From contig CAIJFT010000069.1 of NCBI GenBank assembly GCA_903820035.1, forward strand, positions 1 to 53,463: 53,463 nt of DNA, written 5' to 3'. The notes under the pieces were generated by a model, which made no database searches, was not told the DNA's origin, and saw nothing but the letters and a program-made list of their open reading frames with translations. The stretch is from an uncultured Opitutia bacterium. GTDB lineage: Bacteria; Verrucomicrobiota; Verrucomicrobiia; Opitutales; Opitutaceae. The first letter of the stretch is position 1; the number at the start of each line of letters is the position of its first letter. Shown in pieces: positions 1 to 53,463 of this stretch. Made by a program: the position numbers and the translations under genes.

Positions 1-294
1 CGCTTGGTCGGCTTGCGACTGCCGGCTGAGACCAGACCACCAGACGGAATTAGAGCGGTTTCTCGATTTCTGTAGCCGCGTTTTCTCTTAGCGCCAACGG
101 GGCTACATTATTTCTGGAAACGCTATCGCCCCGAGCGCGAGGAGGATTTCACGCGGAGGCGCGGAGACGGCGGAGTTCAAGCGGAGCCCACTGATCCTAG
201 GCGCGGTAGGTCCCGCTGGGCGCCCGCCGGACACCGGTCGGGTCGCCGGCGTCCTTCAACCCGGAGCTTTCAACGCGAGGTCTCCGCGGGAGAA
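1..294. other. Intergenic stretch with dispersed-repeat fragments
   Basis: I see no credible gene here. The stretch carries pieces of two repeat types found elsewhere in the window. Positions 109-126 are, in reverse complement, 17/18 identical to 40221-40238, with GTAGCC next to both. Positions 150-164 hold the arm TCACGCGGAGGCGCG, which recurs in both units of the tandem repeat at 48118-48535. It lies downstream of the minus-strand phosphoesterase gene, so its role, if any, is at a 3' end. Confidence 0.5.
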
Positions 295-2751
295 TCAATA
301 CCGGAAGTGAAACCGGCTCTGTGGCAGCGGCATTTCGCTGTCGGCGCCGCGGACGCTCTTCCAGATGACTTCGTTGAGCGCGAGCATCGGCGCGCGGTCG
401 TAGTCGGAGAAGTCCATCGACAGCGACACCTTGGCGCCGACGGCGTTCACGCCGTTGCGGGCGTTGACGTCGACCAGCGGCATCACGTGCGTAAACGGCG
501 CGAGGTTGGGCTTGGGGTCGAAGGACGCGTACAGCGGCATCGCAGCGGCGTCGAACTGCGTCATCGGCGGCAGCCCGAGGAGCAACTCGATCGTGCGCAC
601 CATCGACGACGTGGTGTAGAGCGTGGAGTCGACGGCGTGGCGTTTCGTGTAGGGGCTGACGACGAGGCCGACGGTGCGGCGGGCGTCGACGTGGTCGGAC
701 CCGTTTTGCGCGTCGTCCTCAATCACGAAGATCGCGGTCTCCGGCCAATACGGGGAGTGACTGACGCGGTCCACGAGCTGGCCGAGGGCCCAGTCGTTGT
801 TCGCGACAGCGGCGACCGGCGTGGGCGCGCGCGGCGTGGTGCCCTGGGTGTGGTCTTCGCCGAGACTCATCACGATGTAGTTGGGCAGGCGCTGCTCCGC
901 ATCCTTCGAGGCGAAGTTCTTTTCATAGGCATCGAACTCCTTGAAGAACGCCTGGAGCTTCTCGGTGTCGCGGCCGCGGAAAAAGTCGGGGCAGACGTGA
1001 TTGACGAGGGCCGGGACCCGGCCGCGCGCGGTCAGGTTGGTGCCGTCGCTCACCCGTTCCGCCATCTCGCCGTAGGAGCGGTAGGTGAGACCCTTCTTCG
1101 CCGCGAGATCCCAAAGGTGACCGGAGGAGGGAATGTCGGCCGGACCCTTCACCGCGGCGCTGTGGCCGCCGTACTGTGGCGGCCAGCGCTTCTCGTTGAA
1201 ATCGGTCGCGTAGGCGGAGTTCGACCACGAATGGCCGTCGACCGACACCTCGGCGTCGCAAAAGAGGTTGTCGAGCAGGACGAATTCGTTGGCGAGCTTG
1301 TGGGCGTTGGGCGTGACTTTTTCGCCGAAGAGGCAGAGTCGGGGATCGCCGTTGCCGCGCGGGACGTCGCCGAAGACCTGGTCGTAGGTGCGGTTTTCGC
1401 GGATGATGTAAATGATGTGCTTGATCGGCGAACCCGCGCCCACTGCGCGCGGCACAAGGGATGTGCCCGAGGCGGGGGGGCGGGCGAGGGCGAGCATCTC
1501 GTCGTTGTAGGGGGAGTTTGCCAGAGCTTGGCGAGTGAGGGCCTTGATGTTGGTCCGAAGATTCCGGAGGTCGATTGCGCTCACGCTGCCGCGTTGGAGC
1601 CGGGCAATGTGATTGCCGCTGGCGCCGCCTTTGGTCCCGCTCTTCTTCTCGAGCAGCGGACTCGTCGGTCCGTACTCGTTCGCGTAGCTGCCGAGGCCCT
1701 TGGCGGAGCCGACGTAGAGGGTCGTTTTGTCGGCGGAGAGGGCGAGCGAGGCCGGGTACCAGGTGGTGGGAATGAAGCCGAGGACGTGCGAGATTTCGCG
1801 CTCGGCGATCGAGATGACGCCGACGTTGTTGTTGTCGGCGTTGGCGACAAACAGCACGTGGCCGGCGGGGTCGAGGGTAAGGGCGTTGGGGGTCGAGCCG
1901 ACGGGGGCCAGGCGGTGCAGCGCGGTCGAGATGACCTCGATCGGCTTCAGCGTCTTGGTGTCGATGACGTAGATGGAGTTTTCATTGGAGCAGGCGACGA
2001 AGAGCCGGTGGTCGGGGGCGAGGGCAAGGTCGCATGGATTATAGCCGACGGGCACCGTGGCCAGCACGCGGCCGTCGCGCGTGTCGATGGCCGTTACGGA
2101 ACGGTCGCCCCAGTTTGAAACGAAGAGCGTGTCGCCGCTCGCATCGAGAACGACGGTGTAGGGGTTGATGCCGGTCTTGTATTCGGCGAGGCGCTCGCCG
2201 GTTTCGGCATGAAACACCACGATGTGGCCGGGCGTCGGCTGCGTGCCGCGGTGGGCGGCAAAGAGCCATGGCTTCTTCGGGTGGTGGACGAGACCGCTCC
2301 AATAAATCTGGTTGGCCGGCAGCCGGTGCTTGAAGGCCGGCACCGGCGCGGGGCTCAGTTTGCCGTCAGCGTAGGTGAAGACGTAAATGGGGGCGGCGGT
2401 GGGATTGGCCTTACTCTCGGCGTTGCCGCCGGACACGAAGAGTCGCTTGCCGTCGGGCGACCAGGTGAGGCCGAGCCACGCGGACTTTAGCGGAATCTCC
2501 TGGGTGATCGCCATCGTCGCGGGATCGATGACGGCGAGGCCGTGCGGGCTGTGACCGCAATGCAAGGCGATCAGCCGCTTGCCGTCCGGCGTCGGGCTGA
2601 CGTTGAGCACGTAATCGGGCAGGGTGACGTGGCGCCCGGTGGGCGTGATCTGCCAGCCGTTGGGCAGCAGGAAACCGTCGTCCGTCTTGTGCGGAACTTG
2701 GGCGGCGAGCGGGCAAACGAGGAGGAGGGCGACGACGAGGACGCGGTGCAT
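295..2751 (-). CDS. Secreted YVTN beta-propeller / phosphoesterase-family protein
   Basis: An 818-residue exported protein with two parts. The N-terminal half, after a signal peptide (MHRVLVVALLLVCPLAAQ), is a beta-propeller of YVTN/surface-layer type: repeated segments such as 'DTRDGRVLATVPVGYNP' and 'IDPATMAITQEIPL' alternate with 'LxVS/LFVA' strands. The C-terminal half, from about residue 440, begins 'IIYIIRENRTYDQVFGD', typical of the phosphoesterase family PF04185 (phospholipase C/acid phosphatase-like), and later has 'VDGHSWSN', 'SLGEDHT' and 'FVIEDDAQNG' as likely metal or active-site segments. The fusion is a known arrangement in environmental bacteria. The substrate is unknown; a phosphoester or phospholipid hydrolase is inferred from the family. 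I placed the start at the ATG that opens the signal peptide rather than the longer open frame upstream. It is followed on the same strand by nothing but the window edge. Confidence 0.85.
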   Translation of the reverse strand: MHRVLVVALLLVCPLAAQVPHKTDDGFLLPNGWQITPTGRHVTLPDYVLNVSPTPDGKRLIALHCGHSPHGLAVIDPATMAITQEIPLKSAWLGLTWSPDGKRLFVSGGNAESKANPTAAPIYVFTYADGKLSPAPVPAFKHRLPANQIYWSGLVHHPKKPWLFAAHRGTQPTPGHIVVFHAETGERLAEYKTGINPYTVVLDASGDTLFVSNWGDRSVTAIDTRDGRVLATVPVGYNPCDLALAPDHRLFVACSNENSIYVIDTKTLKPIEVISTALHRLAPVGSTPNALTLDPAGHVLFVANADNNNVGVISIAEREISHVLGFIPTTWYPASLALSADKTTLYVGSAKGLGSYANEYGPTSPLLEKKSGTKGGASGNHIARLQRGSVSAIDLRNLRTNIKALTRQALANSPYNDEMLALARPPASGTSLVPRAVGAGSPIKHIIYIIRENRTYDQVFGDVPRGNGDPRLCLFGEKVTPNAHKLANEFVLLDNLFCDAEVSVDGHSWSNSAYATDFNEKRWPPQYGGHSAAVKGPADIPSSGHLWDLAAKKGLTYRSYGEMAERVSDGTNLTARGRVPALVNHVCPDFFRGRDTEKLQAFFKEFDAYEKNFASKDAEQRLPNYIVMSLGEDHTQGTTPRAPTPVAAVANNDWALGQLVDRVSHSPYWPETAIFVIEDDAQNGSDHVDARRTVGLVVSPYTKRHAVDSTLYTTSSMVRTIELLLGLPPMTQFDAAAMPLYASFDPKPNLAPFTHVMPLVDVNARNGVNAVGAKVSLSMDFSDYDRAPMLALNEVIWKSVRGADSEMPLPQSRFHFRY

Positions 2752-2898
2752 GGTAAGCAGAGTGAGACGGTGGCCGGCCGGTGGTGTTTCAACGGCAGCA
2801 CATTTAATGGATAGGTCGTTTCTGCCGCGAATAGGTTGCGCGGCGGCCGTCGGCCTTGCGTTACGTTTGGGCGACGAGGTGCAGGCGGGGCCCAAACG

Positions 2899-3429
2899 TT
2901 ACGTGGAGGCGGACCGGCGCGCGACCCAATCGATGATGGCGTCGTCGTTGTCGCCGTGGCGCCAGACCAGTGAGAGGAATTCGGCGGGAAGGATGTCGTG
3001 GGCCTTGAAGAACCGGCGGTCGCCGCCGCAACTGTACATTAATGACGGCGGGAGTTCCCCGCGCAGTTTGGCGCGCGCTTTCGGCAGCAGCCGCGGCAAC
3101 CAGGCGATCCCGCGGATCGCCTCCGTCTTGGCGGGCATGGTCGTATCGTCGAGGACGCCGCCGGAAGGGCGGCCGCCCTGAACATTCAGGAAGTAGTCGC
3201 GGCGGACCAGTTCGATGCCGAGGGCTTGCTCGAAGCCGGGTTCGCCGCCGTAGCCGTTGTGATCTTCGGCGTAGTCGTAGAGGTTTTGCGCGCTGAGGCC
3301 GTTGGCGGCCAGAAACGCCTTCTCCTCGGCGGTGCAAAACATGTCGGCGCCGCGGTGACCGGCGGCGTGGCGGGCGACGGCGGCATCATATAAGGCGTGG
3401 AACCGGGGAGCAAAGTCGTAGTGTGGCAT
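2899..3429 (-). CDS. DUF5069-type protein
   Basis: A 176-residue soluble protein with no signal peptide or membrane segment. The second half has the DUF5069 pattern: 'GIAWLPRLLPKARAKLRGEL', then 'SCGGDRRFF', then 'FLSLVWRHGDNDDAIIDWV', matching the family layout of a Leu/Pro/Arg-rich helix, a Gly-Asp-Arg-Arg segment and a terminal D-x-x-I-x-x-W helix. The first half ('MFCTAEEKAFLAANGLSAQN') contains one of its few cysteines. The function of the family is not known. The start is the ATG of MPHYDF; the open frame continues upstream but that extension is arginine/alanine-rich and looks non-coding. It lies 147 bp upstream of the phosphoesterase gene on the same strand; co-transcription is possible but not shown. 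Confidence 0.7.
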   Translation of the reverse strand: MPHYDFAPRFHALYDAAVARHAAGHRGADMFCTAEEKAFLAANGLSAQNLYDYAEDHNGYGGEPGFEQALGIELVRRDYFLNVQGGRPSGGVLDDTTMPAKTEAIRGIAWLPRLLPKARAKLRGELPPSLMYSCGGDRRFFKAHDILPAEFLSLVWRHGDNDDAIIDWVARRSAST

Positions 3430-3719
3430 GGCGAATGGAGTGAGTTGAACCGGCGCAAGGGAAGCACGGCTCGCCGCGGTTTCAACGTGGATTCCGGCCG
3501 CGGTGAACGGTGGTCCGTGGTCGAATCTGCAACCGGCTCCGGCGCGAACCACACGGCGATCCACCATGGCTTTGCACCGGCTCCGGCGTAGGCAGCGCGC
3601 TCGCGCGCGCCGAATCACGACCGCAAGCGCGGGGGCGAGGCGTGCGCCGGAGCTTTTTCGGATGGAGTCGCCGGCCGCCTGCGACCTAAGTGAGCCCGCA
3701 CCCAAGACGGGTTGAAACC
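3430..3719. other. Divergent intergenic region
   Basis: 290 bp between the divergent DUF5069 gene and the glycosidase-like gene. It must hold promoters for both, but I could not identify convincing -35/-10 pairs. Short open frames here look like GC-driven noise. Confidence 0.4.
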
Positions 3720-6290
3720 ATGCGCGGCCTGCTCCTCTTTCTCCTCGGGTTCGGATTTGCCGACGGTCTGGTCCGCGCGGCGGAACCGACGGTGCTCGTG
3801 ACCGACGCCGACCCCGGGCGCGCCGAGCGTTATGGACTGGCCCGTTTGGCCGGCGTTCTGGCTGAGCGTGGCATTCGGGTGCAAACGGTCACGGCGCTGC
3901 CGGCCGGTGCGCCGGCCGCGATTCTCACCGGAGCGGCGGCGCGGTTGCGATTGGCGGCGGAAAAAAATCGGCTGCCCGATGCGCCGGAGTCGGTCGTGAT
4001 CCGTCGTCTCGAGGCCGGCGCCAGGTCGACGCTGGCGGCCTGGGGGGCCGACGACCGTGGTGCCATGTACGCGTTGCTGGAGGTGGCCGAAGCGGTCCGC
4101 CACGCGCCGGCCGGGGACCCTGAACCATGGCTGCGCGTTGCGCCGGTGGCGGAATCGCCGGCCGTGCGCGACCGGTCGCTGTCCGTGTACACCATGAACC
4201 GGGCGCAGTGGGAGAGCCGGTTCTACGACGAGCGTTACTGGGTACGCTATTTCGACCTGCTCGCCACCAGCCGCTTCAACCGCTTTCTGATCGTCTTCGG
4301 CTACGAGAACGGCGGCTTCCTCGCCCCGCCGTACCCGTATTTCTTCGACACGCCCGGCTTTCCCGGGGTGGCGATGGAGGGACTCGGTGGCGACCTGCAG
4401 GCCCGCAATCTCGCGGCGTTGAACCGGCTCATTGAACTGGCCCATGACCGCGGCATCGCCGTTTCGCTCGGGATCTGGGATCACATTTACCGCGGCGCGG
4501 TTCAGGCCGGCGGGGCCGAGTGGGTGGCGGACTACCGGGGGCGGACCGTGCCGAATAGTGTCACCGGCGTGACGACCGCAAACCTCAACGCCTACACCCT
4601 GGCGTCGCTCAAGACGCTACTCGAGCGCGTGCCGGCCCTCGATGCGCTGCAGTTTCGGGTGCACGAGGAATCCGGCCTGAAGCGCGAGGAGATGGCGGGC
4701 TTTTGGCGCGAGGTCTTTGCCCACGTGCAAAAGGTGAAGCCCGGCATGTTGATCGAAGCCCGGGCCAAGGGAACGCCGGACGCCATCATCGATACGGCGT
4801 TGGCGCAGGGGGTGAACCTGCGGATCGAGACGAAATACTGGATGGAGCAGATGGGGCTGCCGTACCACCCGACGCACGTGAATCCACCGAATCAGAGGGA
4901 CCGCCGCCACGGTTACGCCGATCTGTTGCGTTATCCGCAGCGCTACCAGATCGCCTGGCGCCTCTGGAACGGCGGCACGACCCGCGTCCTCCTCTGGGGC
5001 GATCCCGACTACGTGCGCCGCTACGCCGCGAGCACGCAGCTGTATGCCAGCCCGAATTTCGACGTGCAGGAGCCGCTGGCCACGAAGATGGAGGCGCAGC
5101 GACCAGATATGCCGGTCTTCGACCTGATGCCGGCGCGCTACCGGCACTACGACTACGAATTTGAGCGGTACTGGCACTTCTTCCAGGTGTGGGGCCGCGT
5201 CGGTTACAATCCGCAGGTGTCGCCGGAAATCTGGCGGCGCGAGTTTGCGCAGCGCTTCGGCGCGACCGCGGGGGCGCACCTTGAGGCCGGGCTGCACCGC
5301 GCCAGCGGCGTCCTGCCGATGATCGTGGCCGCCGTTTATCCCTACAAACAGTTCCCCACGACGCGTGGGTGGGCGGAGCGGCAGTCGTTGGGAAAAAATC
5401 TCGCGGACTACGCCAACAACGAGGGCACCGACACCGAGCAGTTCGAAAGCTTTACGGAAGCGGCCAAGCGTATTCTAGCCTCCGGTACAGGGTCCAAGCG
5501 GGCGCCGGACGAGACCAGCCGCTGGCTCGACGCGGCCGCGGCGGCGATTCTGGCGGAAGTGGGAGCGGCCGAGCGGGCGGCGGACGCGAAACGGGGCAAC
5601 GAGTTCGATGCCACCGTGACGGATCTGCGGATTCTGGCGCAGCTGGCGCGTTTCCATGCGCGGCGGGCTTTGGCGGCAGTGCATTATAACTTATTTCTCC
5701 GGAGCCAGAAGCTGGCGGAATTGGTCGCCGCGACCTACGCGGAAAAGGACGCGGTGGGGGCCTGGCGCGACTTGGTGGCGGCGGCCGGCGACCGGTATGC
5801 GTTCGATCTTGCGATGGGCGCGCGGGATTTTTCGCTTTGCGGGCATTGGCGCGACGAACTTCGGCGGCTGGAGGCCGGCCTCAAGGAGCTTGAGGACATG
5901 TGTTGTCCGCCCGACGAGGCTGTCCTGAAGGAAAAAGTCTGGACCCCGGCGCGGGAGGGTGACCGGACGCCGCCGCAGGTGGAGCACGCACGGTTACAGG
6001 GCGCGCGGGCGGGGCAGTCGCTGCGCATCGCCGCGCGTGTCACCGACGAGTCCGGCGTGCAGAGCGTGCGCCTGCGGTACCGGCGGGTAAATCAATTTGA
6101 TGACTACGCCACGCGGCCGATGACGCCCGGGGTCGACGGCCTCTATGCGGCGACGGTGCCGGGCGACGCGGTGGTTGCCGGCTGGGATTTCATGTATTTT
6201 ATCGAAGTGATCGATGCGCGCGGGAACGGCCGCAACTGGCCCGACCTCGCGGCGGAGATGCCGTATGTGATCGTGCCGGTCGCGCCTTAG
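3720..6290 (+). CDS. Secreted TIM-barrel glycoside-hydrolase-like protein
   Basis: An 856-residue protein with a signal peptide (MRGLLLFLLGFGFADGLVRA then AEPT). Residues about 25-135 resemble the accessory N-terminal domain of hexosaminidases and alpha-glucuronidases, ending in the 'GADDRGAMYALLEVAEAV' helix. A probable TIM barrel follows (about 150-450) with strands such as 'FNRFLIVFGYENGGF', 'RGIAVSLGIWDHIY' and 'LDALQFRVHEESG'; the acidic residues there are catalytic candidates. A helical region and a C-terminal Ig-like domain ('IAARVTDESGVQSVRLRYR') complete it. I cannot assign a CAZy family; nearest by feel are GH67/GH20-like clans. The start is the ATG of the signal peptide, which shortens the open frame by ten codons. 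It is likely periplasmic or secreted and acts on a plant or algal glycan, which is inference. Confidence 0.6.
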   Translation: MRGLLLFLLGFGFADGLVRAAEPTVLVTDADPGRAERYGLARLAGVLAERGIRVQTVTALPAGAPAAILTGAAARLRLAAEKNRLPDAPESVVIRRLEAGARSTLAAWGADDRGAMYALLEVAEAVRHAPAGDPEPWLRVAPVAESPAVRDRSLSVYTMNRAQWESRFYDERYWVRYFDLLATSRFNRFLIVFGYENGGFLAPPYPYFFDTPGFPGVAMEGLGGDLQARNLAALNRLIELAHDRGIAVSLGIWDHIYRGAVQAGGAEWVADYRGRTVPNSVTGVTTANLNAYTLASLKTLLERVPALDALQFRVHEESGLKREEMAGFWREVFAHVQKVKPGMLIEARAKGTPDAIIDTALAQGVNLRIETKYWMEQMGLPYHPTHVNPPNQRDRRHGYADLLRYPQRYQIAWRLWNGGTTRVLLWGDPDYVRRYAASTQLYASPNFDVQEPLATKMEAQRPDMPVFDLMPARYRHYDYEFERYWHFFQVWGRVGYNPQVSPEIWRREFAQRFGATAGAHLEAGLHRASGVLPMIVAAVYPYKQFPTTRGWAERQSLGKNLADYANNEGTDTEQFESFTEAAKRILASGTGSKRAPDETSRWLDAAAAAILAEVGAAERAADAKRGNEFDATVTDLRILAQLARFHARRALAAVHYNLFLRSQKLAELVAATYAEKDAVGAWRDLVAAAGDRYAFDLAMGARDFSLCGHWRDELRRLEAGLKELEDMCCPPDEAVLKEKVWTPAREGDRTPPQVEHARLQGARAGQSLRIAARVTDESGVQSVRLRYRRVNQFDDYATRPMTPGVDGLYAATVPGDAVVAGWDFMYFIEVIDARGNGRNWPDLAAEMPYVIVPVAP

Positions 6291-6321
6291 CCCCGCGGGG
6301 TGCGGCCCGGGAGCCGCGGGG
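6291..6321 (+). terminator. Hairpin after the glycosidase-like gene
   Basis: Immediately after the stop codon, CCCCGCGG (6291-6298) pairs with CCGCGGGG (6314-6321) around a 15-nt loop. There is no T tract, so it may be a 3'-end stabiliser rather than a classical terminator. Confidence 0.4.
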
Positions 6322-6522
6322 AATTCGTCCCATGCGGAAATTGCGCTCCACCGTGGAAGCGCGCTTTCGCCCGCGCCCTGGGCGGCGGCGTTCGTCCGGT
6401 GCGGTTGCTTTGCGTCTGGCGTTGGGGCGGGGGATGGCGACATCCTACGTTGCGCTGGTTCGCCACCTGCTTGATTCCGGTCAAGGGCGTCCGCGGCGAA
6501 ATCATCTATGTTGGTTGCATCC

Positions 6523-7980
6523 ATGGAACAAAACGAAACCGCACAACACCGCGCCCCGGCCATTATTCAGGGCGGGATGGGTATCGGAGTATCGAATTGG
6601 CGGCTGGCCCGCGCGGTTTCCTGCCAGGGGCAGCTGGGGGTGGTTTCCGGCACCGCGCTGAACACCGTCCTAATCCGTCGCCTCCAAAGTGGTGATGCAG
6701 ACGGTGCCGTGCGGCGGGCGCTGGCGGCGTGTCCGCTGCGCGCGGCGGCCCAACGCATCGGGGAGCGTTATTTCATCGCCGGCGGCAAGGCGGCGACCGC
6801 ACCGTACCGGCTGGCGCCGGTTTTTTCCCTGAACGCTTCGGTGGAGCTAAACGAGCTGACGATCGTCGCGAATTTCGTCGAGGTGTTCCTCGCCAAGGAG
6901 GGGCACGACGGCGTGGTCGGAATTAATCTGTTGGAGAAGATTCAGCTGCCCACGTTGCCGTCCCTCTTCGGGGCGATGCTGGCCGGGGTCGATTATGTGC
7001 TGATGGGGGCGGGCATTCCGCGGACGATTCCCGGCGCGCTGGATAACTTGGCCGTGGGCGGGAAGGCCGAACTGCGCATTACGGTCAGCGGGGCAGCACC
7101 GGGTCAGGAGGCCACGACGGTTTTTGATCCCGCAACCTATTTTGCGGGCGGGGCGCCGGCGTTGGCGCGACCGAAGTTTCTCGCCATCGTTTCGTCGTAC
7201 ACGCTGGCACTGACGCTGGCGCGCAAGGCCAACGGTCGGGTGGACGGCTTCGTGGTCGAAGGGCTTTCCGCGGGTGGGCACAACGCGCCGCCGCGCGGTG
7301 GCATGACCTTGAACGACAAAGGCGAGCCCGTGTACGGACCGCGCGACGAGGCGGATATCGCCGCGATCCGCGGTCTGGGGCTTCCGTTCTGGATCGCTGG
7401 TTCGTATGCGCATCCCGATAAATTGCGGGCCGCTCAGGCCCTCGGGGCGGTCGGGGTGCAGATCGGCACCCCTTTCGCGTTTTGTGCGGAGTCCGGAATG
7501 GATGATGCCATCAAGACCGCGGTGCTCGAGCGCAGCCGGAACGGCACGATCGAATTGCGCACCGATCCGCGCGCCTCGCCGACGGGACTGCCGTTCAAGG
7601 TGGTGGCGTTGCCCGGCACGGTTTCGGATGCGACGGTGTACGCGGATCGGGAACGCGGCTGCGACCTTGGGTATCTTAGGCAGCCCTACCAGAAGGAGGA
7701 CGGTGCGGTGGGCTACCGGTGTCCGGCGGAGGCCAGCGACGACTACGTGCGCAAGGGCGGCGACGAGGCCGAAACCTGTGGCCGGAAATGTCTGTGCAAC
7801 GGCCTCATGGCGGCGATCGGGCTCGGGCAGGCCACCGCCGGGGAGGGCACCGAGCCGCCGATCGTCACGGCGGGTGCAGACATCGCTGATCTCTCACGTT
7901 TCCTCGGCCTCGGGCAAAAGGTGTACGAAGCGGCGGATGTGCTGCGCCACGTGCTCGGGCTGCGCGTCGTGGGGAGTTGA
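6523..7980 (+). CDS. YrpB/nitronate monooxygenase-like flavin oxidoreductase
   Basis: A 485-residue cytoplasmic FMN-dependent TIM-barrel enzyme of the 2-nitropropane dioxygenase/nitronate monooxygenase superfamily (PF03060). Visible hallmarks are the N-terminal 'PAIIQGGMGIGVSNWRLA', the FMN/phosphate-binding region 'VDGFVVEGLSAGGHNAPP', and 'FWIAGSYAHPDKLRAAQALG' followed by 'GVQIGTPFAFCAESG'. It is much longer than the usual 310-360 residues. The extra C-terminal part carries a cysteine cluster, CGRKCLCNG, and 'VGYRCPAE', suggestive of a metal site. The true substrate is not certain for such long members. Two in-frame ATGs exist (6508 and 6523) and neither has a good ribosome site; I chose the second because family similarity begins soon after it. 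No partner gene lies close by. Confidence 0.8.
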   Translation: MEQNETAQHRAPAIIQGGMGIGVSNWRLARAVSCQGQLGVVSGTALNTVLIRRLQSGDADGAVRRALAACPLRAAAQRIGERYFIAGGKAATAPYRLAPVFSLNASVELNELTIVANFVEVFLAKEGHDGVVGINLLEKIQLPTLPSLFGAMLAGVDYVLMGAGIPRTIPGALDNLAVGGKAELRITVSGAAPGQEATTVFDPATYFAGGAPALARPKFLAIVSSYTLALTLARKANGRVDGFVVEGLSAGGHNAPPRGGMTLNDKGEPVYGPRDEADIAAIRGLGLPFWIAGSYAHPDKLRAAQALGAVGVQIGTPFAFCAESGMDDAIKTAVLERSRNGTIELRTDPRASPTGLPFKVVALPGTVSDATVYADRERGCDLGYLRQPYQKEDGAVGYRCPAEASDDYVRKGGDEAETCGRKCLCNGLMAAIGLGQATAGEGTEPPIVTAGADIADLSRFLGLGQKVYEAADVLRHVLGLRVVGS

Positions 7981-8103
7981 AGCCGCAGGGAGGGCGACGG
8001 TAGCCGCACTTGCGCCGGAGGCGAACGCGCGGTCCGACCGGTGTGCGGAACCACGTTGTCGTTGGGCTCCAACGCGCCTGCAAAATGCGCGCAATCACGA
8101 CTT

Positions 8104-8123
8104 CCCTGCGCTGACGCGCAGGG
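8104..8123 (-). terminator. Hairpin downstream of TonB receptor 1
   Basis: CCCTGCGC-TGAC-GCGCAGGG is a perfect 8-bp stem with a 4-nt loop, 16 bp past the stop of the minus-strand receptor gene. It is flanked by GGGCTACA motifs, which also occur near position 100. No T tract follows. It could be a terminator or a member of a dispersed 3'-end repeat family. Confidence 0.4.
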
Positions 8124-8139
8124 CTACACGGTCAAAGGG

Positions 8140-11100
8140 CTACATTTTCAGCGTGAGCTGGAAATTGTAGCTGATCGGCTGCTTCAGAGCGAAGGTGAGC
8201 GGGTAGGTCTCGCGGGCCGGGCTGGTGTAGTCGTTGTTCTTCGGGCGCAGGGCGGAGGCCGTCTGGGCAATCGACGAGTACTGCGGTCCGCGGTCGTTGA
8301 GTAGATTGTTGATGACGAGGTTCGCCTGGATTTCGCGGCGGTTCTTGAAGCGCCAGGTGTAGGCGAGCGTCGCGGTCACGATGTAGTAGTCTTCGGGCGT
8401 GTAGACCGGGGTGTACGCGTCGACGGTCGGATCGTCGATGGCGCGCGTCGGGTTCGCGGGGTCGGCGATGGTGTCGGAGCCGCGGGAGCCGATGATCTGT
8501 TTGCCGCGCCAGCGGACGCCGGCGCCGGCGCGCAGACCCTTGAGCCGTCCGGTCTGGAACGTGTAGTCGCCGAAAATATTCATCACGGGCTGGTCCTGCG
8601 CGAGGCGTTTGCCCTCGATGATGTTTTGGCGGAAGGAGACGATGTTGTTGTAGGCGTTGGTCGCGTTGGTGGCGTCGGGCGAGCGCTGGTTGATCGGGAT
8701 GGCGAGGTTCACGCTGGCCACGTTGTTGGCGTCGATCAGCACGCCGGCGTCCTGGGCGATCTGTTTGAAGAGATTCATGTTCTTGTCGATGTACGCCTTC
8801 ACGTCGGGGTACAGGTTCGACTCGTAGACCTTCGGGAACGCGATGCTGCCGGTGAGGCGGAAGGCGCGGGACGGATTGAAGACCACTTCGAATTCGGTCC
8901 CGTCACCGGAGCGCGTGCGGATGTCGCGGTACTGCACCGGCAGCGTGCCGGCGCCGCGGATGTTGCGGCCGACCGCGCTCTGGTCGCCGACGACGTTGGC
9001 ATCATAGAGCGTGTTGAAGAAGTTGGGGCCGTCCTGGGAAATAGCGCCGTTGATCTCCTTGGTCCGGTAGTAGGTGAAATTCAGATTCAGCCGGTTTTGG
9101 AACAACTCCATGCGCAGGCCGTAGTCGATGCCGGTGGCGATGGTCGGCTTGAGCTGGCTGGCATCGATGCGGACGATGCCGCCGGGCGGGTTGAACGTTT
9201 CGGCAAAGTTGACCGACGGGTTCAGCCAGCTCGCGAGATGGGCGACGGAACCGACCGAGCGCGTGATCTGGCTGCCTTGCACGGGCGGCGGGTTGAAGTC
9301 GTCCTTGAACCGGTCGTTGGCGTAGAGCGGATCGCGGTCGCCGTTGGGTGCGATCCGCGGGCGGATCGCGGCCTCGAGGGGTTCGCCGATCGGGTTGCCG
9401 CGGGCGTCGCGCTGGCGGTAGGTGAGGGTGTTGAAGTCGGCGGGCGCGGAGGTGCGCATGATGCGCGTGAGGCCGTCCCAGTTGAGCGGGTAGTCGCCCT
9501 TGTCGAGCTGCTGCACGGTCTGGAAGAAGTAGGAGTCCTTGCGCACGGCGCCGAGGACGACGAAACGGTTTTTGAAGAACTTCGCGTTGAGCGAGGCGAG
9601 GACGTACTTGAAGTTCGAGGAGTCGATGCGCTCGGTGTCGCGGCGCGCGATGTTCACGGCCCACATCGGCTGAATCTGTTTCGTCGTGCGCGTGTTCGGA
9701 TCGACGTAGGTGATCGTGCTCAACGACAGGTCGGGGATCGGCCGGGAAAAGTCATTCCAATAGCGCCGGATGCGGACCGTCTGGAGCACGGTGGACTCGA
9801 GGAAGCCCCAGAGCCGGTGGTCGTCGCCCTGGGCCACGCTGAGGTAGCGGTAATCCTGATCCTCTTGGCCGCGGTTGATGCCGCCGAGCAGGTTGAACGC
9901 GAAGTTGCCGAAACGCGTAGCGTGCACGTAGGCCGCCGCGCCGCGGAGGTTGTTGTAGTCGAACTTGCGATCGGCGCGCATCAGCGAGCCGTCGCCGTAA
10001 GCCTGCTTGAAGTGCGGGTTGGGCGCCCCGTTGGGCAGGACCTGGTTGATGTCGATGTAGGTGTCGTTGCTGCTGCGGTTCTGCTCGCCGTTGATCTTGG
10101 CGCGGGCGCGGTTGAAGTCGCCGGCGACCTCAAGATAAAAATCGCCGAACCGCTGGTTGAAGGTCACCTGCAGGTCCTTGAAACGTTGGGCGAGGACGGG
10201 GGCGTCGGGCGAGATGGTGAACTCCTCGGACGGCACGCGGAAAGAGGAGTTGGCGGAAGCGGTATTAAAACGGCCCGCGGGTACACCCATCGCGTGGAGG
10301 AACGTCGCCCCGTTGGTGTTGAAGGTCGGCAGGCTGCCCTGCAGGTAGCCCGCGATCGGAGTGGTGGTGCTCGCACCGCCGGCGAGCGTCACCGGATCGT
10401 TCTGATAATTCATGATGGCGTTGGCGCCGGAGAACGGATCGAAGACAAAGTAGTTCGCGCCCCGGCGGCCGATGCCGAGGGCGTTGGCGTTCGACGGCAG
10501 CGTCGTGGCCCCGGCGGCGGCGTTGAACACCGTGCGGCCGTCCCAACCGGAGAGACGGTCGTCGAGTGTGGTAAATCCCGACTGACGCGACGCGACGCCG
10601 TATTCTCCCTCGACGCGGATTTCCGTTTGCCGGAAGGGCTTGAACGTCGTCGTGAGGAACGCGGCCTTGCGCTTGTCGAAATCCTTCAGGCGCCACCCGC
10701 TGCTGTCACCCCACACGGCGGAGGTGCGCAGGGCGACCTTGTCGCTCAGTGGTTGGTTGGCGTCGATGGTGGCGCGGTAGTTGCGCCACGAGCCGACGCT
10801 GAGTTGGACGCTCTCCGACGGGCGGTTGGTCTGGGCGCGCTTCGTGGTGGAGGAGCTGACGCCGCTGAGCGAGCCGTTGCCAAAGAGGATGGAGTTGGGC
10901 CCGCGGCCGAAGTCGTAGCGCTCGAGGTTGTAGCTGTCGCCGTTGTTGTACTGCGGGAAAAAATTCCGCTGCGGCCGCGTGTTGCCGGTGCCGCGGGTGG
11001 TGTAGTTGATCGGGGAGGCGAAGAAATTCTGCATGCCGTTGTCGACATTGAGCGTGCTCGCCGTGGTCCACTCGGCGGCGGTCTGCAGGTCGGTGATGCC

Positions 11101-11400
11101 CAGGGCGTCGATGAAGTCGCGCGTGATAACCGAGTACGCCACCGGCGTGTCACGCAGGTCGCCGGCGAGGCGGCCGCCGGCCAGCGAACTCGCGGCGGCG
11201 AAACCGGTGTCGCGTTCCGTGCTGACCTCAAACGGCGAGAGCATCACCGCCTCGCCCGGTCCGGGCTTGGCCGCCGGTCCGGACGGCGTGGTCGGTGTGG
11301 GGGAAAGCACCTGCGCAGAGAGTGAGCCGGACCCGAGCGCCGAGGTCAGCAGGCCGGCCGTGAGGAGGCGGAAGAGAATAGCGGGGATGGTGGTAGACAT
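8140..11400 (-). CDS. TonB-dependent receptor (Opitutaceae type)
   Basis: A 1086-residue outer-membrane receptor. A signal peptide (ILFRLLTAGLLTSALGSGSL) is followed by a proline-rich linker and the leader 'LSPFEVSTERDTGFAAASS', a variant of a plug-domain opening characteristic of Opitutaceae. The plug runs to about residue 250 ('DTPVAYSVITRDFIDALG', 'NFFPQYNNGDSYNLERYDFG', 'GPNSILFG'), and a large beta-barrel with many alternating aromatic strands follows. The C-terminus is a short strand 'YNFQLTLKM', ending in Met rather than the usual Phe. Such receptors import siderophores, oligosaccharides or other large substrates using TonB energy; the substrate cannot be told from sequence. The open frame also allows a GTG two codons earlier; I prefer the ATG at 11400. 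No sugar-binding SusD-like partner is adjacent. Confidence 0.92.
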   Translation of the reverse strand: MSTTIPAILFRLLTAGLLTSALGSGSLSAQVLSPTPTTPSGPAAKPGPGEAVMLSPFEVSTERDTGFAAASSLAGGRLAGDLRDTPVAYSVITRDFIDALGITDLQTAAEWTTASTLNVDNGMQNFFASPINYTTRGTGNTRPQRNFFPQYNNGDSYNLERYDFGRGPNSILFGNGSLSGVSSSTTKRAQTNRPSESVQLSVGSWRNYRATIDANQPLSDKVALRTSAVWGDSSGWRLKDFDKRKAAFLTTTFKPFRQTEIRVEGEYGVASRQSGFTTLDDRLSGWDGRTVFNAAAGATTLPSNANALGIGRRGANYFVFDPFSGANAIMNYQNDPVTLAGGASTTTPIAGYLQGSLPTFNTNGATFLHAMGVPAGRFNTASANSSFRVPSEEFTISPDAPVLAQRFKDLQVTFNQRFGDFYLEVAGDFNRARAKINGEQNRSSNDTYIDINQVLPNGAPNPHFKQAYGDGSLMRADRKFDYNNLRGAAAYVHATRFGNFAFNLLGGINRGQEDQDYRYLSVAQGDDHRLWGFLESTVLQTVRIRRYWNDFSRPIPDLSLSTITYVDPNTRTTKQIQPMWAVNIARRDTERIDSSNFKYVLASLNAKFFKNRFVVLGAVRKDSYFFQTVQQLDKGDYPLNWDGLTRIMRTSAPADFNTLTYRQRDARGNPIGEPLEAAIRPRIAPNGDRDPLYANDRFKDDFNPPPVQGSQITRSVGSVAHLASWLNPSVNFAETFNPPGGIVRIDASQLKPTIATGIDYGLRMELFQNRLNLNFTYYRTKEINGAISQDGPNFFNTLYDANVVGDQSAVGRNIRGAGTLPVQYRDIRTRSGDGTEFEVVFNPSRAFRLTGSIAFPKVYESNLYPDVKAYIDKNMNLFKQIAQDAGVLIDANNVASVNLAIPINQRSPDATNATNAYNNIVSFRQNIIEGKRLAQDQPVMNIFGDYTFQTGRLKGLRAGAGVRWRGKQIIGSRGSDTIADPANPTRAIDDPTVDAYTPVYTPEDYYIVTATLAYTWRFKNRREIQANLVINNLLNDRGPQYSSIAQTASALRPKNNDYTSPARETYPLTFALKQPISYNFQLTLKM

Positions 11401-11565
11401 GGGCACGAGATCGGTCGCGGACGCCGTTCGGGGGTTGGGTTGGTGGGGAGGAGCGCGGCTTGAGACCGGCGCCTAGGATCGGCAGAGGTTGACGGTTTCC
11501 GCCGGGGGGCTTGCGAGCTTTTTCCGGGGAACGAAGCCCGCAGCAAGGTGGGCGTTGCGGGCAAC

Positions 11566-11805
11566 CTACACCGCGGGCGGCGGGAAACTGGCTTTCCAGT
11601 GCACGTAAATCTCTTCGACGCGCGCGCGGGCCCAGGGGGTCTTGCGCAGGAACGTCAGGCTGGACTTGATGCTCGGGTCGAAACGGAAGCAGCGCACGGG
11701 CACGCGGTCGCCGAGTTCGTCCCAGCCGAATTCGGCGACGATTTCGGTGAGAAGTTGCTCCAGGGTGACACCGTGGAGCGGATCGCGGGAGGCGGGGGCC
11801 GGCAT
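11566..11805 (-). CDS. VF530 family DNA-binding-like protein (DUF2132)
   Basis: A 79-residue protein matching the small VF530/DUF2132 family almost end to end: '[16 protein letters not shown]', '[20 protein letters not shown]', '[20 protein letters not shown]'. A member from Vibrio has a solved structure and was suggested to bind DNA; no precise role is known. The start is the ATG of [12 protein letters not shown]; a longer upstream frame overlaps the divergent sulfurtransferase gene and has no family similarity. It stands alone, separated by 165 bp from the receptor gene and by 94 bp from the divergent sulfurtransferase gene. Confidence 0.85.
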
Positions 11806-11899
11806 GACGCGCGGACGTTCGGGGGAACGCCCGTCGGTGGCAAGGCCGCGAGCGCGGTTTTCGCGTGCCCTGGTCGCCGCCGTGCGTTTTGCTGGCCCC

Positions 11900-12733
11900 A
11901 TGCTCGTCAGCCCGCTGCAACTTGCGCCGCATCTCGGTGACCCGTCTTGGGTGATTTTCGACTGCCGGCACGACCTCGGCGACGTGGCCAAGGGAGCCCG
12001 GCTTTATCGGGAGGGCCACCTGCCTTCGGCCCACTTTGCCGCCGTCGACACCGCTCTGTCCGGAACGAAGAACGGGGCCAACGGCCGGCATCCTCTGCCC
12101 GCGCCCGGGGTCTTCGCCGCGTTTCTCGCCGCCCACGGCGTCTCCGTGGACACGCAAGTGGTGGCGTACGATGATGCGGGCGGGTTGTATGCTTCCCGCC
12201 TCTGGTGGATGTGCCGCTGGATCGGTTTGACCAAGGTCGGAGTGCTCGACGGCGGGTGGAACAAGTGGACGGCGGACGGGCGCCCGATCGCCACCGAAAT
12301 TCCCGTGCCGCGGCCGGCGGAGTTGCGGGCGCGGCCCGATCCGAGCTTGGTGTGGAGTGCCGACGAAGTGTTGCGGCGCCTGCGCAATCCCGCCTCGGCG
12401 TTGGTGGACGCACGGGCGGGCGAGCGCTATCGCGGCGAGGTGGAGCCGCTGGATCCGGTGGCGGGGCACATTCCGGGCGCGCTCAACCGGTTCTACAAGG
12501 CGAACCTCAACGGCGACCTGACGATGCGGCCCGCGGCCGAGTTGCGCCGTGAGTTCGAGGCTTTGCTGGGTGGTCGCCACGCCGCGAACGTCGGTCACCA
12601 GTGCGGGTCCGGCATCACGGCGTGCGCGAACCTGTTCGCCATGGAGTATGCAGGGCTCGGTGGCTCCAAATTATACGCCGGCTCCTGGAGCGAATGGGTC
12701 GCTGATCCCTCGCGGCCGGTGGCGAAGGGTTGA
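11900..12733 (+). CDS. Sulfurtransferase, 3-mercaptopyruvate/thiosulfate type
   Basis: A 277-residue two-domain rhodanese. The N-terminal inactive rhodanese domain (about 1-130) has '[11 protein letters not shown]' and '[18 protein letters not shown]'. The C-terminal active domain has '[20 protein letters not shown]' and 'GHIPGALN', and carries the catalytic Cys235 in the loop CGSGITA. The CGSG-V/I-T form is that of 3-mercaptopyruvate sulfurtransferases such as E. coli SseA, while thiosulfate enzymes more often have CRKGVT, so mercaptopyruvate is the likelier donor. It is cytoplasmic with no signal peptide. The start is the ATG before LVSPLQL, which gives a full-length family member. It converges on the methyltransferase gene with only 21 bp between stops. 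Confidence 0.87.
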
Positions 12734-12754
12734 GGGCCGCCGCGGTTGGTTCGG

Positions 12755-13786
12755 TCACCCGCGCGGTTTGCGGGCGGTGACGATACTCCGGTCGATGGCG
12801 GTCGGCTGGTACCGCACGTCACCGAAGCCCGCCGCACCAAGGAACGTTTCCATCTCGGCGAGCGAATAGCATTTTCCCTCGGTGATATTCATCAACAGCG
12901 CGGAGTACTCGGCCACCGGCAGCGGACCGTCCTTCGCCGCGTTGAGGTGGGCATCGTGGACGATGAGCATTCCGCCCGGGGTGAGCGCGGCAAACGAGGC
13001 GGCCAGAAGCTGGCGGACTTTGGGGGTATCCCAATCGTGCAGGACATTTGAATACAGGTGAAGATCGTGACCGCCGGGCAACGGGTCGGTGAACATGTCA
13101 CCCGCCGCCACCTCGACCGCGCCGGCGCAACCGCGTTCGGCGATCAGGGTCTGCGCGATGCGATCCACCGGCGGGCGCTCGAAGACCGTGGCGCGGAGGT
13201 GCGGATGGCGCGCGGTCAGCGTGCAGGCGTAAATCCCCGAACCGCCGGCGATGTCGAGGAGCCGCGAGAACCCGGCCAGTTCCAGTTTGGCGGCGAGGAC
13301 CCCGCCGAGGTAGGCTCCGCGGCAATCCATGGCGGCGGTGAAATGGGTGGCGAACTCCGCCGTGAGCATGGCTTCGCTCCAGGGCTTCTCCCGCTGGGAA
13401 CTGCTCCAATTGGCCGTGCGGCCGGTGCGCAGGACCGTGACGAAGTCGCGAGCCACCGGTCGGTCCTTCAGCGTGGCGTAGTAGGGACCCACGAAAAAAA
13501 TCGAGCCGCGCACGAGGTAGTCGCGGGCGACAGCGGTGAGTTCAAAGCCGACGTCGCTGCGGCGCAGGAAGCCTTGGGCGCAAAAAAGCGTCAGCATCAC
13601 ATCGGCCGGTCGCTCCTGCAGGCCGAAGGTGCGGCACACCCCCGCAAGGTCGGTTGGCTGGGCCGCGAGGCGGGTGAAAAAATCAAACTCGACGAGCGCG
13701 GCGGCCAGCAGGTCGACCGCGTAGAGGCCGTCGCGCGGGCGGTAAACAGACGTCGGATCGGTAGCCGGCAGGCGGGTCAGGTCCAT
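12755..13786 (-). CDS. SAM-dependent O-methyltransferase (PF00891-like)
   Basis: A 343-residue protein of the plant-type/acetylserotonin O-methyltransferase fold. The N-terminal winged-helix dimerisation part (about 1-110) contains 'LYAVDLLAAALVEFDFF'. The Rossmann SAM-binding domain has motif I 'RLLDIAGGSGIYA', 'VFERPPVD' as the acidic loop, and 'DLHLYSNVLHDWD' with the His that acts as base in this family. The end, 'FGDVRYQPTAIDRSIVTARK', is also typical. Known members methylate hydroxyl groups of small aromatic or polyketide-like molecules; the acceptor here is unknown. It is divergent from the opp-type transporter operon, with 115 bp between starts; a shared regulator is possible but not seen. 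There is no other biosynthetic gene nearby. Confidence 0.82.
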   Translation of the reverse strand: MDLTRLPATDPTSVYRPRDGLYAVDLLAAALVEFDFFTRLAAQPTDLAGVCRTFGLQERPADVMLTLFCAQGFLRRSDVGFELTAVARDYLVRGSIFFVGPYYATLKDRPVARDFVTVLRTGRTANWSSSQREKPWSEAMLTAEFATHFTAAMDCRGAYLGGVLAAKLELAGFSRLLDIAGGSGIYACTLTARHPHLRATVFERPPVDRIAQTLIAERGCAGAVEVAAGDMFTDPLPGGHDLHLYSNVLHDWDTPKVRQLLAASFAALTPGGMLIVHDAHLNAAKDGPLPVAEYSALLMNITEGKCYSLAEMETFLGAAGFGDVRYQPTAIDRSIVTARKPRG

Positions 13787-13901
13787 GGTAAGTGAGAGCG
13801 GAGTCCGACGCCGGGCCCTGCCAGAGGCGAGCGGGAATCACGCGGCGGCCGGGGCGAATTGCCGCTTGCGGGGCGGCCGGCGCCGACATTTTCTCCGCGC
13901 G

Positions 13902-15044
13902 ATGGCTTCCGCCGCAGAACCCCCGGCCTTTGCGCCCGCCCGTACCGCGGAGCCGGGGTCGTTGTCGCAGTGGGCGTTGATCCGGCGCGAATTCGGCCGG
14001 CACCGGCTGGCGGTCGCTTCACTCTATCTGCTCGCCGTCCTGTACGTGCTCGCGTTGGGCGCGGAGTTTTTTGCGCCGCATTCCCTGCAGTGGCGCGACC
14101 TCGACCGCGCTTACTGTCCGCCGCAGGTGCCGCGATTTTCGTGGGCCCGTGGTCTGCATGTCACCGTGCCGACGGTTACGGTCGATCCGCTCACGTTCAA
14201 GCGTCGCTACGTCGACGATCCGGCGCGGGTGGTGCCGCTGGGCTTTTTCGTCCGCGGCGAACCGTATCGGCTTTTCGGCTTCGTCCCGCTCGACCGTCAT
14301 TTCTTCGGCGTGTCGCGGGAGTCGGCGGGCACGGCCGGCGGGGTCTCGGGCTTTTGTTTTCTGGGGGCCGACAAGTACGGCCGCGATGTGTTCAGCCGGC
14401 TGGTTTACGGCTCCCGCGTGAGCCTGTCGGTCGGGCTCGCGGCGATTGCCGCGACGTTTTTCTTCGGCGTCACGATCGGTGGTTTTTCGGGTTACCTCGG
14501 GGGCGCCACCGATACGGTGATCCAGCGCGTGATCGAGATCGTGAACGCGTTTCCGCAAATCCCGCTCTGGCTCGCGTTCGGGGCGGTCCTGCCGGCGGAT
14601 TGGTCGCCGCTTGCGACGTACTTTGCGATCACGCTGGTGCTGAGTCTGCTCGGCTGGACGGGACTCGCGCGCGTGGTGCGGGGGAAAATCCTGGCGCTGC
14701 GCGAGGAGGATTACGCGATGGCGGCGCGACTGCTCGGCGCGAGTCACACGCGGATTCTTTTCCGTCACCTGCTGCCGGGCTTCGCGAGCCACGTCATCGT
14801 GGTGCTGACGATGAGTGTGCCGGCGATGATCCTCGGCGAAACGTCGCTCTCGTTCCTTGGCCTCGGCCTGCGCGCGCCGGTTGTGAGCTGGGGCGTGATG
14901 CTGCAGGACTGCGTGAACATCCAAAACATCGCGAACTATCCGTGGTTGCTCATGCCGGTCGTGCTGATTGTGCTGACCGTGCTTTGCTTTAATTTCATGG
15001 GTGACGGGCTGCGCGACGCCGCTGATCCCTACGCCCGCAAATGA
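13902..15044 (+). CDS. Oligopeptide-type ABC transporter permease (OppC/YejE-like)
   Basis: A 380-residue inner-membrane permease. Residues about 33-55 form the first membrane helix ('LAVASLYLLAVLYVLALGAE'). A large periplasmic insertion of about 100 residues precedes 'FLGADKYGRDVFSRLVYGSR', the conserved entry to the BPD_transp_1 domain. The EAA loop is 'AARLLGASHTRILFRHLLPG', and the end is 'MGDGLRDAADPYARK', both typical of OppC/DppC/YejE. The start is the ATG of MASAAEPPAF, chosen because the upstream extension is not membrane-compatible. The stop overlaps the next start (ATGA), so translation is coupled to the two ATPase genes. The usual partner permease (OppB) and solute-binding protein (OppA) are not adjacent, which is unusual. 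Confidence 0.88.
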   Translation: MASAAEPPAFAPARTAEPGSLSQWALIRREFGRHRLAVASLYLLAVLYVLALGAEFFAPHSLQWRDLDRAYCPPQVPRFSWARGLHVTVPTVTVDPLTFKRRYVDDPARVVPLGFFVRGEPYRLFGFVPLDRHFFGVSRESAGTAGGVSGFCFLGADKYGRDVFSRLVYGSRVSLSVGLAAIAATFFFGVTIGGFSGYLGGATDTVIQRVIEIVNAFPQIPLWLAFGAVLPADWSPLATYFAITLVLSLLGWTGLARVVRGKILALREEDYAMAARLLGASHTRILFRHLLPGFASHVIVVLTMSVPAMILGETSLSFLGLGLRAPVVSWGVMLQDCVNIQNIANYPWLLMPVVLIVLTVLCFNFMGDGLRDAADPYARK

Positions 15045-15877
15045 ACTTTCCGCCTGATTCCCCTCTCTTGGACGTGAAGAACCTCCGGGTGTCGTTTCAG
15101 ACGCCGGAAGGCGAGGTGGGCGCGGTGCAGAATGTCTCCTTCTCCATCCCGCGGGGTAAAACCCTCGCGCTCGTGGGTGAGTCGGGCAGCGGCAAGAGCG
15201 TGACGGCCTACGCGCTGCTTCGCCTTATTCAACCGCCGGGCCGCATTTTGGGCGGTCACATCGTACTGCGCTCACGGCGCGAAGGCGAAATCGACATCGC
15301 GCACCTCGATGAGCAATCCGGGCTGCTGTACAAGGTGCGCGGCGGGTTGGTGAGCATGATCTTTCAGGAGCCGATGACGGCGCTGTCCCCCGCGCACACG
15401 ATCGGCAGCCAGATCGACGAGGCGATGCTGGTGCATCAGGAGGTCAGTCGCGCGGCGGCGCGCCGCTACACGCTGGAGATGTTGCACAAGGTCGGCCTGA
15501 CCGACGCCGAGCGGCGTTACAGCCAGTATCCGCACGAACTGTCGGGGGGAATGCGGCAGCGCGCGATCATCGCGATGGCGCTGGTTTGCCGGCCGGAATT
15601 GTTGATCGCGGACGAGCCCACCACGGCGCTCGATGTGACCATGCAGGCGCAAATTCTCGGGCTGATCAAATCGCTGCAGCGGGAGATCGGTTGTGCGGTG
15701 CTGCTGATCACGCACGACTTTGGCGTGGTCGCGCAGATGGCGGACGAGGTCGCGGTCATGCGGCAGGGTGAAATCGTCGAACGTGGCACCGTCCGCGATG
15801 TTTTGAAACGGCCGCGCCATGCCCACACCCAGGCGCTACTCGATGCGCTGCCAAGCCGGCGGGCGCGTGTAACATGA
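15041..15877 (+). CDS. Oligopeptide-type ABC transporter ATPase (OppD-like)
   Basis: A 278-residue cytoplasmic ATPase. Walker A is 'GESGSGKS', the Q-loop lies in 'VSMIFQEPMTALSPAHTIG', the signature is 'LSGGMRQRA', Walker B is 'LLIADEPTTALDVT', and the switch histidine is in 'LLITHDFGVVAQMADEVAVM'. The tail 'RPRHAHTQALLDALPS' belongs to the oligopeptide/dipeptide subfamily, although it is shorter than the usual 330 residues and lacks most of the C-terminal extension. It overlaps the permease gene by 4 bp and the next ATPase gene by 4 bp, giving a tight three-gene operon. It powers uptake of peptides or similar small molecules together with the OppF-like subunit. Confidence 0.9.
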   Translation: MNFPPDSPLLDVKNLRVSFQTPEGEVGAVQNVSFSIPRGKTLALVGESGSGKSVTAYALLRLIQPPGRILGGHIVLRSRREGEIDIAHLDEQSGLLYKVRGGLVSMIFQEPMTALSPAHTIGSQIDEAMLVHQEVSRAAARRYTLEMLHKVGLTDAERRYSQYPHELSGGMRQRAIIAMALVCRPELLIADEPTTALDVTMQAQILGLIKSLQREIGCAVLLITHDFGVVAQMADEVAVMRQGEIVERGTVRDVLKRPRHAHTQALLDALPSRRARVT

Positions 15878-16770
15878 GCGCCGTCGTCGAGGCTCCGCTG
15901 CTTTCCGTGCGGCACCTGAGCCGGCATTTTCCGGTGCACGGCGGCGGTTTTAGCCGGAAACCGATCGGCGTGATCAAGGCGGTCGACGACGTGAGTTTCG
16001 ACCTGCCCGCGGGCGAGACGCTCGGGCTCGTCGGGGAAAGCGGGTCGGGGAAAACGACGGCGGCCCGTTGCCTGTTGCGGGCGATCGCTCCGACGGCGGG
16101 TACGGTGCACTTCCGGCTGCCCGACGGTCGGGTGGTGGATCTCGCGACCTTGCCGGAACGCGCCCTCAAGCCGGTGCGGCAGCACGTGCAAATGGTGTTT
16201 CAAGATCCGTTCTCCTCGCTGAACCCCCGCATGACCGTGCGTGATATTGTCGGCGAGCCGCTCGTGATCCACGGGCTCGCGGCCGGCGCGGAACTCGACG
16301 ACCTCGTCTCGGCGGTTTTGGCGCGCGTCGGCCTCAGGCCGGAGCACCGCTCGCGTTATCCGCATGCGTTCAGCGGCGGTCAACGGCAGCGCATCGGCAT
16401 CGCCCGGGCGATCATCATGCGGCCGTCGCTTTTGGTCTGTGACGAGGCCACGTCGGCCCTGGATGTTACGGTGCAGGCGCAGGTGCTCGACCTGTTGAAG
16501 GAGCTGCAGCGGGAGTACCGGCTCACATATCTTTTTATCGCCCATAACCTCGACGTCGTCCGCGGGTTTTCCGATCGCGTGGCGGTTATGCGCAAAGGCC
16601 GGATCGTGGAAATCGCGCCGACGGCGGAGATCTTTCGCTCGCCGCAGCATCCCTATACGCGGATCCTGCTGTCGGCGATGCCTTCACCGGATCCGGATGT
16701 CCCGCTGAACTTCAGCGTGGGCGAGGAATTGGCGCGCCTCGATGCGATGAGTGAGTCAGGCGCGGAGTGA
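15874..16770 (+). CDS. Oligopeptide-type ABC transporter ATPase (OppF-like)
   Basis: A 298-residue ATPase that pairs with the OppD-like subunit. It has Walker A 'GESGSGKTT', the Q-loop region 'VQMVFQDPFSSLNPRM', signature 'FSGGQRQRIG', Walker B 'LLVCDEATSALDVT', and the H-loop 'YLFIAHNLDVVRGFSDRVAV'. The 'HPYTRILLSAMPSPDP' tail is the OppF/DppF hallmark. The N-terminus 'LSVRHLSRHFPVHGG' is also typical of OppF. The start overlaps the preceding stop in ATGA, so it is the last gene of the operon. No terminator-like hairpin is evident directly downstream. Confidence 0.9.
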   Translation: MSAVVEAPLLSVRHLSRHFPVHGGGFSRKPIGVIKAVDDVSFDLPAGETLGLVGESGSGKTTAARCLLRAIAPTAGTVHFRLPDGRVVDLATLPERALKPVRQHVQMVFQDPFSSLNPRMTVRDIVGEPLVIHGLAAGAELDDLVSAVLARVGLRPEHRSRYPHAFSGGQRQRIGIARAIIMRPSLLVCDEATSALDVTVQAQVLDLLKELQREYRLTYLFIAHNLDVVRGFSDRVAVMRKGRIVEIAPTAEIFRSPQHPYTRILLSAMPSPDPDVPLNFSVGEELARLDAMSESGAE

Positions 16771-16862
16771 TGGCGGATGCGCGACCGCTTAATTCCCGTT
16801 CGACCATGCTGGAGTTTGCCGTTGCGACGCGGCGGTGAAATCCGCAATTCCTTGGGTCCACC

Positions 16863-17162
16863 ATGCTCGTCCACACCGTTTACTTCTGGCTTAAACCTGA
16901 ACTCACCGCCCAACAGCGCGCCGACTTCCAACGCGGGGTTGAATCCCTGGGCGGGATCAAGGCGGTTGAAAAAATGTATGTCGGCACGCCGGCCGCGACC
17001 GAGAAGCGTCCGATCATCGACTCGTCCTACTCGGTCGGCCTGACCGTAATTTGCAAGGATGTGGCGGGGCACGATGCCTACCAGATCGACCCGATCCACC
17101 TGTCGTTTGTGAACACCTTCAAGACGTTCTGGTTCAAGGTGCAGATTTACGACGCGGCCTAA
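16863..17162 (+). CDS. Dabb family protein (stress-responsive A/B barrel)
   Basis: A 99-residue protein of the dimeric alpha/beta-barrel (Dabb, PF07876) family. It opens 'MLVHTVYFWLKPELT', followed by 'GGIKAVEKMYVGTPAA', and ends with 'HLSFVNTFKTFWFKVQIYD', the usual layout of edge strand, helix and His-containing strand. Family members are small soluble dimers; some are heat-stable stress proteins or cyclases, and most are uncharacterised. The ATG at 16863 is the only sensible start. It is 92 bp after the transporter operon and could be read through from it, and it is convergent with hflX. Confidence 0.87.
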   Translation: MLVHTVYFWLKPELTAQQRADFQRGVESLGGIKAVEKMYVGTPAATEKRPIIDSSYSVGLTVICKDVAGHDAYQIDPIHLSFVNTFKTFWFKVQIYDAA

Positions 17163-17187
17163 GCCGTCGTCCGGCCGTGGGCCGCGG

Positions 17188-17217
17188 AACGTGGCAAGCC
17201 GCAGTGCTTGCCACGTT
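17188..17217. terminator. Bidirectional hairpin between Dabb gene and hflX
   Basis: A perfect 12-bp stem, AACGTGGCAAGC (17188-17199) with GCTTGCCACGTT (17206-17217), and a 6-nt loop. It lies between two convergent genes, 25 bp after one stop and 29 bp after the other, so it can serve both. There is no T run. Confidence 0.6.
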
Positions 17218-17246
17218 CGGCCCGGGAGACGTTCCGTCCCGTCGGG

Positions 17247-18527
<1,281 letters not shown>

Positions 18528-18594
18528 GCGTGGTTTGATGAAGGCAATCACCCCTTGCCGCGTAGTCAAACGGGGAGGGGGAGGCGGCTAAGGC

Positions 18595-18620
18595 GGCCAC
18601 CCGCGGCCCGGCGGGTGGCC
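18595..18620 (-). terminator. Hairpin downstream of sensor kinase gene
   Basis: GGCCACCCGC (18595-18604) pairs with GCGGGTGGCC (18611-18620) around a 6-nt loop, 40 bp past the kinase stop on the minus strand. There is no T tract. Confidence 0.45.
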
Positions 18621-18659
18621 GTCGGGGCCGTTGCGTCGCGAAGTGCCCGGCTTTCCGTG

Positions 18660-20045
18660 CTAGGCGGGGATGCGGACCGTGAAGCGGGCTCCGCCGCCGG
18701 GGTTGTCGTCGACCGAAACCGTGCCGCCGTGGGCTTCCGCGATCGCCTTGACCATGCTCAGGCCGAGGCCGAGCCCGCGCTGGGAGCGGCTGGCGTCGCC
18801 CCGATAAAGGCGGCGGAAAATAGCCTCGCGCTCCGCGGGAGGGACCCCAGGGCCGCTGTCGGCGATGATGATGACAGCGGCGTTGGGCTCGTGGCGGACG
18901 GCGACGGTGACCCGGCCCTCGGGCGGCGTGTACTTCAGCGCGTTGTCGACGAGGTTATTGATCGCCTGGCCGAGGCGGATGGCATCGACGGCGGCCTCGA
19001 CCGGCTCGGGCTGGAGGAGCGTGACGGCGATACGTTTCTCCTCCGCCACTTCGCGGTAAAGGTCGATCGCGCGTTCCGTAAGTGAGCGCACATCGCTCCG
19101 GTCACGATTCAATTGGAGCACGCCGGCTTCGGCCGCGGAGATGTCGAGCAGGGTTTCCAGCAAGTGCAGCAACCGGTCGGACTCGTTCACGCAATCGGCG
19201 AGGGCGGCGCGGGCCTCGGCCGGATCGCCCGAGTCCTGTAACGCGAGCTCGGCCGAGCCGCGCAGCCGCGTGATCGGGGTGCGCAAGTCGTGGGCGAGGT
19301 TGTCGAGCGTCTCGCGGAGTACACGCACATGCGCGGCGTTTTTGTCGAGGAGGGTGTTGAGCTGGAGGACCAATTGCGCGAGTTCGCCGCGGCCATTCGG
19401 ACCGGGGACCCGCGCGGTGAGGTCGCCGGTCTCGAGGATGCGGCGGGCGGTGGCGGACACCGCGCGGAGCGGTCGGGTGGCGCGCCAGGCGAGGAACGTG
19501 CCGGCGACAAACGAGAGGATCAGCGCGGCGGCGCCGACACCGGCGAACGCGGTGCGTAAGGGAGAAAGCAGGACGGCACGGCTGTCGAGGAGCCGGCCGA
19601 CCTGCAGTTGCCACTCGTTGGGCCAGCGGCGGGTGGCGATGGTGTAGTCGCGCAGCGCGTTTTGCGGGAGCCGCAACGTTTGAATCTCGCGCTGGTAGGT
19701 AAAGGCGCCGAGCGGGATTTGTTGGATCTGGGTCTCGACCCAGTCGGTGGGCCACTTCTCGTAGACGGCGACCCCGTCGGGGCGGATGAGGCGGACAAAA
19801 AACGAGCGCGAGTTGGGTGACGAATCGCTGTCAGCCCGCGTGCGCAGGGCCGCGAGGTTGCCGCGTTCGAAGGTGGCGGCAAGTTCCTCGGTCTGCTGGA
19901 CCAGGGCTCCCCGCTCGCGTTGATCAAGGGCGTCGGCGAGGAGCCAATACAGGGCGCCGAAAAGAAGCGCCGAACAAAACGCGAAGACGGCGGCGTATTG
20001 CAGCGCAAGCCGCAGGGCGAGGGACTGGCGCAGCCGCTCAAACAT
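18660..20045 (-). CDS. Two-component sensor histidine kinase
   Basis: A 461-residue inner-membrane kinase. The first membrane helix is about residues 15-37 and the second about 166-188 ('FAGVGAAALILSFVAGTFLA'), enclosing a periplasmic sensor of about 125 residues without a named domain. HAMP follows (about 189-240). The HisKA H-box 'NLAHDLRTPITRLRG' puts the phosphorylated residue at His252. The HATPase domain has 'INNLVDNALKYTPP' (N box), 'IIADSGPGVPP' (G1) and 'RGLGLGLSMVKAIAEAHGG' (G2). The order 'DxRTP' and overall size resemble heavy-metal or envelope-stress kinases, but the signal is unknown. It overlaps the response-regulator gene by 8 bp, so the two are translated together. Confidence 0.93.
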   Translation of the reverse strand: MFERLRQSLALRLALQYAAVFAFCSALLFGALYWLLADALDQRERGALVQQTEELAATFERGNLAALRTRADSDSSPNSRSFFVRLIRPDGVAVYEKWPTDWVETQIQQIPLGAFTYQREIQTLRLPQNALRDYTIATRRWPNEWQLQVGRLLDSRAVLLSPLRTAFAGVGAAALILSFVAGTFLAWRATRPLRAVSATARRILETGDLTARVPGPNGRGELAQLVLQLNTLLDKNAAHVRVLRETLDNLAHDLRTPITRLRGSAELALQDSGDPAEARAALADCVNESDRLLHLLETLLDISAAEAGVLQLNRDRSDVRSLTERAIDLYREVAEEKRIAVTLLQPEPVEAAVDAIRLGQAINNLVDNALKYTPPEGRVTVAVRHEPNAAVIIIADSGPGVPPAEREAIFRRLYRGDASRSQRGLGLGLSMVKAIAEAHGGTVSVDDNPGGGARFTVRIPA

Positions 20046-20715
20046 GGCCGTGGGGGCGGAACGTATAGCCGACGCCGCGCACCGTCTCGATGCGCTTGTG
20101 GTCCGGGTCGATCTTGGCGCGGAGGCGGGACATCACCACGTCGACGACATTCGTTTGCGGATCGAAGCTGTAGTCCCACACGTGCTCGAGGATCATCGTC
20201 TTGCTCACCGGCCGGCCGGCATGGCGGAGGAGAAAGCCGAGGAGCGAGAATTCGCGCGGCTGGAGTTCGACGAGTTCATCGGCGCAGCGCACTTCGCGGG
20301 AGACCAGGTCGAGGGAGATATCGCCGGCGACCAGCCGCGTCGACTCGGGGGCGGAGGTGGCGCGGCGGATCAGGGCCTGGACGCGGGCGAGCAGTTCGGA
20401 AAACGCAAAGGGCTTCGTGAGGTAGTCGTCACCGCCGGCTTGGAGGCCTTTGATGCGGTCGTCGACGGAGCTCTTGGCGCTGAGAAAGAGGACGGGGAGC
20501 GGCCGCCGCGCGGCGCGGAGTCGTTTGACGAGGCTGATGCCGTCCAGCTGCGGTAGCATGACGTCGACGATCGCGGTGTCGTAATCAGTCGAGTCGGCGA
20601 GGGCCAGCCCGGTCTCGCCGTCGGGCGCATGATCGACGGCGTACCCGGCCTGTTTGAGTCCGCGGACGACGAACGTGGCGATCTTGGCATCATCTTCGAC
20701 GACGAGGACGCGCAT
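20038..20715 (-). CDS. OmpR/PhoB-family response regulator
   Basis: A 225-residue DNA-binding regulator. The receiver domain begins 'MRVLVVEDDAKIATFVVRG', with acidic pair Glu8/Asp9, phospho-acceptor Asp51 in 'AIVDVMLPQLDG' and the conserved Lys near 'TKPFAFSELLARVQALIRR'. The winged-helix output domain has 'LQPREFSLLGFLLRHAGRPV' and ends 'KIDPDHKRIETVRGVGYTF', typical of OmpR/PhoB. It acts with the overlapping kinase. The open frame runs further upstream, but the ATG at 20715 gives the exact receiver N-terminus. Upstream on the same strand is htrA, separated by 121 bp with a strong hairpin, so the pair probably has its own promoter; htrA is a plausible target. Confidence 0.94.
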   Translation of the reverse strand: MRVLVVEDDAKIATFVVRGLKQAGYAVDHAPDGETGLALADSTDYDTAIVDVMLPQLDGISLVKRLRAARRPLPVLFLSAKSSVDDRIKGLQAGGDDYLTKPFAFSELLARVQALIRRATSAPESTRLVAGDISLDLVSREVRCADELVELQPREFSLLGFLLRHAGRPVSKTMILEHVWDYSFDPQTNVVDVVMSRLRAKIDPDHKRIETVRGVGYTFRPHGHV

Positions 20716-20768
20716 GGTGGGGAGCGATGGTGAGGGTGGTGGCGGTTGGAAAAGACGGGACGCGCAAG

Positions 20769-20798
20769 GGCCCCGGGTTCCACAACGAACCCGGGGCC
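20769..20798 (-). terminator. Perfect hairpin after htrA
   Basis: GGCCCCGGGTTC (20769-20780) and GAACCCGGGGCC (20787-20798) form a 12-bp stem with a 6-nt loop. It lies about 40 bp beyond the htrA stop and upstream of the response regulator. No run of T follows, so Rho-independent action is uncertain. Confidence 0.6.
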
Positions 20799-20836
20799 GG
20801 CGCCTAGACACACAACCAAACCAAATGAAGCGGGGA

Positions 20837-22363
<1,527 letters not shown>

Positions 22364-22639
22364 GGTGGTTGGAAGTGAGACCATGATGCCATGGGGGGAT
22401 GGCGGGATCCTTTCTTGGGGATTACAGAAATGTAAGGTTGAGCGTCGGGCGCGGTGGGGCCACGCAGTATACGGAACGACACGGAACGACACGGAACGAA
22501 GACGGGGTCGGGTGTTCCGTCGGAGTGGAGGCCTGGGCGCCGCCTGCGCGTCTCCGAAGCCCTGCCCGTGAGCGCACGGATGACATTATGTGCGCGGGAT
22601 CCCTGTGCTCACGGCAGGGCCACGGGGAAATTCGGGCAC
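22364..22639. other. Intergenic region between korB and htrA with 10-bp tandem repeat
   Basis: Contains no gene I can support. It has three near-identical tandem 10-mers, ACGGAACGAC (22471-22480 and 22481-22490) and ACGGAACGAA (22491-22500). The htrA promoter must lie here, but no clear -35/-10 was found. The remainder is ordinary GC-rich sequence. Confidence 0.6.
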
Positions 22640-22672
22640 AAAAAAGCCCCGTGTCTGGGGGACGCGGGGCTT
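22640..22672 (-). terminator. Rho-independent terminator of the kor operon
   Basis: On the minus strand, AAGCCCCGCG is followed after a short loop by a matching CACGGGGCTT and then a run of six T (22645-22640). It lies 23 bp past the korB stop and has the full hairpin-plus-U-tract form. Confidence 0.85.
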
Positions 22673-22694
22673 GGAAGGTTAGACTCGATTTCGC

Positions 22695-23639
22695 TTAGCG
22701 CAGCTTGGCGAAGGTCGACTGGAGGACTTGCAGGTCGGTTGCGCCCTTCGTGCGTTCCTTGGCCTTGGCGATGATGTCGGCTTCGAGCTCGTTCTTCGTC
22801 TTGCGCTGGTTGGTCTCGTAAAACACGCCAAAGGAGCCCGGCCAGGATTCGCTCGCGAGCTTGAACGCGGCGACTTCGTCGGTGACGTCGTGGCGGTTGG
22901 CGTCCTCAGGGGAGCCGTCGTGCTTCTTTTCGTCGACGAGTTTCCAGGAGCCGCCCTTGCGGGGGATGGCGGCATCGAACGCGCCCTCGAAGAATTCAAC
23001 GCACTCCGACAGAATTTCGACGACCGAGAAGCCCTTATGCTTGGCGGCGCGCAGCATCATTTCGGTCATGTGATTGACCTGCGTGGCGTGGCTGCGGGCG
23101 ATGAAGGTCGCACCGCTGTTCAGCAGCGTGCGCATCGGGTTGATCGGCTGGTCGATCGCGCCCCAAGGGTCGGTCTTCGACTTGAAGCCGATCGGCGACG
23201 TCGGGGACGTCTGCTTCTTGGTCAGGCCGTACACCGAATTATCCATAATGACGTACGTCAGGTTTGGATTCTTGCGTGCGGTGTGGACGAGATGGTTGCC
23301 GCCGATCGAGAAGCCGTCGCCGTCGCCGCCGAAGACGAAGACGTGGAGGTCGTCGTTGCCGAGGCTAATGCCGGCGGAGAACGGGAGGGCGCGGCCGTGG
23401 ATGAAGTGACCGCCGTGGGTGTTGACGAAGTACGGGAAGCGCGACGAGCAGCCGATACCGGCGAACGTCACGATCTTCTCGTGCGGGTATTGGAGCTTTT
23501 CGAGGGCGCGATAAAACGACGCGAGCACCGCGAAGTCGCCACAGCCGGGGCACCACGTCGGGTGGTCGGCGGTGAGGGCCTTCTTGGTGAGGGGAGCGCC
23601 GGGCGCCGGGGGCGGGGAGACGAGAGTGGCGGAAGACAT
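22695..23639 (-). CDS. korB: 2-oxoacid:ferredoxin oxidoreductase, beta subunit
   Basis: A 314-residue thiamine-pyrophosphate subunit. TPP binding is shown by 'FGGDGDGFSIGGNHLVH' followed by 'IMDNSVYGLTKKQ'. Four cysteines match the [4Fe-4S] ligands of this family: Cys30 and Cys33 in 'TWCPGCGDF', Cys64 in 'AGIGCSSR' and Cys213 in 'ILSECVEFFEG'. There is no separate ferredoxin domain. With KorA it oxidatively decarboxylates 2-oxoglutarate (or possibly another 2-oxoacid) to the CoA ester with reduction of ferredoxin; the direction may be reversed in reductive metabolism. It follows korA by 44 bp on the same strand and ends in a strong terminator, so the operon is korA-korB. Confidence 0.9.
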   Translation of the reverse strand: MSSATLVSPPPAPGAPLTKKALTADHPTWCPGCGDFAVLASFYRALEKLQYPHEKIVTFAGIGCSSRFPYFVNTHGGHFIHGRALPFSAGISLGNDDLHVFVFGGDGDGFSIGGNHLVHTARKNPNLTYVIMDNSVYGLTKKQTSPTSPIGFKSKTDPWGAIDQPINPMRTLLNSGATFIARSHATQVNHMTEMMLRAAKHKGFSVVEILSECVEFFEGAFDAAIPRKGGSWKLVDEKKHDGSPEDANRHDVTDEVAAFKLASESWPGSFGVFYETNQRKTKNELEADIIAKAKERTKGATDLQVLQSTFAKLR

Positions 23640-23683
23640 TTTCGTACGTATTTTGAAAGGTGGTGATTCCGGAGTGGGCGCGC

Positions 23684-25561
23684 TCAGCGGGCCGCGAGGG
23701 CGCTGGGGCGGGAGGTGGCAAGCGTGGCATCGAGGGCGGTGCTCTCGATGTGCTTGGCGACGCCGGCGACGAGCTCGCTGACCTTGAAGCTCAAGCCGTC
23801 GGTTTTGGCCACGCTGACGATCGCCGGATTGGCGTACCGCCCGCGTAGCATCGTGGCGAATTGACCGAAGCCGTAGACGCCCTCGTCGTTGAGTTCGGCG
23901 ACCACGATCTTGTGGTAGCGCTTGAAGATTTCCTCGAGGCCGTTTGGCAACGGATGCACATGGCGGATGTGGAGGTGCCCGGCCTTGATGCCGGCGGCGC
24001 GCACGCGGACGAGTGCTTCCTTGGCGGGACCCCAGGTGGAGCCCCAGGTGACCAGCAAGACTTCGCCGGCGGAGTCGCCGTTGAGCTCGGGCGCGGGGAG
24101 GCTGGCGGCGAGCGTCTTGATCTTCTCGCGGCGCTTCGCGTTCATCTGGGTGTGCAGCTTCGAGCTGCCGGTCGGGTGGCCCATTTCGTCGTGCTCGAGA
24201 CCGGTGACAGTCGGGTACTTGCCAGTGAGAACCTTGGAGCCGGCCGGCGCGTGGTGCGTGATAGCGTCGAGCGGGTAGGGCTTGAAGGTGGCCGGGCGGT
24301 CGGAGAGGTCCGCGCCGGGCTTCTGCATGAGCTTGGCCAGATCGGGTTCCTCAAAGACTTCGATGCGGGACGATAGACCCTGATCGGTCAGGATGAGCAC
24401 CGGCGTGCTGTATTCGCGGGCGATGCGGCAGGCCTCGATGGCGATGTAATAACAGTCTTCGACGTTCTTCGGGGCGAGGACGACGCGCGGCGTGTCGCCG
24501 TGGCTGCCGTAGATCGCCTGCATGAGATCGGATTGCTCGACGTTGGTGGGCATGCCGGTCGAGGGGCCACCGCGCTGTACGTTGACGACGATGAGCGGCA
24601 TTTCCGCCATCGTGGCCCAGCCGAGGGCTTCCATCTTGAGCGAAAGGCCCGGGCCGGAGCTGCCGGTGATGGCCAGGTTACCGGTGAACGAGAAACCGAG
24701 GGCCGTGGAGATGGCGGCGATTTCGTCTTCGCACTGCACGAAAATGCCACCGTATTTCGGCAGTTCGGTGCGGAGGGTCTCCATGATGGAGGACCAAGGG
24801 GTGATCGGGTAACCGGCGCCATGGCGCACGCCGGCGGTGAGCAGGCCGTAGGCGATGGCGGTGTTGCCATCGAGGGTGACCTGCGGGCGACCGGTGGCGA
24901 TCGCCGCCTTTTCCACCGCGTCAAAACGATAAAAGAGGTCGCTGAGGTTATTCTGCGGCCAGGCGTAACCGGCGTCGAACGCGAGCATGGCGTTACGGAC
25001 GACGTCCTCGTTCTTGCCGCCGAAACGCTCCTTGATCAGGGTCGCGAGCTTCTGGACATCGAGGTCGAAGATGCGGGCGATGACTCCGAGCACGTAGATA
25101 TTCTTGCCCTTGTCCTTCGAGGTGCCGCCGACGGCCTCGACGGTGCCGGTCGTGATGGGCACGGCGATCTGGGTGAAGCGCTTGTCTTCGGCGTTCGGCG
25201 TGACGTGATCCGAATCGTACAGAAGTACGCCGCCCGGGCGCAGGGAAGAGATATGGGCGTCGTAACTGTGCTGGTAAAACGCCACCAGCATGTCGGAACG
25301 GTCGCCCGCCGACAGGATGTCGCCGGTGCCCATGCGGACTTGGAAGATGGACGGGCCGCCCGAAATCGTGGACGGAATCGTCATGTACGTCATGACGTCC
25401 TGGTCGCTGCGACCGGCGAGACGCGCGAGGAAGCCGCCGATGGATTGGATACCGTCTTGCGAGTTACCGGCGAGTCGGATGACTACGTCTTGAATGGACC
25501 GGGGGGCGCTGGCGGAACCGGCGGAGCCACCCTGAGTTTCGGGAGTATTTGGGCTGACCAT
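23684..25561 (-). CDS. korA: 2-oxoacid:ferredoxin oxidoreductase, fused gamma-alpha subunit
   Basis: A 625-residue subunit. Residues about 22-215 form the gamma domain ('LAGNSQDGIQSIGGFLARLA'), and the alpha part begins near 225. 'GYPITPWSSIMETL' (about 250-263) and 'QCEDEIAAISTALGFSFTG' are signature segments of the alpha pyrimidine-binding domain; the conserved 'STGMPTNVEQSDL' loop follows. The C-terminal domain has 'LPNGLEEIFKRYHKIVVAEL'. The gamma-alpha fusion with separate beta subunit is the KorAB/OFOR type. The ATG at 25561 is the first in frame. No ribosome site is evident. Distinguishing 2-oxoglutarate from pyruvate as substrate is not possible by eye, though the size and fusion favour Kor. 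Confidence 0.9.
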   Translation of the reverse strand: MVSPNTPETQGGSAGSASAPRSIQDVVIRLAGNSQDGIQSIGGFLARLAGRSDQDVMTYMTIPSTISGGPSIFQVRMGTGDILSAGDRSDMLVAFYQHSYDAHISSLRPGGVLLYDSDHVTPNAEDKRFTQIAVPITTGTVEAVGGTSKDKGKNIYVLGVIARIFDLDVQKLATLIKERFGGKNEDVVRNAMLAFDAGYAWPQNNLSDLFYRFDAVEKAAIATGRPQVTLDGNTAIAYGLLTAGVRHGAGYPITPWSSIMETLRTELPKYGGIFVQCEDEIAAISTALGFSFTGNLAITGSSGPGLSLKMEALGWATMAEMPLIVVNVQRGGPSTGMPTNVEQSDLMQAIYGSHGDTPRVVLAPKNVEDCYYIAIEACRIAREYSTPVLILTDQGLSSRIEVFEEPDLAKLMQKPGADLSDRPATFKPYPLDAITHHAPAGSKVLTGKYPTVTGLEHDEMGHPTGSSKLHTQMNAKRREKIKTLAASLPAPELNGDSAGEVLLVTWGSTWGPAKEALVRVRAAGIKAGHLHIRHVHPLPNGLEEIFKRYHKIVVAELNDEGVYGFGQFATMLRGRYANPAIVSVAKTDGLSFKVSELVAGVAKHIESTALDATLATSRPSALAAR

Positions 25562-25918
25562 GAGATAGAAGGGGAAGAAGGTGCCTGGGTGAAATCAGGG
25601 AGTCAACGGGCCGCATGCCCTATCCGTGTTGATAAGAACAAATAAGGACGCTGGGCCGCGGCAGAAGCGGTCATTATGTTGAACGCAAAATAGGCCCAAT
25701 CGAAAGACAAAAGGATCCCGGCTGCGATTTTAGGCATCTTCCGCCAGAGCTTCGGCCGTCCCGCCTTTGGCCCATCTAATAACCGGCGCCGAGCAACCCG
25801 GCAGCTAGGGCAGGTGTCCGGTCCGCGGCGACCCACCTCCTCACCCGCGCTCCTGCGCGGGCCTCGGGCACGGGCTTGCCAACGTGCAAGGTGGAGCGTG
25901 CGGCGGAATGACTCCGCC
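25562..25918. other. Intergenic region upstream of kor operon
   Basis: 357 bp with no convincing gene. Its korA-proximal end (about 25600-25750) is the most AT-rich part and should carry the korA promoter. At the other end, CCCGCGC-TCCT-GCGCGGG (25844-25861) and GGCGGA-ATGAC-TCCGCC (about 25900-25918) are short hairpins, the second directly after the lactonase stop and possibly its terminator. Confidence 0.5.
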
Positions 25919-27049
25919 CTAGTCGCAAAACAGCACGCACACGCAACTCGACACGTCCGCGGTGTGCGGGGTCCGGCTCAGCCGGCCGGTAGTCGGGTCG
26001 ATGCGGAAAACCGTCAAGAGCGGAGTATCCTGATGGCCGCACACCAGCCATCTGCCGTTCGGCGAGAGCGCGAAGTTGCGCGGGCTTTTCCCGCCGGTAG
26101 GTACGATTGCGATGGGCTGGTGCCCGCTGACGCCGCCGGCTGGATCGAGGGCAAAAACGGCGATGCTGTCGTGTCCGCGGTTGGAGCCGTAAATAAAACG
26201 GCCGTTAGGGTGGACCCGGATCTCGGCGGTCGTGTTCGCTGCGGTGAAATCGGCCGGAAGTGTCGGCGCGATTTTGACGGGGGTCAGCGCGCCGCGGGCG
26301 GCGTCGTAATCGTATGCGGCAATCGTGTTGGCGAGTTCGTTGATCGCATATCCGCGGCGCCCGTCCGGGCTGAACTTGAAGTGCCGCGGGCCGGCGCCGG
26401 GCGCCGTGGCGACAAAGGGCGGCACGGCGGGCGACAGCCGGGCGTGGGCCGAATCGAGCGCGTAACTGTAAACGCGGTCGAGTCCGAGATCGGCGACGAT
26501 GACAAAGCGGTTGTCCGGAGCCAATGTCACGGAGTGCACGTGCGGTTTTTCCTGACGCGTCGGGTGCGGGCCGTGACCTTCGTGGCGGATGATCTGGGGC
26601 GCACCAAGCGAACCGTCGGGTTGAATGGCCAGAGCGGCGACGAAGCCGTCGCGGTAGTTCGCCGCGAGCAACACGCGGCCGGTCGCATCGACCGCGAGAT
26701 GGCTCGGCGGGTTCGCGGCGGGCGCGGCGGGGGCCGGCAGCGGGGTGAGGTCGCCGCCGGTGGAGTCGACGGCAAAGCCACGGGCCTGGGCGGTGGTGCC
26801 GTCGATGGCGTAGAGGTATTTGCGATCAGGAGACAGCGCCAGCCAGGCGGGATCGGTGGCGGTCGCGGCGAGCTGCGGCACGGAGAGTGCGCCGGTGTCG
26901 TCGTCGAGCCGGACGCGGTAGATGCCTTTGCTCGGGCCTTTCGCGGTGTAAGTGCCGAGGAAAATCAAGTGGGAGGACGCCATGCAGGAAGTGAGGACGA
27001 GGAGTGAGGCTGACGCACCACCCGCGAGGTGGCGGAGGAGGCGGATCAT
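25919..27049 (-). CDS. Lactonase-family beta-propeller lipoprotein
   Basis: A 376-residue seven-bladed propeller of the 6-phosphogluconolactonase/lactonase family (PF10282). The mature part opens '[20 protein letters not shown]', with family repeats such as '[17 protein letters not shown]', '[18 protein letters not shown]', '[20 protein letters not shown]' and '[20 protein letters not shown]'. The N-terminus is a signal peptide ending in LTSC, which fits a lipobox, so the protein is probably membrane-anchored outside the cytoplasm and not acting on cytosolic 6-phosphogluconolactone. The start codon overlaps the tdk stop (ATGA), so the gene is translationally coupled to thymidine kinase. The true substrate is unknown. 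Confidence 0.87.
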
Positions 27050-27696
27050 GGGCCGGGACCGGAAGGGGGGAACGGATGCCCGGTCTGGGCGGTCGGGGAG
27101 GGGGGCAGGGCGATGATGTGGCCGGCGCGGGCCTCCTTGAAATGGCGGCGGCACATGGCGACGTAGCGGTCGTTGCCGCCGACTTCCACCTGGGCTCCCT
27201 CTTGGATCGCCTTGCCGTGGCGATCGACCCGTAGGTTCATCGTGGCCTTCCGGCCGCACTGGCAAATGGTCTTCAGCTCCGTGAGGTCGTCGGCCAGCGC
27301 CAACAACGCCGCGCTGCCGGGAAAGAGCTTGCCCTTGAAGTCCGTGCGCAGGCCGTAGCACAGCACGGGAATGTCGAGCGTGTCGGCGACCTCGGTCAGT
27401 TGCCACACCTGCTCTTCCGAAAGGAATTGGGCCTCGTCGACCAACACGCAGGCGATGGAGTTGGCGTGGTGTTCGTGCTGCACGCGCAGCAGGATATTTT
27501 CTCCGGCGGAGACCGGTAGCGCGCTCGAACGCAGGCCGATCCGCGACTCGATCCGGCCGGTGCCGTAACGCGTGTCGATCGAGGGGGTGAGCAGCAGCGT
27601 ACGCATCCCCCGTTCGCGATAATTGTAGCTCGATTGGAGCAACACGGTGCTCTTGCCGGCGTTCATCGCCGCATAGTAAAAGTAAACCTTGGCCAT
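27046..27696 (-). CDS. tdk: Thymidine kinase, type II
   Basis: A 216-residue enzyme that phosphorylates thymidine to dTMP with ATP for pyrimidine salvage. The P-loop is 'AAMNAGKST' (about 9-17), the catalytic Glu88 lies in '[10 protein letters not shown]', and the lasso loop is '[15 protein letters not shown]'. Zinc ligands are Cys145 and Cys147 ('[11 protein letters not shown]') with Cys182 and His185 ('CRRHF'), as in bacterial type II enzymes of E. coli kind. The C-terminus is proline-rich and longer than usual. I chose the ATG at 27696 over the one five codons upstream because family similarity starts at '[16 protein letters not shown]'. It is followed by the overlapping lactonase gene and divergent from the hydrolase gene. 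Confidence 0.95.
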
Positions 27697-27815
27697 GGGA
27701 AACGGGGGCACCGTAGTGACCCCGGAACGAAAATCGATATTTCCCTGCGCCGGTCGCCGGACTTTTTCGGGTTTTGATTTGCCACTGCGCGTCGGTCGCC
27801 CGTGTTTCCCTCCCC

Positions 27816-28640
27816 ATGAAGAAGACGTTTTATCCCCTCCGTCTTTGGTTCCTCCTCGCCGCCCTGGGCCCCGGGTTGCCGGCGGCCGAGACCGTGACCG
27901 CGCCTGCGCGCGCGACCGGGATCGTGCGTTCCCAGTGGAACGGTTTCGAACGGCTCGATTTCACCGTCGAGGGGCGCGCCTGCCTCCTGGTCCTGCCGGC
28001 GAGCCCGGCCCCGGCCCGGCCCTGGATCTGGCGCACCGAGTTCTTTGGCCACGAGCCGCAGACGGACCTGGCGCTGTTGGCCCGCGGGTGGCACGTCGCC
28101 TACATGGACGCCAGGAATATGTACGGCGGGCCCAAGGCCATGGCGTTGTTCGGCTCGTTCTACGCGCACCTCATCGCGCACTATCAACTGTCACGCCGCA
28201 CCGTACTCGAGGGCTTCAGCCGCGGCGGACTTTATGCGGTGAACTTCGCCGCGACCCACCCTGCGAGGGTGGCCGCACTTTATCTCGACGCGCCGGTGCT
28301 CGACATCCGCAGCTGGCCCGGGCGCAACCGAGCCGCCAAGGAATGGGCCGAGTGCCTCGAAGCCTACGGTCTGAACGAAGCCACGCTGCTGAAGTTTCGC
28401 GGCAATCCGCTCGACCGTCTCGTCGCGCTTGCCGGCGGTAAGATCCCCGTCATTTCCGTTTGCGGCGATGCCGACAAGGTCGTGCCGCTCGAGGAAAATA
28501 CCGCCATAATGGAGCGGCGTTATCGTGAACTGGGCGGCACCATCGAAGTCATCCGTAAACCCGGCGTCGACCACCACCCGCACAGCTTGAAGGATCCGAC
28601 GCCGATCGTGGAGTTCCTGGTCCAGCACGCGAAGTTCTGA
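27816..28640 (+). CDS. Secreted alpha/beta hydrolase
   Basis: A 274-residue alpha/beta hydrolase with a signal peptide ([20 protein letters not shown]). The nucleophile elbow is '[11 protein letters not shown]', giving Ser135; the acid is Asp218 or Asp220 in '[12 protein letters not shown]', and the base is a histidine in 'GVDHHPHSL' (253/254). The length and elbow resemble prolyl oligopeptidase-like or carbohydrate esterase-like hydrolases exported by Verrucomicrobiota and Planctomycetota. Substrate unknown; an ester of a plant polysaccharide is plausible but not shown. It stands alone, divergent from tdk with 119 bp between starts. Confidence 0.8.
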
Positions 28641-28732
28641 GGCTTGACGCGTGAAGGGTTGAGGGAGGTGGGGCGGAACCTGTCGGCTCCGCCGGTGGCC
28701 GGGCTTTACGTTTCGCCCGACGGTCGGAAGCG

Positions 28733-28749
28733 CCCGCCCCACGGGCGGG
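28733..28749 (-). terminator. Short hairpin downstream of MFS transporter gene
   Basis: CCCGCCC-CAC-GGGCGGG forms a 7-bp GC stem with a 3-nt loop, 31 bp past the MFS stop on the minus strand. It lies in the convergent gap between the hydrolase and transporter genes and may serve either. Confidence 0.4.
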
Positions 28750-28780
28750 TCTGCAGCGGAGAGCGCGATCCCGCCTGCCC

Positions 28781-30100
28781 TTACGTCGCTTCGTTCTCGT
28801 GCGTGCGCTCCGGCAGCCACCACGAGCAGACGGCGGCCGCGACGGCGATGACGCTGACCCAAAGCAGGGCGAGCCGGAAGTCGCCGACCGGGGCCAACAG
28901 CCCGAAGACGATCGAAGCCACGGCGGCGGCGATGCGGCCGATATTGTAGCAGAAGCCGGCGCCGGTCGTACGCAGCAGCGTCGGAAACAGCGGCGGGAGG
29001 TACATCGTGAAGAGACCGAACACGCCGCCGAAGAAACCGCCGACCGGCAGCCAGAACCAGGCCAGCGCGCCGAAGCCGCGGGGCACGACGTACGAGGCGA
29101 AGATGCCGCCGGCGAGACCGATGAACATGATCACGATCGCGCGACGGTTGCCCAGACGTTGCGCGAGCCAGGCGGCGCCGAAATTACCCAAGACCGAAGC
29201 CGCGTTGAAGACGAAGAACGCCGCTGAAACCAGCGCGGTGACCTCCACGGCGGGCGTCTGGGCATCGGCGAGCACCTTGCGCAGATGCTGGGTCTGCCAA
29301 AAAAGAAACAGCCACCACGCCGAGAGCCCGAGCGCGCAGACCAACGTGGTGCGGAGGGTGGTCGAGAGGACCTTGCCGCGGAAGAGTTCGGCGGCTCCGG
29401 GTTTTTTCTCCACGGTGTGGCCGGCCCGCTGCCAGGTTTCCGGCTCGGGCACGTGCTTGCGGATCCAAAACACGAGCAGCGCGGGGAGCACGCCGATCAG
29501 GAACACCCACCGCTCCGAACCCGCGGGCATGTACGTCATCAGCAGGCCGACGAAAACCGCGCCGCCGAGCACGCCGACATTGACGCCGGTCTGGAGGACC
29601 GCGGCCATCCAGGGCCGCCAGGCCTTGGGCCACGTTTCCGTGAGGAGCGATGCGCCGACGGCCCATTCACCGCCGATACCGAGCGCGGCAATGAAGCGGA
29701 AAATCATCAGCTGCCACCACGTGCCGGCAAAACTGCACAGTCCGGTACACAGCGCGTACGTGATGATCGTCAACGTCAGCGCGCGACTGCGCCCGAGCAG
29801 ATCGCCGAGTCGGCCGAAAAACGCGCCGCCGAGCGCCCAGCCGATTAAGAACGCGGCCTGAATGTAAGCCTTCTTCTCGTTGACCTCGGGGTTCGAGGCA
29901 TCGGTGGTGGCGAGTAACTGCATCACCAGCGGACCGGCGACGAGGGTGTAGAGGTGCAGCTCGAGTCCGTCGAAGGTCCAGCCGAGCCAGGCCGCAATGC
30001 CTGACTTCCATTGTTGCGGCGAAAGCTCGCGCAGCGTCTTGGCGTCGGGTTTGGCGGGCGGGTTCGCGGACGCGGGGCCGGAAGGGGAGGGCGGCAACAT
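28781..30100 (-). CDS. MFS transporter (sugar/organic acid type)
   Basis: A 439-residue inner-membrane carrier with about 12 helices. Family signatures are visible: 'GWTFDGLELHLYTLVAGPLV' in helix 1, the motif A region 'GRLGDLLGRSRAL' between helices 2 and 3, and 'RFIAALGIGGEWAVGASLL' in helices 4-5, a pattern shared with the NanT/ShiA/aromatic acid:proton symporters. The first 40 residues are proline-rich and cytoplasmic. The substrate cannot be fixed; a sugar acid or similar monocarboxylate is the best guess. I used the ATG at 30100 although a TTG 14 codons upstream also fits. There is no sugar-catabolic gene adjacent. Confidence 0.88.
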   Translation of the reverse strand: MLPPSPSGPASANPPAKPDAKTLRELSPQQWKSGIAAWLGWTFDGLELHLYTLVAGPLVMQLLATTDASNPEVNEKKAYIQAAFLIGWALGGAFFGRLGDLLGRSRALTLTIITYALCTGLCSFAGTWWQLMIFRFIAALGIGGEWAVGASLLTETWPKAWRPWMAAVLQTGVNVGVLGGAVFVGLLMTYMPAGSERWVFLIGVLPALLVFWIRKHVPEPETWQRAGHTVEKKPGAAELFRGKVLSTTLRTTLVCALGLSAWWLFLFWQTQHLRKVLADAQTPAVEVTALVSAAFFVFNAASVLGNFGAAWLAQRLGNRRAIVIMFIGLAGGIFASYVVPRGFGALAWFWLPVGGFFGGVFGLFTMYLPPLFPTLLRTTGAGFCYNIGRIAAAVASIVFGLLAPVGDFRLALLWVSVIAVAAAVCSWWLPERTHENEAT

Positions 30101-30219
30101 GGGGCGAACCGGGAGTGCGACAGGCGGCGCGCCGGCGCTCAAGCGAAATGCTCGGCCGCCGGGCGCGTCATGTGACGCGGAGGAGTAACGGCCCCCCCTT
30201 GGGGAACGTCTCTCGCCGG

Positions 30220-30426
30220 GTGAGCTTCGCGTGTCCGCATTTTTGTCCCGACGACGAGTCCTGCGTGCGTCTGAAGACCGACTGCGTTCCCGGCCGGCGC
30301 GGCTGCGTGCTCGAGGGGAAGTCGGTCTTTGCGGTGCCGGCGGAGGAGCGGGTGCGGTTGCTCGAGGCGGAAAAGCGGGCGAAGTCGGGGTTGCCGAATC
30401 TCAACGCGCCGCGGAAACGCAGGTAG
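30220..30426 (+). CDS. Small cysteine-rich hypothetical protein
   Basis: A 68-residue reading frame that I consider likely real because of its ordered cysteines: 'CPHFC' then 'DDESCVRLKTDCVPGRRGC', giving five cysteines within about 30 residues and suggesting a small metal-binding knuckle. The C-terminal part is a charged helix 'PAEERVRLLEAEKRAKSG'. The start is taken as GTG at 30220, just before the cysteine region; an in-frame ATG upstream at 30148 adds low-complexity residues. It is convergent with tag, 14 bp apart. I do not recognise the family and assign no function. Confidence 0.5.
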   Translation: MSFACPHFCPDDESCVRLKTDCVPGRRGCVLEGKSVFAVPAEERVRLLEAEKRAKSGLPNLNAPRKRR

Positions 30427-30440
30427 GAGGCGGGGTGGGC

Positions 30441-31025
30441 TTACTTCAGCCGCGCACACACGCGGTGCCGAGGACATGAGACGAGGTGGTCGTTTACCAT
30501 GCCGTTGGCCTGCATGTAAGCGTGGCAGATCGTCGTACCCACGAACTTGAAACCGCGCTGGAGGAGATCCTTGCTCAGCGCGTCGCTCTCCGGCGTACGC
30601 GTCGGAATTTCGCTCATCGTGCGTCGCTGGTTTACGAGCGGCTTGCCGCCGGTGAACCGCCACAGGTAGCGGTCGAAGGAACCAAACTCCGCCTGCACGG
30701 CGAGGCAGGCCCGGGCATTGGCGATCGTGGCGGCGACTTTGAGGCGGTTGCGGACGATGCCGGGATCCGCGAGCAGGGATGCGACCTTGCGTGCGTTGTA
30801 ACGCGAGATCTTGCCCGGATCAAAGTTGTCAAAGGCCCGCCGATACGACTCCCGTTTCGCGAGCACGATCGACCAACTCAACCCGGCCTGCGCACCTTCC
30901 AGCGTGAGCAACTCGAACAGCGTCCGGTCGTCGTGGAGCGGCACCCCCCATTCCGTATCGTGGTAGGCGATGTCGCGCGGTTGCTTGGGCCACGGGCAGC
31001 GGCCTGCGTGCGGGGAGTCGGGCAT
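30441..31025 (-). CDS. tag: DNA-3-methyladenine glycosylase I
   Basis: A 194-residue base-excision repair enzyme that removes 3-methyladenine from alkylated DNA. It has the typical N-terminus 'RCPWPKQPRDIAYHDTEWGV' with zinc ligands Cys10 and His22, the helix 'ELLTLEGAQAGLSWSIVLAK', and 'FDRYLWRFTGG'. Near the end 'MVNDHLVSC' supplies the other His and Cys spaced as in E. coli Tag. Full family length. The start ATG at 31025 fits the family. It is followed on the opposite strand by the small cysteine-rich gene and preceded by the terminator of the cytochrome gene. Confidence 0.95.
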   Translation of the reverse strand: MPDSPHAGRCPWPKQPRDIAYHDTEWGVPLHDDRTLFELLTLEGAQAGLSWSIVLAKRESYRRAFDNFDPGKISRYNARKVASLLADPGIVRNRLKVAATIANARACLAVQAEFGSFDRYLWRFTGGKPLVNQRRTMSEIPTRTPESDALSKDLLQRGFKFVGTTICHAYMQANGMVNDHLVSCPRHRVCARLK

Positions 31026-31031
31026 GGGTAC

Positions 31032-31075
31032 AAAAAAGGCCCGGCGGTGGACGCGGCTGCGTCCGCCGCCGGGCC
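31032..31075 (-). terminator. Rho-independent terminator of the PVC cytochrome gene
   Basis: On the minus strand GGCCCGGCGG is matched by CCGCCGGGCC across an additional inner stem, followed by six T (31037-31032). It begins 12 bp after the stop at 31088 and is a clear hairpin-plus-U-tract terminator. It ends a few bases before the tag start codon. Confidence 0.85.
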
Positions 31076-31087
31076 CGGGAGGGGAGT

Positions 31088-33835
31088 TTATTGCGTCTTG
31101 AGGAACGCGGCGACGTTCGCCACGTCCTGCGCGGACAGGCCGAGCTGCTCCGCGCTCAACATGAGCGAGCGCCCGAGCGGCTCGGGGCGACCGCGGTTCA
31201 CCATGCTCGCCGGAATGAGCTGCGTGAGGCCGCCCATCGACTGCACGACGAGGGGATCGCCGTTGCTGTGCAGGATGCCGTGGATCTTGCCGCCGTCCTT
31301 GAGGCTTACAATCACGCCGTCGTAGCCGTGGGAGATTTCCGCCGACGGGTTGACGATGGCGTTGATCACGACTTCGGCGGTCTGGGCGCGGGCGAAGCCG
31401 TTGAGCGTCGGGCCGTATTCATTGCCCTGGGTGCCGATGCGGTGGCAGAGCAGGCAGGCCTGGGCCGACGCGGCGCCCTTGGTGACGTCGCCCTTGAGCT
31501 TCGCGATTTCGGCCACCGGCGGCATTTTCGACGGCTCGGGTTCGGGTACGACGCTCGGGGAAATCGAAACCGTGGCGGGATCGTAGAGCCCGCTCGACTT
31601 CATGGCCTCATCGACGCCGGCATCCTTCCAACGGATATTCTTGTAGTTGAGAAGCCACCACATCGACTGGGCCTTGACCATGCCGGTCGATTTTTGCGCG
31701 AGCCCGAGCAGGGCCTGCGCGGAGGCGTTGGTCGGAATGAAACCGAGCGCGGTCACCGCGGCGATCCGGTCCTTGTCCGGCAACGCGGGTGCGGCGGCGC
31801 GGGCGGCGAAGGCGCCTTCGGCTCCGACCGGCGTCAGGCGCCAGATGAGGTTGGCGTAACTGGCCGGCCACTTTGCGGCATCGGCGCCCGGCGCCTGCTT
31901 GGCCAGTGCGGCGTAAACTTCGGCTTCCTTGCCGGAGCAGCCGGTGCCCCAGGCTTCGAGGTAGGCGCGGTCGGTGCCGTCGTAGCCTTGGGCGACGGCG
32001 AGTAGAATTTCGCGGGCGCCGTCGACCGGCACATCACGAAGGGCCAGCGCCACTTCGCGACGCACGGCCGGAGAGGAATCCTTGGCGAGCACCTTCGCAT
32101 GTTCGAGCACCGGCTGATTTGCACGGCGCAGGGCGCGGAAAGCCGCGACGCGCATTTGGGCATCCGAATTGCGCAACTGCTCGACGGCCTTGGCGACGCC
32201 TTGGGGCCCGAGTTGGGCGAGGAGGAAGACGGCGCGTCCGCGGATGTAGGGATTTTCATCCTTCAGGAGTGCGACCACGGGAGCGACTGACGCCGCGCCG
32301 CCGGCGCGGAGCTTGAGGAAGCCGAGCGCGCGGACGTTGACCGCAGGATTCTTCAGCGCGGCGATCTGGCCCGCGGTGGTGGAAACGTCGATCTTCGGCG
32401 TCGTGAGTTTCTTGCCCTTGGGCGTGATGCGATAGATCGCGCCGGCAAAGCTCGAGTCGAGGGCGGCATGGCCGCCGGTGCGGGGATCGAACCAATCGGC
32501 GACGTAGATGGCGCCGTCGGGACCGACGGCGACGTCGGAGGGGCGGAACCAGGTCTTCAGGTCGTCGCCACGCACTAAACCGCGCTGCGAGTCGATGCCG
32601 CCGAAGTCGCGCTTCGGATTGGTGGTGAGGAAGTCGAAGCTATTGAGCTCATACCCCGCGCCGACGGCCTTCGGGAAATAACCGAAGACGACGTTGCGCG
32701 AAGTCTCGCAGCTAAGGAGTACACCGCGCCACTTCGGACCGAAGGCATCGCCCTCGTAGGAAACGATGCCCGTCGGGGCGCCGTTGCCGTAGACGTCGCC
32801 CGCCGGCACCGTGCCGGGGTCGTCCTGCCGCCACTCGGCGGTCGCGGTGACCTGGCCGGGGCGGCGGTCGGCGTTCCAGGAACGGCCGCCATCACGCGAA
32901 TTGAAACCGAGGTTGCCGTATTCCTGGAGGTAGGACGTGCGGGCCGCCGGCGGATCGTCGTTGTCGTTGTGAAACACGTCGCCGAACGACGTCACGGTTT
33001 GCTCGTAGGAATTGCGGAAGTTGAAGCCGATCGGTTCAACGTTCGTGCCATCGGGGTTCATGCGGAACGCGGTGCCGCCGACGTACACGTGGCCGTCATC
33101 GCTCTTCTGGCCGGCGTAATCGGGCGGGCGCTGGTCGTTCTGCGGGATGCCGCCGCCGCTCTTGGCGGGATCGTAGTGGCTGCCGTCGCGGAAGGTTTTG
33201 CCCGAGCGGTCGGTGAATTTGGCGCCGGCGTTGCCGTGATTGAAGTACCACTTGCCGTCGGGGCCGAACGTGACGGAGTGAAGCGAGTGGTCGTGGTTGC
33301 GGCCGTCGAAGCCGGTCAGGAGCACTTCACGCTTGTCGACCGCGGGGTCGAATTTGCCGTCGCGGTTGACGTCGGTGTAGACGATCAGGTCCGGCGCGCA
33401 GGAAACAATGATCTGGTTGTCGATTACCGCGACGCCAAGGGGCGCCAGCAGGGATTTTTCCTGCACGAAGACCCAACTCTTGTCGGCGACACCGTCACCG
33501 TTTGTGTCCTCGAGGACCATGATGCGATCGCCCTCCGGATCACGGCCGGCATGGCGGCGGTAGTTGAAGGCTTCGGCGACCCAAATGCGGCCCTGCGAGT
33601 CGATGTCGATGTTGGACGGATTGCGGAAGAGTGGGGTGCGCGCCCACAGCTTGACCTCGAGATCGTCGGGCAACGAGAAGAGACCGGGCGGGATGAACGC
33701 CTCGGGCGGGTCGATCATGGTCTGGCCGGGTGCCTTGCTTTTCGGCGACTGCGCGAAGAGCGGGGTAACGGCGGCGGTGATAAGGGCGGCGATCGCAATG
33801 GCGCGGCGCCGAAGTCGTCGGGGGTGGGAGAACAT
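31088..33835 (-). CDS. PVC-type dehydrogenase/HEAT/cytochrome c protein
   Basis: A 915-residue secreted protein in three parts. After a signal peptide ('AIAIAALITAAVTPLFAQ'), residues about 40-470 are a glucose/sorbosone-dehydrogenase-like propeller of the PVC 'membrane-bound dehydrogenase' type ('IDSQGRIWVAEAFNYRRHAG', 'LEDTNGDGVADKSWVF', 'PSDVAVGPDGAIYVADWFDP'). A HEAT-like helical region follows (about 490-770, 'NPYIRGRAVFLLAQLGPQGV'). The C-terminal cytochrome c domain has one haem site, CLLCH at 794-798, with 'EYGPTLNGF' nearby. Such proteins are abundant in Planctomycetota and Verrucomicrobiota and are thought to oxidise sugars or other organics and pass electrons to the periplasm. Distal ligand and substrate are not known. 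It lies alone with its own terminator. Confidence 0.9.
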   Translation of the reverse strand: MFSHPRRLRRRAIAIAALITAAVTPLFAQSPKSKAPGQTMIDPPEAFIPPGLFSLPDDLEVKLWARTPLFRNPSNIDIDSQGRIWVAEAFNYRRHAGRDPEGDRIMVLEDTNGDGVADKSWVFVQEKSLLAPLGVAVIDNQIIVSCAPDLIVYTDVNRDGKFDPAVDKREVLLTGFDGRNHDHSLHSVTFGPDGKWYFNHGNAGAKFTDRSGKTFRDGSHYDPAKSGGGIPQNDQRPPDYAGQKSDDGHVYVGGTAFRMNPDGTNVEPIGFNFRNSYEQTVTSFGDVFHNDNDDPPAARTSYLQEYGNLGFNSRDGGRSWNADRRPGQVTATAEWRQDDPGTVPAGDVYGNGAPTGIVSYEGDAFGPKWRGVLLSCETSRNVVFGYFPKAVGAGYELNSFDFLTTNPKRDFGGIDSQRGLVRGDDLKTWFRPSDVAVGPDGAIYVADWFDPRTGGHAALDSSFAGAIYRITPKGKKLTTPKIDVSTTAGQIAALKNPAVNVRALGFLKLRAGGAASVAPVVALLKDENPYIRGRAVFLLAQLGPQGVAKAVEQLRNSDAQMRVAAFRALRRANQPVLEHAKVLAKDSSPAVRREVALALRDVPVDGAREILLAVAQGYDGTDRAYLEAWGTGCSGKEAEVYAALAKQAPGADAAKWPASYANLIWRLTPVGAEGAFAARAAAPALPDKDRIAAVTALGFIPTNASAQALLGLAQKSTGMVKAQSMWWLLNYKNIRWKDAGVDEAMKSSGLYDPATVSISPSVVPEPEPSKMPPVAEIAKLKGDVTKGAASAQACLLCHRIGTQGNEYGPTLNGFARAQTAEVVINAIVNPSAEISHGYDGVIVSLKDGGKIHGILHSNGDPLVVQSMGGLTQLIPASMVNRGRPEPLGRSLMLSAEQLGLSAQDVANVAAFLKTQ

Positions 33836-33907
33836 CGTCGCGGAGAAAAAGCGGCGGATTCGTCGGTGGCAATGACGGCTTTCGGTAAAACCTCAGAATG
33901 CCGGCGG

Positions 33908-33929
33908 GACCCGATGTCCCCGTCGGGTC
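33908..33929 (-). terminator. Hairpin downstream of the candidate PEP carboxykinase
   Basis: GACCCGA (33908-33914) pairs with TCGGGTC (33923-33929) around an 8-nt loop, about 80 bp past the stop. No T tract; weak support. Confidence 0.3.
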
Positions 33930-34006
33930 AAGCCGCTTCGCCCGCCGCTTCCAACCAGCCCGAGGGGGAGAACCGGCCCCACCGGGCGCGAACTTCCAGC
34001 GCTGAT

Positions 34007-37000
34007 TTACCCGACGAGTGCCGGATCGACGCCCAACGTGCCGGTGAGCTGCTGCAAGTACTCGGGCTTCCGCGCGGCGGCGGCGGCGGCCAGCGTCGCG
34101 GCGAGGCGATCCTTGATCTGAAGCTTGGCGGCGAGGTCGGCGTAGTTCGGGCGGGCGAGGAATTTCTCCAGATAGACCGCTCGCTCTTCCCACTGGGCGG
34201 CGTCGCGCCGCTGCTGGGCGACCAGCCGGGCCCGATACCAGTCGCTCGCCAGCACGTTCTCCTTGTTAAAGAGCGTGCGGAAAGACGCGGCGGAGGCGTC
34301 GATGCCGTTCCAGGTGCCGTCGCGCATGAGGTGCAGCAATGCCTGCAACGGCGGCACGGCCTGGGCGATGGAACCGTCGGCGAAGTAGCACTCCGCGGCG
34401 TTACCCATCGCGGCGACAATGTTGGTCATGCCTTCGGCGAACACGGCCCGGTCCTGCAATTCGGGCCGGAGCAATTCCTCGTCGAACAGCGTGCTCGGGT
34501 TGCCCAGCACGCGCCCGCAGAACGTTTGCACGAAACGCGAGGTGACGCGCCAGCCGAGCCGGCTGGCCAGCACGGGTTTCCCCTCGTGCACCCAGTCGGT
34601 GCAGCGTTCCAGGTAGCCGTGTTCGATCAGGAAGCGCGGGGTGCGCTCCTCGGGCGACATGCGCGCCCAGATTTCCGGGACGAGCAGGCTGATGTCATGG
34701 TCGACGCGGCACTTCGGGCCGACCCAGCCGGCGGCCGACGAGAAGACGGGTAGGTCGGTGAGTGCATACGACACGAGCGCGGCGTTGAGATCGTGGATCG
34801 GCGGCAGGGCGTTGAACGGACCCTTGGTCAAGGCGCCTTCGGAGCCGGCGCCGGTGGTCGACGGCGACTTGCCGGTGAGGCTGGCGATGAAATCCATGAA
34901 CGCCTCGGGCAGTTCCTGATAATGCACGGGGCCGAAGACGCACATCGGCTTGACGCCGGGTTCGGGCGGATTGAGCCGGCGGCCGGCGAGCACGGCGCCG
35001 ACGGGGAAGAGCGCGGGCGCGCCGCCGGAAATGCGGCGGTAGAGTTGAGCCCCGACTTGGGAGAGGTAGGTCGTGCGCGGATCCTCGAGGTCGGGGCGCA
35101 GCTGAAGGTAGCGCGGGTTTTTGGAGGGCTTGCCGTCGACCAGACGCGGATGCGCGGGGGAGGCGAGGAAGGTCGGACCCTGAGCGGTGACGAACGACTC
35201 AAACAGCTTGCGGACCGGCTCGGTAAACGCGTCGAAACCGATTGCGTCCTCGACGATTGTACGCGCGGCTTCGCGTTGCAGCGGCTCGTAATTCGAGAAG
35301 AAATTGCCCGGTCGCGAGAAGTCGCGCTCCGTCCGCTTGTCGTAGCCGCGGTGGATCGCCTCGTCGGGCCGCTGGAAGAGTGCGGCCTCGCAATTGTGGA
35401 CAAACTTGAGGGATCCGGCGCCGCCCGCCGACTTGGACAGGCCGGTGAGGCCGGCGGCAGGCACGACAATCGCCGCGGTGATGTCGTCCTCGGCTTGGAT
35501 CTTCACCGCCGGGTGAAAGTCCTTCCGGAGGCTGAAGGTCCGCCAGCCGCCATCGGGCGTGAAGCCGACGCGGAGGAAGTGAGTCATCGCCTTTTCGCCG
35601 CCGAACTTCAGCTCGTTGCCGGGCCGGCCGTTGATGGTGTCGACGGTGAAATGCTTGCGCCAGTCGGTGTCCCACTCGGGCTTATACACGCGCTTGATCA
35701 GCAGCACGAGGTCGAGGATGTAGCGCGGGATGGTGCCCAGCCAGGTGTTGTAGTCGTCGGTGTAGTCCGGGCTGCGGCTGAGCAGCTTGACCACGGAGCC
35801 GAGGGATCGCTCGGGGCTGAGCAGCGGGCGGCCCTTGGGCTTGTTGCGGGCGGCCTCGCGGAAGCGTTGGCCGAACTCGCGCTTGAGGATCGTGTCGATG
35901 GCGTCGAAGTCGCGGGTGAAGTCGCTGATGAAGTTCGGCGCGGTGAAAATCGCATCGGCGATCGACTTTGAAATCTCGGACTTGCCGCCGCCGGAAACGG
36001 TGCAGGGCTTGTGGCAGAGTACGCCCTCCGCGGTCGTGCCGCGGAGCCGCCAGCGACGGCCGTCCTCGGGTTTCACCATCTCGACCTTGTAGCCCGACGG
36101 CAGAATGTAGGTGTGGCGCGGCACCAGTTTGATCCGCTGGCTCTTGCCGGCTGCATCGGTCCAGGAAATCGTCTGGGCCCGGAGCGCGAAGAAGGCGTCC
36201 TGCGGCACGTAACAGATGTCTGGGTACTGGCGATCGCGAGCCCAGCCGCCGGGCTGGACCTCCACGCGGTCGCCGAGTTGCGCGATGGCCTCCGCGAAGG
36301 TGTGGTCGACGATCGCAAGGTGTTGGCTGAGCTGGAAGTCCTCGCCGAGATCGTAGCTCGGAAAGACAATCGCGCCCCCCGCGTGCTCCTCCTCGCACTG
36401 GCCGAGCAGGTTGGCCGCGAAGCTGATCTGGGCCTTCACGTCCTTTTTGCAGTAGCCGAAATAGTTGTCCGAAATCAGCGTCAGGATGACGCCGCTGCTG
36501 TCGCGGCCGGTGAGTTTGAAGGCGACACCGTCGTTGTAGAGTTCCTCCGGCTTGCGCCAGCACATGCCGTCACGGCGCTGGCGCGGCGTGGCGGCATCCC
36601 AAGCCGGCAGCCCGAGTTCCTTTTTGGTGAAGGTGTTCAGGTGCGTCGCCAGAATGACGCAGCCGGTGTGGCCGGTCCAATGCGCCGGATCGAGGGCGGC
36701 GTCGTTTTCCGGCAGGTGCGGATCGCCCGCGTTGCCGAAGATCCGCTCCACGAAATCGAGGTTGGCGACGAGCGCGCCGGGGACGAAGAAGCGCGTTTCC
36801 ATCGACCGCAGCGGGGTGAAGCCGGGGACCTCCGGGCAGACCACGGGCCGCATGAGCACCGTGACAAAGCATTCGGCGGGGGTGGGGGCGTTGGCGGTGA
36901 ACGGCAGGCGCAGGAGCGACGCCGGCGGGTTCAACGCGTGGCGGAGCAGGCGGCCGAAGACGGCCGCGGGCACGGCCTTTTTGTCGTCCGGAATCGGCAG

Positions 37001-37471
37001 ACCGAAGTCGGCGATATGGAAAATGCCCTGGGTCGTCCGGCGGTCGCTGCGCGGATTGTGCAGCACGCCCTGACGCACGCGGTGCGATGCGAGGATGTCG
37101 CTCTGGTGTTTGTCCGCGTCCGGCGGCAGCGAGAGGACGCGGGCCAGGCCGGGTCGGTCGAGGACCAGGGTGGTGGCGGGCAGGCGAGGAACGTCGCCCT
37201 GCAGCCCCGGCGCAGATTCGAGATGGTCGTAGAGGAAATTTTGCAGCCGTTGGTCGACCGGGCAGAGGTGGCGGGCCAGGGCGCGGTCCTTTTCCCGACT
37301 GACCGAGAGAAAATGGTCAAGTAGCGGGACCAGGCCGTCCGCCTGCTCGGGTACCGGCACCCCAGGCTGGCCGATCTCGCGCAGCTTAAGGTTCAGGTAG
37401 GCGACGAATTGAGGGTCCGACTCGGCGGAATAGCACTTGGCGAGCGGAGGAGTGGCGGTGGAGGAAGGCAT
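34007..37471 (-). CDS. Candidate PPi-dependent phosphoenolpyruvate carboxykinase
   Basis: A 1154-residue cytoplasmic protein, no signal peptide. Its size and layout recall the pyrophosphate-type PEP carboxykinases (EC 4.1.1.38) of Entamoeba and Propionibacterium, about 1130-1160 residues and unlike ATP/GTP enzymes. Supporting segments are 'YLNLKLREIGQPGVP' and 'RHLCPVDQRLQNFLYDHLES' at the N-terminus, 'VSGGGKSEISKSI' (GGGKS 494-498), which resembles a PEPCK phosphate-binding loop, 'VDHDISLLVPEIWARM' and 'LASRLGWRVTSRFVQTFCGR' toward the C-terminus. If correct, it interconverts oxaloacetate and PEP with PPi/phosphate. The assignment rests on memory of family features and length and is tentative; otherwise it is a large conserved protein of unknown function. 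The start is the ATG of MPSSTATPP; the open frame extends 57 codons upstream. It is divergent from the sulfatase gene. Confidence 0.5.
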   Translation of the reverse strand: MPSSTATPPLAKCYSAESDPQFVAYLNLKLREIGQPGVPVPEQADGLVPLLDHFLSVSREKDRALARHLCPVDQRLQNFLYDHLESAPGLQGDVPRLPATTLVLDRPGLARVLSLPPDADKHQSDILASHRVRQGVLHNPRSDRRTTQGIFHIADFGLPIPDDKKAVPAAVFGRLLRHALNPPASLLRLPFTANAPTPAECFVTVLMRPVVCPEVPGFTPLRSMETRFFVPGALVANLDFVERIFGNAGDPHLPENDAALDPAHWTGHTGCVILATHLNTFTKKELGLPAWDAATPRQRRDGMCWRKPEELYNDGVAFKLTGRDSSGVILTLISDNYFGYCKKDVKAQISFAANLLGQCEEEHAGGAIVFPSYDLGEDFQLSQHLAIVDHTFAEAIAQLGDRVEVQPGGWARDRQYPDICYVPQDAFFALRAQTISWTDAAGKSQRIKLVPRHTYILPSGYKVEMVKPEDGRRWRLRGTTAEGVLCHKPCTVSGGGKSEISKSIADAIFTAPNFISDFTRDFDAIDTILKREFGQRFREAARNKPKGRPLLSPERSLGSVVKLLSRSPDYTDDYNTWLGTIPRYILDLVLLIKRVYKPEWDTDWRKHFTVDTINGRPGNELKFGGEKAMTHFLRVGFTPDGGWRTFSLRKDFHPAVKIQAEDDITAAIVVPAAGLTGLSKSAGGAGSLKFVHNCEAALFQRPDEAIHRGYDKRTERDFSRPGNFFSNYEPLQREAARTIVEDAIGFDAFTEPVRKLFESFVTAQGPTFLASPAHPRLVDGKPSKNPRYLQLRPDLEDPRTTYLSQVGAQLYRRISGGAPALFPVGAVLAGRRLNPPEPGVKPMCVFGPVHYQELPEAFMDFIASLTGKSPSTTGAGSEGALTKGPFNALPPIHDLNAALVSYALTDLPVFSSAAGWVGPKCRVDHDISLLVPEIWARMSPEERTPRFLIEHGYLERCTDWVHEGKPVLASRLGWRVTSRFVQTFCGRVLGNPSTLFDEELLRPELQDRAVFAEGMTNIVAAMGNAAECYFADGSIAQAVPPLQALLHLMRDGTWNGIDASAASFRTLFNKENVLASDWYRARLVAQQRRDAAQWEERAVYLEKFLARPNYADLAAKLQIKDRLAATLAAAAAARKPEYLQQLTGTLGVDPALVG

Positions 37472-37656
37472 AACCGGTGCTGGAATTGCAGGGATTAGAT
37501 GCAGAAATCGGACCAACCAAGCGGCCGGACGTAAATCGGGCAATGCGCAATGCTCCGCGTTGGTTTGACCGCAGTTCACAATTGATGCGCAGTCGCTGCG
37601 GTCCGTCCTTTCGCCTCCTGCGAAACCGGTTCGGGCCGGCAAACTCCCCTCCGTTT

Positions 37657-39093
37657 ATGACGTATTTCTACTGTCGGCTGCTCGGCGTTGGTCTCGTCCT
37701 CGGCCTTTGCGGCGCGCCTGCCGCGCGGGCCGCAACCCCGGCGCCGCGACCCAATGTGCTTTTCATTCTCGCCGACGATCTCGGCTGGGGCGATGTGGGT
37801 TTCCACGGCAGCGAAATCAAGACGCCGCACATCGACCGGCTCGCGGCGGCCGGGGCGCGGTTGGAGCAGTTTTACGTGCAGCCGGTGTGCTCGCCGACCC
37901 GGGCCTCGCTCATGACGGGGCGCTACCCGATCCGGTACGGACTGCACCTCGGGGTCGTACGTCCTTGGGCCCAGTACGGGTTGCCGTTGGATGAGCGGAC
38001 CCTCCCGCAGGCGCTGCAGGAAGCGGGCTACGAGACGGCCATCACCGGCAAGTGGCACCTCGGGCACTTCGAGCCGGCCTACCTGCCGACCCGCCGCGGC
38101 TTCACGCATCAGTACGGACACTATAACGGAGCGCTCGACTACAACACCCACGAGCGTGATGGCGGCTTTGACTGGCATCGCGACGACAAGGTCAACCGGG
38201 ACGAAGGCTACTCGACGCACCTGATCGCACGGGAAGCCTCGCGGTTGATCACCGCCCACGACCCGGCGAAGCCACTCTTTCTTTATGTGCCGTTCAATGC
38301 GGTCCACGCGCCCCATCAGGTGCCGGAGCGTTACACGGAGCCGTATGCGCAGCTGAAGGGCGCCCGTCGCACGTATGCGGGGATGCTGGCGGCGATGGAC
38401 GAGGCGATCGGGCAGATCATCAGCGCGCTCGAACAAAAGGGCCTGCGTGACAATACCCTCATCTTTTTCTGCTCCGACAACGGCGGTCCGAACCCCGGAG
38501 TCGTCACGAGCAACGGTCCGCTTCGCGCGGCCAAGGGCACCGTCTACGAGGGCGGGGTGCGCGTGCCTGCCGTCGCGGCGTGGACCGGCAAGATCAAGCC
38601 GGGCTCGGTCGTCGCGGCGCCCCTGCACATGGTCGACTGGTATCCGACGCTGCTGACGCTCGCGGGCGTTTCCCTGGCGCAGAAGCACCCACTGGATGGC
38701 CGCAATGCGTGGCCCGCGATCACGCAGGGGGCGCCGTCGCCTCATGCCGACATCTTGCATAACGTCACGCAGAACGGCGGGGCGGTGCGGGCCGGGGATT
38801 GGAAACTCGTCGTGAACGGCAACGTGGCGGACTCCGAAGAGGGCGGGGGAGAGGCGGGCGCCGCCCCGAGGAAGAAAGCCAAACGGTCGGCCGCCGCGGG
38901 CGGGGCGCGGCTGATTGAACTCTTCAACATCCGGACCGATCCCTACGAGAAGAGTAATGTCGCCGCACAACATCCCGAGGTCGTGCAGGACCTCCGCGCG
39001 CGCCTGACCGCGTACACGCAGGCCGCGGTGCCCTCGAAGCAGGCCCCCGCGCCGGCTGGTTTCAAAGTGCCGGCGGTCTGGGGCGAAAAGTGA
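37657..39093 (+). CDS. Secreted sulfatase (arylsulfatase family, FGly type)
   Basis: A 478-residue exported sulfatase. The signal peptide ends near 'CGAPAARA'. Metal ligands Asp40/Asp41 are in 'NVLFILADDLGWGD'. The maturation motif is CSPTRASLMTGR, with Cys78 to be converted to formylglycine and Arg82 stabilising it. Further typical segments are 'ITGKWHLGHFEP', 'FFCSDNGGPNPG' and 'VPAVAAWTGKIKPG'. Family S1; the likely substrate is a sulfated glycan or glycosaminoglycan but the subfamily was not determined. A low-complexity lysine/alanine insertion lies near residues 405-430. An FGly-generating enzyme is needed and is not in this window. The next gene, 144 bp downstream on the same strand, encodes a ThuA-like protein. 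The start ATG at 37657 opens the signal peptide. Confidence 0.93.
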   Translation: MTYFYCRLLGVGLVLGLCGAPAARAATPAPRPNVLFILADDLGWGDVGFHGSEIKTPHIDRLAAAGARLEQFYVQPVCSPTRASLMTGRYPIRYGLHLGVVRPWAQYGLPLDERTLPQALQEAGYETAITGKWHLGHFEPAYLPTRRGFTHQYGHYNGALDYNTHERDGGFDWHRDDKVNRDEGYSTHLIAREASRLITAHDPAKPLFLYVPFNAVHAPHQVPERYTEPYAQLKGARRTYAGMLAAMDEAIGQIISALEQKGLRDNTLIFFCSDNGGPNPGVVTSNGPLRAAKGTVYEGGVRVPAVAAWTGKIKPGSVVAAPLHMVDWYPTLLTLAGVSLAQKHPLDGRNAWPAITQGAPSPHADILHNVTQNGGAVRAGDWKLVVNGNVADSEEGGGEAGAAPRKKAKRSAAAGGARLIELFNIRTDPYEKSNVAAQHPEVVQDLRARLTAYTQAAVPSKQAPAPAGFKVPAVWGEK

Positions 39094-39237
39094 TTTCGTG
39101 TCCTCACTCGGGGCGCCCGCCCGCAGGTCGGGGTTGAGCGATGCCGGTCTGCGTGGGCTGCGACACCGCCCGCCGCAGAAAAAACGCGTTCGCTTTCCGG
39201 TCGCCGTCCGTCTCACTCGTGACATCCCCCTGACCTC

Positions 39238-40086
39238 ATGCGCATCCTCTCGCTTGCCCTGATTGCCCTCTCCCTTTGTCTCGGCCGCGGCTTTGCGGCG
39301 GGGAACCCCAAGCCGCTGAAAGCGCTGCTGATTATCGGCGGCTGCTGCCACGATTACGGGGTGCAGAAGGATATCCTCAAAAAGGGACTTGAGCAGCGCG
39401 CGAATCTGCAGGTGGACATCATCTACACGCCCGACAAGACCACGTCGCCGGTGCTGCCGATCTACGGTAACCCGGATTACGCGAAGGGCTACGACATCGT
39501 CATTCACGACGAGTGTGCGGCCGACATCAAGGATCCGGCGGTCATCAAGGCCGTGGTCGCTCCGCACCGTGCCGGAATGCCGGGCGTGAACCTGCATTGC
39601 GCGATGCACTCCTATCGCATCGGACCGCCGGCCACCGCGGCCGAGGTCGGGACCGAACGCGCACAGTGGTTTGAATACCTCGGCCTCCAATCGAGCGGGC
39701 ACGGCCCGAAGCTGCCGATCGTGATTTCCTATGCCGCCGGCGTGAAGAGCCCGATCACGCAGGGTTTCGCCGAGTGGACGACCGGCCCCGAGGAGCACTA
39801 CAACAACGTGCAGGTGCTCAAGACCGCGACCGTGCTCGCCCGCGGCAAGCAAGTCGTGAAGGAAAAGGAGAACGATTTCGCCGTCGTGTGGACGAACGAT
39901 TTCCACGGGGCCCGCGTGTTTAGCACCACCATCGGCCATTTCAACGAGACGGTCAGCGATGCCCGCTATCTCGACCTCGTGACCCGTGGCGTGCTTTGGG
40001 CCTGTGGCAAACTCGACGCGTCCGGTCAGCCGGGCAAGGGTTACGGCCCGGCCGCGAATGCAACTCTTGATCGGGCTGGGAAGTAA
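39238..40086 (+). CDS. Secreted ThuA-like protein
   Basis: A 282-residue exported protein with a signal peptide (MRILSLALIALSLCLGRGFA). The class I glutamine amidotransferase-like ThuA domain is seen as 'KALLIIGGCCHDYGVQKDIL', 'GYDIVIHDECAADIKD', 'GMPGVNLHCAMHSYRIG', and 'NDFAVVWTNDFHGARVFSTT'. ThuA-like proteins are linked to trehalose and other sugar metabolism, and in Verrucomicrobiota and Planctomycetota they often stand beside sulfatases and PVC cytochromes; a few have been shown to act in glycoside oxidation/elimination. The reaction here is unknown. It follows the sulfatase gene in the same direction and ends before a hairpin-rich gap. Confidence 0.88.
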   Translation: MRILSLALIALSLCLGRGFAAGNPKPLKALLIIGGCCHDYGVQKDILKKGLEQRANLQVDIIYTPDKTTSPVLPIYGNPDYAKGYDIVIHDECAADIKDPAVIKAVVAPHRAGMPGVNLHCAMHSYRIGPPATAAEVGTERAQWFEYLGLQSSGHGPKLPIVISYAAGVKSPITQGFAEWTTGPEEHYNNVQVLKTATVLARGKQVVKEKENDFAVVWTNDFHGARVFSTTIGHFNETVSDARYLDLVTRGVLWACGKLDASGQPGKGYGPAANATLDRAGK

Positions 40087-40113
40087 GACCAACCGCCCTT
40101 ACCCGTCGGACCT

Positions 40114-40167
40114 GCGGGCGGCAGACCGCCCGCGGTCAACGCGCCCGCCGAGCGGGCAGGCGTTGAC
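40114..40167 (+). terminator. Two adjacent hairpins after the ThuA gene
   Basis: GCGGGCGG-CAGA-CCGCCCGC (40114-40133) is a perfect 8-bp stem. Directly after it, GTCAACGC (40135-40142) pairs with GCGTTGAC (40160-40167), enclosing an inner stem GCCCGC/GCGGGC. The pair begins about 27 bp past the stop. No T tract follows. Confidence 0.55.
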
Positions 40168-40261
40168 GTTGCGCGACTCGACGATGCCCGGTAGCGCCCG
40201 AGTCCACCGCCGGGCGGATTATCGCGTTTCCAGAAATAGGGTAGCCGCGTGGGAGCGCACC

Positions 40262-40294
40262 GACCATGTGGTCCTCAGACGTGACCACGTGGTC
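40262..40294. repeat. Pair of 12-bp palindromic motifs
   Basis: GACCATGTGGTC (40262-40273) and GACCACGTGGTC (40283-40294) differ by one base and start 21 bp apart, two turns of DNA. The second is a perfect palindrome; the two can also pair with each other. They lie between the 3' ends of the ThuA and TonB receptor genes, so they may be a terminator stem or a protein site rather than a promoter element. Confidence 0.6.
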
Positions 40295-40335
40295 GCCTCC
40301 GGCTCAAGCGCGGCGACAGAGATCGTGGAACCGCT

Positions 40336-43300
40336 TTAGAACGTGCCTTTGACGCCGATCGTCCAGAGCGAACCGTAGCGTTCACGGCTGCGGAGTTGGG
40401 CGAGGTACGGGGTGTGCGGTCCGACGGTTGTGCCGTCGTTCGGCACGTCGCCGACGTTCCGCAGGTTCGCGAAGACGGCGACCTGCTTCCAGACGAGGTA
40501 CTCCGCGAGGATGTCGACGGTGTTTCGTGCCGGCGTGTAGTTGAACGTGTCCGCCTCGATGCCCAGGCCGGATACCCCGCCGAGCCGTTGCGCGGCGCGG
40601 AGGCTGACGTTGAGGCGGACGCTGTAGCGCGGACGCGACAGGCTGAGACCCCAGGAGCCGCTGTGCGGGATGTCGTTGAAACCGAGCGCGCCGAGGTTTG
40701 TGGCCTTGGTGGTGCGCACGCTCCAGTTGCCGAACACCTGCACTCCCCGGGCCCAGTGCGGCAAAAAGGTCAGCGCCTGCTTGTAGCTGAAGTCGTAGCC
40801 CTCGGTGCGGACGTTGCCGGGGAGGTTGTACTGCGTCGCTACTTCGTAGCGGCCATAGTCGTCGGCCGCGAGGCCATAGAGCGCCAGAAACTCCGGGGTC
40901 GTGGCAAAGACCGTGTTGCCGAAGAAATTCTTGTAGTCGCGGCGGAAGACGCCCGCGGAAATCTGACCGACGCCCTCGAAATAGTATTCGAGCCGCACCT
41001 TCACCGAGTTGGCTGACCAGGGTTTGATGCCGGCGTTGTTGACGGAGATCCGGTTGGCCGGGCCGGGCAGGTTGTCGGTGTTCGGCAGCGTGACGCCACC
41101 GGTGTACTGGTCGTAGTCGGGCCGGCCGATCGAGGTGGAAATCCCGGCGCGCGCGATGAGATTTTCGCGGAGATTGAAGCTGCCGTTGAGGCTCGGGAAG
41201 GCGCGGACGTATTCCTTTTTCACGAACGCCGAGCGTTCCAGCAGGGTGAGCTTGGAGGTCTCGAGCGGGTTGGTCGTGATGGCGATCGGCCGGCCGGCGG
41301 TGTCGAGCAGCGGCTTGCCGCTGGCATCGCGCCGGACGTTCCTCGCCGGATCGGTCAGTGGTCCCTGCGCGTCGACGTTGGTCTGCTCGAACCGCACGCC
41401 GCCGACCAGAAGGAGGCGACGGTTGAGGAGCGCGAGGTCACCGCGGACATAGGCGGACGAGATGCCCTCAATGGCGTGCTTGGAGCCGCTGGCGATCGCG
41501 CGGTACTTCGCGTTTTCGTCGAGCGTGAACAGGCCCGGATTGGCTTTGAAGTAGTCGAAGGTCGCCTTGAAGTCGGGGAACTGCATCCGCGGGAACCCGT
41601 AGGGCCCGAGGCGTTGGGCGATCAGCGTGTCGAGCAACGGGCCGGCGCTGCCCGGAAGGTTGCTGCCGGCGAAAGCGTAGGTGGACGCGCCGGCGCGGAC
41701 GTCGCGCGTCGACTGGTGGAAGTCGAGGCCGGTCCGGAGCGTGAACGGCACCTGCCAAACGAAGTCGCGGCGCGCGTTGAGAAACGCGGTGAAGTTCACG
41801 TCGGAGGCCCGCTGCGGATTGTCGGTGACGTTGATCAGCGAGTAATTGTCGAGGCGGAATGGATCGACCGGCGCCTTCGTGGCGTTGTCGATCACGGTGA
41901 TGATGCCGGGGCGGGTATCAATGACCTGGTCAAAGTTCACCGTCACATTGCTGCGGCGGGCGGCGATCGTCAGCAGCATGCCCTGATCGGTGCTGCGGAT
42001 CGCATTCTTGCCGTATGCGCGGCCCACGCCGCCGTCGGCCTTCCAGACCGGGCCGTCGTGGCGCCAGTTCAGGGTCGGCATTGAAGTGCGGTTTTCGCGG
42101 ACGCGGCCGTTGTTGCTGTTTACCTGGATGGTGCCGGCGCCGGCGACACCCTGGGCCGAGGTGAGCGAGAAGCCGCCGGGCACGATCTGGTTCGGGTTGA
42201 ACTGCACGTTGCGCGTGGCGGTCCAGCCGTCGAACGAGGAATACTGATACGACAGGGATAGCCGGTCGTAGTGCGAGAGTCGGAAGTCGAGGGTGACGCC
42301 AAGCGAGTCGCGCGACGACTCCTTCGGGGCGTCCTGCACGGTGTAGGCCGAGAGGTAGGGTTGGTCGACCGTAGTGTGGGGGAACGCCGCGCCGTTGGTG
42401 GCGGCGTTGACGCCGCGCCAGGCATTGGTGTGGCCGACCTGGTGCGAATACTGGGTCGAGGCGCCGGTCGCGATGGAGAAGCCGAAGGATTTGTTGACGG
42501 GCACGATCCAGGAGAGGTCGGCGCCGGGGTTGATCACCTGCCGCGGATCGCGGTAGAGCGCGGCTTGCCGGCCGAACTTGATCAGGTCGTCGCGCATCAT
42601 GAGGTAGAGCGAGCCGTTGAACACGGGCTTGCTGCGCTCAAACGAACTGCGCGGGACCATATTGACCGAGCCGGCGAGGGCGCTGCCGGGCGAGTCGGGC
42701 GTCGGTGAATACGAGACCTCGATGCGCGAAATATTGTTGAGGTTGAAGAAACCGACTTCCACGGCGCGGCCGGTACCGGTCGGGCTGGAGAGGTTCAGGC
42801 CGGAGAGCGTGACCGGCGTGTTGGCGGCGGGCGCGCCGTCGACGGACACGGTGCGGGCGTCGCCGCCGCTCAAGTCGACGGTGATGCCTGGGAGGTAGCG
42901 CAGGAATTCGGCGACATTGCCCTCGGCCACGGCGCCGAACTCGTCGGTGGAGACGACATTCTTCACGTTCGGAGCGAAGCGTTGTTCGTTGATCGCGACG
43001 GCGGCGCCGGACATTTCGCGGGAGGCGGCGACAACGAATTGGTCGAGTTTCACCGTCTTGTCGTCCGCCGTGCCCGCGTCGGTCTTGGCGCCCGCAAGGG
43101 TCACGTCGAGTTGAACGGTCTCTCCGGCGCGGACGGTCACGGTCCTCGTTTGCGCGGTGAAACCGGTGAAGAAGACCCGCAATTGCACAGGGCCGGCCGG
43201 AAGTTGGCTGAGCCGGTAGTTGCCGTCGGCGTCGGTGAAGGTGACGAGGGCGGTGCCCTCCACGCTGACGCGGGCCCTTTCCGCGACCGTGCTGGTCAGC

Positions 43301-43452
43301 GGGTTGAATACCCGGCCTTCAATCTCACCGTTAGATACGGCCGCGGGGGTGTTGGCCGCTGGCGCGGACGTCGGCGCACCGGCAAAAGCCAACAGGGCCA
43401 AGGCGACGAGCGGTCGCGCGGGAAAACGGCAGCGAATAGTGAATACAGGCAT
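40336..43452 (-). CDS. TonB-dependent receptor with N-terminal carboxypeptidase-like domain
   Basis: A 1038-residue outer-membrane receptor. After a signal peptide ('PLVALALLAFAGAPTSAPA') comes a carboxypeptidase-D regulatory-like domain (about 42-125, 'GEIEGRVFNPLTSTVAERA', 'DADGNYRLSQLPAGPVQLRV'). The plug follows ('FLRYLPGITVDLSGGDARTV', 'RIEVSYSPTPDSPGSALAGS'), then a barrel ending in 'WTIGVKGTF', with the C-terminal Phe that targets proteins to the BAM complex. This architecture is common in SusC-like and oligosaccharide receptors of Verrucomicrobiota and Bacteroidota. No SusD partner is present. Convergence with the sulfatase and ThuA genes suggests it may import their products, which is inference. 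It starts at the ATG at 43452. Confidence 0.92.
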   Translation of the reverse strand: MPVFTIRCRFPARPLVALALLAFAGAPTSAPAANTPAAVSNGEIEGRVFNPLTSTVAERARVSVEGTALVTFTDADGNYRLSQLPAGPVQLRVFFTGFTAQTRTVTVRAGETVQLDVTLAGAKTDAGTADDKTVKLDQFVVAASREMSGAAVAINEQRFAPNVKNVVSTDEFGAVAEGNVAEFLRYLPGITVDLSGGDARTVSVDGAPAANTPVTLSGLNLSSPTGTGRAVEVGFFNLNNISRIEVSYSPTPDSPGSALAGSVNMVPRSSFERSKPVFNGSLYLMMRDDLIKFGRQAALYRDPRQVINPGADLSWIVPVNKSFGFSIATGASTQYSHQVGHTNAWRGVNAATNGAAFPHTTVDQPYLSAYTVQDAPKESSRDSLGVTLDFRLSHYDRLSLSYQYSSFDGWTATRNVQFNPNQIVPGGFSLTSAQGVAGAGTIQVNSNNGRVRENRTSMPTLNWRHDGPVWKADGGVGRAYGKNAIRSTDQGMLLTIAARRSNVTVNFDQVIDTRPGIITVIDNATKAPVDPFRLDNYSLINVTDNPQRASDVNFTAFLNARRDFVWQVPFTLRTGLDFHQSTRDVRAGASTYAFAGSNLPGSAGPLLDTLIAQRLGPYGFPRMQFPDFKATFDYFKANPGLFTLDENAKYRAIASGSKHAIEGISSAYVRGDLALLNRRLLLVGGVRFEQTNVDAQGPLTDPARNVRRDASGKPLLDTAGRPIAITTNPLETSKLTLLERSAFVKKEYVRAFPSLNGSFNLRENLIARAGISTSIGRPDYDQYTGGVTLPNTDNLPGPANRISVNNAGIKPWSANSVKVRLEYYFEGVGQISAGVFRRDYKNFFGNTVFATTPEFLALYGLAADDYGRYEVATQYNLPGNVRTEGYDFSYKQALTFLPHWARGVQVFGNWSVRTTKATNLGALGFNDIPHSGSWGLSLSRPRYSVRLNVSLRAAQRLGGVSGLGIEADTFNYTPARNTVDILAEYLVWKQVAVFANLRNVGDVPNDGTTVGPHTPYLAQLRSRERYGSLWTIGVKGTF

Positions 43453-43647
43453 GGGGTGGAGGAGCGGAGGGGACCGCGGTTTCCGGACGGGGTGACGAGG
43501 CGAGGATGCGCGTTGCTCGGCGGCAAGCGCAACCTTTCCGCATCGAGAGCAGCGGTCAGAGCGGAGAACGCGGGTGGCAATCGCCGTTCTTCCGACCTCG
43601 GGATTTCCCGGGCAAGACGGCGGGGTCGGCTTCCGCTGGGCCGCGTT

Positions 43648-44256
43648 CTATTTATGCCACTTTTTCTCGCCAGCGGTGACCGCGAGATCGAGCCGGTCCT
43701 CCTGGCGTGGAATCGCGCAGCCGTACGCCGTGGAGTAGGCGCAGTACGGGTTGTAGGCGGTATTGAAGTCGATCCGGTAGAGGTGGTCCGGGTCATCGAC
43801 CGGCTCGAAATCAAGGTATCGGCCGACCTCATAGGTGGTGTCGCCGGTCGTGCGATCCGTGAACCAGACCGCGTGATAGAACCCGCCCCCGGGAGTGGTC
43901 ATGCGGTAGACCCGGAGCGTGTGGGTGCGTCCGTCTCGAACCAACGTGAGGAAGCCGTGGATCACGCCGCTGCGCGAGCGTCCCTTCGTGTCCAGAATCG
44001 TGACGGGCACCTGCTCCGGATAGCGTTGGAATTTGCTGGGGAAGACCCAGGACGCGTCGGGCGGAAAATAGTTCAACGGCGAGAACCCGACCTTGGGCTC
44101 GTGGTTGAAAGGGGAGGTCGGGTGGTCGCGCAGCGCAGCGTCTTTGCGGGCCCGGGCGGCGAGCGTGGCCGCGGGGTCGAGCGCGGGTGATTCGGCGGCG
44201 AGCAAAGGTCCGATCAGGGCCAGCAGGGAAACCAGAAGGCGGGGGAGCGAGATCAC
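43648..44256 (-). CDS. Exported DUF1684 protein
   Basis: A 202-residue protein with a signal segment ('LLVSLLALIGPLLAAES'). The mature part matches DUF1684: 'RKDAALRDHPTSPF', 'GFSPLNYFPPDASWVFPSKF', 'TTGDTTYEVGRYLDFEP' and the strongly conserved end 'IDFNTAYNPYCAYSTAYGCA' followed by 'IPRQEDRLDLAVTAGEKKW'. The function of the family is unknown. The first codon is GTG at 44256; no ATG fits the signal peptide. It lies 195 bp upstream of TonB receptor 2 on the same strand and downstream of icd, from which a strong hairpin separates it. Confidence 0.85.
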   Translation of the reverse strand: MISLPRLLVSLLALIGPLLAAESPALDPAATLAARARKDAALRDHPTSPFNHEPKVGFSPLNYFPPDASWVFPSKFQRYPEQVPVTILDTKGRSRSGVIHGFLTLVRDGRTHTLRVYRMTTPGGGFYHAVWFTDRTTGDTTYEVGRYLDFEPVDDPDHLYRIDFNTAYNPYCAYSTAYGCAIPRQEDRLDLAVTAGEKKWHK

Positions 44257-44327
44257 GCCGGAGGGATTACGCCATCGGGTGCGGGTGCGAAAGCGAATTG
44301 TCCGGCCAGGGGGCGCACCCGGATAAC

Positions 44328-44358
44328 GGTGGGGCCCGATGGGACATCGGGCCCCACC
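44328..44358 (-). terminator. Perfect hairpin after monomeric isocitrate dehydrogenase gene
   Basis: GGTGGGGCCCGAT (44328-44340) and ATCGGGCCCCACC (44346-44358) form a 13-bp stem with a 5-nt loop. It begins 20 bp beyond the stop on the minus strand and precedes the DUF1684 gene. No T tract follows on either strand. Confidence 0.65.
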
Positions 44359-44378
44359 GGGATGGGTATCGGGCCGGC

Positions 44379-46688
<2,310 letters not shown>

Positions 46689-46773
46689 TCAAAGGGAAAG
46701 GCGGCGCAATTCTTGCGGTAAAGGGAAACTGCGGGACGGGGAGACGCCGGATCAAAGCGAGGTAGCTACCACG

Positions 46774-46857
46774 AAATACACGAAACACACTAAAACCGGA
46801 CCAAGGCAGGTGTCTTGTCTGGGGTCCGTGGGCGGGCGGTTTGGGTTTCGTGTATTT
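46774..46857. repeat. 13-bp inverted repeat between icd and the pectate lyase gene
   Basis: AAATACACGAAAC (46774-46786) and GTTTCGTGTATTT (46845-46857) are perfect reverse complements about 58 bp apart. The arm is followed by a T run on the plus strand. Motifs of this type, ACGAAATACACGAAA, occur as dispersed intergenic repeats in some environmental bacteria; here the copy sits between divergent genes. Confidence 0.6.
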
Positions 46858-46907
46858 TTTGGTTTTGAATTCCGGGGGCGGGGATTTGTGGTTCTGATCC
46901 AGGGACC

Positions 46908-48050
46908 ATGTTTTTACCCCTCTTGTTGGCCGCGGCGGTGAGTACGGCGGCGCCGATCGATCCGTCCGGGTTTTATGACGCCACGCACCACTGGCGCAAA
47001 ATCAAGGAGCCGGAGCGGGTGATGCAGCCGTTGCCGGACCAGCCGTCCTACGATGCGAAACAGGTGCGCGAAATCGCCGCCAACGTGCTGCTGTTCCAGC
47101 GGGCGAACGGCGGTTGGCCGAAGGACTACGACATGCTGGCGATTCTTACCGAGGACCAGAAAAAGGCCCTGCGTGACTCGCACCCGAAGACCGACACCAC
47201 CTTCGACAACCATACGACGCACTCGCAGGTCGACTACCTGGCGCGGGCGTACGTCCTGCTCGGCGACCCCGCTCACCGCGCCGCGTGTGTCCGCGGTTTC
47301 GACTACATCGTGGCGCAGCAGTATCCGCATGGAGGATTCCCCCAGCGCACGCCGGGGGCGAAGGGCATCGCGGGGTTGATCACGTTCAACGACGGCGTGA
47401 TGATCGGGTGCCTCACGGTGTTGAAGGCGGCGGCGGAGCAGCAGCCGCATTTTGCGTGGCTGGACGACGCGCGGCGTGCGCAGGCGGTCGACGCGGTCCA
47501 GCGCGGCCTCGCGTGCCTGTTGTGCTGTCAGATTAAGGCGGACGGTCGGCTCACGGGCTGGGGGCAGCAGCATGATCCGGTGACGTTCGAGACGGTGGGG
47601 GCGCGGACCTTCGAGCTCGCGTGCATCGCACCGGGGGATACGGCCGAAGTGGGACAGTTTTTAATGAGTGTGCCGGCGCCGTCGCCCGAAATCGTCCGCG
47701 CGGTCGACGCGGCGATGGCATGGTTGACCAAGGTGAAGCTGACGGGGATCCGGGTGGACCGCGTGCCGGCGCCGCGCGAGGAGTTTGTGCGACATGCTTC
47801 GGACTATGATGTCGTGGTGGTGGCGGATGAGAAGGCGCGGCCGCTGTGGGCGCGGATGGTGGAGGTCGGGAGCGACCGCCCGATCTTCGCGAGCCGCGAC
47901 GGGATCAAGCGGTATTCGCTGGCCGAGGTGGATCGCGAGCGACGGACGGGATCGGGTTGGTATCTGCTTTCGCCGGTGCGGGTGGTGGAGCGGGAGTATC
48001 CGAAGTGGCGGGCCGGCCTGCGACCGGCGCAGGGCGGCCTCCTCCGATAG
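46908..48050 (+). CDS. Pectate lyase, family PL10
   Basis: A 380-residue exported enzyme with a short signal peptide (MFLPLLLAAAVSTAAP). PL10 features are clear: 'LLFQRANGGWPKDYDML', 'TTFDNHTTHSQVDYLARAY', 'AQQYPHGGFPQRTPG', 'ITFNDGVMIGCLTVLKA', and 'GWGQQHDPVTFETVGARTFE', an alpha/alpha-toroid fold with Asp and Arg as catalytic residues. It cleaves polygalacturonate by beta-elimination and points to pectin use. Near its end it has 'SRDGIKRYSLAEVDRERRTG', also typical of the family. It stands upstream of the 209-bp tandem repeat and divergent from icd. No other pectin gene is adjacent. Confidence 0.92.
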   Translation: MFLPLLLAAAVSTAAPIDPSGFYDATHHWRKIKEPERVMQPLPDQPSYDAKQVREIAANVLLFQRANGGWPKDYDMLAILTEDQKKALRDSHPKTDTTFDNHTTHSQVDYLARAYVLLGDPAHRAACVRGFDYIVAQQYPHGGFPQRTPGAKGIAGLITFNDGVMIGCLTVLKAAAEQQPHFAWLDDARRAQAVDAVQRGLACLLCCQIKADGRLTGWGQQHDPVTFETVGARTFELACIAPGDTAEVGQFLMSVPAPSPEIVRAVDAAMAWLTKVKLTGIRVDRVPAPREEFVRHASDYDVVVVADEKARPLWARMVEVGSDRPIFASRDGIKRYSLAEVDRERRTGSGWYLLSPVRVVEREYPKWRAGLRPAQGGLLR

Positions 48051-48117
48051 GCTCCGCTCGGGCGTTGTCGCCCTGCGCGTGGGTGTAGGTCGGTGGCGGG
48101 GAAGGCCGGGTCGCGGC

Positions 48118-48545
48118 GCTCAGCGCCGGCCTGGTGGCTCGCACATTAGACTCTTGGTGGGCGCGTCGGAGTTTCCGGGCATCCGCACGTTGCCAGATTG
48201 CACGCGGAGGCGCGGGGGATGCGGAGACCAAGCCAGCTCCCTCTCCGTGTCCTCCGCGCCTCCGCGTGAACCCATCTTCCCTTCGGGCAGCCGAAGGACG
48301 GCCCCACGGGGTCAGGTGTATATATTGCTCAGCGCCGGCCTGGTGCCTCGCACAGAAAACACCTGGCGGGCGCGTCGGAGTTTCCGGGCATCTGCGCGTT
48401 GCCAGATTGCACGCGGAGGCGCGGGGGATGCAGAGCCAAGCCAGCGCCCTCTCCGCGTCCTCCGCGCCTCCGCGTGAACCCAGCTTTCCCTTCGGGCAGC
48501 CGAAGGACGGACCCACGGGTTCATCTGCACATAGTGCTCAGCGCC
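48118..48545 (+). repeat. Tandem 209-bp direct repeat with internal hairpins
   Basis: Two units, 48118-48326 and 48327-48535, each starting GCTCAGCGCC, with the first bases of a third at 48536-48545. Units are nearly identical over most of their length. Each has a 15-bp inverted repeat, CACGCGGAGGCGCGG and CCGCGCCTCCGCGTG (48201-48215 with 48254-48268; 48410-48424 with 48462-48476), and a second hairpin CCTTCGG-GCAG-CCGAAGG. The region lies between the pectate lyase gene and a small secreted protein gene. Open frames through it are repeat artefacts. Function unknown. Confidence 0.85.
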
Positions 48546-48599
48546 TAAGCCGCGGATTTTTATTTCGCGCGGCGGGTCGGCGGGCGCATGGTGGAGCGG

Positions 48600-49163
48600 A
48601 TGAAACGACGTCTTTGGGGCAAATGGGCCGGGCTGTTCCTCCTCTCGAGCCTCGCGGCCATGGCGCAGATGCAGGTGCTGGACTTCGGGGCGCGCGGTAA
48701 GGTTACGCTTTTCCTGCTGGGTGAGTGGAAAGCGGCGACGACCGACATGGCCGGACAGTATACACTGACGCTGTCGCCGAAGAGCGAGGCGGTGAACGCG
48801 TCGTGTGTGATCTCGGTGGCGTTTCCCGAGGAGGACCGCTTCGACACGAAGGCGCGGCTCAAGCTGCGCGTCGAGGCGGATTGCCACAATGCGGCGGAGG
48901 AGTCGGTCGAGCGCAAAGCGTACGCAAAGGAACTCACCGTGGGGACGGGGTACGGTTTCTACTGCAATTTCACGGATCCGAATCTCCGCGGGAAACCGTC
49001 GGAAAAGGGCAACTACAAGGTGACGAGCATGGGGAAGGTGCGACCGCATGCATCGGTCGTGCTCGATGTGCAGATCCTGTCGGACGGTTTTGCTTCGGAG
49101 CCACACCAGCAGTTGCTCGGGGCGATCGAAGGGATGGAGTTCACGCCGCCGCGCGGGCGGTAA
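48600..49163 (+). CDS. Small secreted hypothetical protein
   Basis: A 187-residue exported protein. The signal peptide is 'MKRRLWGKWAGLFLLSSLAA' followed by 'MAQ'. The mature part is beta-rich ('KVTLFLLGEWKAATTDMAG', 'YTLTLSPKSEAVNASCVISV', 'TVGTGYGFYCNFTDPNLRG') and contains three cysteines. I do not recognise a named domain; it resembles small periplasmic proteins that bind or process envelope components, without stronger basis. An in-frame ATG at 48588 is also possible. It follows the tandem repeat by about 55 bp and is convergent with the EamA-type transporter gene. Confidence 0.75.
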   Translation: MKRRLWGKWAGLFLLSSLAAMAQMQVLDFGARGKVTLFLLGEWKAATTDMAGQYTLTLSPKSEAVNASCVISVAFPEEDRFDTKARLKLRVEADCHNAAEESVERKAYAKELTVGTGYGFYCNFTDPNLRGKPSEKGNYKVTSMGKVRPHASVVLDVQILSDGFASEPHQQLLGAIEGMEFTPPRGR

Positions 49164-49315
49164 GTCCACGAAGGGCCGCTGGAACCGGGAGCCGGGCGCG
49201 AAAGGTGAAGGCGGGGATGCCGCCGGCCGAAGCTGCAGCGCGACCCGAGTTCCCCATCGTTTCGAACCAGGATGGGCGGCGTTTCGAATCGGCCGGAGGC
49301 GGGCGCGTCTCTGGC

Positions 49316-50212
49316 TCACCCGAGGAGGGTGAGGGCGATGCCGGCGATGATGCCGAGGACGGCGGGGATTTTTTTGCGGCCGTTGATCTCGCCGAAAAAG
49401 AGGAGGCTGCCGGCGAAGGCCACGAGGAGGCTGCCACGACGGAGGCTTGCGACGATCGACACCAGCGCGGCGGGATCGCGCAGCACCGAGAAATAGATGA
49501 AATCGCAGACGAGCAGCGCGAGCGACACGAGCGGGATGCTCCAACGCCAGGTGAAGGTGTGGCGCGGCCACCACCGGAACTTCCAACCGACGGCAAGCGG
49601 CAGAAACAGCAACGCGAGGTAGATCGAGAACCAGGCCTGCACCGTGGCGGCGCCGAAGCCCACGCGGCCGAGGAGGAACTTGTCGTAAAGTCCGCTCACG
49701 GCGCCGAACAGCGTGCCGGCGAGGATCCAGCCGATCCAAGGGTTGCGGCGAAAATGAATGCCTTCGGCGCTACCCGCGACGGACAGGCCCACGAATGACG
49801 CAAGGGTTGTGGCGATGCCGAGCATTTCCAGCCCGGACGGGCGCTCGCCGAGCACCAACAACGCGCCGATGAGCGTCCAGATCGGACCGGTGGCCCGGAT
49901 CGGCGCGGCGATGGAAACCGGGAGGTGTTTGACGGCGAAGTAGGAGCAGGTCCAGGAGGAGGCGACGATGACGGACTTCAGCAGGAGTTGGCCGTGCTCC
50001 GCGATGCGCAGCGGAGCGACGACGAAGGTGGCGGGCAACGTGCCCGGGTGCAGGGCCTGAATCGCCATCAGCGTGAGCCACAGCGTGGCACTGCAGAGGT
50101 TGGCGAGAAACAGGACGGGCAGGACCGCGTTGTCGCGGACGGCGTGCTTCGTGAACAGGTCGTAGCAGCCGAGGAAGAAGGCGGAGATAAGGCTGGCGGC
50201 GATCCAAGGCAT
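49316..50212 (-). CDS. EamA/DMT-family membrane transporter
   Basis: A 298-residue inner-membrane protein with about ten helices in two EamA halves. The first half begins 'MPWIAASLISAFFLGCYDLF' and includes 'FAVKHLPVSIAAPIRATGPI'; 'LIGALLVLGERPSGLEMLG' is the EamA hallmark at the end of each half, repeated as 'LLFFGEINGRKKIPAVLGII'. DMT carriers export amino acids or metabolites or take up sugars; the substrate is unknown. The start ATG at 50212 is the only good one. It lies 90 bp downstream of the S55 peptidase gene on the same strand and might be transcribed with it. Confidence 0.85.
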   Translation of the reverse strand: MPWIAASLISAFFLGCYDLFTKHAVRDNAVLPVLFLANLCSATLWLTLMAIQALHPGTLPATFVVAPLRIAEHGQLLLKSVIVASSWTCSYFAVKHLPVSIAAPIRATGPIWTLIGALLVLGERPSGLEMLGIATTLASFVGLSVAGSAEGIHFRRNPWIGWILAGTLFGAVSGLYDKFLLGRVGFGAATVQAWFSIYLALLFLPLAVGWKFRWWPRHTFTWRWSIPLVSLALLVCDFIYFSVLRDPAALVSIVASLRRGSLLVAFAGSLLFFGEINGRKKIPAVLGIIAGIALTLLG

Positions 50213-50302
50213 GAACGGGGGAGCGAGAGCGCCGGGGTGGATCGCCGCGGGATGGCCGGCGCCAAGCCGGTCCGCGCCGACCCTACCGCCGGATGGGGCG
50301 CG

Positions 50303-52081
50303 TTACTCGAGGACGGTGAGCGGGCGGCGGACGACGGTCGTGAACAGCTTGCCGGGCAACAGGTGGCGCTCCCAGAGCGGGAGGACAGCGTCGCGGCGGC
50401 GGAAGCGCGCTTCGTCGGCGGCGCGGGCGATGCGTTCGATTGAACCCGGGGCGTCGGGCGTCGCGACCGTCTGATCGCTGAAGAGTATCGTCTTTTCCAC
50501 GACGGCGAGGCACACCCCGTCGGTCGGCCGTTCGTCGCGCATCGCTTCGAGGTAGGCGTCGAAGCTGCGTAGTTCCGCGGCTGAGATCAGCCGCGGGCGG
50601 CCGGTGAGCAGATCCAGGGCGCGGCCCGGGGCGAGGATGACCTCGAGTTGTTTGCCCGCCCAGGCCGGATCGAGCACGAGGTTGATCACCTGCCGTTCGG
50701 TCTCGCCCTGCCAGTTGCGCCACGCGAGGGTCGCCTGGATGGTTTCCCCGGCGACGGCCTTGGTGCGGGACAGTTGGAAGAGGTCGAGCGTGACGGACGG
50801 ATTCGTGTCGAGCGGCTCGACGTTGAAAGCGACGCGGTCGGGAAAGGTCTTTGCGTACGGATTCTGCAGGTTGGCCGCGAGGCCCTGGACGAATTCGTTC
50901 AAGCCCTGCATGAAGCCCTGCGGGCCCGAATAGAGCGAGTGAAACGAGAGCTGCGCGGCGCCGGGGAACGCGATGTTGCTGGTCAGACGAAAGCCGTTGG
51001 CGAGGCCGGCATCGTTGGAGCCGAGGATGGCCTGAGTGACGCCGGCGGCGACGAGGGCGGGCGTGAGGGTTGGCTGGCGGACGACGGCGAAACGCAGGGT
51101 GCGGGCCGGGCCGCGCGCCACATTAACGGTCACCTCAACCTCCGTCATCGCCGGGCCGGCACCGAGGGTACCGGAGACGGCGGAGAGTCGGTCTTGGTTG
51201 ATGGTGCCGATGATCGCGCCGGTGTTGGCGACCTTCACGGAGCTCATCTGCGAGGGCAGAATGGTGACGATCTCCGCGGCGCACATTGGGAGCGCGACGT
51301 CGCCGAGCGTCATCAGCGGGTGACCGAACGCCGTCACGCGGTCGCCGTCGCGACGGGAAACGGTGCCGGTGCCGGCGAGCGTGATGTCGCCGGTGGTCAG
51401 CGCGACGGCGACGGCGCTGCCCGGTTGCAACGCAGCCGTCGCGGTGGCGCCGCGGGGTTGGGCCAGACTGGCCGCCGCCTCGGTCGAACCGCCTTGCGTG
51501 CTGCCTCCGACCGCCGTCGCGGAGAGGCCCATGGCGGCGAATTGCGGGGCGAAGAGTTCGGCCACAAGCGGGCTGAGCCCGCCCAAAGTGAAGACGGGCG
51601 CCATCGCGTGATACGGCGATTCCGAGCCAACGGCGGGAAGGCTCGTTTGGACGAGTCCGCTGGCGGGCGAACGTTTTTGGCGCACCTCGTCGAGGTCGGC
51701 GGCGGGAGTGAACCCGGCGTGGCGGACCGTTTCAAAGCGCTGCATTTGGTAACTCAGGGCCCCCGCGAAGCGGCCGTCGATGTAGAGTGGGCTGCCGCTC
51801 ATGCCGGCGACGGCGCCCATCGTTTGGACGCGCGGATCGGTGAGCTGGCAAATGATCAGCGACTTGCCCGGCCCGAGGGCGTTGCGCACGACGCCCGTGA
51901 CCTCAACCGCGAAGGGTTCGGGCTGCGTCCCCTGAAAGACCGTCCACACCACGCCCGCCTGGCCCGCCTTCAGTTCATCAACGCCGATCGAAGCCGCCGC
52001 CGCCGGCGGACCCGCCGGCACCGCGGCGCACGCGGCCGCTCCGGAAATCAATAGAGCGGCGGCGAGGCGGAGAAATTTCAT
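50303..52081 (-). CDS. SpoIVB-type serine peptidase S55 domain protein
   Basis: A 592-residue exported protein with a signal peptide (MKFLRLAAALLISGAAACAA). The S55 domain, known from the sporulation protease SpoIVB, shows 'TMGAVAGMSGSPLYIDGRFA' with the nucleophile among Ser95/Ser97, and 'GDRVTAFGHPLMTLGDVALP' with the likely catalytic His. Unlike SpoIVB it has no PDZ domain. After about residue 330 the sequence is beta-rich and of unknown fold. The family also occurs in non-spore-formers such as Chlamydiae and Planctomycetota, where its role is unclear. It lies between hemL and the EamA gene, all on minus, with short gaps. Confidence 0.85.
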   Translation of the reverse strand: MKFLRLAAALLISGAAACAAVPAGPPAAAASIGVDELKAGQAGVVWTVFQGTQPEPFAVEVTGVVRNALGPGKSLIICQLTDPRVQTMGAVAGMSGSPLYIDGRFAGALSYQMQRFETVRHAGFTPAADLDEVRQKRSPASGLVQTSLPAVGSESPYHAMAPVFTLGGLSPLVAELFAPQFAAMGLSATAVGGSTQGGSTEAAASLAQPRGATATAALQPGSAVAVALTTGDITLAGTGTVSRRDGDRVTAFGHPLMTLGDVALPMCAAEIVTILPSQMSSVKVANTGAIIGTINQDRLSAVSGTLGAGPAMTEVEVTVNVARGPARTLRFAVVRQPTLTPALVAAGVTQAILGSNDAGLANGFRLTSNIAFPGAAQLSFHSLYSGPQGFMQGLNEFVQGLAANLQNPYAKTFPDRVAFNVEPLDTNPSVTLDLFQLSRTKAVAGETIQATLAWRNWQGETERQVINLVLDPAWAGKQLEVILAPGRALDLLTGRPRLISAAELRSFDAYLEAMRDERPTDGVCLAVVEKTILFSDQTVATPDAPGSIERIARAADEARFRRRDAVLPLWERHLLPGKLFTTVVRRPLTVLE

Positions 52082-52209
52082 GGTGTTGGTCGTAAGTCCG
52101 GTCGCTGCGAGCGCCAGCGAGTGGAGGTAGGTCGACGCGCCACTCGACGGCGCGCGCGGCTAAGGGCAAGTGAAGGTTGAGATATTATCAACGGCGCGCG
52201 CGGTGCGCC

Positions 52210-53463
52210 TCAGAGCCGCGCGATTGCCAGCGAGAGGATGTCGCAGGCCCGGGAAATCGCAACCCCGTCATGCGCGGTGCTGAGGAAGCCGGCCTCGTAG
52301 GCGCTCGGCGCGAGGTACACGCCCTGTTCGAGACACGCGTGGAAAAAACGGCCGAAAAGTTTGGCGTCGCTCTGGAGCGCGGTCGCGTAGTCGCGCACCG
52401 GCGTCGGGCTGAAGTAGATACTGAACATCGAGCCGCACTGCGGCACCTGCACGGGAATACCTTTTGCGGCGCAGGCCGCGGTCACCGCATCGCGCAGTTG
52501 GCGGCCGAGGGCGTCGAGGCGGGCGTAGGGATTCAGTTCCTCGAGCAGGCGCAGGCCGGCGATGCCGGCGGCCATGGCGAGCGGGTTGCCGCTGAGCGTG
52601 CCCGCCTGATAGACGGGACCGAGCGGGGCGAGATAGTCCATGATGTCGCCCCGGCCGCCGAACGCGCCGACGGGCAGGCCGCCGCCGATGATTTTGCCGA
52701 GGCAGGTGAGGTCGGGGATGATTTTCTCGCGCTCCTGCACGCCGCCCTTGGCGATGCGGAAGCCGGTCATGACTTCGTCGAAAATGAGCACCGTGTCGTG
52801 TTGCGCCGTGATTTCGCGCAGGTACTGCAGGTAGCCCGGATCGGGCATGATGAAGCCGACGTTGCCGCAATAGGCTTCGATGATGACGCCGGCGATCTGA
52901 CCGGGGTTCGCCGCGAAGGCGGCGGCGAGGGCGGCGCGGTCGTTGTAGGGCAGGACGACGGTCTCGGCGGCGAACGAGGCCGGCACGCCGGCGCTGTCGG
53001 GGTGGCCGTGGGTGAGGGCGCCGGAGCCGGCTTTGATCAGCAGCGAGTCGGAGTGCCCGTGGTAGCAGCCGGAGAACTTGATGATCTTATCGCGCCGGGT
53101 GAAACCGCGGGCGAGCCGGATGGCGGACATCGTGGCCTCGGTGCCGCTGTTGCACATGCGGACCTTTTGAATCGAGGGCACGAACTGCACGATGAGTTCG
53201 GCCATTTCGACTTCGAGCGGATTGGGCGTGCCGAAGGAGGTGCCGTTTTCCAGGGCGGCGGCGATGGCGGCCTTGATCTTCGGGTGGTTGTGGCCGTGGA
53301 TCGCCGGGCCCCAGGTGCAGACGAAGTCGATGAGTTCGCGGTCGTCGGCGGTGATGAGGTAGGCGCCCCGCGCGGCCTTGACGAAGAACGGCGCACCGCC
53401 GACCGAGCGGAAGGCCCGGACCGGCGAGTTGACGCCGCCCGGAATGAGTTCCTTGGCCCGGGC
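52210..53463 (-). CDS. hemL: Glutamate-1-semialdehyde 2,1-aminomutase (5' end cut)
   Basis: 417 residues are present; the start lies beyond the window, probably about ten codons away since the family is about 427 long. The visible N-terminus reads '[18 protein letters not shown]', which is the HemL hallmark. Further features are '[15 protein letters not shown]', '[19 protein letters not shown]', '[19 protein letters not shown]', '[16 protein letters not shown]' and the PLP lysine in '[18 protein letters not shown]'. The enzyme makes 5-aminolevulinate in the C5 tetrapyrrole pathway. It is upstream of the S55 peptidase gene on the same strand, with a 128-bp gap. Confidence 0.96.

Follow-up and report, generated by a model that had tools for sequence, protein, structure and literature searches.

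A tandemly duplicated palindrome in an Opitutaceae genome and its probable relationship to GxxExxY nucleases

MITEs of insertion sequences consist of inverted repeats without a gene, corresponding to the ends of an element that does carry one. REPINs, as described in PMC3116915, are short inverted doublets that are able to form hairpins and are dispersed through the genome, where single arms occur as well; the repeats around the gene of the associated enzyme, RAYT, are of the type that populates the genome, and the gene tree is largely congruent with that of the species (REPINs and RAYTs are also treated in PMC8049555). In TIRtrons/TIRYTs, as presented in PMC3733652, an enzyme gene is enclosed by long inverted repeats, and some of these repeats make up dispersed families as well; the enzymes are tyrosine transposases, and the main text of that article contains neither 'GCGGAG' nor 'Sphingo'.

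The locus described here comes from an uncultured Opitutia bacterium of the family Opitutaceae (assembly GCA_903820035.1), hereafter the source genome, which comprises 6.05 Mb in 469 contigs. The window, i.e., the whole stretch of DNA that was analysed, is contig 69 (CAIJFT010000069.1; 53,463 nucleotides), and the relevant features are the following.

48118-48326, no strand: first tandem unit, 209 bp, a composite of a long palindrome, a short hairpin and the GGGGTCAGG tag (alignment, Tandem Repeats Finder)
48327-48535, no strand: second tandem unit, 209 bp, 90% like the first (alignment, Tandem Repeats Finder)
48536-48545, no strand: initial 10 bases only of a third unit, GCTCAGCGCC (Tandem Repeats Finder, read in the sequence)
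48199-48270, no strand: long palindrome of unit 1, with a three-repeat arm, a loop of ~16 and the reverse-complement arm (in the 22-copy alignment)
48408-48478, no strand: long palindrome of unit 2 (in the 22-copy alignment)
48280-48297, no strand: short hairpin of unit 1, CCTTCGG-GCAG-CCGAAGG (paired in the predicted fold)
48489-48506, no strand: short hairpin of unit 2, CCTTCGG-GCAG-CCGAAGG (paired in the predicted fold)
48308-48316, forward strand: GGGGTCAGG tag, resembling the end repeat of a Y1 gene (L031: AAAAGGGGTCAGGGCGAAAC) and sequence beside other long units
148-167, reverse strand: lone arm of the same palindrome family at the opposite end of the window (arm pattern match)

For the region 48118-48545, Tandem Repeats Finder reports a period of 209, 2.0 copies, 90% matches and a score of 700, in agreement with the sequence-only reading, which had described a two-copy 209-bp tandem; the start of a third copy that it also mentioned is present but amounts to 10 bp. 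When aligned, the two units agree at 188 positions, with 20 mismatches and 2 gaps of a single base; the distance between corresponding positions is 209 except in the stretch from 48228, where it falls to 208. The perfect inverted repeat of 15 bp noted by the sequence-only reading is present in unit 1, CACGCGGAGGCGCGG / CCGCGCCTCCGCGTG (48201-48215 with 48254-48268), and forms the end of a more extended pair of arms (48201-48227 with 48242-48268) that matches at 89%; the corresponding pair of unit 2, 48410-48435 with 48451-48476, matches at 88%. The long hairpin is ~72 bp with arms of 26-27 bp, and the loops of such palindromes can be as short as ~14 bases. The second stem-loop claimed for each unit is likewise found, as the short hairpin listed above. 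A pectate lyase gene (46908-48050) precedes the repeat, and an ORF of no known family (48588-49163) follows it. No Pfam match was obtained for the two scanned ORFs that run through the repeat, 47905-48516 on the reverse strand and 47785-48477 on the forward strand, and a tRNA scan of the window found nothing. Just upstream of unit 1, the segment 48061-48088 resembles part of the GTAG-type REP of the source genome (GTAGCCCTGCGCGCACGCGCAGGGCGACAAGG), and REPs of this type also adjoin several other palindrome copies in that genome.

A BLAST search of the source genome with unit 1 yields 43 matches. Related long units are present in C351 (two, in tandem), C75 and C342 (partial, at the contig end); the remaining matches cover the long palindrome or portions of the unit, and several copies lie at contig ends. 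The arm consists of three near-repeats of 8-9 bp, with the family form CACGCGGAG GCGCGGAG GACGCGGAG. Searching with the arm pattern CCTCCGCGNCTCCGCGTGAA produces 33 matches with at most one mismatch, vs 0 for the reversed-pattern control, and 51 vs 2 with at most two mismatches. Among the source-genome loci fetched, ~24 places contain both arms, 19 of them spanning 71-73 bp. In the printed copies from this and other genomes, the arms start with TTCAC or a similar sequence and finish with GTGAA or a similar one, with neither a GTAG nor a CGTC tag at the palindrome foot. Matching between left and right arms within the dispersed copies of this genome is weak and not convincing (13.0 vs 11.8, sd 0.52, 65 of the 5000 permutations being as high; the test includes 31 fuzzy matches, 7 of which, at 12 edits each, look spurious). 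A third kind of repeat in the source genome (L007, L008, L240), CACGAAACACACCAAATACACGAAA / CACGGAACACACGG, also consists of runs of 8-9-bp near-repeats and may be a further arm type within one superfamily. Within the family the distribution is patchy: 24 of the 150 genomes, the source genome included, have an arm match; of the other genomes, three carry 28-48 matches each, and most have none. The sequence-only reading had named the absence of copies elsewhere as an outcome that would speak against it; the count in the genome and its relatives shows them in both.

The dispersal extends far beyond this family. Among named genomes, an exact 20-mer of the palindrome occurs in 119 stretches or more, and its carriers among the matches listed are above all Sphingomonadaceae, and also Planctomycetota, Kiritimatiellae, Gemmatimonadota (Gemmatimonadaceae), Burkholderiales, Gallionella, Chlorobiota, Spirochaetia, Chloroflexi and Thermoanaerobaculia. 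Eighty of these loci were counted, and they comprise 42 inverted doublets within 600 bp, 8 doublets of the opposite orientation and 30 single arms; in the 31 doublets printed, the interiors between the arms differ widely. One repeat-rich genome is G226 (Thermoanaerobaculia), with 251 CGCGGAG two-repeat arms vs 0 in the control and 88 CGCRAAG arms vs 2; among 40 places read in this genome, many are compact doublets, some of the opposite orientation. This genome also has two GxxExxY matches and would be a good model for a large palindrome population. In G007, a 47-kb region (C1 299874-346443, L237-L239) contains 42 arms at up to three mismatches; these arms are intermixed with another family of palindromes (TGGAGGGGCACGCTTTGTCGTGACC and reverse complement) and a GxxExxY gene. 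An integron-like origin of this cluster is conceivable.

Arms of this build are associated with genes of GxxExxY proteins, a link that lies outside the window and was not visible to the sequence-only reading. Altogether, 67 GxxExxY loci were compared: 30 from the family of the window, 28 from named genomes, 3 from the source genome, 5 from plasmids and 1 from a viral contig, a gene that a pattern scan of viral contigs found. The bracketed genes were assigned by a TIGR04256 profile score above the cut-off and match PF13366 as well. GxxExxY genes are present in 129 of the 150 family genomes, and the 30 loci are the best-scoring ones from these genomes rather than a random draw; the 28 named loci are what is left, after removal of the broken L331 and L332, of 30 listed for the 31 genomes with a GxxExxY match among 41 that were picked for carrying the 20-mer. 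The controls were displaced windows of the same loci (n=1340), replacing a cross-locus control (99th percentile 329), and 28 of 30 Y1_Tnp loci, the two with short flanks being dropped. Two or more properly oriented repeats on each side are found in 48 of the 67 GxxExxY loci, compared to 7 of the 1340 displaced windows and 0 of the 28 Y1-transposase loci; the wrong orientation is seen in 4/67. An inverted-repeat score of at least 34 is reached at 45/67 GxxExxY loci vs 2/1340 displaced windows, the other 22 loci having weak arms. The inner ends of the arms are located at median distances of 17 and 21 bp from the GxxExxY profile match. In 43 loci, the left and right arms of the same locus match each other with a mean score of 26.5 vs 10.2 (sd 0.83; 0/5000 permutations). 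For example, the arm GTTCACGCGGAGGCGCGGAGACGCGGAG of L323 is exactly mirrored, 26 and 14 bp from the profile match, and the arms of L319, L324, L325 and L330 are nearly exactly mirrored; in several Sphingomonas loci the arms have TTCACGCGGAGGCGCGGAG in common with the dispersed family. The sole arm-pattern match in the whole of G107 sits 53 bp from a GxxExxY match, and arm matches are also found 16-83 bp from GxxExxY matches in G080, G090, G139 and G007. At L259 (G053), the inverted match around the GxxExxY gene spans 119 bp, and each side is a whole palindrome instead of a single arm.

The source genome itself encodes three GxxExxY (PF13366) genes. One of them (L240) has mirrored arms of another type, CACGGAANA / GTAGCCCACGGAATACACGGAAGACACGGAAA, with 31 of 32 bases matching; the second (L242) has degenerate CGCGAAG-like repeats beside it, and the third (L241) is without arms, so that the local CACGCGGAG family lacks a cleanly matching gene in this genome. 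Among the 41 named genomes that carry the 20-mer, 10 are without a GxxExxY match; several of these are MAGs, and three are named strains, Sphingomonas aracearum, S. yantingensis and Sphingobium indicum BiD32. Some genomes without the gene are repeat-rich, e.g., G229, with 34 CGCGGAG and 131 CGCRAAG matches.

Analysis of the genomic context indicates that the GxxExxY gene mostly stays put while the arms around it turn over. In 12 of the 28 named GxxExxY loci, the gene is located between fabD and fabG; the annotation of Sphingomonas parapaucimobilis (L333), where only a left arm is seen, places it there as well. Among the 12 loci at this site, six genomes have CGCGGAG arms and six have CGCRAAG arms, one or two being mixed. 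Among protein pairs with at least 60% identity, 106 of 173 have a neighbouring ORF in common, so that the gene is mostly not seen to hop. The arm type at the gene corresponds to the type of the dispersed repeats in the same genome: the CGCRAAG fraction of the dispersed repeats is 0.03-0.41 in nine CGCGGAG-armed genomes vs 0.28-0.68 in eight CGCRAAG-armed ones (p = 0.0003) and, after subtraction of a reversed-pattern control that is large in some genomes (84/173 in G198), 0-0.41 vs 0.43-0.90 (p = 0.00008), and the correspondence is seen for the fabD-fabG loci only as well (six and six, p = 0.004); these p values, like the one given below for the family of the window, overstate independence, because assignment to arm types was in part visual, L321 and L328 being examples of mixed arms, and the genomes are related (the L324 and L330 proteins are 96% identical). 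The comparison covers 17 of the 28 named loci, typed by eye, with the 11 other or unclear ones dropped and the weak L313 and L318 kept. In the family of the window, the number of CACGGAG repeats follows the same correspondence, with a median of 19.5 in genomes with CACGGAG arms at the gene (n=8) vs 2 in the others (n=17; p = 0.0005), based on 25 of the 30 loci after G030, G013, G102, G016 and G082, with weak arms, were dropped.

Judging from its sequence, the GxxExxY protein is a member of the PD-(D/E)XK nuclease family with an intact predicted active site. These proteins show a strong match to PDDEXK_3 and weak matches to Cas4 profiles, below the Pfam cut-off. The D..ExK..QxxxY pattern is intact in all 60 aligned GxxExxY proteins; L330, which is outside the alignment, keeps D, ExK and Q and reads RLLESVY, i.e., the motif without the first G. 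This order of active-site residues is the same as in Cas4 and RecB-type PD-(D/E)XK nucleases, whereas GxxExxY forms a family of its own (PF13366/TIGR04256). The median dN/dS for the gene at the fab locus is 0.20 (22 pairs with dS below 1.5), which points to purifying selection. A search by sequence found no solved structural relative, and a structure model from three alignment rows was unusable (pLDDT 37.9).

One plasmid site is found both with and without a related miniature copy. In plasmids of Sphingobium, such arms are part of a mini-element of ~150 bp (measured length 147-150 in six plasmids) that starts 1-7 bases after the stop codon of repA. It is present in 7 of the 11 aligned plasmids (the plasmid matches H6, H7 and H8 lie outside the compared set); the empty site is found in two close relatives, Sphingobium indicum B90A pSRL2 and Sphingobium sp. 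AntQ-1 pl4, and two more distant plasmids are also without the mini-element. The empty sites are too diverged for a target-site duplication to be read. Among the three guesses on the nature of the repeat made by the sequence-only reading, a mobile palindromic unit is best compatible with this site and with the dispersal in and far beyond the source genome; the guess of a structured RNA is hardly supported, as detailed below.

Taken together, these observations suggest that the palindrome and the GxxExxY nuclease probably constitute a system similar to that of REPINs and RAYTs, with a different enzyme. The long hairpin of each 209-bp unit is a miniature, gene-less member of the dispersed palindrome family, and arms of the same build form the inverted repeats that lie ~20 bp outside both ends of many GxxExxY genes. 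This association is observed, whereas recognition, cutting and spreading by the nuclease, and the tandem step, are inferences from it. Under this hypothesis, the nuclease gene would be a resident, mostly inherited in place; its product would recognize the arm, probably as a hairpin on single-stranded DNA, and cut or process it, causing the palindromes to spread or be converted around the genome. The palindrome of the window, within the 209-bp composite with the short hairpin and the GGGGTCAGG tag, would have been duplicated in tandem later and locally. A broader version of the hypothesis, which we put forward tentatively and consider somewhat less secure, is that the GxxExxY nucleases seen in several phyla drive a second class of intragenomic palindrome populations that evolved independently, a PD-(D/E)XK counterpart of RAYT-REPIN whose own recognition code resides in the three-repeat arms; the dispersed palindromes would switch type together with the arms at the gene.

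The principal alternative is that another enzyme spreads the palindromes and GxxExxY is a passenger, either because the arms captured a useful nuclease gene or because they insert preferentially at its ends. The 10 of 41 repeat-bearing genomes that have no GxxExxY match would be accounted for in this way, as would the widely differing interiors of the 31 printed doublets and the location of the gene, mostly at fixed places. Against this, the arm type at the gene agrees with that of the dispersed repeats in two groups of genomes, both arms change jointly at one fixed site, and the nuclease is under purifying selection with its active site intact. We regard the passenger scenario as rather unlikely.

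Still less probable is that the palindromes are ordinary REP elements spread by RAYT (Y1) transposases. Y1_Tnp genes are indeed available, two in the source genome and at least one in 135 of the 150 family genomes, and in the source genome such a gene (L031, ~1339-2401) is bracketed by inverted repeats GGGCGAAACATGCAACA, with AAAAGGGGTCAG ahead of the left copy. The GGGGTCAGG tag is like this end repeat, so that the outer part of the 209-bp unit may owe its spread to the Y1 system. A tag like AAAAGGGGTCAG is also present beside the long units in C351 and C342. The palindrome itself is a different matter: an inverted-repeat score of at least 34 is reached at 11 of the 28 Y1 loci, but the repeats belong to another family (e.g., GCCCCAACGGGGC...GCCCGGGGC); CRCRRAG repeats on both sides of the gene are found at none of the 28, and the palindrome arms lack the GTAG or CGTC tag. 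A RAYT origin of the palindrome was accordingly set aside.

A structured RNA, transcription terminator or attenuator kept for its hairpin is very unlikely. Both units fold very stably, with -115 kcal/mol (z -6.1) for unit 1 and -112.9 kcal/mol (z -4.6) for unit 2 and 0 of 200 shuffles as good in either case, and the mini-element of the Sphingobium repA operon directly follows a stop codon. The covariation score over 22 source-genome copies is also slightly high (0.110 vs 0.096, with 25 of 500 shuffles as high), which is weak support at most. Against this, 88.2% of cells pair in these copies vs 87.5% in shuffles, changes on both sides of a pair show no excess (3 vs 3.3 in shuffles), no Rfam family reaches the threshold anywhere in the window, the long stem in the window is not followed by a T run, and one plasmid site carries a related copy in some plasmids and lacks it in others. 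A terminator scan gave one site vs 0.9 in shuffles; it considers loops of 3-8 only, so that the long hairpin is outside its reach.

Finally, an accidental duplication of unremarkable local sequence, or an artefact of assembly, is hardly credible as an explanation of the whole. The tandem as such did probably arise by local duplication, and the 469-contig assembly has several copies at contig ends; yet the units differ at 20 positions and by 2 gaps and so are not one sequence assembled twice, the palindrome is dispersed, and a second contig (C351) has related units in tandem.

The preferred reading, a palindrome family served by GxxExxY nucleases, would resemble the described systems only in part. 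Like MITEs, the palindromes lack a gene, and their repeats recur at the flanks of one, GxxExxY, which is no known transposase; the bracketed gene mostly stays in place, no target-site duplication is readable, and the loops of the palindromes are as small as ~14 bases. The similarity to REPINs and RAYTs extends to a resident gene flanked by the repeat type of its genome, here GxxExxY, and in other genomes rather than in the source genome. The differences are that the enzyme belongs to the PD-(D/E)XK family whereas RAYT is a Y1 HUH enzyme, that the arm is composed of three 8-9-bp near-repeats whereas REP is a GTAG-tagged stem, and that Y1 genes from this family of genomes have different repeats around them. 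A search of openly licensed papers found nothing that links GxxExxY proteins to repeats and no explained role for either the palindrome repeats or the GxxExxY genes; where papers name GxxExxY, the passages concerned mention the protein in passing only, and PMC9756366 names PF13366. This suggests that the pairing of nuclease and palindrome is undescribed among the papers searched.

The link would provide a candidate substrate for the nuclease and a candidate engine for the repeats. If it is true, the GxxExxY protein should recognize the arm type of its own genome. One family of genomes would then contain two palindrome systems, each having an enzyme of its own with repeats on its flanks, so that the question of why bacteria keep populations of palindromes can be asked in a second case.
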